Source of the DNA: an uncultured Verrucomicrobiota bacterium
Lineage (GTDB): Bacteria > Verrucomicrobiota > Verrucomicrobiia > Limisphaerales > UBA9464
Direction of reading: 5' to 3'
NCBI GenBank assembly: GCA_903939515.1
Contig: CAJAHH010000012.1
Span: forward strand, 1 to 64,000
Length of the DNA: 64,000 bases
Positions 1-64,000 of the stretch are shown piece by piece. A program made the translations under genes and the position numbers. Each line of letters starts with the position of its first letter. Position 1 is the stretch's first letter. The notes under the pieces were generated by a model. It worked only from the letters and a program-made list of their open reading frames with translations, made no database searches and had not been told where the DNA came from.

Positions 1-1
1 C

Positions 2-79
2 CACACACACGGTTTTACTACGGTTGATACGAACCATTACAACCTGAACTTCTCTGGCAATTTTGAAACCCACAGTTAA
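2..79 (+). CDS. Possible C-terminal tail of a gene entering from the left
   Basis: The first 79 bases stay open in one frame and end in TAA. The 25 residues are rich in Thr, Asn, His and Gly and end in FETHS. The composition suits the tail of a surface or secreted protein, but the piece is too short to assign to a family. The sequence turns strongly AT-rich straight after the stop, which fits a gene end. The open frame could also be chance. Confidence 0.3.
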   Translation, partial: HTHGFTTVDTNHYNLNFSGNFETHS

Positions 80-173
80 AAATTAAAATATTGATACAGA
101 ATTGTATTTTTAATGATTGTAAAAAATTAAGTGTCTCAATTTGACAAAAATAACACCCTGAACACCCGTTAAT

Positions 174-240
174 CAGCGACTGTGTGAAAACCTACCAAAC
201 CTGCCGGTTTTAAAATCACAAAGCCCAGAAACTCAACGGA
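174..240 (+). repeat. Dispersed intergenic repeat, copy 1 of 3
   Basis: The stretch has the order CAGCGACTGTGTGAAAAC, a variable spacer with CTGCCGGTTT, then AGCCCAGAAACTCAAC. The same start and end recur at 38651-38694 with a much shorter spacer, and a diverged copy with a GCCAGTTTG spacer lies at 1075-1147. All three copies are intergenic. No function is evident. Confidence 0.6.
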
Positions 241-1074
241 TCATCAATCCAGCCTCAGCTCGTCGGTCGCCCGAGTGAATTCTTATTGATTCTGGTGGTC
301 CACAAATACATTCGGCCTCATCTGGAAGAAGGAAGAAACGGCAGTTCTCAATTTGGAAGAAAACGGATCCGAGGATCCAGCAAAACCACGGATTTCAAAC
401 CGGTAACTTTCCGCGGATTCCGGAAGGTTGCTGAGACCCAATATCAATCTGCTGTACGGGGCACCATGAATTGGAAATTTGTAAATTTTAAAACGACCGT
501 GCCCCTTAAATACTCGGATCCATTTTAGGAATGACTTGGTTCTGGTTTCAATTCTCACTCCTCTATGGCGGGCTCTTCAAGATGTAGGTGGTTTTTAACT
601 TTAATGTCAGATTAAATTATCAAACTTAAAACAATGATATCTAAAAAATAGATTTACCCCCACATCTTTGGCGTTTAATTAAATATACACATCAACGAAT
701 TCACACTGTGTTTCATTGATGTTTATTAACCAAACAAGTTCTTTCGATATCTAAACCGATTTAAACGTTGACTACCATCAAATACACTAGAGCAAATTGC
801 GGCTTTTAAAAAATTTATCAACCGATTAGCGACACCAAAATTCACTAAAACACTACAATTTAGCGCTTTGCACACTAACACTCGCAGTATCAATTTAAAA
901 TCGGGAATTCGGCATACCGATCAATCCTGACGACACAATTTATTTTAGGCGATATCGGGTTCTACAATCAGCGGCCCATTCCAATCCCGCCCCACTTCGC
1001 ATAGGCTGACCCCGCCCGATAATTTTACACCGCATTGATTCTTCTTCTTCCTTCATTTCATACACCACTGTTAA

Positions 1075-1147
1075 CGACGGCGTGAAAACCGGCGAGAGCT
1101 GCCAGTTTGAAAACCACAAGCACCAAAAGCTCAAAAACTCATCGATC
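1075..1147 (+). repeat. Dispersed intergenic repeat, copy 2 of 3 (diverged)
   Basis: ACGACGGCGTGAAAACC is followed by GCCAGTTTGAAAACCAC and AGCTCAAAAACTCATCGATC. It matches the copy at 174-240 block by block but with more substitutions. It lies at the GC-richer edge of the gene-poor region. Confidence 0.45.
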
Positions 1148-1546
1148 TTCCCTCTGCTTGTTTGTTGTCACAGTGAATCCTAATACAATCTGTTGGGCAT
1201 TGAACGCATTTTGCGAACATTAGAAGAAAGAATGAACACTGTCGCTCATCCGAGAAGCGAACGCCCCGCGGCAGAACCATGAATTCCAAACCGACAAGGT
1301 TCCTTTTCTGCGTCCGGAACGTCGCTGACACAGCACCGAGCGGCCGCGGGACGGACCGAAGAGAGCTGTGGAGTCTGAGCAAAAACCACCCCTCGCGCAT
1401 CGCGCGAAAAATCCATACCTCCCCCGAGCTTCCCTGCGCGCGCAGGACCGGTCCCGCGGAGCACGCCCACGCCCACACCAATTCCCAAACCCACAAAACC
1501 AAAACAAACACTTGCGACACCAGCTACCTTGCGTCACAAAGTAGCT

Positions 1547-1891
1547 ATGACGACAAGCTGGTCTTGCCTCGCTTGCACTATGGGGTTCCTCCTGTTGCCC
1601 ACCACCCTGCTGACCCTGCGATGGATCAGAGCGAAATGGATGCCATGGTGGGCTCTGGCCCTCATCACTCTAACCGTCGGTTGGGCCCTGGCCTTCGGCG
1701 CTGCAATCACCGCCGACCGACCCGCCGAGAAATCCGGAGCCCCCGAACTGTTCGCGCTCATGTTCGGATGGCTCTACGCCCTCTTGTGGCTCCTGCCCCA
1801 CCTGGCCCTTTACGGTGCCATCCGCTGGGGGCTGCGGACCCTCCGACCCGAACCACCCATCACCCAACCAAGGCGCCCCAACCTCGACTGA
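1547..1891 (+). CDS. Small polytopic membrane protein of unknown function
   Basis: The 114-residue product has three likely membrane segments at about residues 5-25, 32-52 and 70-92, and a proline- and arginine-rich tail. I do not recognise a family. The ATG at 1547 gives a sensible start (MTTSW); an in-frame TTG at 1529 is less likely. It lies 55 bases before a lipoprotein gene on the same strand, and the PadR and PEP-CTERM genes follow, so the four may form one transcription unit. A longer open frame (1279-1950) overlaps it in another frame but has the composition of a shadow. Confidence 0.6.
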   Translation: MTTSWSCLACTMGFLLLPTTLLTLRWIRAKWMPWWALALITLTVGWALAFGAAITADRPAEKSGAPELFALMFGWLYALLWLLPHLALYGAIRWGLRTLRPEPPITQPRRPNLD

Positions 1892-1946
1892 ACAACTCCC
1901 ATCCATCGCACCCGGATCTCCCCACAGCCTCCCCAGACTCCCTGCT

Positions 1947-2297
1947 ATGAAAACCGTCCCCAGCCTAATCACCCTCGGCCTCGCCACCGCCCTGTGCGGC
2001 TGCAACCCCGCCCCGCGCATCACCGTCCAGAACGACTCACCCCACACCTTGAGTAACCTCGTCGTCTCCGGGGCCGGCTTCTCCGAGCGCCTCCCCACCC
2101 TGGATCCCGGCGCCCAACACCGTTGGACCGTCACGCCTGGTGGCGAATCCAGCCTCGGCCTGCGCTTCGATGCCGCTCAGCGAACCGTAGACTCCGGTAA
2201 ACAAGGCTACTTCGAACCCAAAGGCCGCTACCAAATTGAGGCCGTGGTCCATCCCGACCTAAACGTCTCGGTCACCAGCAAGACCTCCTGGTTTTAG
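1947..2297 (+). CDS. Small putative lipoprotein
   Basis: The 116-residue product begins with a lipoprotein-type signal (MKTVPSLITLGLATALCGC), with the lipid-modified cysteine expected near residue 19. The mature part starts NPAPRITVQNDS and looks like a single beta-rich domain: alternating hydrophobic residues, and phrases such as ITVQNDSPHTLSNLVVSG typical of small carbohydrate-binding-like or immunoglobulin-like folds. No enzyme motif is visible. The ATG at 1947 was chosen because it starts the signal peptide; the frame stays open upstream to 1815 without signal-like sequence. It sits 24 bases before the PadR regulator. The precise role is unknown. Confidence 0.65.
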   Translation: MKTVPSLITLGLATALCGCNPAPRITVQNDSPHTLSNLVVSGAGFSERLPTLDPGAQHRWTVTPGGESSLGLRFDAAQRTVDSGKQGYFEPKGRYQIEAVVHPDLNVSVTSKTSWF

Positions 2298-2321
2298 TCA
2301 GCCCCATTTCCCCAACAATCC

Positions 2322-2660
2322 ATGTCGGACTTCTTTGACAATTGGGTCGTTCAAATGCGCAAAGGCGTCCTGGAACTCTGCATTCTGCGGACCCTCTCGG
2401 TCCGCGAACGCTACGGCTACGAACTAGTCAAAGAGTTGTCGCAGGTCCCCGGCATGGGCCTCACCGAAGGCACACTTTACCCCCTGATGTCTCGCCTTAG
2501 ACTGGCCGGTCTGGTCAGCACCCGCCTGGAAGAATCGTCCAGCGGCCCCGCCCGCAAGTACTACTCCCTGACCCCCGAAGGACTTCGCACCCTGGAGACC
2601 ATGAACGTGTTCCTCGAAACCCTTCAGCACAGCACCCAACAAGTCGGAGTCCGCTCATGA
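2322..2660 (+). CDS. PadR-family transcriptional regulator
   Basis: At 112 residues this is a short PadR winged-helix repressor with little beyond the DNA-binding domain. Family hallmarks are visible in order: KGVLELCILRTLS (helix 1), YGYELVKEL, EGTLYPLMSRLRLAGLV (recognition helix and wing entry), and RKYYSLTPEG in the wing. PadR proteins usually repress an adjacent membrane-protein or transporter operon until a ligand is bound. The stop overlaps the next start by ATGA (2657-2660), so the regulator and the large VIT/PEP-CTERM protein are translationally coupled. This arrangement is common for PadR with membrane proteins that carry a HAAS-type N-terminal helical domain. Confidence 0.9.
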   Translation: MSDFFDNWVVQMRKGVLELCILRTLSVRERYGYELVKELSQVPGMGLTEGTLYPLMSRLRLAGLVSTRLEESSSGPARKYYSLTPEGLRTLETMNVFLETLQHSTQQVGVRS

Positions 2661-5323
2661 ACACCTGGACCCCCAGCGCCCGCGCCGTCCTCCAACGCCA
2701 TCTCGACCAACACCGCGCCCGCTTCGCCGCCGACGGAGCTGAAGCCGATGAAGTCGTCGCCGATTTGCGCGACCATATCGAACGCGAGGCGTCTTCTCTA
2801 AACTTGTCCGTGGTCACCGAGTCGGATGTCCGACGCATTCTTGCCCAGGTCGATCCCAGCCTGCTCGAGAACCCCGCCATTCCTGGCCTCTCCACGCCTC
2901 CCAGCCAAGCCCAGGACCCGTCTCCGCCGCTCAAAGGCCGATCCAAAAAAAGTTGGCTTTGGTTAATCCTCCGGGCCGTTCTGGGCGTTTTATTACCCTT
3001 CGGAACACTCCTCTTCGAATGGGCTGAACACCCCTCAGCCGATGACCTCCTGGATCCGATTCCTACCCCGTTCCACATCCTGCTCATCGCCTTGGTTCCG
3101 TTAACCAACGCCCTGGGCCTTTGGTTTTTCGAACGCTCTTCACACCCCCTTCCCCGATGGTTCGCCTGGATGCTTTCTGCTTCCTTGGGCATCTCCGGGG
3201 CTTACGCCGTGGCCTACGCCCCGATCACGCCATTGGCTGCGTTCGGCATCGTCTTCTACGGCTTGGGTCTTATCCCCTTGGCTCCCTTGATCTCGTGGAT
3301 TTTCGGCCTCTGCCTTCGATCGGCGGGCCGAAAACGCGCCAAAGCAAACTCAGTCTACTGGCCCAAACATACTTGGACGGCCGCGGTGGGGTCGTTGCTG
3401 GTCTTGGCCGCACTGGCGCTGCCAGAGTTTTTCACCCTGCGGGCCTTGCGCGAAGCCATTGATGCCGACGGACCCGCCGACCGCCGGGCGGCCATCCGGC
3501 ATTTGCGCAGTTGGGATACCCATGACGCGGTGCTGCGCGCCTGCTACGGAAAACGACGCCAAATTTGGGACAATGCCTTGGACCCATTCGAGAACCGCAA
3601 ATCCCGCACCTTCACCGTCACGCCGGAGGCCGCGCAGGCGGTGTATTTCCAAGTCACCGGGCGCGCCTTCAACGAAGTCCGGCCCCCACTCGGTTCCCTG
3701 CGAGGTGTCGGTCGCGAGGTGTTCCAGAATTTCGAGTGGGACCCTTCGATCGGCGGTGAGGCGGTCGCCGGCCATGTGTCCGGCCTGTCCCTCCAGTCCT
3801 CACGCCTCGATGTCACCAGCAACGCCGACGACGGCTGGGGCTACACCGAATGGATCCTCGAATTCCGCAACGACCACGCGTCGCGCCAACGCGAGGCCCG
3901 GGCCGAAATCCAGTTACCCCCCGGTGGCGTGGTCTCGCGCCTGACCCTTTGGGTTTATGGCGAAGAACGCGAAGCCGCCTTCGCCGGCCGCGGTGAGGTC
4001 CGTGCCGCCTATCAACAGGTGGCCGTTGCCCAACGCCGCGACCCCGTCCTCGTCACCACCTCCGGCCCCGACCGCGTGCTCATGCAGTGCTTCCCGGTGC
4101 CTCCCAAGGGCGGCACCATGAAAGTTCGCCTCGGCATCACCGCACCGCTCACTCCACTCGGAGCCCAAGAGGTCGCCTTTGTCTGGCCCCGCATCATCGA
4201 ACGCAACTTCGCCTTCGCCGAGGCTCTGAAACATCTCGTCTGGCTCGAGTCCCCACAAAAGATCCTCAACCCACCGTCCGCTTGGGGTTGGACCAGCACC
4301 GGCACCAACAGCCTGACAGCAACCATCCCCGTCTCTTGGGGGCCCCACGCGTTCCCCACCCTCAAACTGCAGCGCAAGGCCGAGGCCACCAGTCCGTGGA
4401 GCATCGACGACCGTTCAACTCCGCCTGCCGCCGTGCGACAAACCCTCTCCTCTGTCACGGCACCTTCCCGAGGGAGATTGGCAGTGGTGATCGACGGTGG
4501 CCGGGATGGACGCGATGGCTGGCAAGCTCTCCGGCAGTATCTGGCTTCAACTCAAGCCCGAGGCGACTTGCGCCTCTGGGTTTCCGAGGACGGAATCCGC
4601 GACGCGGCGACCATCAACGAAGGCCCGTTCAAAGCCGCCGTCGAGCAGATGGAACGCAACACGCCGCAGTTCGAGGGCGGCCACGATCCGCTCCCTGCGC
4701 TCGAGGCCGCTTGGGGTTGGGCCTCGCAACAGGCCGGCGGCACGGTGCTTTGGATCCACGGCAACGTGCCTGTTCTTCTGAGCGATCCTCAGTTGATCAC
4801 CCAGCGGCTCCAGCGAGGGGAAGCCATCGGAGCCCGACTGGTGGACCTCCAGGTCACGGCCGGGCCCCATCTCGCCGGCAAGGAATGGTTCGCACAGCCC
4901 CTGTATGAATCCGTGCCCCGACTCGGCACTTTGGACGACGATCTGAAACGGTTCCTCGACACCTGGAGCGGGCTGGCTCCGGAGTGGCACTGGCGGCGAG
5001 AGCGATCTGAAACCGGGAACACGAACGGACCCACTGCTTCGCGCCATCTCGTCCGTCTCTGGGCCCGTGATCAAATCAACCAACTGCGCCGACAGCGCAA
5101 GACCACAGAGGCCGTCGCGCTGGCTGGTCGCTGGCAATTAGTCACTCCGATCAGCGGTGCCGTCGTCCTCGAGACCAAAGCCCAATACAAGGCCGCCGGT
5201 CTCACCCCGGTCGATCCCCTCACTACCCCGGCCATCGTCCCCGAACCCGAAACCTGGGCCCTTATGATCCTCGGCACGGGAGTTCTGGCCCTCTGGCACC
5301 GACGCCAAAAACGCCGACACTGA
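2657..5323 (+). CDS. Polytopic VIT-domain protein with C-terminal PEP-CTERM sorting signal
   Basis: The 888-residue product has an unusual domain order. Residues 1 to about 75 are a helical HAAS-like cytoplasmic segment, typical of proteins paired with PadR. About five membrane segments follow between residues 103 and 262. A VIT (vault/inter-alpha-trypsin) domain lies at about 375-510, with the phrase VSRLTLWVYGEERE. A degenerate VWA-like region (RGRLAVVIDGGRDG) lies near 600-740. The tail is PEPETWALMILGTGVLAL followed by basic residues, a textbook PEP-CTERM signal for exosortase processing. The layout resembles the MSEP-CTERM proteins of Bacteroidota, but the tail is of the classic PEP type. 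No exosortase is in the window. The role is unknown; envelope biogenesis or sensing is an inference. Confidence 0.75.
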   Translation: MNTWTPSARAVLQRHLDQHRARFAADGAEADEVVADLRDHIEREASSLNLSVVTESDVRRILAQVDPSLLENPAIPGLSTPPSQAQDPSPPLKGRSKKSWLWLILRAVLGVLLPFGTLLFEWAEHPSADDLLDPIPTPFHILLIALVPLTNALGLWFFERSSHPLPRWFAWMLSASLGISGAYAVAYAPITPLAAFGIVFYGLGLIPLAPLISWIFGLCLRSAGRKRAKANSVYWPKHTWTAAVGSLLVLAALALPEFFTLRALREAIDADGPADRRAAIRHLRSWDTHDAVLRACYGKRRQIWDNALDPFENRKSRTFTVTPEAAQAVYFQVTGRAFNEVRPPLGSLRGVGREVFQNFEWDPSIGGEAVAGHVSGLSLQSSRLDVTSNADDGWGYTEWILEFRNDHASRQREARAEIQLPPGGVVSRLTLWVYGEEREAAFAGRGEVRAAYQQVAVAQRRDPVLVTTSGPDRVLMQCFPVPPKGGTMKVRLGITAPLTPLGAQEVAFVWPRIIERNFAFAEALKHLVWLESPQKILNPPSAWGWTSTGTNSLTATIPVSWGPHAFPTLKLQRKAEATSPWSIDDRSTPPAAVRQTLSSVTAPSRGRLAVVIDGGRDGRDGWQALRQYLASTQARGDLRLWVSEDGIRDAATINEGPFKAAVEQMERNTPQFEGGHDPLPALEAAWGWASQQAGGTVLWIHGNVPVLLSDPQLITQRLQRGEAIGARLVDLQVTAGPHLAGKEWFAQPLYESVPRLGTLDDDLKRFLDTWSGLAPEWHWRRERSETGNTNGPTASRHLVRLWARDQINQLRRQRKTTEAVALAGRWQLVTPISGAVVLETKAQYKAAGLTPVDPLTTPAIVPEPETWALMILGTGVLALWHRRQKRRH

Positions 5324-5379
5324 CCGATCACTGCGTCGAAGCTGGCCGTGTTCCCCAACCGACGCCACACCCCGTGTGG

Positions 5380-5460
5380 CCCGGTGAGGATACCGCACCC
5401 ACAAACACCCGGTGAGGATACCGAACCCTCAGACCGCCCGGTGAAGGCACCGGGCCTACA
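5380..5460 (+). repeat. Short tandem repeat, three units of about 28 bases
   Basis: Units starting at 5380, 5408 and 5437 share CCCGGTGAGGATACCG (third copy: CCCGGTGAAGGCACCG) followed by a looser ACCC...AC stretch. It lies between the PEP-CTERM gene and the convergent pseudopilin gene. It may be a degenerate hairpin array or terminator-like filler; no protein reading is credible. Confidence 0.6.
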
Positions 5461-5488
5461 GCACACCGCCCAGCCTACGGGCTCACCC

Positions 5489-5520
5489 TGTAGGCCGGGT
5501 CCCCCGACCCGGCGTTCCCG
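5489..5520. repeat. Hairpin repeat flanking the pseudopilin gene (3' copy)
   Basis: TGTAGG is followed by a perfect 8-bp hairpin, GCCGGGTC (5494-5501), loop CCCC, GACCCGGC (5506-5513), then GTTCCC. A near copy with an imperfect stem (ATGGGTCCCTCGACCCGGC) lies at 6375-6408, just beyond the 5' end of the same gene. The hairpin sits shortly after the pseudopilin stop and could act as a terminator, but the duplicate suggests a repeat element. Confidence 0.6.
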
Positions 5521-5535
5521 CCCAAAAACCACCGC

Positions 5536-6282
5536 TCACCACCAGGTGAAGTTGGGGTCCGGCGCCGGGCCGGTGTAGTTCCACTGAGAGGCCTCTTTCG
5601 GGAAGCGGAAGAAGTCGGTGTGCCCATCGCCCCACAGCACGTTGAAGCGGTACTGTCCCTTCACGTTGTGCCACTGACTGGCGATGTCGTTCTTGTCGCG
5701 ATCGGCCCACCAGGGCCAGTCCCCCTGGATCAGCTTGTTCGAGGGCCCGAGAGCAATCTCGCTCGTCTTAATAGGTCGTCCCTGAGGCGCGCCAGGATTG
5801 GAGGAATCTCCGGTCACATGCTTCACGCGCAACGTCTCCACTGACCAGACAGTCAGGTAACTATTGCCCCAGGCGTCGTAGCAACTGCGGGTACCTTTCG
5901 GAAACGTGCTCTTCCACAGCGAATCCCCCTTGTCAGCCGGACACTTAAACGCCGCGAAGGCTGGAACGTAAATGTTCAGCGGTCGGTTGGTGGCACCCGT
6001 CAACCCACCGTGCAGCGACATGACCCCCTTCTTGCCGCCCAGAGTTCCCCAATCGTTGTACACGGGATAATTATCCCGGTTGTCGTCGGCGTACATGTGC
6101 AGTCCCAGTCCCATCTGGCGCTGGTTATTATTGCAACTAATCGTCAACGACTTGCTCTTGGCCCGCGCCAAAGCTGGCAGGAGCATGCCGGCCAGAATAG
6201 CGATGATGGCAATAACCACCAGCAACTCGATGAGAGTGAAACCCGCACGGGCGCGACTGTGCAGATGAGTGGATAGCTTCAT
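5536..6282 (-). CDS. Type IV pseudopilin-like protein (prepilin-type N terminus)
   Basis: The 248-residue protein starts [21 protein letters not shown]: a short leader, the prepilin peptidase site after Gly, Phe at +1, Glu at +5 (GFTLIE), then a hydrophobic helix with [17 protein letters not shown]. The rest is the globular domain typical of the large verrucomicrobial pseudopilin families, with [20 protein letters not shown] after the helix and a C-terminal [13 protein letters not shown], comparable to the HX9DG motif of DUF1559 relatives. Dozens of paralogues per genome are usual; roles are mostly unknown but probably involve secretion or surface structures. The ATG at 6282 was preferred over the longer open frame to 6417, whose extra residues are encoded by the flanking hairpin repeat. 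Confidence 0.85.
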
Positions 6283-6374
6283 AGCAATGGAGGGACTCGG
6301 ACCAGAAGAGGCAATCCAAGCCGACCCGTCAATCCCGTGTTCCAGCGTATTCCGTTCGTCAAACGAGCTCACCT

Positions 6375-6408
6375 TGTAGGATGGGTCCCTCGACCCGGCG
6401 TTCCACCG
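6375..6408. repeat. Hairpin repeat flanking the pseudopilin gene (5' copy)
   Basis: TGTAGGATGGGTCCCTCGA, then CCCGGCGTTCC, is a direct repeat of the element at 5489-5520. Together the two copies bracket the pseudopilin gene in the same orientation. Confidence 0.55.
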
Positions 6409-6519
6409 GTCCGTCAACTCACTCGGGATTTAGCGAAGAATGAAAAGTGTGCGTCAGGGCATCTTCCTGCTTTTCAACCGGGGCCTTGAGCCGAACCGTT
6501 GACGGCCTTGATCGATGGC

Positions 6520-7791
6520 ATGGATGCAAGCGAACTGACATTCAAACGGGTAGCCCTGCTGGGAGTCGGGGCATTCACCCAGGCGCTCATGCGCCACCTC
6601 CGCGGAGACGGTGCGGAGGTCACGGCCTACCTGACCCGGGACTACGCGCATTATGGACCCCTTCAGGAAGGCTCCTGCGTTTCTAGCGTCGAGGTCCCCA
6701 ACCCCTGCCCCGGCTTCCGGGAGCACCGACCCGACTTCCTCATTCCCATGTCGCTGGAATGGGCGCTCCGCCCATGGACTGCAGAACTTCTGGGCCTAGG
6801 GATTCCCATACTCTGCCCGACCGGCGAAGGATTACGCTTGGAGCGCGAGCGCGATTTCGCCCGGGAACTCTGCCGCCAGACCGGCATCCCATTCCCGCAC
6901 TCGCACCTCATTCCCACGCGGGCGGAGGCCGAGGCTCTGGTGCGGCGGGAGGGCCGCCCATTTGTGGTCAAGAATCCCCTGTGTTCCCCCACGAGTCCGA
7001 TCCACACCATCGTATGTGAGACACCGGAGGACACCCTGGCCTGGTTACCGCGGATCGATGACGCCGAGGGGATTTTTCTCCAAGAATACCTTGGGCGACG
7101 CGAAGCCGGGCATATCGCGCTGGTGAGCGACGGGGAAATCTACTCGTTGGTCACCAATCAAGAATACAAACGGGCCTTCGATGGGAACCTCGGCATCGTC
7201 GCTGGAGCCCCACTGGGTGGGCTCGTGGAATGCGATCCGGGCGACCGCTACGGCCTTGCCAAAGAACTCCTGGAACCCCTGCTCCCGTGGTTCCGCGAGG
7301 TCGGATTCAGCGGCCCCGTGCAAGTGACCGCCATCCGCCATGAGGAGCGCTGGCATGTGCTCGAGTACAATGTGCGATTGGGCGTCACCAGCGGTCCAAT
7401 GATCGCCGCCATGCTGGCTAACCCGCTGGACACCTTCGGCCGCTGCGCGCTGGGGTTGCCCTTGAGTCCGCGTTGGCGGAGCGGCCGCGAGTTCGGATGC
7501 AACCTGACTCTGGCGGGCTACGGTTATCCCTTCACCCAACTCACCGGACCACGGGTGCCAGTGACGGTCGACGGGGCCTTTCAGGGTGATGTCTGGTGGC
7601 AAGAGGTGGCCGAGTCAGCGCTGGGCGGACTGGAGGCCACTGGCCACCGTATTGCGGATATCACGGCCCTGGCCGGATCGATGGACGAAGCCATTCGCAA
7701 CGCCTACAGCGACATCCGTAAGATTCGATCCCTTGGCAGCTACTACCGAACCGATGTGGGCCAATCGCTCTGGCCGCCCGGCAACCCATGA
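6520..7791 (+). CDS. PurD-like ATP-grasp ligase (phosphoribosylamine-glycine ligase homologue)
   Basis: The 423-residue protein follows the PurD plan: a nucleotide-binding-like N domain (KRVALLGVGAF), an ATP-grasp domain (RPFVVKNPL, FLQEYLGRREAGH, WHVLEYNVRLG) and a C domain ending in DEAIRNAYSDIRKIR and SYYRTDVGQ, which matches the end of authentic PurD. The N domain lacks the GGREHA-type phosphoribosylamine loop of housekeeping PurD, so the substrate may differ. The last bases overlap the alanine racemase start by ATGA, so the two are translationally coupled. That pairing suggests either an amino-acid ligation role or simple operon sharing. The ATG at 6520 was chosen; an in-frame TTG at 6499 is possible. 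A conventional purD elsewhere would support a specialised role. Confidence 0.75.
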   Translation: MDASELTFKRVALLGVGAFTQALMRHLRGDGAEVTAYLTRDYAHYGPLQEGSCVSSVEVPNPCPGFREHRPDFLIPMSLEWALRPWTAELLGLGIPILCPTGEGLRLERERDFARELCRQTGIPFPHSHLIPTRAEAEALVRREGRPFVVKNPLCSPTSPIHTIVCETPEDTLAWLPRIDDAEGIFLQEYLGRREAGHIALVSDGEIYSLVTNQEYKRAFDGNLGIVAGAPLGGLVECDPGDRYGLAKELLEPLLPWFREVGFSGPVQVTAIRHEERWHVLEYNVRLGVTSGPMIAAMLANPLDTFGRCALGLPLSPRWRSGREFGCNLTLAGYGYPFTQLTGPRVPVTVDGAFQGDVWWQEVAESALGGLEATGHRIADITALAGSMDEAIRNAYSDIRKIRSLGSYYRTDVGQSLWPPGNP

Positions 7792-8924
7792 AGTCCACCG
7801 TTTGTCGCCCCCGTTCCGCCTGGGTCCAGGTTGACCTCGAACAGTTGGCCCGCAACTGGGAGATCCTCCGCCGCGAAGTCCCGGCTTCGGTGAGCTTGAT
7901 GTTTGTGGCCAAGGACAACGCCTATGGGCTGGGTGCCGTCGAGGCCGCCCGGGTGGCGCTCGAGGGCCACGCCGATTCTCTAGCAGTCTTCACCCTCGGA
8001 GAAGCCCAGGAACTCCGGGATGCCGGCATTACCGCCCCGATTCTGCTGCTGGGGGAACGCCTCGCCGACGAGGTGCCGCACGTGCTGGAACTAGACCTCG
8101 AACCCTGCGTCGGTTCTATCAAGATGGCTGAGGCCTTCTCGCACGCGGGCCGAACCCGAGGGCGACCGGTGCCCATCCACCTCAAGGTCAACACCGGCAT
8201 GAACCGGTTTGGGTTTTCGTGGAGGAACGTGGATTCTTGGGGACCGATACTGAAGACGTTGCCCGCCTTGGAATTTCGTGGGGCGTTGAGCCACTTCGCC
8301 CAAAGCGATGAACTCGACAAAGGCTTTGCCCGCACCCAATCCCAGCGATTTGAAGGGGTACTGAAGTGCCTGTCGGCCCAGGACATCCGACCGCAGTGGA
8401 TCCACCACTGCAATTCCGGTGGCGTGCTCGATCTGCCAGACGCTCATTTCAACCGCGTCCGCGTCGGCCTGTTGGCCCAGGGGGTCTATCCGTCAGAAGT
8501 CTGCCGCCGTCTGGAGGGCGTCCTTCCCGTGTTGTCCTTGCGAGCCCGACTCACCGCTATCCAGGAACTCGAAATCGGCGACACCGTCGGCTACGGCATG
8601 CGCTGGCGGGCCGAACGCCCGAGCCGCATCGGCGTCCTTTCAGTGGGTTACGGCGACGGCTATCCGCGACTCCGCAATCAAGGGCAGGCCCTCCTGCATG
8701 GACGCCGAGTCCCCATCGCAGGCGGCGTCACCATGGACGCTCTCATGATCGATCTTACCGATGTCCCCGAGGCGCAACTAGGTGATGAAGCGGTCCTACT
8801 CGGAACTCAGGGCACCGACTGCATTACAGTTCAGGAACTGGCCCGCCTGAGCGGCACGGTCACCTACGACGTGCTGGCGGGTTTCCGGGCCCGCCTGCCG
8901 CGCGTTTATTGCCCGCAGGTGTAG
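7788..8924 (+). CDS. alr: Alanine racemase
   Basis: A PLP-dependent fold-type III enzyme of 378 residues that converts L- to D-alanine for peptidoglycan. The PLP lysine is Lys42 in VAKDNAYGLG, a variant of the usual VKADAYGHG. The second catalytic residue is Tyr269 in GDTVGYGMRW. Other family marks are HLKVNTGMNRFG, the HCNSGG segment, SVGYGDGYPR and GGVTMDALMIDLTD. Length and domain order are normal. It overlaps the PurD-like gene by four bases and converges on the transglutaminase-esterase gene 14 bases downstream. The variant lysine loop is unusual but keeps the catalytic residue, so activity is expected. Confidence 0.92.
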   Translation: MKSTVCRPRSAWVQVDLEQLARNWEILRREVPASVSLMFVAKDNAYGLGAVEAARVALEGHADSLAVFTLGEAQELRDAGITAPILLLGERLADEVPHVLELDLEPCVGSIKMAEAFSHAGRTRGRPVPIHLKVNTGMNRFGFSWRNVDSWGPILKTLPALEFRGALSHFAQSDELDKGFARTQSQRFEGVLKCLSAQDIRPQWIHHCNSGGVLDLPDAHFNRVRVGLLAQGVYPSEVCRRLEGVLPVLSLRARLTAIQELEIGDTVGYGMRWRAERPSRIGVLSVGYGDGYPRLRNQGQALLHGRRVPIAGGVTMDALMIDLTDVPEAQLGDEAVLLGTQGTDCITVQELARLSGTVTYDVLAGFRARLPRVYCPQV

Positions 8925-8939
8925 GTGGGGCTTCCACCT
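8923..8939. terminator. Small hairpin between convergent genes
   Basis: AGGTGG (8923-8928), loop GGCTT, CCACCT (8934-8939) forms a perfect 6-bp stem exactly across the junction of alr and the convergent downstream gene. No U run follows, so terminator function is only an inference. Confidence 0.35.
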
Positions 8940-11203
8940 CACTTCAAATCCACCCAGGCACTCGCGGCAGAAATCGGGTCAGCCCGTTCTTCGAGTGAGG
9001 CCAGAAACACACGGGCTTGTCGGGTGACCGGACCGGAGAACAACTCCTTACCGTTGGCGACCACCCGCACCGGGCGATCCAGGTCCAGCAACCGATCCGA
9101 CAGACGCAGGCGGAAGCTAGACGGCACTTGTCCCTCCAACTGGATCTCTTGTCCCTGCACCGAGGCCACAATCTTGGCGCGCTCCTGAAGGGTAATTTCG
9201 GCAGGTACTTGGAGCCAATAGAAGCGGCGTTGGACCACATCGTCCTGCTGCCAGACGATTTTTTTAGGCCAGGCATTGCGAACAAAACCCGCCATCCAGG
9301 GAACTGCTTCGGCGTCCTTACGGTTCATCCAATGGCCCAATCCCTCGTAGATCTTCACCTGATGGACGTACCCGCCGGAATCCTCGCGAGCGAGCCGGTC
9401 GAGTTCGGCCCCACGTTCAGCGGCGATACGGTTGCGGTTGTAGGCCGCATCGTTGCCGCCCATGAAGATAGCGAAGGGCAAATTTCGAAGTCCCAGAAGC
9501 GACGCCTCATTGGGATGACCGGCCATCATGGAGGCGGCCGCAAACCGATCGGCCATGCGGGGGGCCAATTGCCAGACTCCGTCGCCCCCGGCCGAATAAC
9601 CCATCAGATAAACCCGATCCGGACTCACCCCCCGCACCGCGACATAGTCGTCGATGAGACGCTGGAACATCGGATCGATGTGTCCCTCATGCCACAAATT
9701 CCAAGAATCCGTGGGAGCCCGAGGGGCGATGTAGAATCCCTCGCTGGGCTCGTACAGGCGAATCTGGTTTTGCCACTGTTGATCATTCACCGCCTTGGGT
9801 GCCCCACCGCCCCCGTGCATGGAAATCCACAAGCTCCGCTGCCCAGACGGTGCCTTGCCAAACTCCTTCTCTAACCACCGGAGAGTCTTGCCCTCGAGCA
9901 CCAACTCCTTCTTGTCGACTTCCGGAGTCCGCTCGGCCACCAATTCCGCCATGCGGTCGGCCGCCACCATGGGTAGCACGCGCTCAGCCTCGGTCTTCGA
10001 CAACGCCTGGGACAACACCTGAGCCTCCGCCGGACGCCGGTTGGACGGCAAATCTAGCCACTCGCGCATCGCGTCTACAGTGACCGAGGCGGGGGTCAAC
10101 TCGGGCCAGCGGGCGTCGACTGTCGATTCTCCCGAAGCCAGAGGACCAAAAGGCATCTCTCGCACCTCGGTGCCGACGGTGAAGCGAAGCCAACCTTGCG
10201 CTCCCGGAGCCAGACTGAAGCGCGGCATGTCGTTCAGATCGGATGTGCCGGACTTGGTGTCGGCCAGAGCGCACGATCGCCGCACGCCATCCAGCACGCA
10301 CACCTTGGCCGAGAGTCGAGTTCCGCCGGAACGGTCCCACAAGCGGACTCCGAGCGCGGCGATCTCGACGGGCGCAGCATCCGTCTTGGCATACCGCGCG
10401 GTCACGTTGACTGCTGCAACGTCCGTACTATTGCGGGCCCACACCATCGGAAAGGACGACCCCTCGCGCTTCCAAGAGGTGGCATAAATGGAATGGCGAG
10501 GTTCGTTGGCCCGAGCCTTTGAGGCGTCTCCCACAAACCATCCCCGATCCAATCCGCCGGCGTCATACTCGTCAGCCCCGGCGAAATGCCAGTCGCCGTC
10601 CCAAATCTCCACCCACGTATGGTTTCCCCGCTCATTGGTCCACATCGGGGTTCCCACGGCCCGGGCCGGAATGCCCACCGACCGACAGGCTTCGACGAGA
10701 ATAATGGATAAGCCGGTGCACGTCGCTTTGCTGAGGGCCTTGGATTCCTTCAGGCTTTGATTAGGGCGCTTGCGTCCGGTGTTGTAGTGAATGTTGACCA
10801 ACTTGAAGAGCTGTCGGTTGAGGGCCTGAGCCGCTTCGCTGGCCGAATGAGCGTCCTTCACAAGGTCCCGCGACAAGGCCAACAACTCGGCGCGCCACGG
10901 GTCACGCGATTCGTCGAAAACCGCGTACGGCAATACGTCATTCAAAAACACGGCCTCGGGCACCTGGGTGGCCCAGGGGAATTCCTTTCGGGCCCGGAAG
11001 GCCAAATCAAGATTCTCCAGCAGGAACTCGTTGCTGAGATTCGATCGGTCGCTCTCGGTCATGTGTTCGGCCAGAAAACGGGCCGCATTCTCACCGGCAG
11101 CTCCGTGCCGATCTTGAGCCGATCGGACAAAGTCTGGGATCGAGGCAGACCAGGCCGTCCACCCGAGTGCAACGAGCACCGACATGAAACGAATCACACG
11201 CAT
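8939..11203 (-). CDS. Secreted transglutaminase-like domain fused to an alpha/beta-hydrolase esterase
   Basis: The 754-residue protein has a signal peptide (about residues 1-20). A transglutaminase-like domain follows, with the triad visible as Cys162 (KATCTGLSIILVEACRS), His195 (GNHTWVEIWDGDW) and Asp211 (GADEYD). A middle beta-rich stretch leads to a polyhydroxybutyrate-depolymerase-like hydrolase domain with HGGGGAPK (oxyanion loop), the nucleophile elbow GYSAGG near residue 536, GGNDAAYN and GLGHWMN with the likely catalytic His. The product probably acts outside the cytoplasmic membrane on a polymer or conjugate. The start at 11203 puts the signal peptide first and has AGGGTGG a few bases upstream; the open frame continues to 11239. 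The substrate is unknown. Confidence 0.82.
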   Translation of the reverse strand: MRVIRFMSVLVALGWTAWSASIPDFVRSAQDRHGAAGENAARFLAEHMTESDRSNLSNEFLLENLDLAFRARKEFPWATQVPEAVFLNDVLPYAVFDESRDPWRAELLALSRDLVKDAHSASEAAQALNRQLFKLVNIHYNTGRKRPNQSLKESKALSKATCTGLSIILVEACRSVGIPARAVGTPMWTNERGNHTWVEIWDGDWHFAGADEYDAGGLDRGWFVGDASKARANEPRHSIYATSWKREGSSFPMVWARNSTDVAAVNVTARYAKTDAAPVEIAALGVRLWDRSGGTRLSAKVCVLDGVRRSCALADTKSGTSDLNDMPRFSLAPGAQGWLRFTVGTEVREMPFGPLASGESTVDARWPELTPASVTVDAMREWLDLPSNRRPAEAQVLSQALSKTEAERVLPMVAADRMAELVAERTPEVDKKELVLEGKTLRWLEKEFGKAPSGQRSLWISMHGGGGAPKAVNDQQWQNQIRLYEPSEGFYIAPRAPTDSWNLWHEGHIDPMFQRLIDDYVAVRGVSPDRVYLMGYSAGGDGVWQLAPRMADRFAAASMMAGHPNEASLLGLRNLPFAIFMGGNDAAYNRNRIAAERGAELDRLAREDSGGYVHQVKIYEGLGHWMNRKDAEAVPWMAGFVRNAWPKKIVWQQDDVVQRRFYWLQVPAEITLQERAKIVASVQGQEIQLEGQVPSSFRLRLSDRLLDLDRPVRVVANGKELFSGPVTRQARVFLASLEERADPISAASAWVDLK

Positions 11204-11298
11204 GGGTCCACCCTGCACCAACTCTCTAGCCCGGGTCAAAGCACCTCCACCGATGCATCACACCGCCAGACAGGCGTGCCCATCAACAGAACTTCGCT

Positions 11299-11332
11299 GG
11301 AACGATTCAATGGGATCCATCGCGCTGGCTCA
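11299..11332 (-). repeat. Terminal fragment of the 190-bp inverted-end repeat
   Basis: GGAACGATTCAATGGGATCC followed by ATCGCGCTGGCT matches, in reverse orientation, the right end of the complete element at 20172-20361. Only about 34 bases are clearly retained. It lies in the divergent space upstream of the PSCyt1 gene. Confidence 0.6.
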
Positions 11333-11406
11333 GGCTTGTTTTGGAGAGAGACACAGAAATTTCTGCTGGTCTGACTTTTGCAAGGGGTTCCATCGTCTGA
11401 AGAACC

Positions 11407-14400
11407 GTGGAACATCGCCGACTGTCAAAACCGGGATCCCTCTGTGGGTGGATTGCGCGGGCCGCACTGGCTCTGAGCCTGTGTCTTAACCTGGCAGCAG
11501 ACCCAACGGGCGGCCCCGATTTCTCCACCGAGGTCCGACCGATCCTCTCCCAGCATTGCTTCAAATGCCACGGACCCGACGACCAGTCGCGCAAGAGCAA
11601 CCTGCGTCTTGATGTCCGCGATGCGGCCCTCCAACCCGCCAAATCTGGAGCGGTGGCACTGGTCCCCGGCAAACCCCACTCCAGCGAGCTCGTCACTCGG
11701 ATTCATTCCCGAGATCCGGACGAGGTAATGCCACCGCCGAGCACCCGGCAGCCGCTAACGGACAAAGAAAAGAAGACCCTGGAGGCCTGGATCGCCGCCG
11801 GTGCCGAGTACGTCCCCCACTGGGCCTTCCAGCGCCCGAAATCTGTAACACCTCCCCAGGTCGATAACGCCCCATGGGCGCGCAATCCGATCGATCAGTT
11901 CGTGCTCCAACGATTGCAGCAACACGGAGTTGCTCCTTCCGAAGCGGCCGACCCACACGCCCTGGCTCGCCGCGTCTCGCTCGACCTGACAGGCCTACCT
12001 CCCACCCCTTCTGAAGTAGAGGCCTTCTTGAAGGACCCCAGCGACGCAGGCTACGAACACTGGGTGGATCAGCTCTTGGCTTCCCCTCGCTACGGTGAAC
12101 GCTGGGGCCGACGCTGGATGGATTTGGCCCGCTACGCCGACACCAACGGGTACGAAAAGGATCGCACCCGAAGCATCTGGCCTTGGCGCGATTGGGTGAT
12201 TCGCTCTCTCAATGCCGACATGCCCTTCGACCAGTTCACCCTGGAACAACTCGCGGGGGATCTCCTTCCCAATGCCACGCCGGACCAGCGCATCGCCACC
12301 GGTTTCCACCGGAACACCATGCTCAATGAAGAGGGCGGGATCGATCCGCTGGAGTTCCGCTTCCATGCCATGACCGATCGGGTGGCCACCACTGGCACCA
12401 CGTGGTTGGGGCTCACCGTCGGGTGTGCCCAATGCCACACTCACAAATACGACCCTATCCCGCACCGGGAGTATTATCAGTTGATGGCCTTCCTGAACAA
12501 TGCCGACGAACCCGACATGGACCTGGTGGAGCCTTCTGAAGAGGCGCGCCATCAGGCCCGGTTGGCCGAAGCAGAAGCCCTGACAGTAACCTTGGCAGAG
12601 CGGTTCCCGATCGAAGAAACCGTGTGGTTCACTCCCACCCTAATCGAGGCCCGGTCCCTGAAGGGATCGCCGGTGAGCGCTCTCAAAGATCACTCAGCCC
12701 TCTTCACCGGAACGCCCCCAGACACCGACACCCTCACCCTCGTCGTGACCACGCGGGAGACCCAAGTCGACCGACTCCGCTTGGAAACCCTGCTCGACGA
12801 AGCTCTCCCTAAAAAAGGGCCCGGACGCGTGGCTCATGGAAACTTTGTCCTGAGTGAACTGCGAGTTAAGGCCGCGCCGCTGGATGCCCCGGACCAGGTT
12901 CAGAAGATCGCTCTCGCCCATGCCCAAGCCGACGTGGAGCAGTCGGGCTTTCCGGCGGCCAATGCCATTGATGACCAACTCCAGACCGGTTGGGCTGTCG
13001 ACGTGGGGGGCGACCGACTTAACCGGGAACACCACCTCAGTGTCCAGTTTCAGAAGGAGGTCACCTTCCCCTCGGGCATCCGCTTCGAAATTACTTTGGA
13101 ACACCAGCAGGCCGCTCAACACCTCATCGGCCGTCCCCGGATTCGCTTGGGCCGACCGACCTCCGATCCGCGCCCCATGGCGGAACGGCGCAAGGCCGCT
13201 GCGGAGAGCGCATTCCAGAAATGGTTAGGCAAAGCCCGCGAGACGGCCATTCGTTGGACTCCCCTGCGTCCCACGGCCGCGACCTCCAACCTCCCGCTCC
13301 TGACCGTTCAAGAAGACGCCTCGGTCTTTGCCAGCGGCGACATCAGCAAGAGTGACACCTACCAACTCGCCTTCACCGCGCCGCCCGAACCCATCACCGC
13401 CGTCCGGTTGGAAGTTCTGCCCGATCCGCGACTGCCCAAGAACGGGCCTGGCCTGGCCTATTATGAAGGTCCGAAGGGAGATTTCTTCCTGGGCGAACTG
13501 AGCCTCAGCGCGGGCGGCCAGCCCGTCCGCTGGAAGTCGTCCTCGCAAAGCTTCGGTAAGAACGCCTTTGGGTCTGAGGCCACGGCAGCCTTGGCAGTCG
13601 ATGGCGACCCGCAGACCGGTTGGTCCACCGCAGGCCGCGAGGGGCAGCGGCATGAGGCGGTCTTTGTTTCCGAGACACCGATCCCGGGCAACGCCGACCT
13701 GAAACTATCCCTCCTCTTCGGACGCCATTACGCCTGTTCGCTCGGCCGTTTCCGGGTGTCTGTCACCACCCAAACCGGCGGAGCCCAGGCACGAGAGTTA
13801 CCTTCAGAACTGGAAGCGCTCCTGCTCATCGCCGATGCCTCGTTGACCGAAACTCAGCGCTCACAACTTCGTCGTCACTTTCTGCTGACCACACCCGAAC
13901 TCGGGGAGTCTCAAAAGCGCATCGCCCAACTGCGACAACCCCTTACTCCGAAGACCACCCTGGTCTTGCAGGAGCGCCCTACGGAAAACCCACGCGCCAC
14001 CTTCCTCCACCGACGCGGAGAATACCTTCAGCCCACTGAACGAGTGGAACCCGGTGTCCTCTCGGTGATCTCCGCGTTTCCGGCCGAGCTACCCCGCAAC
14101 CGCCTCGGCCTGGCTCGGTGGCTCGTGTCCACCAACAATCCCCTGACAGCTCGGGTCACCGTCAATCGCCAGTGGCAGGCCTTCTTCGGCAAGGGGTTGG
14201 TTCGCACCACAGAAGACTTCGGCTATCAAGGAGACAGCCCCAGCCATCCCGAACTGCTCGATTGGTTGGCTGTGGATTTCATGAGAAACGGTTGGTCTCT
14301 CAAGCGACTTCACAAGCAAATCGCCCTGAGCGCCACCTACCGGCAGTCCTCACGAACCCGGCCAGACTCACTGGCCCGCGACCCGGACAATCGCTGGCTC

Positions 14401-15018
14401 TCCCGCGGACCCTCCGTTCGCCTGGATGCGGAGGTCATCCGCGATGCCGCTCTCAAGGCCAGCGGCCTGCTCTCGGACACCATGGGCGGGCCCGGTGTGT
14501 ACCCGCCCCAGCCCTCCGGGGTCATGGAGGCCGCATGGGGCGGATCGTCTTGGCCAACCAGCGAGGGCCAGAACCGCTACCGACGCAGCCTTTACACCTT
14601 CGCCAAGCGGACGGCTCCCTTTGCCCTGTTCAACACCTTCGATGCCCCCACCGGCGAATCCTGCATCGCCCGGCGCGAGACCTCCAACACCCCCTTGCAG
14701 GCGCTCACTCTGCTCAATGACGTCTTCTTCATTGAGGTCTCGCAGGCCATGGGCCGAGACCTGGCCCGGCAATCGGGAACGGTGTCCCAACGCATCCAGA
14801 ACGCATTTCAACGCTGCATGACCCGCCCTCCAACCGAAACCGAGCTTCAAGCCCTCGAAGCGTTCTGGAAAACCCAACTCCAGCGTTTCCAGGCTCACGA
14901 GTTGGATGCGGCCGCGGTGGCCGGACCCGGTGAGGGTTCTTCGATCGAAGAACGCGCCGCCTGGTCGGCCCTATCACGGGCGCTGTTCAACCTCGATGAA
15001 ATGATCACCAAGGGCTGA
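11407..15018 (+). CDS. PSCyt1-DUF1549-DUF1553 cytochrome c-type protein
   Basis: The 1203-residue planctomycete/verrucomicrobial-type protein has a secretion signal (hydrophobic stretch about 16-30), a cytochrome c-like PSCyt1 domain with one haem site, CFKCHG at 51-56, then DUF1549 with the [17 protein letters not shown] and [20 protein letters not shown] signatures, and a C-terminal DUF1553 ([32 protein letters not shown]). Between them lie two discoidin-like modules, at about 430-585 and 645-795, that share AVRLE/VDRLRLE..LP..GPG and [10 protein letters not shown] / [10 protein letters not shown], so they look like an internal duplication. It is followed 22 bases later by DUF1501. Such pairs are linked to breakdown of complex polysaccharides, though the biochemistry is unproven. 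The start is GTG at 11407. Confidence 0.92.
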
Positions 15019-15040
15019 AACCTCATCCCCACCCTCTCCC

Positions 15041-16486
15041 ATGAATCCTTTGAACCTTCACCCGCATCACGTCAGCCGACGGCATTTCTTCAAAGACTGC
15101 GGCGTGGGCTTGGGCAAGATCGCCTTGGCCGGATTGCTCACCGGTCGCTGGGGCAACACTCTCTCGGCCTCGCCTCTGGCAGGCACCCCGGCCGCGACGG
15201 CCAAATCCCCGCATTTCCCCGGCCGGGCCAAGCGGGTGATCCACCTCTTCATGGGTGGGGCTCCCAGTCAGCTGGAACTCTTCGATTTCAAGCCGGAGTT
15301 AGCGAAGCTGGAGGGGCGCCCGCTACCGCCCTCGGTCATCGGCGGTCAGCGCTACGCCTTCATCCGGCCCGATGCCGCAGTGCTCGGTCCCCGCTTCAAG
15401 TTCGCTCGTCACGGACAATCCGGAACGGAAATCTCGGAGGTCCTCCCTCATCTGGGGAAGATCGTCGATGACATCTGCCTGATTCGTTCGGTACGCACCG
15501 ACCAATTCAACCACGCTCCAGCGCAGATTTTCTTTAACACCGGATTCTCCCAACCTGGCCGCCCAAGCCTAGGATCCTGGGTGATCTACGGTCTCGGATC
15601 CGAGTCCCAGAATTTGCCTGCCTTCGTCGTCATGAGCACGGGAGGCGGCCTCAGCGGAGGGGCGGCTCTCTGGTCCAGCGGGTTCCTTCCGACGGTCCAC
15701 ACCGGGGTGCGCCTGCGCAACCAAGGCCCGCCCATCCTGAATGTCGACAACCCGGCTGGCATCGACACCCGTCTTCAGCGCGACACGCTCGACCTCGTCG
15801 CCGATTTAAACCAAAAGCGATTGGGCACCGTGGGAGATCCGGAAATCGCCACCCGAATCGCCTCCTATGAAATGGCGTTCCGGCTCCAAACTTCAGCCCC
15901 AGAACTCATGGACTTGCGCGGGGAATCCCCGGAGACCTTGAAGATGTACGGGTGCGACCCGGCCAAGCCCTCCTTCGCCCGAGCGTGTCTGCTGGCCCGG
16001 CGAATGATCGAGCGCGGAGTCCGCTTCGTGAACTTGTACCACGAAGGCTGGGATGCCCACTCCGACGTGGTCGGCAATGTCCGCAGCAATGCAGCGATCA
16101 CCGACCAGGCCAGCGCTGCGTTGGTGCTCGATCTGAAGCAGCGGGGATTGTTGGACGACACACTGGTGATCTGGGGCGGTGAGTTTGGTCGCACTCCGAT
16201 GGTCGAATCCAACCCGGCTCTGGGTCGGAGCCAGGGGCGAGATCATCACCCGCAAGCCTACAGTGTCTGGATGGCCGGTGGCGGCATCCGGGCCGGCATG
16301 AGTCATGGGGCCACCGACGACTTGGGATTCCACGTGGTCGAGAACCCAGTCCATGTGCATGACCTTCAGGCCACCATCCTGCACTGCCTCGGCTTCGACC
16401 ATGAGAAGCTGACCTTCCACAATGCCGGCCGCGATTTCCGCCTCACCGATGTCCACGGGCAAGTGGTGCGGAATATCTTGGCCTAG
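15041..16486 (+). CDS. DUF1501 family protein
   Basis: The 481-residue protein has a twin-arginine-like leader (SRRHFFKDCGVGLGKIALAG) and the DUF1501 sequence signatures: VIHLFMGGAPSQLELFDFKP, HLGKIVDDICLIRSVRTDQ, GSWVIYGLGSES, ARRMIERGVRFVNLYHEGWDAH, WGGEFGRTPM and GRDHHP. The fold is related to alkaline phosphatase/sulfatase-like enzymes. It is encoded 22 bases after the PSCyt1 gene and is almost always paired with it in this phylum, so the two probably act together in the periplasm on a sulfated or otherwise decorated polymer. That function is inferred from context, not shown by the sequence. Confidence 0.92.
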   Translation: MNPLNLHPHHVSRRHFFKDCGVGLGKIALAGLLTGRWGNTLSASPLAGTPAATAKSPHFPGRAKRVIHLFMGGAPSQLELFDFKPELAKLEGRPLPPSVIGGQRYAFIRPDAAVLGPRFKFARHGQSGTEISEVLPHLGKIVDDICLIRSVRTDQFNHAPAQIFFNTGFSQPGRPSLGSWVIYGLGSESQNLPAFVVMSTGGGLSGGAALWSSGFLPTVHTGVRLRNQGPPILNVDNPAGIDTRLQRDTLDLVADLNQKRLGTVGDPEIATRIASYEMAFRLQTSAPELMDLRGESPETLKMYGCDPAKPSFARACLLARRMIERGVRFVNLYHEGWDAHSDVVGNVRSNAAITDQASAALVLDLKQRGLLDDTLVIWGGEFGRTPMVESNPALGRSQGRDHHPQAYSVWMAGGGIRAGMSHGATDDLGFHVVENPVHVHDLQATILHCLGFDHEKLTFHNAGRDFRLTDVHGQVVRNILA

Positions 16487-16536
16487 CATCGGGGGCCCAG
16501 AAGCACTCTAGAGTTGTTGGCCCTAAACTATTGATG

Positions 16537-16570
16537 GAGGCAGTGGCGTGAGAACCAACGCCACCGCCTC
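16537..16570. terminator. Strong inverted repeat between convergent genes
   Basis: GAGGCAGTGGCGT (16537-16549) and ACGCCACCGCCTC (16558-16570) pair over 12 of 13 positions with an 8-base loop. It lies between the convergent DUF1501 and PEP carboxykinase genes, where a bidirectional terminator would be expected. There is no U run on either side. Confidence 0.5.
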
Positions 16571-16602
16571 AACCCGAGACGAACTTCCCGCAAGAGTCGG
16601 TG

Positions 16603-19600
16603 TTACCGATAAACTGCCGGTTCGGCTCCGATTGTCCCGGTCAGTTCTCCGACGCGCTGTTCGGAGCGACTGCGCTCCAGCATCACACGGGCGTAGGACC
16701 TCCGTTCGTGTAAACCCAGTCGCTCTGCTTCCTGCGCATACTCCGTGCGACTGATCAACCGATCGATGTAGGTGACCATGGTGTTCCAGTGACGCACTTC
16801 CAACTCGCGCCGCATCTCCAACCGGGCGCGGTACCAAGGACTCTCGAGCACACTCTCCCGGTTGAACATCGCTCGGAAAGCCGGATCCTCTAGGCGAAGT
16901 CCTTCGCTGGCTCCATCACGCATGATGTGGAGAAGCGCCTGGAGTGGTGGGACGGCCTGTTGAATGGAACCGTCGTCGAAGTAATGCTGCGCCACTCGTC
17001 GGTGAGTCGCCGCAATGTTGTCCACCGAATCGGCATATTGGGCCGCATCCTGCATCTCAGGTCGCAACATGCTCTCGACCAAGACGGCATGGGGATGGTT
17101 AAAAACACGCCCCAGGAAGTCGTTCACGAACTTCAGTGTGACTCGCCACCCCAGGCGACTGGCCGGGACGGTCCGCCCCTCGTGGGTGAAGTCCGACACG
17201 CGCTCCAGATAGCCATTGGCGATGAGGAACGCCGGATCCCGCTCCGTGACGCCCATCCGACACCAGACCTCGGGTACCAGCAGGCTGACATCATGATCCA
17301 CGCGGGTCTTGGGCCCAAGATATCCGGCACTCGTCAAGAAAACCGGATTAGCGGAGACGGCTAAACTGACGAAGGCCGCATTGAGATCGTAAATGGGCGG
17401 TAGGGCGTTGAAAGGCCCCTTGGTCAAGGCTCCCTCGCTGCCGGCCCCGGTCGTCGATGGAGATTTGCCAGTCATGCTGGAGATGAACTCCATGAATGCC
17501 TCCGGCAACTCCATGTGGTGGATGGGCCCATAGCAAGCGAGCGGACGCACTCCAGGTTCCGCCGGGTTGTTCCGACGACCAGCCAAGACCGCATGCACCG
17601 GCGTGTACACCGGACGATCGGTCGCCAAGCGACGTGCCAATCGAGCCGACATGGTTGTGAGATGACGTCCCAGGTTATCGAGGAGATCGGGACGCGTCTG
17701 AAGGTACCGCGGGTTCTTCGAGGGTTTGCCGTCCACCAATCGAGGATGAGACGTAACCACGATCCATTCGGGAGAACCATCGCCCGGCTCTGAGGCCGCG
17801 GCCGCTTCGATCAGCGCCCGCATCGGCGCAGTGTATTGATTCAGTCCGATAGCATCATCGACCAACTCTCTGGCCTGCTTGCGTGAGATGGGTTCGTAGT
17901 TGCTAAAGAAGCATCCGCCCGCCGCAAAGTCCGCTTCAGCGGCTTTGTCGTACCCGCGATGAATGGCGTCGTCTGGCCGCTGGAAAAGTCGAAACTCGGT
18001 GTTCTGAACAAATTTGAGCGACGGATAAACACTCTGCGGGTCCAGGCCTGGCAACTGGCTTCGCGGCACGGTCACACTGGCCGTGATGTCGTCCTCCATC
18101 TGAAGCTTGAAGGCCGGCAGGTAATCCTTCCGGAGACCGAACGTCCGCCAGGCTCCATCGTCGTCATAACCCACCCGAAGAAATTGTGTCACCAATCGCT
18201 TGCGCCCCAATCGCAGCTCATTGGCAGGGGTACCGTTGATGACATCGACGCTAAAATGAGAGCGCCAGTCCTCTCCCCAGGAGGGTTGCCAAAAGCGTTT
18301 CACGACGAGCACCAATTCCCGGATGTGCGGCGGCACAGAACCAATCCAGGCATTGTGTTCATCGGAAAAATCCTCACCCGGCGTCAGGAGCTTGATGACA
18401 GAACCCAGAGTTCGACTCGGACTGAGAACAGGCCGCTGGTCCACGCCATTGCGGGTGGGATCGCGGAACCGTTGGGAAAAGTCGCGAGCCACGATGACAG
18501 CCACTCGGTCGAAATCCTGCGCCAAGTCTGCAACGAAGACCGAACCGAAGAGGATGGCGTCAGTGATGGGCTTCGAGATCTCGCTCTTGCCGCCGCCAGA
18601 GACCGTGCAGGGCTTGTGACACAGGGTTCCCTCCGGGCGGGTTCCGACCAGGCGCCAAGCCCGCGCCGCCATGGCCGGCGGCTCCAGATGCACCCGGAAT
18701 CCGCTGGGCAAGAGGTAGTGATGGTCCCGCCGGAGTCGGATGGACTGAGTTTTTCCGGCATCGTCCCAACGGACTGTTAAGGACTCGATGTCGAAGCGGG
18801 CATTCTCCGGAACGTAGACCACCGTGGGAAATTGCCGGTCCACGGCATGACCTTCGGGCTGAAGGTTCAGTGCATCCGGAATTAACCGAGTGACTTCTGA
18901 GAAACTGTACGGGAAATCAGCGCGGTGCTGTTGGGCGTCGTATTCACTGCCCAGATCGTGATTAGCGAAGACCAAGGCTCCGCCGGCGTGCTCTTCCTCG
19001 ACCAGTCCGAAGAGGTTGGCCGCAAAACTAATTTGGGTTTTGACCTCTTTTTTGCAGTAACCGAAGTAGTTATCCGAGATGAGCGTCACGATGACCCCGG
19101 AGGCATCCCGCGCGGTCAGTTTGAAGGCGTTTCCGTCGTTGTAGAGCTCTCGCGGGTCGCTCCAGCACATGCCGTCTCGACGCTGACGCTCGCTGGCCTC
19201 GTCCCGATGCGGAAGTCCGACTTCTTTTTTGGTGAGCCCATTGAGGTGCGGAGCCAAAATCACGCATCCGGTATGTCCACTCCAATGCTCGGCATCGAGG
19301 GAGGCGTCATTTTCCGGGAGCAACGGGTCTCCGGCATTGCCGAAGATGCTCTCGACGAAGTCGAGGTTGGCTACCAGTGATCCGGGGACAAAGAAGCGGA
19401 TCTCCATGCTCTTGAGGGGCATCACACCGGGAACTTCCGGGCAGACGACCGGGCGAATGAGCAGAGAGACCATACACGGAGCCGGCGTGGCCCCAGACGC
19501 CGTGAACGGCAGTTGCAGAAGTTCCTCAGGAGGATGAAGCGCGCGGGCTAGAAGGTCGGCAAAAACCGTCTTAGGGACACCCTTCTTGTCGTCAGGAATG

Positions 19601-20043
19601 GGCAACCCACCCTCGGTGACATGGAAGATGCCGGAGGTAGTGCGTCGATCCGACTTCGGATTGTGAAGAATCCCGTTGCGCAACCGATAGCTGCGCAGCC
19701 TCGGCGAGGCGACTTCGTCTTTGTCGGGCGGCAGGGACAAGATCCGGGCCAGGCCATACTGATCCAAGACGAAGGTGTTCCGCGGCAATTCCTGAGGGGC
19801 GGCCGTGTCGGACAAATAGTCGTGGATGAAGTTGTTAATCCTTCGATCCACCGGGCTCGCATAACGAGAAAGCAGTCGGTCCTTCTCGCGGCCCTGAGCG
19901 ATGAAGCTCTCGAGCAGTGAGTCCAGCGCCTGAGTTTCACCGGGCAGCGGAACGCCTGTCAGGCCTAACTCGGCCAGTTTCAGGTTGATGTGCCGATGGA
20001 GTTCGGTGGGGTTGGGTGGATTCAGTCCAATGGAACGGGTCAT
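16603..20043 (-). CDS. Probable pyrophosphate-dependent phosphoenolpyruvate carboxykinase
   Basis: The 1146-residue protein is nearly the same length as the PPi-type PEPCKs described from Entamoeba and Propionibacterium (about 1130-1150) and unlike the 500-620-residue ATP and GTP enzymes. From memory of that family, highly conserved blocks match: NGILHNPKSDRRTTSGIFHV, MEIRFFVPGS, NLDFVESIFGNAGDP, HWSGHTGCVILAPHL, RRDGMCW and SDNYFGYCKKEVKTQIS (about 325-340). The enzyme would interconvert oxaloacetate plus pyrophosphate with PEP, CO2 and phosphate in the cytosol, linking the TCA cycle with glycolysis/gluconeogenesis without nucleotide triphosphate. It stands alone, convergent with DUF1501. 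ATG at 20043. Automated pipelines may list it only as hypothetical. Confidence 0.78.
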   Translation of the reverse strand: MTRSIGLNPPNPTELHRHINLKLAELGLTGVPLPGETQALDSLLESFIAQGREKDRLLSRYASPVDRRINNFIHDYLSDTAAPQELPRNTFVLDQYGLARILSLPPDKDEVASPRLRSYRLRNGILHNPKSDRRTTSGIFHVTEGGLPIPDDKKGVPKTVFADLLARALHPPEELLQLPFTASGATPAPCMVSLLIRPVVCPEVPGVMPLKSMEIRFFVPGSLVANLDFVESIFGNAGDPLLPENDASLDAEHWSGHTGCVILAPHLNGLTKKEVGLPHRDEASERQRRDGMCWSDPRELYNDGNAFKLTARDASGVIVTLISDNYFGYCKKEVKTQISFAANLFGLVEEEHAGGALVFANHDLGSEYDAQQHRADFPYSFSEVTRLIPDALNLQPEGHAVDRQFPTVVYVPENARFDIESLTVRWDDAGKTQSIRLRRDHHYLLPSGFRVHLEPPAMAARAWRLVGTRPEGTLCHKPCTVSGGGKSEISKPITDAILFGSVFVADLAQDFDRVAVIVARDFSQRFRDPTRNGVDQRPVLSPSRTLGSVIKLLTPGEDFSDEHNAWIGSVPPHIRELVLVVKRFWQPSWGEDWRSHFSVDVINGTPANELRLGRKRLVTQFLRVGYDDDGAWRTFGLRKDYLPAFKLQMEDDITASVTVPRSQLPGLDPQSVYPSLKFVQNTEFRLFQRPDDAIHRGYDKAAEADFAAGGCFFSNYEPISRKQARELVDDAIGLNQYTAPMRALIEAAAASEPGDGSPEWIVVTSHPRLVDGKPSKNPRYLQTRPDLLDNLGRHLTTMSARLARRLATDRPVYTPVHAVLAGRRNNPAEPGVRPLACYGPIHHMELPEAFMEFISSMTGKSPSTTGAGSEGALTKGPFNALPPIYDLNAAFVSLAVSANPVFLTSAGYLGPKTRVDHDVSLLVPEVWCRMGVTERDPAFLIANGYLERVSDFTHEGRTVPASRLGWRVTLKFVNDFLGRVFNHPHAVLVESMLRPEMQDAAQYADSVDNIAATHRRVAQHYFDDGSIQQAVPPLQALLHIMRDGASEGLRLEDPAFRAMFNRESVLESPWYRARLEMRRELEVRHWNTMVTYIDRLISRTEYAQEAERLGLHERRSYARVMLERSRSEQRVGELTGTIGAEPAVYR

Positions 20044-20171
20044 GACCTAGGGGAGGCGGGTTTGGGTGAACCGCCTCTGAAAGTCTTAACCCGGAATGAC
20101 TCTCCTTCAAGTCTCGAGAACGGATCGGATCCAGTCGCAGAACCCCTCCCCATTTTCAGACAAGCTCGTCG

Positions 20172-20361
20172 CCGGAACGATTCAGTTGGGAAGACAGGGA
20201 CGGTGTGGCGAATTCTTTCGCAAGACGAGGCGAGAGTGAGGAGCGGGCCCATTGAAGACCCCTGGGTTGAGGCCCATAGTTGAGGCCTGTAACGAGCGAA
20301 CAACGAAGCTCTTGCGGAAGAAGGCGCAGCCAGCACGACCGATCCAATTGAATCGTTCCGG
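20172..20361 (+). repeat. Complete 190-bp repeat element with inverted ends
   Basis: The ends are CCGGAACGATTCAGTTGG (20172-20189) and CCAATTGAATCGTTCCGG (20344-20361), inverted repeats of each other with one mismatch in 18. The interior includes TTCTTTCGCAAGACGAGGCG and CTCTTGCGGAAGAAGGCGCA, themselves partly complementary (TCTTTCGCAAGA / TCTTGCGGAAGA), so the element can fold into a long hairpin. Related copies lie at 34506-34682, 44864-44933 (internally deleted) and 55866-56029, with fragments at 11299-11332 and 38443-38467. It encodes no transposase. It fits a MITE-like or structured-RNA repeat. Copies lie just outside gene ends; here it starts after one gene's promoter side and ends 8 bases from the next gene's stop. 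Confidence 0.8.
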
Positions 20362-20369
20362 ATTTAAGA

Positions 20370-21152
20370 TCAGAGGCTCGCTCCATCGGCGGCGTCGGGA
20401 CCCTCGCGGCGAACGCGGGCGGAGACCTCCAGAGCAAGAAAGTAGGCGCTGGCCTCGGCCAGATCTAAACTCCAACGACGCGCCAACAACGCTACTCTCT
20501 CGGCATTCTGCTGTTCGGACGGACCTCCGCAAATACCGGGTCCTTCGACGGCTTCCCCGTAATCGTGGCAGGTGAGGCCCAAGAGTCGTTCGTCCAAAGT
20601 CCAGTCTCCCTGATTCCACAAGGTCTCACTGGCCCAGGCATAAGCCCGAACCACGTTGCCCTCCCGGAGCCAAGCCCAAGCATGGTGATTGAGAACGCGG
20701 TCGGCAGAGAAAAATTGAACTTCGCCGACCTCTCGGCTCAGGCGGGAAAGAAACCGGTAGAGTTGATCGATATCCGCGGCGGGATCCGGGATGGCAGCAC
20801 CGACCACCAGCGACCAACCGCGCGAAGGTGGTGAAATGAAGATTACCCGTTCACGGAACCGAACCAGAGCTTCGGACCATGGAGGACCCTCCCCAGGCTC
20901 GGTCTGCAGCATTTCGCGAAGAAACACGGTGTTGGAGCTGCGGATAGCCAACCAGCGGTTGGGCAATGGCAAGGTCAGGGCGGATCGACTGGAACCAACG
21001 AGGGGCGTGAGTGGATCCACCCAACGTTGGGTCATCCGCAGTGCCCGAAGGTGGCGTCGGTACAACGTGGCAAAGACAACGGCAATGCCGATCACCATAC
21101 CGAAGCTGACCAACAGCCCGATCGCCAAACCATTCATGACCGTGGGATTCAT
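20370..21152 (-). CDS. Hypothetical protein with N-terminal membrane anchor
   Basis: The 260-residue product begins MNPTVMNGLAIGLL and has one membrane helix (about 7-30), followed by a basic linker and a soluble domain of unknown type. Recognisable phrases are few: NRWLAIRSSNTVFLREML, FFSADRVLNHHAWAWL and AYAWASETLWNQGDW. The composition is natural and the frame is intact, so it is a real gene, but I cannot name the family. The pattern of conserved Trp and acidic residues does not reveal a catalytic site. The start at 21152 was chosen before the helix (the open frame runs to 21209). It ends beside the complete 190-bp repeat and lies downstream of the murKQ fusion on the same strand, 158 bases away. 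Confidence 0.6.
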   Translation of the reverse strand: MNPTVMNGLAIGLLVSFGMVIGIAVVFATLYRRHLRALRMTQRWVDPLTPLVGSSRSALTLPLPNRWLAIRSSNTVFLREMLQTEPGEGPPWSEALVRFRERVIFISPPSRGWSLVVGAAIPDPAADIDQLYRFLSRLSREVGEVQFFSADRVLNHHAWAWLREGNVVRAYAWASETLWNQGDWTLDERLLGLTCHDYGEAVEGPGICGGPSEQQNAERVALLARRWSLDLAEASAYFLALEVSARVRREGPDAADGASL

Positions 21153-21310
21153 CGCGTTGCCCCCAAAACAGTGGGCACTACAAAAAACACCCGGCCGGTC
21201 GATTAGCAAATGCGATCTGAGCGCTGGGTGATTTTCTAGTCGCTTCCCCAGAGGGAGGGGCCCGCTGAACGGACGATAATTGACCCACTAGGGGGCAGAC
21301 CTCTGAGGGA

Positions 21311-23149
21311 TCAACGGTGGGAGTGCTTTTGGCGGAGGGTTTGAACAGCAACCTGGACCTGCCAGCCAGAGCCTTCCAGGGCGGTCCGGGCGACTTCGGG
21401 AGTGACGTGGGTCAATTCTTGGACGATGCGGAGAGCCCGATCGCGCAGTTTTACGTTGGAGGGGTTGAGGTCGATCATCAGGTTTTCCTCGACCTTGCCG
21501 AGGCGAACCATGGTGAGGGTGCTGAGGATGTTCAGGACAAGTTTGGTGGCAGTGCCCGCCTTAAGTCGGGTCGACCCGGTGAGCACCTCAGGGCCGACGT
21601 CGATGGCCAGGACAACATCCGGCCGGAGGCTTCGGGTGAATTTTAGGTTCGGATTAAAGCAGAGCAACGCCGTTCGAGCTCCGGCTTCACGGGCGGCGGC
21701 CAATCCTCCCCAGACATAAGAGGTCCTTCCAGAGGCAGCGATGCCCACCACCACATCCTTGGAGGAAACCTGACGGAGACGAAGGGCTTCATACCCTGCC
21801 CCGGCATCGTCTTCAGCGCCTTCCACCGAAGTGTGCAGAGCCTTCTCGCCGCCGGCCATAATGCCCTGAACCCACTCGGGCGGGGTCCGAAAGGTGGGCG
21901 GACATTCGCTAGCGTCCAAGACTCCCAGGCGGCCACTGGTGCCGGCACCCAGATAAATCAGCCGTCCTCCGCTGCGGATGGCAGCCTCGGCAAGGCGGAT
22001 CAATCGAGCCAAGGCCACCCGGTGCCGGCCGATGATCTCGGGGACCTGTGAGTCTTCAGACACCATCAAGTCGATGGCCTTGCTCACAGGCATCCGGTCA
22101 AGATGCCGGGAACGCGGGTTCCGCAACTCCGTCGGGGAAACCCCAGTCGCTTCGGGACGCGGGATCGGTGGAGGGACCGCCAATCCCGGGGATAGGACTG
22201 TGGGCACCTTCGAGCCTTCGCCTGAGGCCAAGGCCTGCTCCGCGAGGACCACCGCACCCCAGGCCGATTCCCGTTCCAAGGATCGGATCACGGACTGGGG
22301 TCGCACCGCCCGAAGAACGCTCTCGATGTGGGGAAGCCATCGCGGTTGACGCAGGAAGACACTGCCCGCCAACACAAATTCCACCCGAGCCTTGCCCGTC
22401 CGGTCCAATCGCGCGGCACAGACCAAGGCCAACTCGAGCAACTCGCCCAGGCACCGCTCGATGACCTGGTGAGCTCTCGAGTCGCCGTGAGCCGCCGCCG
22501 CGAACACCTCCGGCGCCAAAGCGGCGACCTCACGCTTGGAAGCCGACTGCATCCAGCCCACCCATGCTTCGGGGTCTTTGAGGCCAGAGGCCTTGAGAAG
22601 TCGGCGACCGAGGGATCCCATACGACCGGTCTGTTCGAGCTGACGGATGGCCTCGCGCAATCCGGCGTAAGCGATGGCAAAACCGCTGCCCTGATCTCCC
22701 AACTGGTGTCCCCATCCGCCGGCCTTGGCCGTCACTCCCCGCCGATTCCGGCCAAAGCAGCAAGAACCCGTGCCGCTCAAGAGGATCACCCGTGCATCCA
22801 CCAGATTTATCGCATCCAAGGAGGCTGCCTCGAGCGCACTCACCAGGTCGTGATCGACGCGGACCGGCACGGACGGCCAAACCCTCGCCACGCAGGCACG
22901 CAACCGTTGCCGATCTTCCTCAGTCCTCACTCCGGCCATGCCGATGCCGATGGCCACCGGTTCTGGTAGACGAGTTTTTAAGGACTCGAAGTGGGACTGC
23001 AAATCGGAGTCTGAAGTCAGCCGCAAATTGGCCGGTCCAGATTCGATCCGGGCCAACGGTTGTCTGGCACCCACCGCCGCCGCTAAGGCCACAGTGCGAG
23101 TGCCGCCGCATTCGATACCAATGACCGCTTTGGACTCCGGATCCGTCAT
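21311..23149 (-). CDS. murQ: MurNAc/GlcNAc kinase-like domain fused to MurNAc-6-phosphate etherase (MurK-MurQ fusion)
   Basis: The 612-residue protein joins two peptidoglycan-salvage enzymes. Residues 1 to about 310 are a BadF/BcrA-type sugar kinase of the ASKHA fold: IGIECGGTRTVALAA (phosphate-1 loop), ILLSGTGSCCFG (phosphate-2) and GGWGHQLGDQGSGF. Clostridial MurK belongs to this superfamily. Residues about 335-605 are MurQ: SRHLDRMPVSKAIDLMVSED, YLGAGTSGRLGVLDASECPP, GIMAGGEKAL, VVGIAASGRTSYV and ENLMIDLNPSNVKL. The kinase would phosphorylate recycled MurNAc (or GlcNAc) and the etherase would cleave the lactyl ether to give GlcNAc-6-P and D-lactate. The gene is divergent from a WYL regulator. 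Which sugar the kinase takes cannot be read from the sequence. Confidence 0.88.
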   Translation of the reverse strand: MTDPESKAVIGIECGGTRTVALAAAVGARQPLARIESGPANLRLTSDSDLQSHFESLKTRLPEPVAIGIGMAGVRTEEDRQRLRACVARVWPSVPVRVDHDLVSALEAASLDAINLVDARVILLSGTGSCCFGRNRRGVTAKAGGWGHQLGDQGSGFAIAYAGLREAIRQLEQTGRMGSLGRRLLKASGLKDPEAWVGWMQSASKREVAALAPEVFAAAAHGDSRAHQVIERCLGELLELALVCAARLDRTGKARVEFVLAGSVFLRQPRWLPHIESVLRAVRPQSVIRSLERESAWGAVVLAEQALASGEGSKVPTVLSPGLAVPPPIPRPEATGVSPTELRNPRSRHLDRMPVSKAIDLMVSEDSQVPEIIGRHRVALARLIRLAEAAIRSGGRLIYLGAGTSGRLGVLDASECPPTFRTPPEWVQGIMAGGEKALHTSVEGAEDDAGAGYEALRLRQVSSKDVVVGIAASGRTSYVWGGLAAAREAGARTALLCFNPNLKFTRSLRPDVVLAIDVGPEVLTGSTRLKAGTATKLVLNILSTLTMVRLGKVEENLMIDLNPSNVKLRDRALRIVQELTHVTPEVARTALEGSGWQVQVAVQTLRQKHSHR

Positions 23150-23250
23150 GGGTTGAATTGGAAGACCGGGGTGCCTCAGGACAAAAGCGCAAAGCGCAAC
23201 GAACTGCGCGTCCAGCGATCAAACCCGAGCCGGTCCGGGGTTGGCATTCC

Positions 23251-23268
23251 TGCTGTCTGAGAACAGCA
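23251..23268. promoter_or_regulatory. Candidate operator in the murKQ/WYL divergent region
   Basis: TGCTGT CTGAGA ACAGCA is a perfect 6-bp inverted repeat ending 7 bases before the WYL regulator ATG, within the 126-base divergent spacer. The position suits autoregulation by blocking transcription, but it could also be a hairpin in the leader. Confidence 0.35.
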
Positions 23269-23275
23269 TCTCTGG

Positions 23276-24280
23276 ATGAAGAAGAGTGTGCGCGATCTGC
23301 CGATGTCCCGACCGCCGTTGGAGCGGATGATGCGCATCCACACCGCCATCGCATCGGGCAAGCATCCCAATGCGTCGTTCCTCAGCCGCGAGTTTGAGGT
23401 GAGCACCAAGACCATCCAGCGGGACATTGATTTCATGCGCGACCGGATGGGTTTGCCTATCGACTACAGTGCTCAGCGTTATGGATTCTACTACACCGAA
23501 CCGGTGGATTCATTTCCGACCCTACAAATCACGGAGGGAGAGCTCTTCGCGCTGGTGGTCGCTGAGAAGGCGCTTCAGCAATACCGCGGCACCCCTTTCG
23601 AAAAACGCCTTCTGACCGCTTTCAAGAAACTCGAGCGTTCGCTGCCCGACACCGTCTCTCTGAATCTGGCTGAATGGACGCAAACCATTTCCTTCCGAAC
23701 CACGGCCGAGCCCAACGTGGACCTCGGAATCATTGATCGACTAGCCCAGGCCGCCGCCGCCGGCAAAACTCTTCGCCTGACCTACCGCAAGCCCGGGGCG
23801 GCCCTCGAGGAGCGCACCGTAGATCCCTACCACATCGGCAATGTGAACGGAGACTGGTACCTCTTCGCGCACGACCATCTCCGCAAGGCCATCCGGACGT
23901 TTGTACCTTCTCGGATTGCTGAAGCCGAACCGACCGGAAAGACCTTCCAGCGCCCGGCCAAATTCGCGTTAGAACGGCATTTGAGCGACAGCTTCGGCGT
24001 GTACTCGCGCACCGGAGACTTCGAAGTCCGCATCTGCTTCACGCGGGCCGTGGCCGACTACATTCGCGAGAAGCGGTGGCATCCCTCGCAGACGCTGACT
24101 GAACTCCCCGACCGAGGGGTGGAGCTTCATCTCCGGCTGGGAAGCCTTGAGGAAATTAGCCGATGGATCTTGGGTTGGGGGGCCCAAGCCACCGTGCTCA
24201 GTCCGCCCGAGCTAGTGACCATTCTCCGGGAGACCGCCGAGGCCCTAGTGAAGAACTATCCCAAAGTCCCGAAGCCCTGA
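23276..24280 (+). CDS. WYL-domain transcriptional regulator (HTH type 11)
   Basis: The 334-residue protein has an N-terminal DeoR-like helix-turn-helix (SFLSREFEVSTKTIQRDIDFM, with the recognition helix TKTIQRDID) and a central WYL domain (LRLTYRKPG, RTVDPYHIGNVNGDWYLFAHDH), followed by the WCX C-terminal region (about 250-330). WYL domains bind ligands such as nucleotides or sugars and control the regulator's activity. It is transcribed away from the murK-murQ fusion, so control of amino-sugar recycling is a reasonable inference. ATG at 23276; an in-frame ATG 27 bases later is also possible. Confidence 0.88.
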   Translation: MKKSVRDLPMSRPPLERMMRIHTAIASGKHPNASFLSREFEVSTKTIQRDIDFMRDRMGLPIDYSAQRYGFYYTEPVDSFPTLQITEGELFALVVAEKALQQYRGTPFEKRLLTAFKKLERSLPDTVSLNLAEWTQTISFRTTAEPNVDLGIIDRLAQAAAAGKTLRLTYRKPGAALEERTVDPYHIGNVNGDWYLFAHDHLRKAIRTFVPSRIAEAEPTGKTFQRPAKFALERHLSDSFGVYSRTGDFEVRICFTRAVADYIREKRWHPSQTLTELPDRGVELHLRLGSLEEISRWILGWGAQATVLSPPELVTILRETAEALVKNYPKVPKP

Positions 24281-24320
24281 CAGCGATGGCGGAAGGTGGA
24301 TTGCCTACCAAACCACCCCT

Positions 24321-24959
24321 TCAATGTTTCGGGACCTTGGCTACGAGCTTCGCGGCATCGGCAGCCCGCCATAAGTACCAGGCCGCGGTCGTTCGAAACG
24401 GACGCCAGCGTTCACCAAAGGCCAACAACTCCTTCGGCCGAGGTTGAGCCTCGTGCCCATAGGTCACACGGAACCCCTCCCGAACTCCGAAGTCGTCGAT
24501 CGGCAGAACGTCCGGCCGCCCCAACTTGAAGATAAGCAGCATCTCAACGGTCCACCGCCCTACCCCGCGACAGGCGCTGAGCCGATCGACGATCTCCTCG
24601 TCGGAAAGCGTGCGGATTTTCCGGGAAGTGGGCACGGTGCCATCGATGGACTTGGCGGCAATATCGCGGATGGCGGCCGCCTTAGAGCCCGAGAAGCCGA
24701 AGGATCGAAGGTCCGCATCGGTGACCCATTCCAGGTCTTCAGGCCGGGGAAAGCGTCGGCCAGGGAATCGCGCCAGAAACCGCCCCAAAATCGTTTCGGC
24801 CGCCTTGCCATGCAGCTGCTGGTGGGCCACGGCCCGGACCAGCGACTCAAAGGGTGTTCGCTGAGGCTCGGGCTTCAAGGTGCAGTCGCCAATTTTCTGG
24901 ATAAGGCCACCCATTACGAAATCTGATTCAGCGAGGTGTCGCAGGGCTTCAGGAGTCAT
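24321..24959 (-). CDS. DNA-3-methyladenine glycosylase II (AlkA-like, HhH-GPD)
   Basis: The 212-residue base-excision enzyme removes alkylated purines from DNA. The helix-hairpin-helix and GPD elements are visible: LVRAVAHQQLHGKAAETI, LSACRGVGRWTVEMLLIF (hairpin with GVGRWTVEM) and LPIDDFGVREGF, which carries the catalytic Asp. There is no C-terminal Cys cluster, so it is of the AlkA/MAG type and not of the Fe-S endonuclease III type. Length fits the short one-domain AlkA relatives that lack the N-terminal domain of the E. coli protein. It converges with the WYL gene and lies 21 bases from the TIGR03790 gene end on the same strand, possibly as the last member of the upstream cluster. Confidence 0.9.
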   Translation of the reverse strand: MTPEALRHLAESDFVMGGLIQKIGDCTLKPEPQRTPFESLVRAVAHQQLHGKAAETILGRFLARFPGRRFPRPEDLEWVTDADLRSFGFSGSKAAAIRDIAAKSIDGTVPTSRKIRTLSDEEIVDRLSACRGVGRWTVEMLLIFKLGRPDVLPIDDFGVREGFRVTYGHEAQPRPKELLAFGERWRPFRTTAAWYLWRAADAAKLVAKVPKH

Positions 24960-24980
24960 AGCGAGGGCACTGTAACTAGA

Positions 24981-26663
24981 TCACCGCTGGCCACCCAGGC
25001 GCTGAACTTCATTCGAAACGGAGGTGATTTTTTCCACATCCCGCATGTCGCGAGCGAACTGCAATTGACGGATGCGCAACTCCTGACGGTCTACGTCCGG
25101 AGGCGACGTGACAATGAGCTGTTCCAGACACCGGTACGCCTCGGCCGGCTGCCCGAGGACCCGATGGGCCTCGATGCTGTCCAGCAGCAGGCGGCGGCGT
25201 TGCATCGGCGTGGCGTTGGTCAGACTCAGGGCCGTGTCATACCACTCCAAAGCCCTGCGGACCCGGATGCCTGACCAGTAAAGACGTCCTATTTTCTCGG
25301 CCACGACCGCGTGATTGGTGGCCCAGCGTTGTCCCTCGAGCTGGTCCCGCACTGCTTCCACTGGGCGGCCCGCCATGACTTGAAGGTTGGCGTTGCGGAC
25401 CAGCGCATAGGCAGTCCTCGGATCGTTGGCATCATCCAGGCGTTTGCCATCGTCGGCCAGCGGGCGGCCGAACGGGCGGTACAACGGATCGCCCACCACC
25501 ACCGTCTGCCACGACAGCACCGGGTGCGCCGCGGTTGCGGCCTCGCCCAGGGTCATCCCGACGTATCCCCAACGCTCGAGGAACATGGCCGGATTGGGGG
25601 TGAACTCTAAATAAGGCTCAGCCACACAACCCATGGTGGCGGTGGCTCCGCGGGCTAGGAGCGGGCCCACCCAGTTCTCGGAGGCCGATCTAAGGTTGGC
25701 CGCGCTGAAGGAATGTAAGTGGTAGGCGAAGGCCCCAGGGAGGAATTCGACGCTGGCCCGGTAGAACGGTCCGGTCACCCCACTGTCGTACCAACCAATA
25801 TAGAGGGCCACCTGACTGAGAGGATATCCGACTCCCAAGCTCGCCGGTTGATTGTCGACGAAGGTGTCGAATCCCAGCCGTTTGGCAGCCACCGCTGCAT
25901 TGGTAATCATCCGATCGCCCCACCAATAGGGCCCATTGGTAATGGCTCGCAGATCGATGTACGCATGCCCCCACAACCCCCGAGACTCGGCCTCCAATGC
26001 CTTGTCCACCAGGCCCCGAGCGATCTCCGGCGTGGGTCCGTCCAACCGCGTCACCATGAAGACGCCATTGGTGGGGTGAATTTGGGCCGCATTGGTGGCA
26101 CCGACTATAGGATTGGGAGAAGTGGCAATCGGGTCGTTAAAACCCAGCCGAGGCAGCAAGGCCAACTCGTCATCCACCGAGGCGTCATTGCGCAAAAATT
26201 GGGCAGGGATGCCCTCTGTTTCACTGCGCATCGACGAATCGTGAGGGATGTACCAGGGCACCCCATAGCACAGAAGCAAGTATCGGATTTCCGAGCGGAT
26301 CAACCGCAGGCGATTCCGGGCCGTTGCCTTGCGACCTTGCGGCGGCGAACTGGAATCGGGCACCCACTCCGCCAAGCCTTTTTCAACGAGATACTTACGG
26401 ACCGGTTCCTGAATCCCAGAAACATAGTCCGCACGAGAAATGGTCCCCGAATCAGGAAGACGAAGGCCCAAAAGTTGAGAGTCTGGCACCGACCGCCGCT
26501 GGGCATAATGCCGGGCCACGGCCTCGGAGGCAGGCATTTGTGCATTGTAGATGACCAACACCTCATTGCCCGCGGCCTCGGCGACCCAGGAGCTAATCCA
26601 GACCCATCCCAACAGCAGCTTAAGCAGCCACCCGATCCGCATCGTTCGAGGGGTCGGAGCCAT
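24981..26663 (-). CDS. TIGR03790 family protein
   Basis: The 560-residue secreted protein has an uncleaved or cleaved signal near the start (MRIGWLLKLLLGWVWISSW). It carries the TIGR03790 signature: NEVLVIYNAQMPASEAVARHYAQRRSVP at the start of the mature part (quoted in pieces NEVLVIYNAQ / AVARHYAQRR), IRYLLLCYGVPWYIPH, SVDDELALL, VTRLDGP, GATATMGCVAEPYL and WQTVVVGDPLYRPF. A TPR-like tail (about 430-560) follows. The function of the family is unknown; it is common in Planctomycetota, Verrucomicrobiota and Acidobacteriota. It starts four bases after the cmk stop, so it is probably co-transcribed with tyrA-aroA-cmk. ATG at 26663; the next ATG at 26642 is equally plausible. Confidence 0.88.
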   Translation of the reverse strand: MAPTPRTMRIGWLLKLLLGWVWISSWVAEAAGNEVLVIYNAQMPASEAVARHYAQRRSVPDSQLLGLRLPDSGTISRADYVSGIQEPVRKYLVEKGLAEWVPDSSSPPQGRKATARNRLRLIRSEIRYLLLCYGVPWYIPHDSSMRSETEGIPAQFLRNDASVDDELALLPRLGFNDPIATSPNPIVGATNAAQIHPTNGVFMVTRLDGPTPEIARGLVDKALEAESRGLWGHAYIDLRAITNGPYWWGDRMITNAAVAAKRLGFDTFVDNQPASLGVGYPLSQVALYIGWYDSGVTGPFYRASVEFLPGAFAYHLHSFSAANLRSASENWVGPLLARGATATMGCVAEPYLEFTPNPAMFLERWGYVGMTLGEAATAAHPVLSWQTVVVGDPLYRPFGRPLADDGKRLDDANDPRTAYALVRNANLQVMAGRPVEAVRDQLEGQRWATNHAVVAEKIGRLYWSGIRVRRALEWYDTALSLTNATPMQRRRLLLDSIEAHRVLGQPAEAYRCLEQLIVTSPPDVDRQELRIRQLQFARDMRDVEKITSVSNEVQRLGGQR

Positions 26664-26667
26664 TAAA

Positions 26668-27369
26668 TCACCCCTGCTTCGGATTCTCCAAACGGGACCC
26701 GAGGCGCTCGCGGACATGGCCCATCAGCACAGCAAACGTCTCGTCCGGGGTTTGTCCGGTGTTGTTGATGCGGACAGAATCGAGGGCCGGAATCAGTGCC
26801 CCTTTCTTGCGGTGAATGTCCATGCTGTCTCGCCAGGCTCCATCAGTGGATCCCCCGCGGTCGGTAATCCGGCGCTGACGCTCTTCGGCATCGGCTTCGA
26901 GAAAGAATTTCACCGGGGCCAAAGGGAACACTTCGGTGCCGATATCGCGTCCCTCCATGACGAGCGGCCCGAGGGCAGAACAGTCCCGCTGTCGGGCCAC
27001 CATCCAGTCCCGAACCTTGCCGATTTGTGCGACGACCGGGACTGCCTTCTCGACGACATCGGTGCGGATCTCGGTCGCCGGGAAATACCCATCAACATGG
27101 ATCCATGCCTGAGCGTCGATCACGCGGAGCTCCCATTTCCAACTGCGAAGCTGGCGAATGACGGCCTTTTCATCGACCTCAGTCATGGGCTTTTCGAGTC
27201 GGATTTGCCGCTGCAAGCAATACCAGGCCAGCGTCCGGTACATGGCTCCCGAATCGACATAGATATAGGCCAATTCGCGGGCCATCCGACGGGACAAAGT
27301 CCCCTTGCCCGACGCGCTGGGACCGTCGACCGCAATGACTTGGGGGAGCTTGAGTGTCTTGGTCTTCAT
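26668..27369 (-). CDS. cmk: Cytidylate kinase
   Basis: The 233-residue CMP/dCMP kinase uses ATP to make CDP and dCDP. The P-loop VDGPSASGKGTLSRRMA is at the N terminus, followed by YIYVDSGAMYRTLAWY, VMEGRDIGTEVFP (LID/NMP-binding region) and KFFLEADAEERQRRI, then the C-terminal RINNTGQTPDET. The start overlaps the aroA stop as ATGA. Pairing of aroA with cmk is frequent across bacteria, so this is a conserved operon and not an accident. It ends four bases before the TIGR03790 gene. Confidence 0.95.
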   Translation of the reverse strand: MKTKTLKLPQVIAVDGPSASGKGTLSRRMARELAYIYVDSGAMYRTLAWYCLQRQIRLEKPMTEVDEKAVIRQLRSWKWELRVIDAQAWIHVDGYFPATEIRTDVVEKAVPVVAQIGKVRDWMVARQRDCSALGPLVMEGRDIGTEVFPLAPVKFFLEADAEERQRRITDRGGSTDGAWRDSMDIHRKKGALIPALDSVRINNTGQTPDETFAVLMGHVRERLGSRLENPKQG

Positions 27370-28634
27370 TCAGCGTTGAGTTCGTTCAGTGGAAGCACTC
27401 GACCGGTGGTGGCATCGAGAATGATCGCCCCAAGACCAAAGGGGGGCGACCCGGCCAGTTTACGGAAGAAATTGGGGAAGGTCTTGCGGACGCAGCGAGG
27501 GTTGCGCAATCGCATACCAGGAATCCTCAAGCCCAGCATGGCGAAGCACATGGCCATGCGGTGGTCGTCGTAGGTTTCGATCTCAGCCCCGTGCAAGATC
27601 GAGGGACGGATGAGCAGGCTATCACCAGACTCGGTCACGCTGGCACCGCACTTGGTCAATTCGGTGCGCAGCGCCTGGACCCGCTCGCATTCCTGCAGGC
27701 GTAAACGCCCCAAGTCGGTGAAGCGGACCGGGTGGTTTTCCAAGGAGGCCAGCGTGATGGCCGTCATGATGCTGTCTCCCAGGTCGCTCTCGCGCGAAAC
27801 CTCGGCCGGAAGATCTAGGAAGTTCGGATACCGTGCATCAACCTGCCATCCCGAACTGGGCCAACGGGCGACTTCGATCCGGTTTTTGCCCATCAGGCGG
27901 GCGGCTCCCCAAAAGTAACTGCCGCTGGAGGCGTCGGGCTCTACCTGAAAAATGCCACCAGAGTGCGGAAAGGACTCAACCAGTCGACGGGTCATTTCGA
28001 CATACGGCAACTCATCCGGATTGGCATCGGCGATTTGCACTTCCCAACCCGCCACCTTCCCCGGAAGCAGGAGGGCCGAAGCAAATTGCGAACTCTCCGC
28101 CACGCTGACCCGGCATGCCCCAGTCCGAGGACCGGTTCCGTGGATCACAGCAGGCAAACGGTCTCCAGGTGCGTCCACCCGGTATCCCAACGAGCGGAGG
28201 GCCTGAAGCAAAGCCGCCTGGGGGCGCTCATGCATCCGTGGCACCCCTGACAACCGGTAGCACCCCTCTCCCAAGCACACCATGGCCGCCAGAAAACGGG
28301 CCGCCGTCCCGGCATTGCCCACATACAATTCCAGGGGTGAGAACTCCGTGCCGGCCTTGGGAATCCGCCCCCCCAACCCTTCCACCTGAATGACGCGGTT
28401 GGCCTCCTCGGCCAAGTCCTGGGCCACACCCACGGCAAACCCCAACTGACGCAGGCACTCGGTCATGACTTGAGTGTCTTCGCTCCACAGTGCCCCGGTC
28501 AGCGTGACCGTGCCAGACGACAAGGCCGCCAAGATAAGAGCACGATTGGTAATGCTCTTGGATCCCGGCACCGTGATGGACACGAAAGCGGGAGACGGTG
28601 GGGGAACGATCTCAATGAGGTCAGGCAGCGACAT
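27366..28634 (-). CDS. aroA: 3-phosphoshikimate 1-carboxyvinyltransferase (EPSP synthase)
   Basis: The 422-residue enzyme joins PEP to shikimate-3-phosphate in the pathway to chorismate. Visible motifs are VPGSKSITNRALILAAL (substrate-binding N terminus), the PEP-binding NAGTAARFLAAMVCL (class II-like NAGTAARFL instead of the classic LGNAGTAMRPL), GVPRMHERP, SSQFASALLL, and the C-terminal YDDHRMAMCFAMLGLR. The start at 28634 opens at MSLPDLIEIV, four bases after tyrA; the open frame upstream to 28850 is the shadow of tyrA. It overlaps cmk by ATGA. The three enzymes tyrA, aroA and cmk therefore form one transcription unit. Glyphosate sensitivity class cannot be told from the sequence alone. 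Confidence 0.93.
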   Translation of the reverse strand: MSLPDLIEIVPPPSPAFVSITVPGSKSITNRALILAALSSGTVTLTGALWSEDTQVMTECLRQLGFAVGVAQDLAEEANRVIQVEGLGGRIPKAGTEFSPLELYVGNAGTAARFLAAMVCLGEGCYRLSGVPRMHERPQAALLQALRSLGYRVDAPGDRLPAVIHGTGPRTGACRVSVAESSQFASALLLPGKVAGWEVQIADANPDELPYVEMTRRLVESFPHSGGIFQVEPDASSGSYFWGAARLMGKNRIEVARWPSSGWQVDARYPNFLDLPAEVSRESDLGDSIMTAITLASLENHPVRFTDLGRLRLQECERVQALRTELTKCGASVTESGDSLLIRPSILHGAEIETYDDHRMAMCFAMLGLRIPGMRLRNPRCVRKTFPNFFRKLAGSPPFGLGAIILDATTGRVLPLNELNAE

Positions 28635-28638
28635 CGGC

Positions 28639-29523
28639 TCAGGCGGTTTTCTTGGACTCGGGATCAGGAAAGCGGAGGTCTCTTCGAGATTTGGCCTGGC
28701 GGAAGAAATCTTCGATGGATTTCTCATCGCCCGCGTCCAGAGCCAGTCGGAATTCAGACAAATCTTCGATGAAGACTCCCAGCACCCGGGAGAGATGACG
28801 CCGGTTGGCCAAGGCGATGTCTTTCCACATTTCCGGAGAACCCGAGGCAATCCGAGTGGTGTCGCGGAATCCGCCGGCGCACAAATCGGATTGTTCCTTC
28901 GGATGGACCGGGCTCAGGACGTAGTTGGCCAACTCAGCGGCCACCACATGCGGCAGATGACTCGAGCGGGCTACTAAATCATCGTGAAGCACCGGGTTCA
29001 TTTGTAGCACCCGCGAGCCCACCGCCTCCCACAAGGAGCGGATGGCGAGCACGGCGGAGGGATCGCTCGCGGACGTAGGCGTCACCACGCAGACCGCTCC
29101 CTCGAACAAGTCAGCCCGGGCATGGGCCGGACCACTCTTCTCGGCCCCGGCCATCGGATGACTGCCGACAAATCGAACGCCAGCCCCCTGGGCCAACGGC
29201 TCAATCTCGGCCACTAGGTCGGATTTCACGCTGCCGACATCCGTCACCAGACAATCGGGTGACAAGTGCCGGGACATTTCTCGGAACAACCCGGGACTTT
29301 GCCCGACCGGAGAACACAAGACCACCAGGTCGGCGTCCACCACAGCTTCGGCTAGATTGCGCGAACAGCGGTCTACCACGCCCAGAGCCAGACACTCGGC
29401 CACCGACGAAGCCCGCCGGACGAAGCCCTGGACCTCATCCGCCAAGCCACGGCGCCGCAGCGCCATACCGAGCGAACCGCCCAGCAGGCCCACGCCCACC
29501 AACGTCACCTTGCGGAAATGCAC
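28639..29523 (-). CDS. tyrA: Prephenate dehydrogenase
   Basis: The 294-residue enzyme oxidatively decarboxylates prephenate to 4-hydroxyphenylpyruvate on the tyrosine branch. The N-terminal Rossmann motif is VTLVGVGLLGGSLGMAL; further marks are VVLCSPVGQSP, VTDVGSVKSDLV, the substrate-binding FVGSHPMAGAEKSG, ARSSHLPHVVAAELA and GGFRDTTRIASGSPEMWKDI. There is no chorismate mutase or ACT domain, so it is the monofunctional type. The start is GTG at 29523. It opens the tyrA-aroA-cmk-TIGR03790 cluster, and aroA begins four bases after its stop. The DinG gene ends 91 bases upstream. Confidence 0.92.
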   Translation of the reverse strand: MHFRKVTLVGVGLLGGSLGMALRRRGLADEVQGFVRRASSVAECLALGVVDRCSRNLAEAVVDADLVVLCSPVGQSPGLFREMSRHLSPDCLVTDVGSVKSDLVAEIEPLAQGAGVRFVGSHPMAGAEKSGPAHARADLFEGAVCVVTPTSASDPSAVLAIRSLWEAVGSRVLQMNPVLHDDLVARSSHLPHVVAAELANYVLSPVHPKEQSDLCAGGFRDTTRIASGSPEMWKDIALANRRHLSRVLGVFIEDLSEFRLALDAGDEKSIEDFFRQAKSRRDLRFPDPESKKTA

Positions 29524-29614
29524 GGCCCCAACCTACCGAAGCTGAGAGGCGCGAGGGAAGCATTGAACCGTGGGTTCACGGGAAGAAACCAACAATGGGT
29601 CCGGGCCGAGCCTT

Positions 29615-31783
29615 TCAAACAATCTCCATCGGGCACGGGGGAACCGACTCCAGAAACGCCTTACCGTAGCGTTTGGTCAGCACGCGATTGTCCAAAATCA
29701 CCACGATCCCGGTGTCGGTCTTGGTTCGGATGAGCCGGCCGACACCCTGCCGAAACTTGAGAATGGCCTCCGGAAGGCTGAAGGCGCTGAAGGCGTTGCC
29801 GCCCTCGGCTTCAATTTGCTCGATCCGGGCCTCCACCAACGGGTGATCGGGCACGGCAAAGGGCAACCGGGTGATAATGACATTGCTCAGAGCATCACCC
29901 GGCACGTCCACCCCCTGCCAAAAGCTGTCGGTCCCAAAGAGAACTGAATCTCGGTTTTCTCGAAATTTCTCCAACATGGTCGATCGAGGCATCCCGGTGT
30001 TCTGCACGTAGCACTCGAGTCCCAGTCGGCCAAAGAACGATTCCATCCGCCCCGCGACCTGGAGCATTAATCGGTGACTCGTGAACAACACGAAGGCCTT
30101 GCCATGGGTCCGTGTAATGAAGTGCTCGATCCAATGAACCAGCGCATCCTCGTAACCCGCTTCCCGGGGATCGGGCATCTTGCCAGCAACGAACAGCGTC
30201 ATTTGACGGGGATAATCAAACGGCGAACCCACCTGAAGCCCCTGGGCCTCTTCACCCCCTACCCTTCCGGCCACATAGCGGAGCGCCGCAATTGAGCCCG
30301 CTCTGGGAAGCGCTGAGCCAATCGGGTACGCCGCGGACATCGGAGACCGTGGCAGCGGAATCGAAGGGGCGGCTGCCGCTCCGGAAGGCCCTGTTGTTCC
30401 TAGGGTGGCGCTGGTCAGGATCACGGAAGTTCCCGATTCAAAGAGCCGTTGACGCAAAAAGTCGGCCACCACGACCGGAGCTGCATTCAACGAAAGATTC
30501 TTCTGAGTCTTCCCGGTGCGCTCCACCCAATAGACATGATCCTCGGCCGTCTGACTCAGAAAGGTGGAGACGGCCACCTTAAGGTCTGCCAAGCGACGGT
30601 TGCATTCCATCAACTCCTCGCCGGTCTCCTTGTCTTCGGAGGTCTGGATGAGTTCGTGGATTTGCTCGCGCAAGCGCTGCAGCGGCAGGGTCAGACTGTC
30701 TTGGACAAGGTCCGGCCTGCGGATCCGCAACTCTTTCCAAACCCGGGAGGGCTGTTCCGTGGGCGTCGTCCGATCTGGCTCCGACGAGGTGGCCGATCGG
30801 GCCAACTCCTGGCAGGAGTCCTCCACCCGCACAAAAAAGTCGTCGGTCTCCTTGAGCACATCGGCCACCAATCGAACGTTGGATGCCGAACGCAAGGTGG
30901 ACAAAAGCCCCTTCTCGGTTCGCGGGTTCCAAAGACGTTGAAGCGCATAGCGAACCTGACCGCTGCTCACACTGACGCCGATATGCCGCGCAGCCACCGA
31001 TTCAACGGTATGGGCCTCGTCGAAGATTACGAAGTCGTTCTTAAAGAGGACACCGCCCTCGGGATCGGACTCGACTCCGTTGAGCAAAGTGAAGAACAGG
31101 GTGTGGTTGAGCACCAACACATCGGCCCCGAGAATCTTCTGGCGGGCGCGCTGAAAGAAACAGACCGGCCCCAACTTGGCCTGATCACTTTGGAAACCAC
31201 ATTTCTTGGGAGTGCACAACCCTCGCTCGGAGCAAACGTGCTCCCAGACCTTGGGATCGGGTTCCACCGAGAAGTCACTCAGCGAACCATCTTGGGTGGT
31301 GCGACTCCACTCTTCGATCCGACGCAACTCGGCCGCTTCCGGAGAGGTAAAGAGCGAATCACATTGCTGCATGGCCTTGCGCAGGCGGCGGGTGCACAAG
31401 TAATTGGAGCGCCCCTTCAGCATCGCAAAACTGAAATCGACCGGGAGCACCTGCTTCAGGACGGGAAGGTCTTTCTCCACCAATTGCTCCTGCAAATTAA
31501 TAGTGTGGGTGGAAATCACCGCCTTCTTCTTGCGCCCAACGGCAAAAAGAATCGCCGGAATCAGATACGCAAAACTTTTACCAACACCGGTACCAGCCTC
31601 CACAAGCAAATGCTGGCGGTTCTGAAGCGCCGAGGCGACGGCCATGGCCATCTGCTGTTGCTCAGGGCGATACTCAAAGTTGCTGGCCCGAGAAAGCAGT
31701 CCGCTCTGGGAAAAGATCTCCCGAACAGGCTCCACCCAATCGGTGGGCTCCTGTCCCGCGGAAGTATCGGCCAACGAAATCAC
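29615..31783 (-). CDS. DinG-family ATP-dependent DNA helicase
   Basis: The 722-residue superfamily 2 helicase of the XPD/DinG group has Walker A VEAGTGVGKSFAYLIPA, motif Ia STHTINLQEQ, a DEAH box (VIFDEAHTVES), and C-terminal motifs (LFTSHRLMLQVAG, GTDSFWQGVDVPGD, QGVGRLIRTKTDTG). A four-cysteine Fe-S cluster is expected from Cys residues in NYLCTRRL, CSERGLCTPKKCGF and PVCFFQRAR. Such enzymes unwind 5' overhangs and R-loops during repair. The start is GTG at 31783. It lies upstream of tyrA on the same strand but is separated by 91 bases, and independent expression is possible. Confidence 0.92.
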   Translation of the reverse strand: MISLADTSAGQEPTDWVEPVREIFSQSGLLSRASNFEYRPEQQQMAMAVASALQNRQHLLVEAGTGVGKSFAYLIPAILFAVGRKKKAVISTHTINLQEQLVEKDLPVLKQVLPVDFSFAMLKGRSNYLCTRRLRKAMQQCDSLFTSPEAAELRRIEEWSRTTQDGSLSDFSVEPDPKVWEHVCSERGLCTPKKCGFQSDQAKLGPVCFFQRARQKILGADVLVLNHTLFFTLLNGVESDPEGGVLFKNDFVIFDEAHTVESVAARHIGVSVSSGQVRYALQRLWNPRTEKGLLSTLRSASNVRLVADVLKETDDFFVRVEDSCQELARSATSSEPDRTTPTEQPSRVWKELRIRRPDLVQDSLTLPLQRLREQIHELIQTSEDKETGEELMECNRRLADLKVAVSTFLSQTAEDHVYWVERTGKTQKNLSLNAAPVVVADFLRQRLFESGTSVILTSATLGTTGPSGAAAAPSIPLPRSPMSAAYPIGSALPRAGSIAALRYVAGRVGGEEAQGLQVGSPFDYPRQMTLFVAGKMPDPREAGYEDALVHWIEHFITRTHGKAFVLFTSHRLMLQVAGRMESFFGRLGLECYVQNTGMPRSTMLEKFRENRDSVLFGTDSFWQGVDVPGDALSNVIITRLPFAVPDHPLVEARIEQIEAEGGNAFSAFSLPEAILKFRQGVGRLIRTKTDTGIVVILDNRVLTKRYGKAFLESVPPCPMEIV

Positions 31784-32033
31784 TCGCGGAGGCTACGGCC
31801 AGTACTGCGTTTGAGGAAGAAGGCTTTGCACAGCGATAGTTCCTGATACTGCTCAAGCCTGATGCCTGGGTAGCCAAAACCGGACACACCTCGGGCGGGC
31901 TTTTGAACTCTACGCGGTGAATGCCTGACCAACACCGCATCCATCCGCCGAGAGTGACGATTCGAGGCCCGCACCCTACAGTCAGTCCTGCACCCTGCGA
32001 TGCCGGATGCGAAAGGCTCGCGCTCAGCGGGCA

Positions 32034-33452
32034 TCAGTTGGGAGCTTGGACGGTAACAACAAGCTTCTCCGTCTTCATAACTGACTGACTGTCCTTCTTG
32101 AAAACAGGACTGTCGTCCGTAGAAGTCGATCCGCTTGTTGCAGGATTGAAAGCGTGGACCAGGGTACGCATGAAGCGCTCGTTTTCCTGCTCAAGTATCT
32201 CGAGATCAATGGTAACGCCGGCAATGTCCGCCCGCCTCAACTGAGCTTCAACTCTGGTAATGACCACCGAGAGACGCTCGTCGCCCACCATCTGGATGGA
32301 GCCACTGAGGGCGTTGATGCGCACGGTCGCAGCCTGCCATCGATCCCGACTAATCGAAGAACGCACAAAGGTGATAGATTCGCTGATGGCTCGCGAGAAG
32401 CCCGTCGACAACTCGAAGTAGGCCTTGTCATCGAGACACAGACGCTGCTGAGCCTTGAAGAGTGTCGATTCCGTGCTACTGACGTCCTTCAGGGCGGCTT
32501 CGATGGCATCGGCCAAGTCTTTCCGCTCCAGAGGTTTGCGCAGAAAACGAGTCACCTTGAGCGTCGCCGCCTTGGAAACGTTGTCCTTGAACGCATTGGC
32601 CGAGATCATGACCACCGGGATATTAGAAAAGCGCGGAAGGTCGCGCAGGCGGGCAATGAACTCCAATCCATCCATGTTGGGCATCAACACGTCGCAGACA
32701 ATGATGTCCGGATACGGAGGCTTCTCCATCAGGCTCAACGCAGCCTGACCGTCTTCGGCCTCGGTAATGGTCACATTGAGTTCCTTGGGCAGCAGGGCCC
32801 GGATCAAGCGACGACTGGTCTGATCATCCTCAACCAATAGCATTCGGGTAGTTTTGCCGCCGGCATGTGCCTCGATTATTTCTTCAACCTGAGGACGGGC
32901 CAGTTTGCGCCCCAAGGAATCAAGCATGCCCTGCACCCCATCGACTTCTGCCTTAGATAAGGCCAAACCAACTTCTAACTGAGACCCCCCCGAAAGTGTG
33001 GTGGTCACCCGCTCACCGGCGTTGTCGATCACCGAGCGCAATCCATCGAGAATACCCAGCGGTTTCAGGGCGTTTTTAGCGATCGCCTCCTCCTCCAACG
33101 CGCGAATCTTTCCTTGGAGAGAAACTGATCGATCCTGAAGACGTTCGTTCTGGGACTCGAGATCCTTACACTTCTTCTCAGCAGTCGCCACAGCTCGAAA
33201 GGCCTCCTCCAGCGACGAGCTTCGGTTGTCGTCAGACTCTAGTTCGGGGTTTTTATCAAAGTCGATCAAGGCTGTTCGAGTCAGAGAACCCAGGGCGATC
33301 AGCGATGGGATGGCAACGGCCCCAATCCAAAAGCTGGCATACTTACCAATCCCCTCACCCAACAACCATCGAACCAACACGATCAAAGCGGGCACAACGG
33401 CGGCGGAGACGGTCAGTATCAGGATTCGACTATGAATGGTTTGGATCTTCAT
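32034..33452 (-). CDS. Membrane-anchored response regulator with C-terminal helical domain
   Basis: The 472-residue protein starts with two membrane segments (about 9-29 and 38-57), then a coiled coil (about 75-130; heptad-like AEKKCKDLESQNERLQDRS), a linker, and a receiver domain (about 203-325). The receiver shows MLLVEDDQTSRRLIRALL, the phospho-acceptor Asp in IIVCDVLMPNMDGLEFI, VVMISANAF and the Lys of RFLRKPLE. The last 130 residues are helical and could be an Hpt-like or dimerisation domain; the conserved His of Hpt was not clearly seen. No histidine kinase lies nearby. A receiver with its own membrane anchor and coiled coil is unusual and suggests a scaffold at the inner membrane. The start at 33452 (MKIQTIHSRI) opens at the first helix. 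Confidence 0.75.
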   Translation of the reverse strand: MKIQTIHSRILILTVSAAVVPALIVLVRWLLGEGIGKYASFWIGAVAIPSLIALGSLTRTALIDFDKNPELESDDNRSSSLEEAFRAVATAEKKCKDLESQNERLQDRSVSLQGKIRALEEEAIAKNALKPLGILDGLRSVIDNAGERVTTTLSGGSQLEVGLALSKAEVDGVQGMLDSLGRKLARPQVEEIIEAHAGGKTTRMLLVEDDQTSRRLIRALLPKELNVTITEAEDGQAALSLMEKPPYPDIIVCDVLMPNMDGLEFIARLRDLPRFSNIPVVMISANAFKDNVSKAATLKVTRFLRKPLERKDLADAIEAALKDVSSTESTLFKAQQRLCLDDKAYFELSTGFSRAISESITFVRSSISRDRWQAATVRINALSGSIQMVGDERLSVVITRVEAQLRRADIAGVTIDLEILEQENERFMRTLVHAFNPATSGSTSTDDSPVFKKDSQSVMKTEKLVVTVQAPN

Positions 33453-33657
33453 GGCGCACACAAGCCCTGATAGCGAGTCGCCCACGATAATGAGCCCTCG
33501 GATCCGACTATTCTTGCCTATCGCCCATTGCCGGGAAAAACTTTAGGACTTGTCTGAGAATGAGGAAAGAATGCTGGGTTCTCAGCCAGTGTCTGGACCA
33601 TGAATGAGAATCCATCCAGTCACAGCGACTTCAGCCTGAGCCCCACGGGCGCCGAGC

Positions 33658-34434
33658 TCAGCCCTTTCGAGAGTCGACCGGGTAGTTGTGAGGGATTTCT
33701 TCTACGAGCCAACCACTCCATGGCCACCCACTGGGTCGCTTCCCCCGATGGACCCAAGCCCAGCAGGATGGCCATAAAAGGGTGACCGTCAGCGCTCCAA
33801 CGAGCAAACCAGCCCATACGTCTGAAGCCCGATGGGCCCCCAGATGGAACCGGGACCAACCCACCGCAAGTGCAAAAGCTAGACCCAGGCCTCCAGCCCG
33901 AGCACCCCAGACGAAGGCCATGAAACCCAAACCTGCAGCTAAAGAAGCATGTCCGGAGGGAAACGATGCGTAGGCGTGGCGTCCGATAATCCAACGTCCA
34001 TCTTTGCGTGGACCAAACCACCCCTGCTCCACCGACACCTCTGGTCGGGTCCTGCCGATGATCGATCGCAGTCCCGTGCCTGCAACGCCTGACACGAGGC
34101 TGGACAGCAACATCGCCCCTAGGAGCCTGGCAGCCCTGCGTTGCGAGCTACGTTTGAACCACACACCCAACCCCACAACTGCGGGAATCAGAACAAATCC
34201 ATTGGCCGAACCGCTGATGGTCGATGCCAAGAGGTTCCAACCCTTTCCGCCCAAGGCCGACCGTTGCGAGCGCAACCAATCATCGGACCAAAACAACAGA
34301 CCCAGAAACGGTAATCCGACAAGGGCCCAGCCAAGAAGCCAATACCCGACAAGATGCAAGCGATCGGCACCGGCCTCAGGAACGAGATCAGCTGCTTTAA
34401 TCCCGTGCGGGTCTACTGCGTGCGTTAATTGCAC
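33658..34434 (-). CDS. PAP2-family membrane phosphatase
   Basis: The 258-residue membrane protein has about six helices and the three phosphatase motifs of the PAP2/haloperoxidase-like family: LRSIIGRTRP (motif 1, with an Arg in place of the usual Lys), SFPSGHAS (motif 2) and SRFHLGAHRASDV (motif 3 with the catalytic His and Asp). Such enzymes remove phosphate from phosphatidic acid, undecaprenyl pyrophosphate or related lipids at the outer face of the inner membrane. An ArnT-like glycosyltransferase that would use undecaprenyl-linked sugar is encoded divergently on the other side of a repeat element, so a lipid-carrier recycling role is reasonable but unproven. The start is GTG at 34434; a later start would not affect the domain. 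Confidence 0.85.
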   Translation of the reverse strand: MQLTHAVDPHGIKAADLVPEAGADRLHLVGYWLLGWALVGLPFLGLLFWSDDWLRSQRSALGGKGWNLLASTISGSANGFVLIPAVVGLGVWFKRSSQRRAARLLGAMLLSSLVSGVAGTGLRSIIGRTRPEVSVEQGWFGPRKDGRWIIGRHAYASFPSGHASLAAGLGFMAFVWGARAGGLGLAFALAVGWSRFHLGAHRASDVWAGLLVGALTVTLLWPSCWAWVHRGKRPSGWPWSGWLVEEIPHNYPVDSRKG

Positions 34435-34505
34435 ACGTCAACACTGACAAAACCAACTCGGACTGGAACGAAACAATCCTGAAACATCCACCGACCCCGT
34501 CTCAT

Positions 34506-34682
34506 CCGAACTGATTCTGTGGGGCCAAAGGGTGGCGTGGCGGATTCTTTTGCAAGACGAGGCAAGAGTTGAAGAGCGAGCCCTGCTGAGGCTTGTGCTG
34601 GAGGCCCGTAACGGGCAAACAACGACGCTCGAGCGGAAGAAGGTATCAGCCAGCCGGGCCCATCCAATTGAATCCTTGCGGC
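34506..34682 (+). repeat. Diverged copy of the 190-bp inverted-end repeat
   Basis: The left part CCGAACTGATTCTGTGGGGC and the interior TTCTTTTGCAAGACGAGGCA, CGTAACGGGCAAACAACGA and GAGCGGAAGAAGG align in order with the complete element at 20172-20361. The right end CATCCAATTGAATCCTTGCGG keeps the inverted end with two changes. It fills most of the divergent 348-base space between the PAP2 and glycosyltransferase genes, which otherwise shows nothing distinctive. Confidence 0.75.
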
Positions 34683-34782
34683 TCATCTGACCCTGAAGCA
34701 GTTCATCCACTCTCAGCACAATCCCAACTCACAGCACCCTTCGGCTTTCCGTTGACCCTCGAATTTGCCAGCCTCGGAAACG

Positions 34783-36288
34783 ATGGAAGGCTCAATCGGG
34801 TCCCCGAGAGAACACGGTCAATGGCCCGCTTGGAGCTGGGTGGTCCTGCTCGCGGTGGCTCTGAGCTGTTTCGGCGCCGGATCGTGGTTGTTGCCTTTGA
34901 TGGACCGGGATGAACCTCGTTTTGCAGAAGCCTCCCGGGAGATGCTCGAAACTGGCAACTGGGTGGTGCCCCATTTGAATGGCGAGTACCGCTTCGACAA
35001 ACCCCCTCTCATTTACTGGCTCCAGGCTGGAAGTATTTCTCTTTTGGAGGCCACCGAAATGGCGGTACGACTGCCCTCCATCCTCTGTGCCACTCTGACC
35101 ACCGGTTTGCTCGCCCTCTGGGGACGAAGCCTCGCCGGAAACTGTGCCGGAATGATGGCCGGGATTCTCTGGGTCACCTGCCCCCAAGCCTTTGTCCACG
35201 CCCACCTCGCCGTTGCGGACATGGTGATGGTGTTTTTCTTCACCCTGTCGAGCTGGTCCGGGTGGGAACTGCATCAGGCCCGTGGTCGGAGACGAGCCAT
35301 TGCCGGATGGTTCTGGGTTTTCTTCACCTCATTAGCCTTAGGATTTCTCGCCAAGGGGCCCGTGGCTTGGCTGGCAGCTATGCCGGCCATTTTCTTGGCC
35401 TTTGGACGACTATCTTCGCCGTCCGATCCTCCCAGTCCTTGGCGGCAACCCAAACTGTGGTGGTTGGGCGGAGCACTGACTCTGGGACTTGTGGCCATTT
35501 GGGGCATTCCAGCCCTGTTGGCGACTCGGGGCGAATATTTCCAGGTGGGCATCGGCAAGCACGTCGTTGCTCGGTCTGTCGGGGTATTGGAAGGTCATGG
35601 ACTAAAGGGATTGCGCGGCTATCTAGGCAGTTTGCCCTTCTACGGACTGACGCTGCTGGTGGGATTTCTTCCCTGGTCTCCTTGGCTAGTTACTTTGGTC
35701 TGGCGCGCTCGAACAGCCACTCCCCTCTCCCCCATCGACCGATACCTCTTGGCGGGCATCGCCGGAGTGTTTGTGGTCTTCACCCTAATCCGAACCAAGC
35801 TCCCGCATTATACCCTGCCAGCTTTTCCTCTCATCGCACTCTGGTTGGGCAAGGCCATTGCCAGCAGTCCACCGACTTGGCGGCTGTTCCAGAGGCTGAC
35901 GGTCGGTACCTTAGTCCTCCTGTTACTAGTGGCCTTGCCGGGCCTGGGACTATTTTCCCGCCTGCTGCCGGTGCCTCGCCTCGCCGAAGACTGCCGGCGC
36001 TGGATCAACCCCAAGACCGAACTGGCGACCCTCGAATTCCATGAACCCAGCCTCTACTGGTACCTGCGACCCAAGGGTGGGCCCTGGATCCAGCACCTGA
36101 AAGACGAGGCGGCCGCGCGGGAGTTTATGGCCCGACCCGGATCGCGACTTTGTGTTTTGCCCGACGGAGAGTCCTTCGGTCACCTGAGCGCACGGTTTCC
36201 TGAGCTGCGAATAATCCGTGTGGGGGGCTTCAACCCGGCCAATGGCAAGGGTATCCAATTGAGAGCATTGATCCGGGAAACGCCTTAA
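34783..36288 (+). CDS. ArnT-like glycosyltransferase family 39 membrane protein
   Basis: The 501-residue polytopic membrane protein of the PMT/GT39 clan has ten or more helices. The first extracytoplasmic loop carries the catalytic acidic region DRDEPRFAEASREM, followed by NGEYRFDKPPLIYWLQ, which matches the substrate-binding loop of ArnT and related mannosyl/aminoarabinose transferases. Later phrases IRTKLPHYTLPAFPLIALWLGK and FLPWSPWLVTLVW are also typical. Enzymes of this kind move a sugar from undecaprenyl phosphate to lipid A, glycan or protein at the periplasmic face. The start at 34783 (MEGS) was preferred over an upstream TTG at 34765. The acceptor cannot be told from sequence. Confidence 0.88.
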   Translation: MEGSIGSPREHGQWPAWSWVVLLAVALSCFGAGSWLLPLMDRDEPRFAEASREMLETGNWVVPHLNGEYRFDKPPLIYWLQAGSISLLEATEMAVRLPSILCATLTTGLLALWGRSLAGNCAGMMAGILWVTCPQAFVHAHLAVADMVMVFFFTLSSWSGWELHQARGRRRAIAGWFWVFFTSLALGFLAKGPVAWLAAMPAIFLAFGRLSSPSDPPSPWRQPKLWWLGGALTLGLVAIWGIPALLATRGEYFQVGIGKHVVARSVGVLEGHGLKGLRGYLGSLPFYGLTLLVGFLPWSPWLVTLVWRARTATPLSPIDRYLLAGIAGVFVVFTLIRTKLPHYTLPAFPLIALWLGKAIASSPPTWRLFQRLTVGTLVLLLLVALPGLGLFSRLLPVPRLAEDCRRWINPKTELATLEFHEPSLYWYLRPKGGPWIQHLKDEAAAREFMARPGSRLCVLPDGESFGHLSARFPELRIIRVGGFNPANGKGIQLRALIRETP

Positions 36289-36403
36289 GCAGGACTGAAA
36301 GCCGGCGAGCGAATTCGCAGCTTCAACTCGGAGGAGTGGACGACCGCTAATTTTGATGATCGGACACTTGAAGGAGGAGGCCTTCCCGTTCGATGGTCCC
36401 TGC

Positions 36404-38404
36404 ATGTTCCGCAGACTCGTCCTCGCCAGTGCGCTGCTGCTTGTCCCGGTCGCCTCCAAGGCCGACACCGCCAGCGACGCGGCTCAACGGCTCGAAACCC
36501 TCTCGAAGCTGGTCCAAGACACCCACCCACGGGTCCGTCTGGAGGCCCTTCGGGCTCTAGCCAAGATTCCGGGAGCCCGATCTGCCGAGTTGGCTCTGAG
36601 CGTCCTCGAGCAGCCCATGGATCCCACCCTAGACTACGCCCTCTGGTTGACGATCAACGAACTCTCCGAGCCATGGATCGCTGCCTTGGAATCGGGAGCC
36701 TGGAAATCCGAGGGGCGCGAAAAACAATTGGCCTTCGCCCTGAAGGCTATCCGAGCCGAACAGGCCAGCCGAGTTTTGGGGCGCGTCATCCAAGAGCGCC
36801 GTCTCCCGCGGGATGGCTCCGGCCCCTGGATCGAGCTCATCGGTCAGGCCGGTGGCCCCAAAGAATTGGGAGCGCTGCTGCGGCAGACCGTCTCGGGTGG
36901 TTTCGATGATGCTGCCACGGCTCGCGCCCTGACCTCGCTGGGCGAAGCGGCCAGAACCCGCAAGGTGCGGCCCGAGGGCGATGCCACGGGCATTCTGGGA
37001 TTGCTGGAATCCTCGAACGACTCCGTCCGTGCAGCCACGTTGCGCCTCACCGGCGATTGGAAGACTCCGCCTCCGGCCCAATCCTTGACCCGCCTGGCCA
37101 ATGACCCGTCCGAACAAGTCCGAACCACAGTCTTCGAGGTCCTTCGCCTCCAAGGGGCCGGAAGCCTGCCTCTCCTCAAGCAACTGGCGGAAGACAAAGA
37201 TCCCGCGACCCGACGCCGTGCGGTTTTGACTTGGGCAGCGCTAGACCTCAGTGGGGCCGGGGCCGCGGTGGTCTCCGCCGTCCAGGGGTTGGATCAGGAA
37301 CAAATCGCCCAGGAGTTCTGGCGTTCATTGCTGGCAATCAAGGGTTCTGGAAAACAATTAGCAGCCCTCTTGCCCGCTTCGGGGATTCCCGCCGCGGCAG
37401 CCCGTACCGGCATGCGGGTGGCTCGCGAAGGCGGCCGTAATGACATGGAATTGGTGCTCACGCTCGCCAAGGGGGCCGGCTTGTCCGCCGACACCCAGGC
37501 CTTCACCGACCAACTCATCCGCGAAATGGCCACCCGGGCGGCGGCCAGCGGCAATCCGCAACGCGGTGAGCTCGTCTACCGCCGATCCGACTTGGCCTGC
37601 ATCACCTGCCACGCCATCGGCGGAGCGGGTGGACGGGTCGGTCCGGACATGACCTCCATCGGGGCCAGCGCACAGCCCGATTACCTGGTGGAATCACTGC
37701 TAATGCCCAATGCCAAAATCAAAGAGGGTTATCATGGCGTGGTCGTGGAGACCAAGGATGGCCAGACCCTGTCTGGAACCGTGGTCCGAGAGTCGGCGAG
37801 CGAGCTAGTCCTGCGCGGCACGGCCAACCAGGAAATCGTCCTCGCCAAGTCGAATCTAGAATCTCGCAATCAGGCCTCCGCCTCATTAATGCCGGCCGGC
37901 CTCCTCGACTCGCTCAATGAAGCCGAGCAGCTCGATCTGGTTGCGTTCCTCTCACAACTGGGCAAACCCGGTGAATTCGATGCCAGCAAGGGTGGCGTGG
38001 CCCGCAAATGGCGCTTGGCCAACATCGTCCACACCGACCAGCAAAATGGCCAGTCCGACTGGATGTGGAAAAAACCCCTCGAGGACAAGCGCTGGACCGA
38101 GGTCCTCTCCCGGGTCAATGGAGATCTCACGCGGACCCTCATGGAGGGCGCAACCAAGGCCAATATTTGGTCCTCAAAAATCGCCGTACTGGCGGTGACC
38201 GAGATCCAGTTGGCCCAACCAGGCACTGTCCGCTTCCAACTCACCGCCGCTCAGGGCGCCGAACTGTGGGTGGACGGATCGAAGGTGAATGGCTCAGTAT
38301 CCCTAGCCGCCGGTACACACCGCGTCTTGGTGCGCATCGACCCCAACCACATCCCTGACAAGATTCGTCTGGAAACCAAAGACGCCTCGTTCGTGCTGAA
38401 CTAA
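36404..38404 (+). CDS. HEAT-repeat protein with cytochrome c domain
   Basis: The 666-residue secreted protein has a signal peptide (MFRRLVLASALLLVPVASKA), a long HEAT/ARM-like helical region (about 25-370, repeats such as VRLEALRALAKIPG and PSEQVRTTVFEVLRLQG), and then a single-haem cytochrome c domain (CITCHAIGGAGGRVGPD, with CxxCH near residue 399). A planctomycete-type C-terminal part follows that includes DGQTLSGTVVRESASELVLR, reading like the usual verrucomicrobial haem-binding tail domain, and a beta-rich segment with AEL WVDG-type sequence. Such proteins accompany sugar oxidation or degradation systems. ATG at 36404 was chosen for the signal peptide; the open frame starts at 36353. Confidence 0.85.
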   Translation: MFRRLVLASALLLVPVASKADTASDAAQRLETLSKLVQDTHPRVRLEALRALAKIPGARSAELALSVLEQPMDPTLDYALWLTINELSEPWIAALESGAWKSEGREKQLAFALKAIRAEQASRVLGRVIQERRLPRDGSGPWIELIGQAGGPKELGALLRQTVSGGFDDAATARALTSLGEAARTRKVRPEGDATGILGLLESSNDSVRAATLRLTGDWKTPPPAQSLTRLANDPSEQVRTTVFEVLRLQGAGSLPLLKQLAEDKDPATRRRAVLTWAALDLSGAGAAVVSAVQGLDQEQIAQEFWRSLLAIKGSGKQLAALLPASGIPAAAARTGMRVAREGGRNDMELVLTLAKGAGLSADTQAFTDQLIREMATRAAASGNPQRGELVYRRSDLACITCHAIGGAGGRVGPDMTSIGASAQPDYLVESLLMPNAKIKEGYHGVVVETKDGQTLSGTVVRESASELVLRGTANQEIVLAKSNLESRNQASASLMPAGLLDSLNEAEQLDLVAFLSQLGKPGEFDASKGGVARKWRLANIVHTDQQNGQSDWMWKKPLEDKRWTEVLSRVNGDLTRTLMEGATKANIWSSKIAVLAVTEIQLAQPGTVRFQLTAAQGAELWVDGSKVNGSVSLAAGTHRVLVRIDPNHIPDKIRLETKDASFVLN

Positions 38405-38709
38405 TCCAGAAGGATGCCGTTGGCACGGCGGTGATTGCAGGGCCAATTTCTTTTCCAAGACGAGGCGTTGGCACTCTCCATGGCAGGCAATCACGACGGG
38501 CAGTGCCACAGAGCCGGACCGCCACAGTGCCGGACCGCTCGGAGATCGGTCCCTACCTCGGAAGCCCTCAGGCTGCATCCGGGGGGTGGTACGGCTTCCG
38601 GGGGTTTTAGGAAGGTCCTTGGGCGGCCTCCGGGTGGCCGAAAACAACGGTCAGTGACGGTGTGAAAACTACTGAGCCCAGAAACTCAACAGCCTCCTCT
38701 CTGGCGTCC
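38405..38709. other. Intergenic stretch with repeat fragments only
   Basis: About 305 bases without a gene. Bases 38443-38467 (AATTTCTTTTCCAAGACGAGGCG core) resemble the interior of the 190-bp repeat; a small direct repeat GCCGGACCGC occurs twice near 38510-38540; and the third copy of the short GTGTGAAAAC...CCAGAAACTCAAC motif lies at 38651-38694. Nothing suggests a coding sequence. Confidence 0.6.
38651..38694 (+). repeat. Dispersed intergenic repeat, copy 3 of 3
   Basis: TCAGTGACGGTGTGAAAAC is followed closely by GAGCCCAGAAACTCAACAG. It matches the ends of the copy at 174-240 but with an 8-base spacer, so the middle of that unit appears deleted here. Confidence 0.6.
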
Positions 38710-39450
38710 TCAGCGAGTGGCAGCGTCCCGGGAACGTTTCACCGCCTCGACGATGGCCAAATCATCGTCTCCGCAGTCGCGCACCCGCTCCAGAAACCCC
38801 GGAAGCGTGAGTCCCATACGCCGAAGAAACGGCCGGTCGCCTCCGCACCCGTACATAAGATCCGGTGGCATTTCTCCGCGCAGCTTGAGCCGCGCCTTGA
38901 CGATCAAACGGGGCAACCAAGCGATTCCATCGACAGCATCGGTCTTGAGCGGCAACGCCGACATGGGCACCACCTGCCCTGTCCATTTTCCGTGTAGAAT
39001 TCCCAAAAAGTAATCCCTCCGGATCCTCTGAACATCGAGGACCGTTTCCAAATCGGGCTCGCCATAATCCACGGCGTCCTCAACGAAATCGTAGAGCTCC
39101 TGAACGGAGCATCCGCTGCTGAGCAAGAAGGCGGTATCGGCCGAATCGCACAAGGTCGCCACCGACGAGCGCCCCGAACGGAATGCCGACAGGGCTCGAT
39201 CGTACACGGCTCGGAACTGCTCGCTCCATGGGTCCGTTTCCGGTGCTTCCGCCAAGAACTGACGCGCGGACTCCACCTGATCGGCGGGCACCTTCACTTG
39301 AATACCCCCCGCACCCATGGAGTAGCCACCGCTACTGAGGGCAGCATCGACCCCGTGAATAAATGGGGTGAACCCGGCGGATTCCAATCGGGTCGCCATG
39401 AGGTCAGCCTCGACCAAAACAAAGACTCGGGAGAGTGTCACCAATTCCAT
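38710..39450 (-). CDS. DUF2007-DUF5069 domain protein
   Basis: The 246-residue protein combines two small uncharacterised modules. Residues 1-70 look like DUF2007, a signal-transducing-type fold (MELVTLSRVFVLVEADLMAT, then GFTPFIHG and IQVKVPADQVESARQFL). Residues about 85-245 look like DUF5069, with IAWLPRLIVKARLKLRGEM, YGCGGDRPFLRRMGL and VLDVQRIRRDYFLG. Neither has a proven function, though DUF2007 proteins resemble PII-like signalling folds. No catalytic motif is visible. It lies between the HEAT/cytochrome gene (convergent) and mlaD on the same strand, 100 bases away. Confidence 0.75.
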   Translation of the reverse strand: MELVTLSRVFVLVEADLMATRLESAGFTPFIHGVDAALSSGGYSMGAGGIQVKVPADQVESARQFLAEAPETDPWSEQFRAVYDRALSAFRSGRSSVATLCDSADTAFLLSSGCSVQELYDFVEDAVDYGEPDLETVLDVQRIRRDYFLGILHGKWTGQVVPMSALPLKTDAVDGIAWLPRLIVKARLKLRGEMPPDLMYGCGGDRPFLRRMGLTLPGFLERVRDCGDDDLAIVEAVKRSRDAATR

Positions 39451-39550
39451 GTAAGGAAGGTCTAACCCTCACCCGCGACTGTCAATCGGTCCGGCCCGCA
39501 GTGCCCGGATAGAACGATCGTCGGTCCATCAGCCATGGAATGGTCCTGGA

Positions 39551-40558
39551 TCAGCGGAACGGGCCGCGACCTGGATAGCCTGTGGTATTGGTTAGCGGTT
39601 GCAAGCGACGGGGTTTCCAGAAAAGACCGTTGTTGGCGAGGTTGCTCGACACGGTATTGAAGTTGAGCAGCGTGGCCCCCAACTCGGACTGGAGCTTGGG
39701 GTCCTTGAGCAAGGCCCCAACGGCTCCACGCCCCGCCTGAAGGTCCTGCGTCAAGTCGCGCACCGCCAAAGAGGCATCTCGAAATCCGCCCAATGCTTCG
39801 CGCAACGCGGTCTCATTGGTGGCAACCAAAGTGTCAGCACGCACCAATAGCGAGTCGGCCCGGGCCGCCAGGGCCCCAACCTGGCCTGCCAGCGGAGTCA
39901 AGGTCGCCGAAAATGCCCGAAGATTACTCACCGTCGCCGCAACGGCAGGTTTCTCAGAGGACACCAGCGACTCTACCTCGCCCAGCGTACGATCCAACCG
40001 CTCGGACGTCCGCCGCAGGTTGGCTAGCGTGTTGGTCACGTCCTTGAGGGTCGACGCCGAGAGAATCATGCGATCCACCCGCTCGACCACTTGGTCCAGT
40101 CGAGTCATGAGCCCCACGGCACTGCGGGCCGCCTCCTGCAAATTGAAGGGATCCACAGCGGTCACGACGGCCCCATCCTGAAGCGCCGGAGCCGCATTCT
40201 TCGTCGGAATGATCGCTACGAACTGATCACCCAGGAACCCGCTCTGCTCAATCTCGAAGCGGGCGTCACCATAGATGGTCACTGGTTTTTCGATGCGGCA
40301 CTGGATGGACACCCTCCGGCCGTCAGCCGAAAGCGATATGTCCTCGACGGAGCCAATGCGGACACCGGACATGTTGACCGGTGCGCCCGCGACCAACCCA
40401 CCGACATTGCCGGCGGAAATCAGGATCGTTCGGCCGGAACGCCAAAAGGACGCTCCCTTGCTGAAGTGGATAAGCAATGCGGCGATCAGCACGAGTCCGA
40501 TCAGGACAAAGAGGCCGACCTGTGCTGCGGGGGATTTTCGTTCCATGAACTCACTCAT
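39551..40558 (-). CDS. mlaD: MCE-domain substrate-binding protein (MlaD)
   Basis: The 335-residue inner-membrane-anchored protein has one N-terminal helix (AAQVGLFVLIGLVLIAALLI), then an MCE domain (GGLVAGAPVNMSGVRIGSVEDISL...VSIQCRIEKPVTIYGDARFEIEQSGFLGDQFVAII, described here in pieces). A long helical C-terminal segment (about 140-290) is rich in Leu, Ala and Arg, with a repetitive look that suits a needle or tunnel extension. MCE proteins bind lipids and bridge the periplasm. The start overlaps the mlaF stop by ATGA. The operon order mlaE-mlaF-mlaD on the minus strand is the core of an outer-membrane lipid transporter. Confidence 0.92.
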   Translation of the reverse strand: MSEFMERKSPAAQVGLFVLIGLVLIAALLIHFSKGASFWRSGRTILISAGNVGGLVAGAPVNMSGVRIGSVEDISLSADGRRVSIQCRIEKPVTIYGDARFEIEQSGFLGDQFVAIIPTKNAAPALQDGAVVTAVDPFNLQEAARSAVGLMTRLDQVVERVDRMILSASTLKDVTNTLANLRRTSERLDRTLGEVESLVSSEKPAVAATVSNLRAFSATLTPLAGQVGALAARADSLLVRADTLVATNETALREALGGFRDASLAVRDLTQDLQAGRGAVGALLKDPKLQSELGATLLNFNTVSSNLANNGLFWKPRRLQPLTNTTGYPGRGPFR

Positions 40559-41298
40559 TCAGATTTTTGTGGCGTCGAGATGCCGTTGACGAATCGATAA
40601 ATCACTGGATCCGTCGATTCCAAGATTTGCGAAGTCGGTCCCTCGGAATAGATCCGCCCTTCATGGAGCATGAGGATCCTATTGCTGATCGTGCGGGCGC
40701 TCTTCATGTCATGGGTCACAGCGATACTGGTGACGTGAAGGGTTTCCCAAACCCGGCGGATGAGTCGATCAATGTTGTCCGCTGCGATCGGGTCTAAGCC
40801 GGTGGTGGGTTCGTCGTAGAGCACGATCTCCGGCCGGTAAACGATCGCTCGGGCCAAACCGACCCGCTTGCGCATGCCGCCGGAGAGTTCGCTGGGCATC
40901 TTGTGACCAATCCCCGGCAATTCCACCATGTCTAGGGCCTCATCGATTCGGCGACGGATCTCGGTCTCCGACTCCAGACCCTGCCGGCGAAGCACAAACC
41001 CCACGTTCTCTTCGACGGTCAGCGAATCGAAGAGGGCTGCCATCTGGAAGAGCATCCCGTATTTCCGTCGCACCCGAAGGAGGCTGCGTTCGTCCATCGT
41101 TGTGATGTCCTCACCATCCACCCGAATGGTTCCGGAATCTGGCTGGAGCAATCCAATGAGGTGCTTGAGCAAGATACTCTTGCCGCCACCGCTGCGGCCG
41201 ATGATGACGACCGCCTCACCGCGTTGGATGTCCAAGGACACCCCTTGGAGAACCGTTTGGTTCCCGAACTTCTTGGTGACGTCTCGAACCTCGATCAT
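40555..41298 (-). CDS. mlaF: ABC transporter ATPase (MlaF-like)
   Basis: The 247-residue ATPase powers the lipid transporter. It has the Walker A IIGRSGGGKSILLKHLIGLL, the Q-loop region, the signature ELSGGMRKRVGLARAI (LSGGM variant), Walker B IVLYDEPTTGLDP and the H-loop VTHDMKSA. The motifs are complete, so it should hydrolyse ATP. It lies nine bases after mlaE and overlaps the mlaD start by four bases, consistent with one operon. Confidence 0.94.
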   Translation of the reverse strand: MIEVRDVTKKFGNQTVLQGVSLDIQRGEAVVIIGRSGGGKSILLKHLIGLLQPDSGTIRVDGEDITTMDERSLLRVRRKYGMLFQMAALFDSLTVEENVGFVLRRQGLESETEIRRRIDEALDMVELPGIGHKMPSELSGGMRKRVGLARAIVYRPEIVLYDEPTTGLDPIAADNIDRLIRRVWETLHVTSIAVTHDMKSARTISNRILMLHEGRIYSEGPTSQILESTDPVIYRFVNGISTPQKSE

Positions 41299-41307
41299 GG
41301 ATTCAAG

Positions 41308-42087
41308 TTAGGAGTAGAACACGCGCGACAGGAACAGCGTGAGGAAGAAGTTAACGATCAGGATGCTAATGCTCGCGGCTACCACTGCCTCGGTCGTGGC
41401 CTTTCCGACCCCTTCGGCTCCCCCCTGGCAGGTCAGTCCCTTGTGGCAACTGACCACAGCGATGATGGCTCCGAAAACAAAGGATTTGATCAAACCTGTC
41501 AGCACGTCCGGGGGATCGGTGTACCGGGTCATATTTACCAAATAGTACGCACTGTCGATGCCGAGCAAATTCACCCCCACCCACCAACTGGAGACGATAC
41601 CCACCACCACAGACTCTGCGGTCAGCAACGGGGCCGAGGCCAGAAGCGCCAGGAAGCGCGGCATCACCAGCGTGTCCACCGGGTGCGCTGCGAGGGTCCG
41701 GAGGGCATCGATCTGCTCAGTCACCTTCATTGTGCCCAACTCGGCGGTCATGGAGGCTCCCACCCGACCGGTGAGCATCAAGGCCGCGAGCACCGGCCCC
41801 AACTCGCTACTCATGCCGATGCTAACCACCGCGCCGGTCGCGGTGTCCATCTTCACCTTGTGGAACTGCAAGAATGTCTGGGCACACAGCACCATGCCCG
41901 TAGCTGCTCCCGTGGTAATCACCACACTCTGGCTCTTCACCCCGATGAAATGAAGTTGGTAGATAAAATCCTTCCAGGACGGCCGCTGATGATGAAAGGA
42001 GGCGATGGACTCCATCAGCAATTGGGAAACCTCTCCAAGCTGGGTGATGAAGGAGCGGAACCGTTGATGGATGAGGTGTACCGGCAC
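41308..42087 (-). CDS. mlaE: Permease of lipid ABC transporter (MlaE)
   Basis: The 259-residue permease has about five to six membrane segments and the MlaE signature: AATGMVLCAQTFLQF, ELGPVLAALMLTGRVGASMTAELGTMKVTEQIDALRTLA (a long conserved stretch, quoted in part as ELGPVLAALMLTGRVG and MKVTEQIDAL) and PRFLALLASAPLLT. It forms the membrane dimer that couples to MlaF and MlaD. The ATG is at 42087. It begins the mlaEFD operon; no mlaB or mlaC gene is near, as is common outside proteobacteria. The substrate direction (retrograde or anterograde) cannot be read from the sequence. Confidence 0.94.
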   Translation of the reverse strand: MPVHLIHQRFRSFITQLGEVSQLLMESIASFHHQRPSWKDFIYQLHFIGVKSQSVVITTGAATGMVLCAQTFLQFHKVKMDTATGAVVSIGMSSELGPVLAALMLTGRVGASMTAELGTMKVTEQIDALRTLAAHPVDTLVMPRFLALLASAPLLTAESVVVGIVSSWWVGVNLLGIDSAYYLVNMTRYTDPPDVLTGLIKSFVFGAIIAVVSCHKGLTCQGGAEGVGKATTEAVVAASISILIVNFFLTLFLSRVFYS

Positions 42088-42217
42088 GTAGGATTCCTGT
42101 GAATATCAGAGTGTTTTGCTGGCCTCCTCATTGCCAACCCTCCCAGCGAAAACTCACCGGGAGGGGCACTGTGGACCCTTAAGAAGCAGTGGGGGATTCC
42201 CCTCCTGACTCAGTCGC

Positions 42218-44743
42218 CTAAGAACTCAAGGCCCCCTCGGTCGCCTCGCTTCGCTGTTTGAAGATCAGCTTCTCTGTGTCGGCGGTCACCGTGACAGGCT
42301 GCCCATCCATCAATGTCCCGCGCAGGATTTCATCGGCGAGAGGATCTTCGAGATGCTTCTCGATGGCTCGACGCATTGGGCGAGCGCCGTACTGAGGATC
42401 AAAGCCCTTCTCGATGAGGAATTCCCGAGCCTTGTCGTCGAGAATGACCGTGACGTTTTTGCGACGGATCCGCTCCAACACCTTGGTGATCTCCAGATCG
42501 AGAATGATGTTGAGCTCGGGCTTGCCCAAGGAGCGGAAGACCACGATGTCATCCAAACGGTTGAGGAACTCAGGCCGGAAGAACTTCTTGGCCTCATCCA
42601 ACACCCGGCCTCGCATGGCATCGTAGCTCGCATCGTCACTGGACTTTGAAAAGCCCATGCTGCCCTGCTTGCGCAACGCCTCGGATCCTACGTTTGAGGT
42701 CAGTAGGACGATCGTGTTGCGGAAATCGACCACGCGCCCCAGAGAGTCGGTCAGTTTGCCCTCTTCCAGAATTTGCAGGAGCATGTTGGTCACGTCGGGA
42801 TGCGCCTTTTCGATCTCGTCGAACAGCACCACGGAATAGGGCTGACGGCGCACCTTCTCGGTGAGCTGACCGCCTTCTTCATAACCCACATAACCCGGCG
42901 GCGAACCAATAAGACGGCTCACGGTGAACTTCTCCATGTACTCAGACATGTCGAGTTGGATGAGGGCCTGATTGCTGCCAAACATCTGCTCGGCCAACGT
43001 GCGAGCCAGAAGTGTCTTTCCTACGCCGGTCGGGCCCAGCAGAGCAAAACAGCCGATCGGACGCTTGGGATCCTTGAGGTCGGTTCGGGCACGACGCAGT
43101 GCCTTAGCTAGCGCAGCAACGGCATCTTTCTGACCGACGACCAATTTGGCCAACTCGTCCTCAATGGCCAAGAGCTTCTGCATGTCGGATTGGCCCATCC
43201 GCTTGAGGGGAATGCCCGTCCACTTAGCCACCACTTGAAGGATGTCATCTTCGGTGACCACCACCCGCTTCTCGTCCTTGGCAGTCTTCCAGTCACCCAG
43301 CGTCTTCTCGAGGCGTTCCTTGGCCGATTTCTCATGATCACGCAACTGGGCCGCTCCCTCGAAGTCTTGATCCTTGATGGCCTGTTCTTTCTTCTGCCGC
43401 AGTGACTCGATCTCTGCCTCGATCTCCTTGATGTTGGGCGGTCGCTGCATTGCTCCGATTCGTGCCTTGGAGCCAGCCTCATCGAGCACGTCGATGGCTT
43501 TATCCGGCAGGAATCGGGCCGTAATATAACGGTCGGAAAGCTTCACGCACGCTTCCACGGCATCGGAGGTGAACTCGGCCTTGTGGTGGTCTTCGTACTT
43601 GGACTTGAGACCGGTCAGGATGGCGATTGCATCTTCGACCGACGGCTGCTCCACCTTGACCGTTTGGAAACGGCGCTCGAGAGCGGAGTCCTTTTCGATG
43701 TACTTGCGGTATTCCGTCAGCGTCGTGGCACCCACGATTTGCAGCTCTCCACGGCTGAGAGCCGGCTTGAAAATATTCGAGGCATCCATGGTTCCCTCGG
43801 CCGAGCCGGCCCCCACGATGGTGTGCAGCTCATCGATGAACAGGATGACATTCTTGGCCTTCTTGATTTCGTCCATCACGGCCTTGATCCGCTCCTCGAA
43901 TTGGCCTCGGTACTTGGTGCCCGCCACCATCAACGCGAGATCTAAAGTGATCACCCGCTTGGCGGCCAACAGCTCAGGCACATTGCCCTTAGCAATTTCT
44001 TGGGCCAGCCCCTCGACGATGGCCGTTTTACCCACACCGGCCTCACCCAGTAGCACCGGGTTGTTCTTGGTGCGGCGACAAAGAATCTGGATGACCCGCT
44101 CGATCTCACTACTGCGACCGATGACCGGATCCATATCGCCCTTCTTGGCAATCTCGGTGAGATCGCGACCGAAGGCCTTGAGAGCGGGCGTCTTCTGATC
44201 CTTGTTCTTGTCGCCGCGGGTCGGAGACTTACCGGCCTCAACGGTTTCGGGAGCTGGTTCCTTTTCGCCGCCCTCTTCCTCGCCGGCCTGGAACTGAGGA
44301 TCGAGCTCCTTGAGGATTTCTTGGCGGCATTGCTCGATGTCGACCTCCAAGTTCCGGAGCACCTTGGCTGCCACGCCATCGCCCTCGCGCAACAGACCGA
44401 GCAAGATGTGCTCGGTGCCCACATAGGTATGGTTCAATGCTTTGGCCTCTTTGGCAGCCAGAGCCAAAACCTTCTTCACCCGCGGCGTGTAGGGAATGTT
44501 GCCGCCGGATTTGGCCTCCCCGCCGCCCCGGACTTCCTTCTCCACCTCTTGGCGAACCGTATCCAGATCCAGCCCCATTTTTTGGAGAACATTGACCGCC
44601 ACACCCTGCCCCAGCTTGATTAGCCCGAGCAGCAGATGTTCGGTGCCAACGAAGTTATGGTTGAAGCGATCAGCCTCCTTGCGCGCCAGGGCTAGAACCT
44701 GCTGGGCGCGAGGGGTAAAGTTGTTGAGGGATTCTTCGCTCAT
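42218..44743 (-). CDS. clpC: ClpC-type AAA+ protease subunit
   Basis: The 841-residue HSP100 chaperone unfolds substrates for ClpP. It begins with two Clp N repeats ([20 protein letters not shown], then [16 protein letters not shown]), an AAA1 domain (Walker [16 protein letters not shown], Walker B ILFIDELH), a UVR-type middle segment ([20 protein letters not shown]), and an AAA2 domain ([38 protein letters not shown]). The C-terminal part has [19 protein letters not shown]. Middle domain and tail identify ClpC over ClpA or ClpB. No ClpP is in the window. No CtsR site was searched by eye with confidence. It is a single gene between mlaE and xerC. Confidence 0.95.
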
Positions 44744-44863
44744 GGTCTCAAAAGTGCCGGCGCAGCTGTGCGCCCGACGCCCCTAATCTGGTCACCGAAG
44801 CCACATACGTCAAAAGTTCTTCAGTATACCCCCAATTTTCACAGCCTTTACGAAACCCCTCGG

Positions 44864-44933
44864 CCGGAACGATTCAGTTGGGAGGAAAGGGATGGCGTGG
44901 CGGAAGAATTCGCAGCCAGCACGACCGATCCAC
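44864..44933 (+). repeat. Internally deleted copy of the 190-bp inverted-end repeat
   Basis: CCGGAACGATTCAGTTGGG (44864-44882) and GGATGGCGTGGCGGA match the left part of the element at 20172-20361, and GCGGAAGAATTCGCAGCCAG, then CACGACCGATCCA, match the right part. About 120 interior bases are missing. The right inverted end is absent and the element runs straight into the xerC 3' end. Confidence 0.75.
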
Positions 44934-44939
44934 CCAGGC

Positions 44940-45890
44940 TCAAGCTCGGGGATGGGCCGCGGCGTAGACGGCTTTCAAACGTTCCACGGTGACATGGGTA
45001 TAGACCTCGGTTGTCTTGAGGTTTTTGTGTCCCAGCAACTCTTGAACGGCCCGCAAGTCCGCCCCGTCCTCCAAGAGGTGGGTAGCGAAACTGTGGCGCA
45101 GTTTGTGGGGCGTCAGCGCGGGGTCCAGCCCGGCCTGGGCCAAATACCGCTTCAGGCGGGTCTGAACGCGGATGGGGCTCAACGGAACCCCACCGCGCCC
45201 CAGAAACACGGGATCTGAGGGTTTTTGCTGAGGTCCAATCCATCGCCAATAGGCCTCCAAGGCGGCCAGCGCCGGACCGCCGAAGGGAATCACCCGTTCC
45301 TTGCGCCCCTTGCCGAGGACCCGGAGCGTCTGGCCGTTGAGATCCACTTGATCGACCCGCAACCCGCAAACTTCGCTGACCCGCAGGCCCGCCGAATAAA
45401 TTAATTCCAGGACCGCCGCATCCCTCAACCACTCCGTGGGATCGGGGGCTGAACCCGTATCGGCCGCGGATTGCAGGCGGCGGTGTTCCTCGAGGGGAGC
45501 CCGCAACAATCGCTCCATGTCGGGCACCGATAGAAATCGAGGCAATCGACGTTCCTCTTTCGGGACTCGCAAACCTCGAACCGGTTGCTCAACGACGGCT
45601 TTCTGCTGCAATAAGTGGCGGTAGAAGGTGCGCAAAGCACTCAACCGAAGGCGCACCGAAGCACGACCCAAGCGCTTTCGGCCCAACCAACGCAAGTACT
45701 GCCGAAAATGATCCCGTGAAAGCGCGACCCAGTCTGGGGCGGCTCCTGCGGCAACACCCCGATGCCACTCCGAGAATTCCTCCAAAGCCTGCCGATAGTT
45801 GCGGACCGTGTAGTCAGAAGCCACCCGCACCGCCCCTAAATCGGCCAAAAAGCCGGATGCCAAGGGATCCAATGGAGGTGTCTCCGCCAC
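44940..45890 (-). CDS. XerC/XerD-like tyrosine recombinase
   Basis: The 316-residue site-specific recombinase has an N-terminal SAM-like DNA-binding domain (LASGFLADLGAVRVASDYTVRNYRQALEEF) and a catalytic domain. The catalytic residues are visible: Arg in YSAGLRVSEVCGLR, His-x-x-Arg in TPHKLRHSFATHLL, His in ELLGHKNLKTTEVYTHV, and the nucleophile Tyr in VYTHV. Dimer resolution at dif is the usual role of Xer proteins. The start is GTG at 45890; an open frame reaches a TTG at 45959. It sits next to clpC and the truncated repeat. Whether it is the main XerC or XerD, or a mobile-element integrase, cannot be decided, but the length and lack of extra domains favour Xer. Confidence 0.88.
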   Translation of the reverse strand: MAETPPLDPLASGFLADLGAVRVASDYTVRNYRQALEEFSEWHRGVAAGAAPDWVALSRDHFRQYLRWLGRKRLGRASVRLRLSALRTFYRHLLQQKAVVEQPVRGLRVPKEERRLPRFLSVPDMERLLRAPLEEHRRLQSAADTGSAPDPTEWLRDAAVLELIYSAGLRVSEVCGLRVDQVDLNGQTLRVLGKGRKERVIPFGGPALAALEAYWRWIGPQQKPSDPVFLGRGGVPLSPIRVQTRLKRYLAQAGLDPALTPHKLRHSFATHLLEDGADLRAVQELLGHKNLKTTEVYTHVTVERLKAVYAAAHPRA

Positions 45891-45994
45891 GCCACAAGGG
45901 TAGGTTCCTTTCGTGGATTTCAACACGCCAAAACGACACGCAGGTGGGCCCAGTTGCAATACTACCGTGCTAATCCCCGCCGGATCGCCGGTCC

Positions 45995-46888
45995 TCAGCG
46001 GGGGACGTTGGTAACCCGAAGTTCCCGGAAATAGGCCTGCAACGCGTCGAGCACTTTCGGCTCAAGATCCGTGAACGCCGGCATCTTCGAGGTCGGCTGC
46101 ACCGACTTCGGATTGACCACGTACTTCCGAAAGTAGTTCGTGTTCGCCGCCCAAGTCTTGATCAACAGCCAGGGCCTTCCCGATAGGGTGCCCCCGAAAT
46201 CGGCATGGCCGTGGCAACCGAAGCACTCGCGAATGGCGATCTCCTGTCCCTGTCTGGCCAACGTCGAGGCATCCCCCGCCAGGCGGATCCGGTCCAGCGT
46301 GGCCGCCGCCGTCCTAAATTCGATGCGCACCACGCTGTACGGGAAATGCAGGGGCTCGGGCCTTCCGAGGACCGTCTGGTCGGCTCGCGGCCTGAAGTCT
46401 GCGGCGTTGATATAGTACGGCGCCATCTGCAGGCCGGTCAGCGTGCTGCGGCCCCAGGCCTCCGGACCGGCACCGTCGATCTCGAGAATCAGGATCGAAT
46501 GGAACGCGTCGAGGTAGTCGGCCGGGAACTCCTTCGAGTAGCCGTCGCTGCAAACCGCGAAGAGCGTGTCGGCATTGGAGACATTCAGGCCCAAGAGCGA
46601 TCGAAGTTGCTGGAGCGGGATGCCCCGATATACGGCCGGTGCCTTGCGGGCCAGATCCATCGAATTGGTGACCACCGTCAGCGGCAGGGCCATCAGGCGC
46701 TCGCGCGGGATGAACCCATTGGTGCGACCACTCGGAAAAGGTCCCGTCACCTCGAGGTCGGTCGGCGAGGAGCGGGTCGGCCGAATCGATCCGACGAGGC
46801 CGGCCCCATCGTCGGCATCCACCTGCCCGATCGTGAACCACGTCAGCAACCCAATGAGTACTGCCACCATGGAATCTCTGTTCAGCAT
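45995..46888 (-). CDS. Molybdopterin-fold domain fused to cytochrome c
   Basis: The 297-residue secreted protein has a signal peptide (MLNRDSMVAVLIGLLTWF, cleavage near residue 25). Residues about 40-200 resemble the small sulfite-oxidase-type molybdopterin-binding fold: ALPLTVVTNSMDLARKAPAV, YRGIPLQQLRSLLG, FAVCSDGYSKEFPADYL and PYSVVRIEF. A cytochrome c domain follows with the haem motif CFGCHGH (near residue 224) and an axial Met candidate in SKMPAF. Enzymes of this plan oxidise or reduce a substrate outside the cytoplasm and hand electrons to the haem, but no cofactor-binding Cys was seen in the first domain, so it may be structural. The ATG at 46888 starts the signal peptide. Confidence 0.72.
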   Translation of the reverse strand: MLNRDSMVAVLIGLLTWFTIGQVDADDGAGLVGSIRPTRSSPTDLEVTGPFPSGRTNGFIPRERLMALPLTVVTNSMDLARKAPAVYRGIPLQQLRSLLGLNVSNADTLFAVCSDGYSKEFPADYLDAFHSILILEIDGAGPEAWGRSTLTGLQMAPYYINAADFRPRADQTVLGRPEPLHFPYSVVRIEFRTAAATLDRIRLAGDASTLARQGQEIAIRECFGCHGHADFGGTLSGRPWLLIKTWAANTNYFRKYVVNPKSVQPTSKMPAFTDLEPKVLDALQAYFRELRVTNVPR

Positions 46889-47057
46889 ACTCTCGACTCC
46901 CCTGACTTTTTGATTAGAAAACTTAACCGTACCCCGAAGTATCGGGCAACGGGATTCAGAGCCGCTTGCCCGTGATTTCCCGGGAATCCCTGAGCCGCTT
47001 GCCACGAAGGGCTCTCCTGATCGCAGAGCCTCAAAAAAGAAATAAACTCTCTATCCC

Positions 47058-47945
47058 TCAAGAATAGCGCGCCAATCCGACCACGCCCGCCACCGCGAGC
47101 ACGCCTCCAATGAGGGATCGTCGGGTGGGTCGTTCTTGTTCCAACCAATAGGCCAGCGGAATGACGGCCAGCGGTACCATGGCGACCACTGGCAGCACCT
47201 GGGAAACCGGGTGTCGGGCCAACGCCCACTGGTAGCACACCACCCCCAAGGTCGGACCGGACAAGGCGTTAGCCAGAAGCCATCCGCGTCCCTTCGAAAG
47301 TGCCGGGCCCAAGGGAACCGGACCGGACCGGAGACGGGCCGCTCCGTACCAGAGCCCGCCCACCACCAAACCAGCCAAGGCCCGTTGGAGGGTCACCGTC
47401 ATGGGATGCGCCTGCTCTCCAGCCAGCCTCGCCAATTCGAACCCCTGTCGACTCAGGACCGCCCCACCGGATTGTCCGAGTGCCGCCAAGAGTCCAAACC
47501 ACACACCGGATTTCCACTCCACACCCGCCCACGCAGAACCGCGCTGTGGCGCCAATGCCAAGAAAACACCCGACAAGATCGTCAAACCGGCCACCAACTG
47601 CACACCGGTGGGAACCTGCCCACGCCAGGCCCATTCCAGAAGCGCCCCGATCGGAGCCGCGAGGCATTGGGTCATGAGGGACGTCAGCCGAGAACCCAAC
47701 CGGGGCAGTGCCAGAAAAACCCCCGCATCCCCAAGGCCATAGCCCACCACGCCACTCCACAGGAACCAGGACAGGGACGGACCGGAGAATCCGGAGCCCA
47801 TCATGAGGACAAATGCCACCAACAGCAGGACAGCGAGGATTTGCCGGAAGAAATTCGCCGTTGCGGGTCCGAAGATGCCCACCGATCGACGAGCGCTCAC
47901 CGATGAAACGGCGAAAAGCACCATGGCCAAAAGAGAGGGAATCAT
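47058..47945 (-). CDS. EamA-family (DMT) transporter
   Basis: The 295-residue membrane protein has ten helices in two EamA halves, starting MIPSLLAMVLFAVSSVSARR. The first half ends with GVFLALAPQRG and the second with PVSQVLPVVAMVPLAVIPLAYWLEQERPTRRSLIGG, a typical end of the second repeat (quoted in part). Such proteins export metabolites or amino-acid-like compounds; the substrate is unknown. The ATG at 47945 was chosen because the frame upstream to 48059 is encoded by a degenerate tandem repeat. It lies between the cytochrome fusion and rpe on the minus strand. Confidence 0.85.
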   Translation of the reverse strand: MIPSLLAMVLFAVSSVSARRSVGIFGPATANFFRQILAVLLLVAFVLMMGSGFSGPSLSWFLWSGVVGYGLGDAGVFLALPRLGSRLTSLMTQCLAAPIGALLEWAWRGQVPTGVQLVAGLTILSGVFLALAPQRGSAWAGVEWKSGVWFGLLAALGQSGGAVLSRQGFELARLAGEQAHPMTVTLQRALAGLVVGGLWYGAARLRSGPVPLGPALSKGRGWLLANALSGPTLGVVCYQWALARHPVSQVLPVVAMVPLAVIPLAYWLEQERPTRRSLIGGVLAVAGVVGLARYS

Positions 47946-47967
47946 TTCAGGGAAGCAGGGTTCCAAC

Positions 47968-48058
47968 ACCGGACAAAAAAACCGGACAAAAAACCGGACC
48001 AAAGACTGGCCCCTAAGACCGAGCCCAAACACTGGCCAAGAACTCGGACCGCACACCA
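47968..48058. repeat. Degenerate short tandem repeat upstream of the transporter
   Basis: Units of the type ACCGGACAAAAA recur at 47968, 47981 and 47992 and then degrade into ACTGGCC/CTCGGACC words through 48058. It fills the space between rpe and the EamA gene. It is low-complexity DNA and codes for nothing credible. Confidence 0.55.
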
Positions 48059-48060
48059 AT

Positions 48061-48732
48061 TCAGAGCAATTCTTGGGCGGCTGGAATCAACCGCTCCCGC
48101 AAGCGCTGAACCGCCTGACCCATATTGCGTTTACCGAAAAGATGCGTGCCGGCCACGAAGACATTGGCACCGGCCCGGGCACATTCACGACCGGTGATGT
48201 CGTTGATGCCGCCATCGACCTGAATGCGGAACTTGAGGCCCATCTCACGACGCCAGGCCTCGAGCCTCTGGATCTTGGGGACACATTCTTCGATGAACGA
48301 CTGCCCGCCAAATCCGGGATTCACCGTCATCACCAGCACCAAGTCCACCTGGGCCAGGTAGGGCTTCACCGCATCAATATTCGTCGGTGGATTGACGGCC
48401 AACCCCACTTGCTTGCCCATTGATCGAATGCGCCACAAGAGCGGGTTAACCAGGTTGCCCAACTCCACATGAATGGTCATGGAATCAGCCCCGGCCTTCA
48501 CGAATGGCTCGAGCAAGATCTCCGGCTTTGAGCACATTAGATGAACGTCCAGGTGCCGCCGGAACACCTTGCGGACCGCCTTAGCCACCTCAGGCCCGAA
48601 GGAAATGTTTGGGACGAAGTGCCCATCCATGATGTCCAAATGCAACCACTCCGCACTCGAACGCTGGACGCGCGCTGCCTCATGGGCAAAGCGACCAAAA
48701 TCCGAGGCCAGTAGAGAGGGGGCGATAATCAT
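48061..48732 (-). CDS. rpe: Ribulose-phosphate 3-epimerase
   Basis: The 223-residue TIM-barrel enzyme interconverts ribulose-5-phosphate and xylulose-5-phosphate in the pentose phosphate pathway. Signature segments are IAPSLLASDFGRF, WLHLDIMDGHFVPNISFGP, VHLMCSKPE, HVELGN, VNPGFGGQSFIE and FRIQVDGGIN, which hold the metal- and phosphate-binding residues. The ATG at 48732 was chosen at the conserved MIIAPSLLASD; an in-frame start further upstream would add 14 residues. It ends upstream of the EamA gene. The gene is single and housekeeping-like. Confidence 0.95.
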   Translation of the reverse strand: MIIAPSLLASDFGRFAHEAARVQRSSAEWLHLDIMDGHFVPNISFGPEVAKAVRKVFRRHLDVHLMCSKPEILLEPFVKAGADSMTIHVELGNLVNPLLWRIRSMGKQVGLAVNPPTNIDAVKPYLAQVDLVLVMTVNPGFGGQSFIEECVPKIQRLEAWRREMGLKFRIQVDGGINDITGRECARAGANVFVAGTHLFGKRNMGQAVQRLRERLIPAAQELL

Positions 48733-48824
48733 CGGGATGGCACGTTGGAAGAGATCTAGATTCGGGGGCCACACACAGGTTTAGACAACTCCGGGCAACT
48801 TTGGGCGGCAACCGAGTCCGTGGC

Positions 48825-49700
48825 TCAGAGCAGGTCCGCCTCGGTCAAGGTCTTGAGGATCAACTCGCGCGTGGCGGTCGACGAGGGCACCAGCGGCAGG
48901 CGCACTTCCTCGCCCATCATGCCCTTCAACGCCAACGCGGTCTTGCACGGTGACGGATTGGTCTCGACGAAGAGGTTCTTGAAGAGCGGGTACAAGCGGG
49001 TGTGCAACTTCAGCGCCCCCTTGGCATCCCCGGCCGCAAACGCGCGCACCATCTTGGACACCTCGCGCGGCGCCACATTGGAGGCCACGCTGATAACGCC
49101 CTGAGCACCGACGCTCATGAAGGGCAGCGTCAGGGAATCATCGCCGCTGACGATCTGAAATTTTGGTCCGCAGGCCGCTCGCAATTGGCTGACGCGGTCG
49201 CAAGAACCCCCAGCTTCTTTGATGCCGACGATATTCTTAAAGTCCGTCGCCAAGCGCTTAACGGTGTCGATGCCGATCTCGATGCCGCAACGACCTGGGA
49301 TACTGTAAAGCAAGATGGGCAACCGTGTGGACCGGGCGATGGCCGCGAAGTGCTGATACACGCCTTCCTGCGTGGGCTTGTTGTAGTACGGGGCCACCTG
49401 GAGCGAGCCATCCACTCCCAGCTTCTGGGCCTCTTGAGTCAGGAAGATGGCCTCTTGCGTAGAATTGCCACCCGTACCCGCCAAGACTGGCAACTTGCCG
49501 CCCGAAAACTTCACGGCCAACTCGATCACCTTCAGGTGTTCGTCATAATCCAGTGTCGGAGACTCACCGGTGGTTCCCATGGGCACGATGCCATCCACCC
49601 CGCCCTTAATCTGGGAGCGAACCAATTTCTCAAAGGCCGCTTCGTCCAATTCTCCATCGCGAAACGGGGTGACCAATGCCGTGAAAGTGCCAGTAAACAT
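48825..49700 (-). CDS. dapA: 4-hydroxy-tetrahydrodipicolinate synthase
   Basis: The 291-residue class I aldolase condenses pyruvate with aspartate semialdehyde on the lysine/diaminopimelate path. It starts MFTGTFTALVTPFRDG, has GGVDGIVPMGTTGESPTL (with the Thr pair), the Tyr of LLYSIPGRCGIEI, and the Schiff-base Lys in GIKEAGGSCDR. The remaining barrel and tail are ordinary in length. ATG at 49700 gives the canonical start. It lies upstream of rpe and downstream of the nitrilase-family gene on the minus strand. It supplies meso-DAP for the peptidoglycan that alr also feeds. Confidence 0.94.
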   Translation of the reverse strand: MFTGTFTALVTPFRDGELDEAAFEKLVRSQIKGGVDGIVPMGTTGESPTLDYDEHLKVIELAVKFSGGKLPVLAGTGGNSTQEAIFLTQEAQKLGVDGSLQVAPYYNKPTQEGVYQHFAAIARSTRLPILLYSIPGRCGIEIGIDTVKRLATDFKNIVGIKEAGGSCDRVSQLRAACGPKFQIVSGDDSLTLPFMSVGAQGVISVASNVAPREVSKMVRAFAAGDAKGALKLHTRLYPLFKNLFVETNPSPCKTALALKGMMGEEVRLPLVPSSTATRELILKTLTEADLL

Positions 49701-49805
49701 AGCCAAGGACCTAAAAATGCGTGAAACAGGGCCGTTTTGGAAGGGTGTTTTCGGCCGGATGCAATTCCTGCCTCAGGCATCGTTCGAAAAAACTGTGCTG
49801 TTCCC

Positions 49806-50720
49806 TTAGGCGGGGCGACCCGGAAACCGCTTCCCGAAGAGAGCATCTGTCCGCCGGGCCTTCCGCACGAGTTTTGGCAGGATGGATTTCCACTGCGCAG
49901 CCAGCCAACGGGGATGCTCTAAGCTTTCCAAGGCGTACCGGCCCGTGGCATCAGCCATTTTCAAATCGGCGATCAAGGTCGCTTCGTCCTGATTGTTGGC
50001 GATTCGAAGCACTTTGCCACTGGGATGCACGATCTTCGAGTCACCAGCCGACCATTTCCCCTGCCCTTGTGGGCCCACCGAATTAGCAAAGACATAGTAC
50101 ACCGCATTCTCGAAGGCGCGGACCGCCATCCCGTCCCGCCCCCCACGCTTCTTGCGGGAAACCGCCAACGAATCCATCCCGGCATTCGGATGGAACACGA
50201 TGCGGGCGCCGGCCATCGCGGAGATCCGAGGCAATTCGGGGTACCGCCGCTCGTGGCAAATGAAGGTCGAGGCCGGGATGCCATCGAGTTCGAAGAGCGA
50301 GATATCCTCACCGGCTGAAAACCACTGACGGTCTGACTGGGTCAACTGGCACTTGGCATACGCATGCACCAACCGGCCGGATCGATTGAACACCAACAAG
50401 GCGTTGTAAAGCCGTCCGCTGCGAAAGACCGGGCTCCCCACGAGCAACTGCACCCGCAAATCGGCAGCCAGTTGGGAAATGGCGTTCAAGGCCTGATCCA
50501 CCGCGCTCGGCTTGAGGTTCCCGAAATCCATCGCATAGCCGGTCGTGGCGCATTCCGGGAACAGGACCGCATCCGCACCTTTCCGCGCCGCCGCGGTGGC
50601 CGCCCGCTCGATCTTGCCCAAATTGGCCGCCATGGACTCGGCGAAGATCATTTGCACGGCTCCCACCCGGAAAACTCTGGTGGATTCAGGATTCGAAATA
50701 TTCGGCGCAAGGTCTTGCAT
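49806..50720 (-). CDS. Nitrilase-superfamily carbon-nitrogen hydrolase
   Basis: The 304-residue amidase-type enzyme has the Glu-Lys-Cys triad of the superfamily: Glu56 in AVLFPECATTGY, Lys in HAYAKCQLTQSD (about residue 130), and Cys in ASTFICHERRYPELP (about 165). The distances and loops fit omega-amidase or N-carbamoyl-type hydrolases. It probably hydrolyses a linear amide or carbamoyl compound in the cytosol; the substrate is not evident. The ATG at 50720 was chosen (MQDLAPN); the frame is open to 50765. It starts 207 bases from the RND gene end and precedes dapA, but no functional link is clear. Confidence 0.88.
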   Translation of the reverse strand: MQDLAPNISNPESTRVFRVGAVQMIFAESMAANLGKIERAATAAARKGADAVLFPECATTGYAMDFGNLKPSAVDQALNAISQLAADLRVQLLVGSPVFRSGRLYNALLVFNRSGRLVHAYAKCQLTQSDRQWFSAGEDISLFELDGIPASTFICHERRYPELPRISAMAGARIVFHPNAGMDSLAVSRKKRGGRDGMAVRAFENAVYYVFANSVGPQGQGKWSAGDSKIVHPSGKVLRIANNQDEATLIADLKMADATGRYALESLEHPRWLAAQWKSILPKLVRKARRTDALFGKRFPGRPA

Positions 50721-50927
50721 GGGAAATCGTTCGCAACCCTTCTCCAAGCGCCTCACGCAGGCCACCTCAAACCGGACACACTGAAGTCTGCCGGTCCCGG
50801 GACTTGAACTTCACCCTCCCGTTGACACGACAACGATCCGCGCACTCAACCCAGGAAAACCCGTTCCAACATCCACCCGAGAACTTCGTTCTCAATGGTT
50901 GGGCCGGATGCGCTGGACCGGCTGTTC

Positions 50928-53900
50928 TTAAGAGCCATCCGGCCCACGCCGCAGCAACCGACGGCCCCAGTCGTCGAAAATCGCATAACTCACCGGCGTG
51001 ACGAGGAGCGTCAACAACAGACAGAGCATCTGACCGCCGATGATCACCTTGGCCATCGAGGCCCGCCCCGCCGCACCGGGACCCACGCCCAGCGCGATGG
51101 GAATCATCGACGCGACCAGCAACAACGTGGTCATGAGGATGGGTCGCAACCGAACCTGATTGGCCTCGAGGATGGCCTCATCCCGAGGCACCCCCCGCTC
51201 CCGGAGCACCCGCGTGTAGTCGATTTGCATGATGCCGTTTTTCTTCACGATACCCACCAACATGAAGAGCCCGAAAATGGCATAGATATTGAGCTGCTCA
51301 TTGATCAAGACCATCCAAGCCAACGCGAAGGGCAACGACAACGGAACCGCCAACAAGATTGAGATGGGATAGATGAAGTGCTCGAACTGGGCCGCCAACA
51401 CCATGTACATGAAGATGACCGCCACCAGGAAGGCCATCAGGAAGTTGGTCAAGGTCTCCCGCAACTGCTTGGCGCGCCCCACCATTACCATCTGGTACTC
51501 CGGCGGAAGATCCATCCGGGCCACCACTCGCTCGACCTCCTGCACCGCCTCGCCCAGGGAATAAGTCCCCAAATTGGCCACCAAGGTCACGCGGCGCTGA
51601 CGCTGGAAACGATCAATCTGGTTGGGGCCACGGGCTTCTTCAAAGCGAACGAAATTGCCCAAGGGCACCATCTCGGGCCGAAGGCTGGAAGTCGCGCTAG
51701 GACGGGTGCGAACGAACACCTGCTGCAACGCCTCGGCGGTCCCTCGATGGGCGGCATCCGCCCGCAGCCACACGTCGTACTGTTCATCCTTCTCCTTAAA
51801 CACCCCGATGATTTCGCCGCCCACCAAGGTTCGCAGCGTGGCCGCAATGTCGGTGATGTGCAGACCAAACTGGCTGGCCTTATCTCGATCGATGTGGACT
51901 TGCAGCTCCGGCTTTCGGTTGGACAGGGTTGTGTCGACATCAGCCAGGCCCGGATTTTGGCGCAACTCCTTCACCAGCGCCTCGGAATAGGCCGTCAGGC
52001 GTTCCAAGTCGGGGCCCATCAAGTTGAAAGACAACTCCGCGCTGCGTCCGCCGCCACCACCCAAAGGAGAAATAGCCCCCACTGAGGAGCGCACATCCGG
52101 GTACCGCGCCACCACGCCACGGGCCTTGGTCATCGCCTCCAATTGCCCCCAGCGGCGAGACGTGCCACGCAGTTGGTCAATCAGCCCGCCCAACTCTGGG
52201 AGGCGGCAGTAGATATTGGCCTGGGTCACATCCCCCTCACCCTTCCCCACACGCCCCCCGATCGGTCCGATCGTGACCAAAGTATCGGTGATGGCCACCT
52301 GGTCCCCGATACGAATCGCCTTGAGCTGAACCTCCACCTCAGCGGTCAGTGCGGCCGCCTGTTCCATGCCACTGCCTTCCGGAAGCGTGAGGTTGACCTC
52401 GAACTCACTGGAGTCATCCATGGGCATGAAGGTGAACCGACTGGCCTTGAGCAGCGGCCAGATGGAGACCACACAGGCCAGGCTCAACGACATGATCACC
52501 CACCGGTGGCGCAGACTCCACCGAAGCACGACCAAGTACTGGTAGCCGATCCACATCATCCAAGGCCCGCCGTGGGCTTTCTTCAGGCGATCGGCCTCGT
52601 CGCGGGATCTGCGCAAAAAGCGGGCCGCCAGCATGGGCGTGAGCGTGAAACTCACGAAGAGCGACACGAGGATAGCGAAGGCCACCGTGACCCCGTAACT
52701 GCTGAAGAACATGCCCGTGCGGCCCTTCATGAAGGCCAGCGGCAAGAAGATCACCACCAGCGACAACGTGGTCGCCAACACCGCCAGAGCGATCTCGCGG
52801 GTGCCCTGACGGGCCGCCTCCAGCGGGCCCAACCCATGCTCTTCCATGGTCCGATAGATGTTTTCCAAGACCACGATCGCATCATCGATCACCACGCCGA
52901 CAGCGAAGGTCAGCGCGAGCATGGTGGAATTGTTAATGGTGTACCCCATGACCCGCATGAGAGCGAAGGTCGCAACAATGGAGGTCGGTATGGCGATGCT
53001 CGCGATGACGGTGCTGCGCCAGTCGTGCATGAACGCAAAAACCGTTAAGGCCACCAGCACCATGCCCAGCACCAGGTGGAAGGAAATCTCACCCAAATTG
53101 CGTCGGATAAAGCGCGACTGATCGCGGATGACCGTCAGCGTGACATCCGGAGGGAGCACCGATTTCAACTCGTCCATCCGAGCCATCAGAGCGTCGATCA
53201 GCCGGACGGTGTTGGATCCGCTCTGCTTGCGAACCACCAGTGTGATCGAGTTGGTACCATTCAGCCGGGACAACGTCCGAGGCTCCTCGATGTCATCGGT
53301 GACTCTGGCCACCTGACCGAGGTAAATGGGTTGCCCACCCGGATCGGCGATGATCAGGCGCTCGAAGGAAGCCACGGACTCCATCCGGCCCAGAGTTCTC
53401 AGCACCCACTCGCGGCCGGACTGCTGCACCCTGCCACCAGGGATTTCCACGTTCTGCTCCATCAAGGCCTTGCGAACATCACCGATATCGAGGCCGAACT
53501 GGCGGAGGCGATCGGGATCCACGGCCACCTGCACCGCCCGCACCCGCGATCCGATCAATTGGATCGCCCCAACATCCTGCACGGTTTCCAAGTTCTCCTT
53601 GAGACGCCGATCCACCAGAAAGGTCAACTCCTTGAGGTCCCGGGGCGAGCTGACTGCCACCGAAAAAACCGGGGTCGCATCCACCTCGAACTTGTCCACG
53701 ATGGGCGTCTCCGTACCCGGGGGGAGTCGCGACAGGATCGAGTTAACCTTGTCCCGGACGTCCTGGGCGGCCAGGTCCCGATTCCGCTCCAAGAAGAACT
53801 GCGCCGTGATCGAGGACACCCCTTCCCGGCTGGAAGAACTCAGCTCCTCAATGCCTTCCACGGTGTTGATGATTTCCTCCATCGGCTGAGTGATGCCGGT

Positions 53901-54143
53901 TTCGATCTCCTCGGGCGAGGCCCCCCGCAAGGTGGTGCTGACGGTGATAATGGGCAGTTCCACATTGGGAATTTGCTCGACCCCCAACTCGCGGTACGCA
54001 AACCACCCCACAACGATCAACAAGACGTTGAGCATCGTGGCGAAAACCGGCCGCCGGATGCAGATATCGGCCAACCCGCCCCCCAAAACCTGTTCTTTGG
54101 GTTGTGGATGGGGAGTCCCGTCGGTACCCGTTGAAGCACTCAT
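50928..54143 (-). CDS. RND-family efflux pump (AcrB/MdtB-like)
   Basis: The 1071-residue resistance-nodulation-division pump has twelve membrane helices and two large periplasmic loops. The motifs are FATMLNVLLIVVGWFAYREL (TM1), GVVIDDAIVVLENIYR (the TM4 Asp pair of the proton relay), LPLAFMKGRTGMFFSSYGVTV and PILMTTLLLVASMIPIALGVGPG. It is of the hydrophobe/amphiphile type (HAE1) and not heavy-metal (HME), since the TM4 Asp pair is DD. It should export hydrophobic compounds using proton flow. The membrane fusion gene lies upstream and overlaps by four bases; no TolC-type gene is in the window. Confidence 0.95.
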   Translation of the reverse strand: MSASTGTDGTPHPQPKEQVLGGGLADICIRRPVFATMLNVLLIVVGWFAYRELGVEQIPNVELPIITVSTTLRGASPEEIETGITQPMEEIINTVEGIEELSSSSREGVSSITAQFFLERNRDLAAQDVRDKVNSILSRLPPGTETPIVDKFEVDATPVFSVAVSSPRDLKELTFLVDRRLKENLETVQDVGAIQLIGSRVRAVQVAVDPDRLRQFGLDIGDVRKALMEQNVEIPGGRVQQSGREWVLRTLGRMESVASFERLIIADPGGQPIYLGQVARVTDDIEEPRTLSRLNGTNSITLVVRKQSGSNTVRLIDALMARMDELKSVLPPDVTLTVIRDQSRFIRRNLGEISFHLVLGMVLVALTVFAFMHDWRSTVIASIAIPTSIVATFALMRVMGYTINNSTMLALTFAVGVVIDDAIVVLENIYRTMEEHGLGPLEAARQGTREIALAVLATTLSLVVIFLPLAFMKGRTGMFFSSYGVTVAFAILVSLFVSFTLTPMLAARFLRRSRDEADRLKKAHGGPWMMWIGYQYLVVLRWSLRHRWVIMSLSLACVVSIWPLLKASRFTFMPMDDSSEFEVNLTLPEGSGMEQAAALTAEVEVQLKAIRIGDQVAITDTLVTIGPIGGRVGKGEGDVTQANIYCRLPELGGLIDQLRGTSRRWGQLEAMTKARGVVARYPDVRSSVGAISPLGGGGGRSAELSFNLMGPDLERLTAYSEALVKELRQNPGLADVDTTLSNRKPELQVHIDRDKASQFGLHITDIAATLRTLVGGEIIGVFKEKDEQYDVWLRADAAHRGTAEALQQVFVRTRPSATSSLRPEMVPLGNFVRFEEARGPNQIDRFQRQRRVTLVANLGTYSLGEAVQEVERVVARMDLPPEYQMVMVGRAKQLRETLTNFLMAFLVAVIFMYMVLAAQFEHFIYPISILLAVPLSLPFALAWMVLINEQLNIYAIFGLFMLVGIVKKNGIMQIDYTRVLRERGVPRDEAILEANQVRLRPILMTTLLLVASMIPIALGVGPGAAGRASMAKVIIGGQMLCLLLTLLVTPVSYAIFDDWGRRLLRRGPDGS

Positions 54144-55213
54144 CGCCGAACCTCCACCACCATGCCGTCGGCCAATTTTAAGTGACCGCTGGTGACGACC
54201 GATTCTCCCTCGGAAAGGCCCGACACAATCTCGAACCGATCACCCAAGACCCGGCCCGTCTTCACCACCCGCGATTGGGCAGCCCCCTCCTTGACGATGA
54301 ACACCCGAGAGACTCCCGACGAGGAAAGCACCGAAACCACAGGGACCACGCGGGTCGGGACGGCCCGCTCCAGAACCAATTCTCCCCGAGCAAAAGTGCC
54401 CGCCTTGAGCAGTCGTTCGACATTGGGAACCAAGGCACCGAAATCAAACATTCGGGTGGTGAGATTGACCTGGGGGCTAATGAGGAACACCTGACCTTCA
54501 AAACGCCGGCCAGGATAGGCATCCACGGAAAACACCACAGGCAGATCGCGCACCACCTGAGGGCCGAAGCTTTCCGGGGCCTGCGCGATGAACTTCAAGA
54601 CCCCATCATTGACCATGCGGAAAAGCGGTGAACCAGGACGCACAAAGTCTCCAGCCGAAGCAATCCGATCGGCCACAGCCGCATCAAACGGGGCGCGAAT
54701 CCGACTGCGGTCGACATTCAACTCGGCCACGGCCAAGGTCGCCTCCGCCGCCTTCAACGCCGCCCGAGTCTGGTCGGCTTGAGCCTCGGCCAAATCCAAA
54801 TCTGCCGGAGCGGCGATACCCGTTTTGAGCAGGACTTGTTGTCGATGGAGTTCCTGTTCGGCCCCATGTGCCAGGGCCCTCGATTGCTCCACCCGTGCCT
54901 CGGCCTGATGAGCCAACGCCGTGTAGGAATCGGTGTCGATCCTAGCCAACTCCTGACCTGCCTTCACCCGGTCTCCGAACTCGACGAGCGTGCGCTCTAA
55001 CTTGCCTTCCACCTCCGCAGAAACCAGGGCCGAATCTTTGGCGTACAGCGTGCCGACGATGGGCAAGGTGCGGTCCACCGACTGGATCACCACCGGGGCC
55101 ACAGTCACCGGAATGGGCACCGGAGCCTTCGGCGCACGCGAGACGGGAGCCTCCTGTGAACATCCTAACCCCGCACACAGCGCGAGAAGCCATAACGTTG
55201 AAACAAACTTCAT
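54140..55213 (-). CDS. RND efflux adaptor (membrane fusion protein)
   Basis: The 357-residue periplasmic adaptor carries a lipoprotein signal ending in LALCAGLGCSQEAP (lipidated Cys near 18). It has a beta-barrel and lipoyl part (TVAPVVIQSVDRTLPIVGTL, VEGKLERTLVEFGDRVKAG), an alpha-hairpin coiled coil (about 90-150), and the C-terminal macdomain ending MVVEVRR. It bridges the RND pump and an outer membrane channel. The stop of this gene overlaps the RND gene start by ATGA, and the two form one operon. The substrate cannot be told from the sequence. Confidence 0.94.
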   Translation of the reverse strand: MKFVSTLWLLALCAGLGCSQEAPVSRAPKAPVPIPVTVAPVVIQSVDRTLPIVGTLYAKDSALVSAEVEGKLERTLVEFGDRVKAGQELARIDTDSYTALAHQAEARVEQSRALAHGAEQELHRQQVLLKTGIAAPADLDLAEAQADQTRAALKAAEATLAVAELNVDRSRIRAPFDAAVADRIASAGDFVRPGSPLFRMVNDGVLKFIAQAPESFGPQVVRDLPVVFSVDAYPGRRFEGQVFLISPQVNLTTRMFDFGALVPNVERLLKAGTFARGELVLERAVPTRVVPVVSVLSSSGVSRVFIVKEGAAQSRVVKTGRVLGDRFEIVSGLSEGESVVTSGHLKLADGMVVEVRR

Positions 55214-55384
55214 CGGAAGTCCTAAAACCTATCCCAAACCAAGAGCCATTGGCATCGGAAACTCGATCCGCACAGAAAGCAAAAACACATCCAAAGCCCC
55301 GCTTAGCCCGAAGCATCGTCTTTGGGAAACCCTCCCCAGCATTGACCGCAGAGTCTGGAAGCTCTGGGGCGGCCTCCGAGCGAG

Positions 55385-55420
55385 GGCTTTTCTGCCGGAG
55401 TAGGCTTTTCTGCCGGAGTA
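55385..55420 (+). repeat. Perfect 18-base tandem duplication
   Basis: GGCTTTTCTGCCGGAGTA occurs twice head to tail (55385-55402, 55403-55420) in the divergent space between the RND adaptor and the next gene. It looks like a recent slippage duplication. Confidence 0.8.
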
Positions 55421-55472
55421 ATTGGATAAGCCTCCGATTTGCCTGTCCGGAGTTTTCGAGAGACCCTGAATC

Positions 55473-55862
55473 GTGTCGCGTCTCCACCCCCATCCCCAAC
55501 TTGAGAAACTCCGGGAGGCTTTGCTGGAACTTCATAAGACCCTCGTGGATTCCGAACGGGTCGGCTACGAAGCGGCCCTGGGGCCAATTCCCTCGCCAAA
55601 TCACTTTCTGCGCCTGCTCTCAAGTGACCCTTGGTTTGCTTGGTTGCTGCCGCTCTCTGGCCTGATCGTCACCATCGACGAAGCGTTGGATCGGCGCATA
55701 CCCCTCTCACCCAAAGAAGCTCAAGGCTTGCTCACACAAACCCGCCGACTGCTGGTCGCCTCGGAGGAAGGTCATGGCTTTCCTCGCAGCTACTTCGAGG
55801 CCCTGCAACGCGATCCCGACGTGATCTTCGCCCACTCGAGGGTGGTCCTCCTGCTGCGCTGA
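55473..55862 (+). CDS. Conserved hypothetical protein, about 129 residues
   Basis: The small soluble protein looks natural: HPHPQLEKLREALLELHKTL, GYEAALGPIPSPNHFLRLLS, DPWFAWLLPLSGLIVTIDEA and EGHGFPRSYFEALQRDP. I recognise the general type (short proteins with the DPWFAWL...LSGLIV phrase that recur in Proteobacteria and this phylum) but not a function. It is mostly helical with no membrane segment. The start is GTG at 55473, 260 bases from the divergent RND adaptor. A diverged 190-bp repeat follows immediately after the stop. It may be a stress-type gene, but nothing in the sequence proves it. Confidence 0.7.
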   Translation: MSRLHPHPQLEKLREALLELHKTLVDSERVGYEAALGPIPSPNHFLRLLSSDPWFAWLLPLSGLIVTIDEALDRRIPLSPKEAQGLLTQTRRLLVASEEGHGFPRSYFEALQRDPDVIFAHSRVVLLLR

Positions 55863-55865
55863 GCT

Positions 55866-56029
55866 CAATCGATGGCGTTGGAAGGAACGCGAGGGCGTCA
55901 CGAATTCTTCCGCGAAGCGAAGTGAGAGCCGGGCGCAGGCCCGTGGGCGGTCCGCAACGAGCCAACAACCCAGCTCTTGCGGAAGACGATGCCGGCGGCG
56001 CGGCCGATCCCATTAAAATTGTTCCAGCG
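55866..56029 (+). repeat. Diverged copy of the 190-bp inverted-end repeat
   Basis: GGCGTCACGAATTCTTCCGC, AAGTGAGAGCCGGGC, CCGCAACGAGCCAACAACCC, AGCTCTTGCGGAAGACGATG and the right end CATTAAAATTGTTCCAGC align in order with the element at 20172-20361. The left end is poorly kept. It fills the 256-base space between the conserved hypothetical and the DUF885 gene. Confidence 0.75.
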
Positions 56030-56118
56030 GAGCGGAGGGTGCAGAACTGCAGAAGGAATCGAGGGGACTTTCAGAAACCCCTCCTCGCCTCCTTCCAGGC
56101 AACAATTCTCACACTCCT

Positions 56119-57882
56119 TCAACGAGCCTCTTTCAATCGAGTCCGCACCAATTCCGGAAGGTATTTGGTCGGCACCGAACCGTGCGAAATCACGGCTTCG
56201 TGATAGCGCCCCAGTTCGAACCGATCGCCCAACTCCCGCTCGATTTGCTGCCTGAGCCGATAATGAGCCATCCGGCCCACGAAATAGGTGCTGAGCTGAG
56301 TGCTGGTCTGCTTGGCGCGAATCAGTTTAAGACGGGCCTCGCCCTCCGACTGAAAGGCACCCTCCACCATCAACTTCATCGCGGCCTCATCGGTCATGCC
56401 GCTGCAATGGAGCCGGTGGTCCAGGATCGCATTGACCACGGCCCGCAGGTAGAATTTCAGCTGCATCAACCGCACCCGCAGATCCCCATCGGCATAGCCT
56501 TGATCGAGCATCATCTGCTCGGTGTACACCGCCCAACCCTCGACAAAGGCACCCGATTGGAGCACCCGGCGGATGGGTGAGGTAGATCGATTGGCATACT
56601 CCAACTGCACATAATGCCCCGGGTAGGCCTCATGGATCGTCAGGATCTGGAGCATGTGCTCGTTGTATTCCTCCAAGAAACTCCGCACCCGATCGGGCCC
56701 CCAGTCGGCCAACGGCGGGCTGACCGCATAGAAACTTACGGCCGCCGGATCCAACGGAGGGGCCGACTCCATGTAGGCCAGTGAATTGCCGCGCTTGAAC
56801 TCAGGCATTTCGATGACCTGGCAGCGGTCCGGATCCGGCAATCGCAAGATGTCCCGTTCGCGAATGAACGTCTTGATGCGATCCACCGAGGCGCGCGCAT
56901 CGGAGACCAAGGTCTCGGCGGCCCCATGTTCCTGGCTCACGGCCTGGATCACCCGCGCCACCAGCAGTCGGCGTCCTTCGGTGTCATCCGGCGGCAACGC
57001 CTGCCTCGGGAAATAGCGGCTCCACAACTGCCGAGAGATGACCCGCAACTCGCCGTTCACGCGGGAGAATTCCGATTCGGCATCGGCCAGCACCTGATCG
57101 GCCCCGACTCCGGCATCAAGGACCCATTCGAGTTTCTGGGCGAAGCGCTTCCGGCCCAACCGCCACTGGCCCGTGGCCCGGGGCATGAGGTCTTTTTCGA
57201 GAAACTCCTGATACCGCTTCAAACGGGTCACCACAGGCGCGGCCGCCGCCCGGAGTTCGGCCCGTTGCGGTGTTTCGCCGGCCAGTTCCAAGACCTCCGA
57301 CTCGTAGAACGCGATGGCCCCCTTGTTCTGCCGGATCGCCGTCTCAAGAATGGACCGGGGCGGATTGCTCAACGTGCGTTCGGCCTCGTCCAGAATGGCG
57401 GGGATCTTGCGCATCCGGGCGATGGCATTTCGAATATTGTCCTCTTTCGGCCGCGTGGATTGGGCCAGCAGCGAATAGACGCTGTCGCTCACGTAGCTGC
57501 CATAAACCCGGGGATCCTCCTCGAAGGGGCGGGTGTTGTCGTTGAGCCACAGCGACGCTTGGAGATCGTGGCGGAAGATCTCGAAATCAATCTGACTGTC
57601 CCGGCTCAGGGCCCGATACTCTACTGCCTTGGGCAAGGCTTTCAGCGTGGCCCGCGTCTCTGCCACCCATCGGGCCCGGGAGGCTTTCGAGACATCCTCC
57701 AATTGGTCATCGAATCGGTGATCACCCAGAAGCGTGGCCGTGGTTGGCTCCAACCGGAACGACGTATCGAGGCGCCGCTGGTAGAAGGCCCGCAGCGCCG
57801 CATCGGCATCCGCCGCCGCACCCGCCAGCGGAACCAGCGCCACTGCGATACCCACCGCCCACCGCAACGATTGCCACATCAT
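56119..57882 (-). CDS. DUF885-family metallopeptidase-like protein
   Basis: The 587-residue secreted protein has a signal peptide (MMWQSLRWAVGIAVALVPLAGAA) and the DUF885 hallmark HEAYPGHYVQLEYAN near residue 415, a HExxxGH variant zinc-type motif found in the family. Further conserved phrases are FEIFRHDLQASLWLND, DPRVYGSYVSDSVYSLLAQS, MESAPPLDPAAVSFY, FVEGWAVYTEQMMLDQGY and VPTKYLPELVR. The family is thought to be peptidases, but substrates are unknown. The ATG at 57882 was chosen for the signal peptide. The frame continues open for nearly 700 bases upstream to 58575, but this extension is a shadow of the MazF-like region and should not be annotated. Confidence 0.9.
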   Translation of the reverse strand: MMWQSLRWAVGIAVALVPLAGAAADADAALRAFYQRRLDTSFRLEPTTATLLGDHRFDDQLEDVSKASRARWVAETRATLKALPKAVEYRALSRDSQIDFEIFRHDLQASLWLNDNTRPFEEDPRVYGSYVSDSVYSLLAQSTRPKEDNIRNAIARMRKIPAILDEAERTLSNPPRSILETAIRQNKGAIAFYESEVLELAGETPQRAELRAAAAPVVTRLKRYQEFLEKDLMPRATGQWRLGRKRFAQKLEWVLDAGVGADQVLADAESEFSRVNGELRVISRQLWSRYFPRQALPPDDTEGRRLLVARVIQAVSQEHGAAETLVSDARASVDRIKTFIRERDILRLPDPDRCQVIEMPEFKRGNSLAYMESAPPLDPAAVSFYAVSPPLADWGPDRVRSFLEEYNEHMLQILTIHEAYPGHYVQLEYANRSTSPIRRVLQSGAFVEGWAVYTEQMMLDQGYADGDLRVRLMQLKFYLRAVVNAILDHRLHCSGMTDEAAMKLMVEGAFQSEGEARLKLIRAKQTSTQLSTYFVGRMAHYRLRQQIERELGDRFELGRYHEAVISHGSVPTKYLPELVRTRLKEAR

Positions 57883-57958
57883 CCGTGCATGAAACCTGAT
57901 CTCCCACCCGCGCGCCAAGCCTATCCCGGCCGGAGGCGCATCCTTCGACGCCTCCCAG

Positions 57959-58131
57959 GTGCCCGTCCGAAACCGAGCCCCGTTGGCCAATCGTCCTGAA
58001 TTCGAGCTGCACGGAATTCGACTGAAAGATCTCGTCCAGAACCGCGTATCCTTTGAAGGATGAAGAACGAGGATCTGATCCCAACGCTCGCGATCCTCCT
58101 GCCTGCGCTCAAACACTCGGAGGCCGATTGA
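57959..58131 (+). pseudogene. Possible short antitoxin upstream of the MazF-like gene (frame-broken)
   Basis: From a GTG at 57959 the + strand reads RPEFELHGIRLKDLVQNRVS then FEG and a stop. If one base is added in the GG before ATGAAG at 58060, the reading continues MKNEDLIPTLAILLPALKHS and ends EAD with a stop that overlaps the toxin TTG as TTGA. The total would be about 57 residues, a normal antitoxin length. Only the position and the coupling support this call; no family was recognised, and it could be noise. Confidence 0.3.
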
Positions 58132-58455
58132 AAGCATGGGAAATCTACACCGCTCGACCTTTTCGGTGAGCACCCGTGCGTGCTGGTTTCCAACCAATCG
58201 CGCATCGACGCGAAACCGGAAGTTGTCGTCTTGAGCTGCCGTACCATGCGGCCGGCCAACGAGCGGGAACCCAGAGCGAACGAGGTTCTGTTGGATGAAG
58301 CCGACGGTCTCGATCTCAAGACCCTCTGCCGCTGCGATCTCTTGTTCACCCTGGAAAAAGCCAAGCTGGGCCGTCGCCGAGGCATCGTCACACCGGCACG
58401 ACGAAACGAAATCGCCCGCCGAATCATCCAAGGACTGGCCATCGCCGGTTTGTAG
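58128..58455 (+). pseudogene. MazF/PemK-like toxin gene broken by a one-base frameshift
   Basis: A TTG at 58128, four bases after GGAGG (58119-58123), reads LKAWEIYTARPF and then stops at TGA. Dropping one T from the run at 58160-58163 restores a continuous protein: LKAWEIYTARPFGEHPCVLV, SNQSRIDAKPEVVVLSC, then EVLLDEADGLDLKTLCRCDL, LFTLEKAKLGRRRGIVTP and EIARRIIQGLAIAGL, ending at 58455. This matches a PemK/MazF-type mRNA-interferase subfamily frequent in this phylum, whose C-terminal half reads LLDEADGLD..TLC.CDLIF. The downstream half is open from 58162 and would be missed or miscalled as a 91-residue protein from GTG 58180. Either the toxin is dead, or the T run is an assembly error. Confidence 0.72.
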
Positions 58456-58468
58456 CCCCCTGCCCTGC

Positions 58469-59004
58469 TCAGGGCGCATGAAAGGGCCGAACCCGGTAGA
58501 ATCGGCTATTATCCCGAGAGCTGGTGTCGAGGAACACCTCGGAGGAACGGTAGGTTCCGAGCACCGTCCAACCACCCAGGTGGGGCGATGCCTCCACTTT
58601 CAGGAATCCGCCCAGAGGGCTGGCGACTTTGAAGCTGAACCCGGTCGGTGGAGCGGTCGGCGCCAGCATCCGGGGAGCCGAAGGCAGAATCGCGGAAGCA
58701 TTGGCCGCACGTGACGCATCGTGCCCCATCATCGGCCATCCCCCATCGCGATGGGATTAGAAGCCTGGATGGCGAACAGCTTATCCCACGCACCGATATA
58801 GAGGCCGCCCTTGCCGTCCAAGGCCAGAGACGATAGGTCACTTCCTCCGATGGATTTGTAGCTCTTGTCGATGGTGCGAAACACGATCGTTCCATCGGCG
58901 GCAATCGCTGCTTCGTTGAAGACCACAGCGGAAGGAAACTTGCTGGAGTCTGGAATTCGGGAGTACTCTCTTAATGTGTCTGGGGTCACGTTCAATGCCA
59001 TCAA
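58469..59004 (-). pseudogene. C-terminal remnant of a beta-propeller protein, frameshifted and truncated
   Basis: Two minus-strand frames join into one protein end. The first (59004 to 58729) reads FPSAVVFNEAAIAADGTIVF, LALDGKGGLYIGAWDKLFAI and ends NPIAMGDGR. The second (from 58738) reads WPMMGHDASRAANA and then LGGFLKVEASPHLGGWTVLG and NSRFYRVRPF. One extra G in the G5 run at 58740-58744 gives IAMGGWPMMGHDASR, the usual junction of a PQQ-type propeller with the verrucomicrobial C-terminal domain. No signal peptide or complete propeller exists: the frame breaks off upstream near 59004, where a plus-strand gene begins. Confidence 0.65.
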
Positions 59005-59167
59005 GCGACGGGAGGCTCAAAGCCGACTGGCCGCTTTGAAGCGATCAGAACGAAGCGCGGCCGCGGCAGATGCCCAGCAGGAGCGGGCCTCGCTGGTAGG
59101 TGACAGCTCGAAGTGGAGGATCACCAACCTGAAAGCAGCCGCAAAAGCCATGGCTTCGTGGCAATGA
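59000..59167 (+). CDS. Truncated partner-like ORF overlapping the nucleotidyltransferase gene
   Basis: The + frame ending at 59167 reads RREAQSRLAALKRSERSAAA then KWRITNLKAAAKAMASWQ before TGA. The stop overlaps the next start as ATGA (59164-59167), which is typical of antitoxin-toxin pairs. The N terminus has no proper start: further upstream the same frame runs over the propeller remnant. So this is probably the C-terminal part of a partner gene whose beginning was lost at the junction near 59.0 kb. The family is not recognised. Confidence 0.4.
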   Translation: MKRREAQSRLAALKRSERSAAAADAQQERASLVGDSSKWRITNLKAAAKAMASWQ

Positions 59168-59889
59168 AGTCGCTGTACCGGCTCGACCAGTTCGACCGGG
59201 TGTTGGCACTTCGGAACCGGGACGGTCTTCCTTACCTCCTAATCGGAGGCCAAGCCGTCAACTTCTGGGCGGGCCTCTACGCCGTCCGCGAATCGGCCCT
59301 CGCCGATCTGAAGCCGTTCACCAGCGAAGACATCGACTTCAAAGGCGACAGATCCGATGTCGAACACATTGCAGAGCAACTGAAGCTCCGCGCGGTTCTA
59401 CCCGGGAAGGTTGGAATGACAGCCCTAGCAGGCTCCATCCCCTTCACATGGGGAGACATCCAGTCCAACATCGAAGTTGTCCGAGTGGTTCCAGGTGCGC
59501 CTCAGAACGTGGAGAGCCGGGCAATCCAGGTCGAGGCGAACGGCCAAACCCTTCGGGTCATGGACCCCGTCTCCCTTTTTGTATCGAAGCTGGAGCTTTG
59601 CTCCACGGTTTGCCAAGAGAACCGGCAAGACGTCCGGCACCTGAGGATTCTTGTCCACTGCGTTCGCCATTTCCTAAGGGACCTGCTCACGGGCGACGGG
59701 GAAAACCAGATCGATTCGAGAACCTGGTTGAACATCGTCGGATTCCTGCTGAAGCGGACTGCCACCAAATCCGCCAAACGGGTCGCCAGGGAAATGGACT
59801 TTGATTGGAGCGATCTTCTTCCTTGGGAAGTCCTGAAGACATCCCAGGATCCAAAGCTGACCCGATTTGTCGAAGACCGCAGGTGGTGA
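59164..59889 (+). CDS. Nucleotidyltransferase-fold protein, candidate AbiEii/MNT-type toxin
   Basis: The 241-residue protein has a nucleotidyltransferase-like core: LPYLLIGGQAVNFWAG (Gly28-Gly29) and SEDIDFKGDRSDVE (Asp56 and Asp58), which fit the GG...DxD pattern of minimal nucleotidyltransferases and AbiEii-type toxins. After it come GMTALAGSIPFTWGD, VMDPVSLFVSKLELC (typical of the family: a helix before a conserved Lys), and a C-terminal helical region. It could transfer a nucleotide to a tRNA or protein. It overlaps the upstream ORF by ATGA. The gene is intact, whereas its neighbours are broken, so it may be a free-standing toxin or have acquired another use. ATG at 59164. Confidence 0.7.
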   Translation: MKSLYRLDQFDRVLALRNRDGLPYLLIGGQAVNFWAGLYAVRESALADLKPFTSEDIDFKGDRSDVEHIAEQLKLRAVLPGKVGMTALAGSIPFTWGDIQSNIEVVRVVPGAPQNVESRAIQVEANGQTLRVMDPVSLFVSKLELCSTVCQENRQDVRHLRILVHCVRHFLRDLLTGDGENQIDSRTWLNIVGFLLKRTATKSAKRVAREMDFDWSDLLPWEVLKTSQDPKLTRFVEDRRW

Positions 59890-59905
59890 ACCCCTTAGTT
59901 TGTGT

Positions 59906-60158
59906 CAGCGCCAGAGTCTCACCGGCGGCAATGTCCCGCGTGTCGTCCGGCTTGGGAAACTTGGCAATGGCGAGCCGTTCATCGGCCAGACCCACCGCCG
60001 ACTTCGGGCGTACCCCGCCCAGGGGTGAACCCGCGCCCAACAGGCAGCTCAAATCTTGGGCGTTCGGCCATGTCACCCGTGGAGATGTCGCGCTTGCGCC
60101 GCGCGAGCGCAATGTCACGGCCCAGCTTGCGGAGCGCATGGGCTGCGGGCAACGGCAT
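59906..60158 (-). pseudogene. Collapsed hipB-hipA relic
   Basis: On the minus strand from ATG 60158, a helix-turn-helix start reads HALRKLGRDIALARRKRDIS then TGDMAER, as in XRE-type HipB antitoxins, then loses family resemblance near 60065. In another frame, 60043 to 59906, LLGAGSPLGGVRPKSAVGLA and LAIAKFPKPDDTRDIAAGET match the middle of HipA kinases, where LGGARPKA...WIAKFPS is the ATP-binding region. The C-terminal half of HipB and about the first half of HipA are missing between them, and HipA stops abruptly at the nucleotidyltransferase 3' end. An internal deletion plus a recombination end explain this. Confidence 0.65.
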
Positions 60159-60180
60159 GGAAGCTTTGTTCGGCACTCAA

Positions 60181-60812
60181 TGATTGTCCGGTAAACCCAA
60201 TAATATGTCATATAACGCCCGATCTGTCTGACGCTAAATTGAACCAGAAGAACGTCCCCCTGACCCAAATCACCCACCTTTTAAGCCCAGCAGCGTGCTC
60301 CTCCCATCGGTTGCTTGGTTTGGCTACCATGGACCTTCAAGACCATCCCGAGCTTCGCTCCACCGCCCTGAGGCTCGGTAAAAGAGGCGAGCTGCCGGTC
60401 ATCTCCAGAGGCCTTCTTATCACCCTAGATTACACCAACTCGGGTACCACTCGTTTTGGCACAACGAATCCGGGTGACGGGCACCAAAGGGTAACAGTTG
60501 GTTTTGGCGCACGGCGCTACAGGCCTGTGAATGACGATTTGATACGGAAGGATGGGTCCTAAGCGGAACTGGACAGTTAAGGAAGGTCCGACCCTGCGTT
60601 TGCGCGCGTTTCTAGAGTCCGCCAAACGCCCGTGTTGGTTGAAATCGCACTTCCGTCGGTGCTGCCATATCGAATCGGGATGCGCCGTCGACCGGTTGCT
60701 GCTCTGAAATCGTCCACCAGATACTATACCCGTGAGTTGGTGGGTGGGGACACCTAGACCCTCAAGCCCGTGGACACTGTGTCCCTAGCCTGTTGTCGAG
60801 TGGTTCACGGAC
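60181..60812. other. Intergenic region without a recognised gene
   Basis: About 630 bases between the hipBA relic and the sigma-factor gene. An open frame on the + strand reaches 60562 (with MDLQDHPELRSTALRLGKRG) but has no start context or family resemblance. Short partial repeats (GTTTTGGCACAACG / GTTTTGGCGCACGG near 60450-60520) are visible. I see no tRNA, terminator or gene that I can support. Confidence 0.55.
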
Positions 60813-63800
60813 CTATTTGGTCGGGGGCGATGGTACCGCGCCTGTTGCCTTGAGGGGGATCTCGCCAAGATCGATGGAGCCTGAGTCCTGGGGCACGGTC
60901 ACAGAGATGGAGGTTGTCGGTTCCAGGAGTCCGGGCACGTCTCCAATGAACTGCCCAAGGATCGGTCGACGAACCAACTTAGCCTGGAGTTGGTAGGTGC
61001 CCGATTCCACAGCGTCGATGACAAAGGCTCCCGTGCCTTCGACGACGGCTGGCAGAAAACGCGCGCGTCGCCCTGGTCCCAAGGTTGCCGGGCGCCCCGA
61101 GAAAGAACCCGAGGGCTCCGTTGAGGGTCCCGCACCCAACAGACAAACCGTCCAAACGTAGTCTGGCTGAAGTTTGAAGCCGGTCGGAGGTGTTAGGTGG
61201 CCAGTCACCCGAGCGCTTCCGCCCAAGGTCACCTCCTTGGTTTCATCCGGCTTCACGGTGAGCACCACGGATCGACTCTCGTAACCAACGCTCATTGTTC
61301 CGGATTGTTCGACGATGCGCTGCTCCACTCGGATGGAACCGGCCGGAACCTTTGCAAACTCGAATCTTCCCTCGGGGTCGGTCTGCGTCGTGAAGTCCAA
61401 AGCAAAGCTAACCTGCTCCTCGTTCCGATCACCAAGTACGACAACCTTTCCTGCGAGTTTTCCTGGAGTTCCAAGAACTCGGCCTTGGATCCGTCCCCAG
61501 GGCAGCAATGTCAGGACGGCGTCGGATTGCAGTTGGGCCCAGGAGATCTCGGAAAAGCCAAGGGTCCCACGGGATCCGGCCGCAACGATCCGCTCCACCG
61601 TTGGGTCCTTTTGGAGCTTCACTCGTCCGTCTTCATCTGCATGGAGGATCACATTTAGCCCTCCATTGTCGGGCTGGGCTAGGCCGTCAGGCCCGAGGTG
61701 CATGACGGCACCGGGCGTCACCAACCCGACCAAGGCACCCGGCGCTGGCCGACCGGCGACATCCACCACCGTCACCTCAAGGGTCTCAGTGCGTTGCAGC
61801 GAGACGTCTAGGGTCACCACACCTTCGTCGTACCCAATCGTCCGGCTGATGAAAGGTTGGTAACCATCGGCCTCGATGCGGACCATCAGCTTTTGATCCG
61901 CCAGGCCAACGATGAGCTCCTTCTCCAGCACCTGATGGAATCGACCCTCGGAATAATTCGGTGAAAAACTATCAATCCCGCTGACCTGGATATTGGTCCT
62001 GCCGGATCGCAGATCGATCGAAGGCCAACCCTGAGCGAGGCGAAAGCGGGGGATGGGCCTGCCGGTGTCGGCATCGATCACCGTGCCCTGAAGCACCAAG
62101 GCCGGCTTCATTACGATGTCGTGTTCTTGGTCGTCGGCCGGAACCAAGACGCCGTTCTTGCGAAGGAATCCCGTTGCCGCAATGTCGAACTCGTGAGTCC
62201 CGCCGGGAGCATTCTCCCAAACGGCACGCCCCTCGGCATCACTCTGGCCCGTGAAAGAGGCCTGCACCTTCGATCCACTTTGTGATTCGCCACTCACCGA
62301 ACCGGGGAAGGTGTTCAGCCAGATGTGGGCGTTGGGAACCGGCGCGCCATCCGTATCCATCACCCGGATCCGGAGAGGCACCCCCTTGGCGAGAGCTATT
62401 CGGACTGAATCGTTTCGTTCGGTGAGCGTCACCGGCAGCGTCTTGGGGGCGAATCCATCCGCCTCCGCTGTCAGTACGGTCGATCCTGTCGGTCCGCCAA
62501 GAAGCGTGAACCTACCGTCGCTATCGGTCCGTGTCTCGCGGCTACCAGTCATGCTTCTGGGACCCACCCGGACCCGTGCACCAGCGATTGGCGTCCCACC
62601 TTCGTCCGAGACAATGCCTTCCAACGCGGAGGCGGTTCTCAAACGGAAGACATGCTTCAGATTCAGGAGTTCCCGCTCGAACGTGTCACGGTCCGCCACC
62701 GATTTCCATGGATGACCAGCATCCTCGGAAGGCTGGAACTCCGTATGGGTGGCCCTGCCCGAGATGAGTGGAAACATTGCCGCCGCGATCCTTTGAAGTC
62801 TCCATTGGCCACGCTCGTCGGCCGTGGTCGAGATCGAGATGAATTCATGGCTCTCATCGGAGGTTTGCATGCTGGATCGCCCCCGGCGGTTCCAACTTAC
62901 AATTGCACCCGGGGCGGGCCTGCCGTCGGGATCCAGGACCGTGCCTCCGATGAGAATCGCCCGTTCCAGTCGGACCTGCCGTTGTTCCGGGATCCGGTCG
63001 CCTTTTGTTGTATCCCAGGTGAGCCGGGTGTCGGCGAAGCCTTCGGAGATCGAGGTCAATTCGAGCTGAGTGGTTCCTGGAAAGACCCGGATCCTGGCTT
63101 CTCCACTCGCTGATGCAGTGAATTCGGCCGGGGTGAAGTGGCTTCCCTCATAGCCCCTGTAGAGGACCTTCACCTGCGGCACTGGATCACCGGCGTCTTT
63201 TGTGACGAAGGTCAGGAGTAATCCTGGTCCATCGTTGAGGGTGCCACTGCCGACCGCCGCGTCTGTCGTGTCGGCACTCGATATGCCTCCGCTCTGAGCT
63301 CCCTCTGCTGCGGCGTTCGAGCCCGAGTTGAGTGAACCGGAAGATGGTACGGTCTGGGTGGCAGGATTGGCGCTGGTACTATTTGGGGTGTTCCGGTCGA
63401 CCCCGCGGTTTGTCCACATCAGCCCGCCAATCCCGATCAACAACAGCAACGCCACCACCCAAGACCATCGGAGGCGGAATTGTGGCGAGGTGACAACATC
63501 CCTGCCGGTGGGTCGCACGATACCTCGGGTACCGCGCAGGATGTTTTCGGTGATGGACGGCGGAGCAGCGGCAACGGCGTGCGTTTCAAGCACGACAGCC
63601 AGACCGGTGACCGTCGAGGTGATGCCGCGCTGGGCCAAGTATTCACGAAGACGATCGACGGCTCGATTGACACGCTTCTGGGCCGCCTCGCTGCTGATTC
63701 CGAGGACCTGAGCCATCCCATCCGCAGACTTGCGTTCGAAGTACCGGAGCATCAAGGCATCGCGATCCGCATCGCTCAAGACACCGAGTGCATCATCCAG

Positions 63801-64000
63801 ATGAGGAGCGATCTGTTTCCAGGTGGCGTCGGAATCGTGATCGAGCAGTTCATTCATGACGGAAGCCTGCTGTTCACGGAAGCGGCGGCGTTCGTTGGTA
63901 CGTACGGTTTGGATGGCGATGTTATGGGCCGTTCGGTGCAACCAACCTGACAGCACGGGGTGGTCCGCCAATTGAGGCGCACTTCGGGCCAAGGCCACAA
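60813..64000 (-). CDS. ECF-type sigma factor fused to a membrane anchor and long C-terminal repeats (partial)
   Basis: The gene enters from the right edge; 1061 codons are visible and the N terminus is missing. Residues 1-45 are the end of sigma region 2 (LSGWLHRTAHNIAIQTVRTN), and region 4 is at about 75-125 (RDALMLRYFERKSADGMAQV, LGISSEAAQKRVNRAVDRLR). A membrane helix (about 178-195) follows, then a Ser/Thr/Gly-rich linker, and then about 800 residues of beta-sandwich modules of carboxypeptidase-regulatory type, e.g. GGTVLDPDGRPAPGAIVSW, EGIVSDEGGTPIAGARVRVG, QGTVIDADTGRPIPRF, EVTVVDVAGRPAPGALVGLV. Such fusions are known from Planctomycetota and Verrucomicrobiota; the long tail likely faces the periplasm and links envelope state to transcription. 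No anti-sigma gene is seen. Confidence 0.88.
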   Translation of the reverse strand, partial: VALARSAPQLADHPVLSGWLHRTAHNIAIQTVRTNERRRFREQQASVMNELLDHDSDATWKQIAPHLDDALGVLSDADRDALMLRYFERKSADGMAQVLGISSEAAQKRVNRAVDRLREYLAQRGITSTVTGLAVVLETHAVAAAPPSITENILRGTRGIVRPTGRDVVTSPQFRLRWSWVVALLLLIGIGGLMWTNRGVDRNTPNSTSANPATQTVPSSGSLNSGSNAAAEGAQSGGISSADTTDAAVGSGTLNDGPGLLLTFVTKDAGDPVPQVKVLYRGYEGSHFTPAEFTASASGEARIRVFPGTTQLELTSISEGFADTRLTWDTTKGDRIPEQRQVRLERAILIGGTVLDPDGRPAPGAIVSWNRRGRSSMQTSDESHEFISISTTADERGQWRLQRIAAAMFPLISGRATHTEFQPSEDAGHPWKSVADRDTFERELLNLKHVFRLRTASALEGIVSDEGGTPIAGARVRVGPRSMTGSRETRTDSDGRFTLLGGPTGSTVLTAEADGFAPKTLPVTLTERNDSVRIALAKGVPLRIRVMDTDGAPVPNAHIWLNTFPGSVSGESQSGSKVQASFTGQSDAEGRAVWENAPGGTHEFDIAATGFLRKNGVLVPADDQEHDIVMKPALVLQGTVIDADTGRPIPRFRLAQGWPSIDLRSGRTNIQVSGIDSFSPNYSEGRFHQVLEKELIVGLADQKLMVRIEADGYQPFISRTIGYDEGVVTLDVSLQRTETLEVTVVDVAGRPAPGALVGLVTPGAVMHLGPDGLAQPDNGGLNVILHADEDGRVKLQKDPTVERIVAAGSRGTLGFSEISWAQLQSDAVLTLLPWGRIQGRVLGTPGKLAGKVVVLGDRNEEQVSFALDFTTQTDPEGRFEFAKVPAGSIRVEQRIVEQSGTMSVGYESRSVVLTVKPDETKEVTLGGSARVTGHLTPPTGFKLQPDYVWTVCLLGAGPSTEPSGSFSGRPATLGPGRRARFLPAVVEGTGAFVIDAVESGTYQLQAKLVRRPILGQFIGDVPGLLEPTTSISVTVPQDSGSIDLGEIPLKATGAVPSPPTK

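What the first reader, a model, noticed from the sequence alone, without database searches (positions are those of the whole stretch)
20172..20361. Family of about 190-bp intergenic elements with near-perfect inverted ends
Six occurrences lie in this 64-kb window: one complete (20172-20361, 18-bp inverted ends with one mismatch), two diverged (34506-34682, 55866-56029), one internally deleted (44864-44933) and two fragments (11299-11332, 38443-38467). The interior can fold on itself (TCTTTCGCAAGA / TCTTGCGGAAGA). No transposase is encoded, so it is a MITE-like element, a REP/BIME-type element or a structured RNA. The copies sit right at gene ends, which may affect transcription termination or mRNA stability. 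The deleted copy shows that the unit is prone to internal loss.
Basis: seen in the sequence. Interest (0 to 1): 0.62.

Follow-up and report, generated by a model that had tools for sequence, protein, structure and literature searches.

The report
Mobile hairpin DNA with conserved folded core
The 190-base repeat is a small gene-less transposable element that often settles next to stop codons, and at its centre it carries a folded module conserved across a whole bacterial phylum even though the element's ends have changed completely, which suggests the fold itself helps the element survive.

Summary
The repeat family is real. All six window copies were recovered, about 57 loci occur in the genome, and most congeners tested carry it. 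It is a MITE. The element is G-CCGGAACGATTC...GAATCGTTCCGG-C and inserts at C|TNA|G with a 3-bp TNA duplication. Orthologous sites are empty in relatives, 0 of 111 copies lie inside predicted genes, and 24 of 59 independent insertions abut a stop codon. No autonomous partner was found.

The surprise is the interior. A covariance model of the central ~88 nt finds the same core in dozens of genera across the phylum (Verrucomicrobiota), inside 160-280-bp elements with quite different terminal repeats and TNA or CTAG duplications. Between genera the stems covary strongly (score 0.57-0.78 against 0.18-0.21 shuffled) around conserved purine loops, G·A pairs and a G·U pair that favour one strand. Within the genus, old copies decay with no sign of structural selection (193 G·U-type against 203 A·C-type departures).

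Selection therefore seems to act on active master elements, not on each insertion's effect on its neighbours. No Rfam family and no paper found here describes the core. What reads the fold (RNA or single-stranded DNA) is unknown.

The parts
20171..20361 (+). complete MITE copy, 190-bp form with leading G; the trailing C is mutated to A at 20362; no TNA duplication is left at this copy
20172..20189 (+). left terminal inverted repeat CCGGAACGATTCAGTTGG
20344..20361 (-). right terminal inverted repeat, 17/18 to the left one
20210..20324 (+). conserved folded core (model R2, 76.8 bits)
20213..20226 (+). 5' arm of core stem 1 (TTCTTTCGCAAGAC)
20308..20322 (+). 3' arm of core stem 1 (G, bulged C, TCTTGCGGAAGAA)
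34506..34682 (+). diverged copy, flanked by TCA/TCA; core at 34542-34643
55864..56027 (+). diverged copy directly after the stop codon TGA (55860-55862) of the gene 55473-55862; core at 55902-55989
44864..44933 (+). internally deleted copy; junction at GCGGA, 44900-44904; right end lost
11299..11343 (-). right-end fragment
38408..38469 (+). left-half fragment; lies just after the stop codon TAA (38402-38404) of the gene 36353-38404

Best explanation
The repeat is a non-autonomous DNA transposon (MITE), moved in trans by a DDE transposase with IS5-type target choice. It inserts at C|TNA|G and duplicates TNA; relatives in other genera duplicate TNA or CTAG. Because stop codons fit the target, many insertions fall on stop codons and leave the gene intact; insertions inside genes are purged. 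At its centre it carries an ~88-nt module that folds on the plus strand: stem 1, an internal loop with conserved purines and G·A pairs, a middle helix, and an apical stem with a conserved G·U pair at its base. SHOWN: ends, duplications, empty sites, gene-end position, phylum-wide conservation of the core in elements with different ends, covariation between genera, decay of copies within the genus without a structural signal. INFERRED: the transposase type; and that selection on the fold acts on the few active master elements, so that the fold aids the element's own propagation (read as RNA or single-stranded DNA by a host or transposon factor) rather than regulating the neighbouring gene at each site.
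For: Duplication and target: (16 of 19 recent G479 copies with identical TNA on both sides). Empty sites. Gene-end position. Core in other genera. Covariation. Different ends around the same core: 22 of 55 loci against 0-1 in mismatched-flank controls (list). Dead copies show no G·U against A·C asymmetry. No orientation bias outside the genus.
Against: No autonomous element with these ends was found in the own genome, in the genus (four Pfam transposase families) or in G479, so the transposase is inferred from target and duplication only. No transcript or binding partner is known. Alignments A3 and A4 are fitted to the model. The window copy itself has no visible duplication.
Confidence: 0.6

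Rival explanations
1. An ordinary MITE whose palindromic arms evolve in concert through template-switch (quasipalindrome) mutation; the core has no function and its similarity is common descent.
For: The whole element is a long imperfect palindrome, the class of sequence in which one arm can template the other; end repeats also change in step on both sides.
Against: Such mutation should also erase the internal mismatches, yet G·A at columns 33/60 is kept in 20 of 20 founders, G·U at 36/58 in 17 of 20, and the loops are the most conserved letters. It should act on dead copies too, where in core stem 1 compensated double changes are rare (about 7 cells against about 166 wobble or broken). Neutral descent does not explain why the core outlasts the ends.
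Confidence: 0.2
2. Each copy is a cis-acting RNA element at gene 3' ends (terminator, mRNA stabiliser or RNase III site), kept for its effect on the host gene.
For: Copies sit at gene ends and fold stably; some known MITEs act this way in mRNA (reviewed in PMC2229807, PMC3733652).
Against: Copies decay without retained pairing; orientation to genes is unbiased outside the genus and leans antisense inside it (8 sense, 20 antisense); no T-run terminator was noted at the ends; several sites are simply empty in congeners.
Confidence: 0.12
3. A REP/REPIN-type element moved by a RAYT (Y1 tyrosine transposase) that recognises the single-stranded fold.
For: One-strand fold; inverted double cores in ~270-bp forms resemble REP dimers; REPs are known from Verrucomicrobia (PMC3733652).
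Against: No GTAG or CGTC tag; long terminal repeats; a duplicated TNA or CTAG that varies between sites but agrees across one site, which Y1 transposition does not make (general knowledge). Presence of RAYT genes was not tested.
Confidence: 0.04

Closest known systems
Bacterial MITEs (Correia/NEMIS, ERIC, RUP, YPAL, QMITE; reviews PMC10969869, PMC2229807)
   Same: Short, non-coding, inverted ends, target duplication, intergenic, foldable, multi-copy
   Different: Target C|TNA|G at stop codons; one folded core shared by elements with unrelated ends across a phylum; no such feature was found for MITEs in the papers searched
IS5-family insertion sequences (IS1031 and IS427 groups; from general knowledge)
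   Same: 3-bp TNA or CTAG duplications
   Different: No transposase gene in the element and no autonomous IS with these ends found; family assignment not tested against ISfinder
NuwaII PHIS transposons of eukaryotes (PMC4482050)
   Same: Target C|TNA|G with the same 3- or 5-bp ambiguity
   Different: Eukaryotic, with their own transposases; no shared sequence was tested
GTAG/CGTC REP elements and REPINs (PMC3733652, PMC3116915)
   Same: Palindromic extragenic repeats, inverted dimers, present in Verrucomicrobia
   Different: 20-40 bp, tetranucleotide tag, RAYT-linked, no target duplication
CIR repeats of Caulobacter and relatives (described in PMC2229807)
   Same: ~110-bp intergenic repeats with a secondary structure and motif conserved between species
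   Different: Alphaproteobacterial; conserved feature is a GANTC methylation site in a terminal loop

Membership tests
MITE | short, multi-copy, no coding capacity | tested here: met
   about 57 loci; 163-190 bp; no frame open in all 20 founder cores
MITE | terminal inverted repeats | tested here: met
MITE | target-site duplication | tested here: met
   TNA:
MITE | presence/absence polymorphism with empty sites | tested here: met
MITE | autonomous relative with the same ends | tested here: inconclusive
   none found with four Pfam families in the genus or by TIR scans of G000 and G479; drafts may lack it
IS5-family derivative | TNA or CTAG duplication | tested here: met
   that these mark IS5 groups is general knowledge
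IS5-family derivative | IS5-type transposase with matching ends | tested here: not met
   the IS5-like IS in G001:C33 (L171) has other ends, GAGCCCGTCCG, and no core. Hence 'IS5-type target', not filed as a member
REP/BIME/REPIN | GTAG or CGTC tag, 20-40 bp unit | tested here: not met
   ends are GCCGG...; unit is 163-190 bp; definition from PMC3733652
REP/BIME/REPIN | associated RAYT gene | not tested
known Rfam RNA | match to any Rfam 15 model | tested here: not met
   window at gathering cut-offs; 16 founder loci at E<=1 gave only a neighbouring tRNA and one sub-threshold hit outside the core
structured RNA (general) | compensatory changes beyond shuffled and slid controls | tested here: met
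   between genera. Not met among copies within the genus
structured RNA (general) | transcript | not testable with these tools
   needs RNA-seq

The most novel reading that the evidence does not exclude
The core is a selfish folded module, RNA or single-stranded DNA, needed for propagation, that has been carried through the phylum by MITEs whose ends (and so, probably, whose transposases) have been swapped repeatedly.
Probability: 0.35. Interest if true: 0.82.

Novelty: new variant of a known kind. Interest (0 to 1): 0.6.

Why it matters
MITEs are normally defined by their ends, and the interior is treated as filler that is free to drift. Here the interior outlasts the ends across a phylum and keeps a precise one-strand fold with conserved purine loops, while dead copies lose it. 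If this is selection, something reads the fold during the life of the element. The covariance model is also a marker for annotating Verrucomicrobiota genomes.

Tried and rejected
A 5-bp CTNAG duplication was first inferred and then rejected in favour of TNA, because the inner G and C belong to the element. RNA selection on individual genus copies was tested by G·U versus A·C asymmetry and rejected. The antisense orientation bias in the genus (20 to 8) did not hold outside it. IS1380 (PF13701) was tested on the 5-bp idea: no matching ends. PF01609 and PF13340 loci carry neither the ends nor the core, and PF13359 has no match in the genus. TIR scans for an autonomous copy in G000 and G479 found only short elements and half-elements. 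Plasmids, phages and viral contigs: no relatives of the queries tried; four viral pattern hits lack the core. A larger composite repeat in G002 turned out to be a second repeat family beside the element. A conserved peptide was rejected: no frame is open in all founders, indels vary the frame and stems change in compensated pairs. The single genome-contig scan used a flawed pattern (CNAG instead of TNAG) and so returned only 14 stretches, still enough to place the genus.

Full report
OBSERVATION. The complete element at 20172-20361 has 18-bp inverted ends (17/18), and the other five occurrences are genuine: a sequence-only family model recovers all six. The genome (G000, 4.7 Mb draft) holds 44 BLAST places and about 57 loci by model, roughly 45 of them long or near full length. 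Twelve of 18 congeners have matches. Record titles of congeners carrying the same ends, and contig lengths that agree with those of genus members (70,528, 21,425 and 32,511 bases), place the genus in Verrucomicrobiota.

ANATOMY. From fetched loci 111 distinct full copies were collected, mostly 163 or 176 bp; the window copy, at 190 bp, has one more ~13-14-bp central unit. The whole element folds into one long hairpin, better on the plus strand (-81.7 against -69.9 kcal/mol; z -5.7 and -4.0). Shrunken forms of about 30-46 bp keep both ends. The deleted window copy joins two GCGGA repeats (sequence).

TARGET. Flanks read CTNAG on both sides. The middle base agrees across a site in 50 of 81 copies (23 expected; maximum 39 in 10,000 shuffles) and is complementary in only 3, so it is a duplication and not part of the hairpin. 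When the right outer base is not G, the left G persists in most copies (21 of 24); when the left outer base is not C, the right C persists in 13 of 17, the four exceptions being one orthologous group. So the target is C|TNA|G, the duplication is TNA, and the element starts with G and ends with C. The burst in G479 confirms this: 16 of 19 copies have identical TNA on both sides. Tandem copies 4-5 bp apart fit insertion into an existing TNA.

SITES. Several sites occupied in G000 are empty in congeners. At the L009 site the empty target CTGAG contains the TGA stop codon of the upstream reading frame. None of 111 copies lies inside a predicted gene (simple codon-usage gene finder); 24 of 59 independent events lie within 2 bp of a stop codon, against 7 of 34 non-coding CTNAG sites in the window. 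The excess is modest; target choice plus purging is enough to explain it.

COPIES DECAY. At Watson-Crick pairs of the consensus fold, changes giving G·U and changes giving A·C are equally common among the 111 copies (193 and 203), and C>T equals G>A (152, 140). There is no sign that pairing is maintained after insertion. In core stem 1 about 7 cells are double compensated against about 166 wobble or broken (counted by hand).

THE CORE IS PHYLUM-WIDE. The family model found relatives in 35 of 245 genomes of the order, 24 of 115 genera, many matching only the middle. Reading them showed founders with quite different stem letters that still pair, around fixed loops. Over 20 founder cores, stem 1 has 248 Watson-Crick, 11 G·U, 2 A·C and 7 other pairs; G·A at columns 33/60 is invariant; tandem G·A (30/63, 31/62) is replaced by Watson-Crick pairs in part of the set; G·U at 36/58 is kept in 17 of 20. 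A covariance model (R2, 88 nt, 26 pairs) gives 72 matches in 60 loci and hits 31 of 388 genomes of the phylum, 26 of 199 genera, at E<=1e-3 per genome. Covariation is 0.568 (shuffles 0.183±0.009) and, on hits from other orders and classes, 0.780 (0.209±0.015); structures slid by 1-3 columns give 0.07-0.16. Caveats: these alignments are fitted to the model, related rows are not independent, and hits were selected by the model. The founder test started from sequence-only hits and scored G·U and A·C alike. Counted the same way on the larger sets, G·U exceeds A·C 39 to 26 (A3, which includes decayed copies) and 45 to 3 (A4, with selection by the model). The model gave no hits at E<=1 in 83 kb of transposase loci or in 41 kb of viral loci.

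ENDS CHANGE, CORE STAYS. In 22 of 55 loci from other genera a terminal repeat of at least 13/16 with a TNA (19) or CTAG (3) duplication brackets the core; pairing flanks from different loci gives 0 or 1. The ends include GCCGGAACGATTC, GCCGTATCCATGCAG, GGCGGCGTTAATAAAT, GGGTCCGTCAAGAAAT, GAACCTGTTTGGATAA, GGGCCTGTAATTAAAT, TGTGCCGTTCACGAAT (CTAG) and TGTCCCGCGCGGCAAG (CTAG). Elements are mostly about 160-220 bp with one core or about 270 bp with two inverted cores. No Rfam family matches, and the paper searches found no description of it (the library holds open-licence papers only).

INTERPRETATION. Moved as a MITE: well supported. IS5-type transposase: inferred from target and duplication; no autonomous partner was found. 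Selection on the fold in active elements: supported by founder covariation, conserved loops and the contrast with dead copies. Cis regulation of neighbours: not supported by orientation (13 sense, 14 antisense outside the genus). Template switching could align palindrome arms but would also erase the conserved mismatches and should act on dead copies too. I therefore favour a fold that serves the element itself; whether it is read as RNA or single-stranded DNA, and by what, is open.

Noticed in passing
window 20131-20167: A 37-bp sequence ending ...CCATTTTCAGACAAGCTC abuts the left end of the element and recurs at about 95% identity in many congeners; its reverse complement (GAGCTTGTCTGAAAATGG) resembles an end of another transposable element.
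   Followed up: partly
window about 38530-38557; L107, L112, L114, L115, L041, L013: A second repeat, a ~66-bp palindrome GGTAGGGCGATTTCTCCGAAAG...CGCTCGGAGATCGGTCCCTACC with GTAG at its end; half of it is in the window near 38541, and in G002 it lies right beside several copies of the element.
   Followed up: partly
G479 (L287, L347-L366): About 35 near-identical ~221-bp elements, a recent burst; two half-elements (L349, L350) break off at the hairpin tip.
   Followed up: partly
L137:1500-1545, L140:1500-1529, L145:1498-1527: 30-46-bp hairpins made of little more than the two ends of the element; whether they move by themselves is unknown.
   Followed up: partly
L171:1327-2290 (G001:C33): An IS5-like insertion sequence (DUF4096 + DDE_Tnp_1) with perfect ends GAGCCCGTCCGAAAACTC and TNA-like flanks; its ends differ from those of the repeat.
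   Followed up: partly
window 202-237, 1100-1135, 38655-38690: Three copies of a 36-bp repeat, TGCCGGTTTTAAAATCACAAAGCCCAGAAACTCAAC, 75-81% alike.
   Followed up: no
window 5477-5518 and 6363-6404: Two copies (88%) of a hairpin repeat containing TGTAGGCCGGGTCCCCCGACCCGGC.
   Followed up: no
L205, L272, L273 (G105): Core-bearing elements flanked by a possible 6-bp duplication (TTAAAA, CTAAAG) instead of TNA or CTAG.
   Followed up: no
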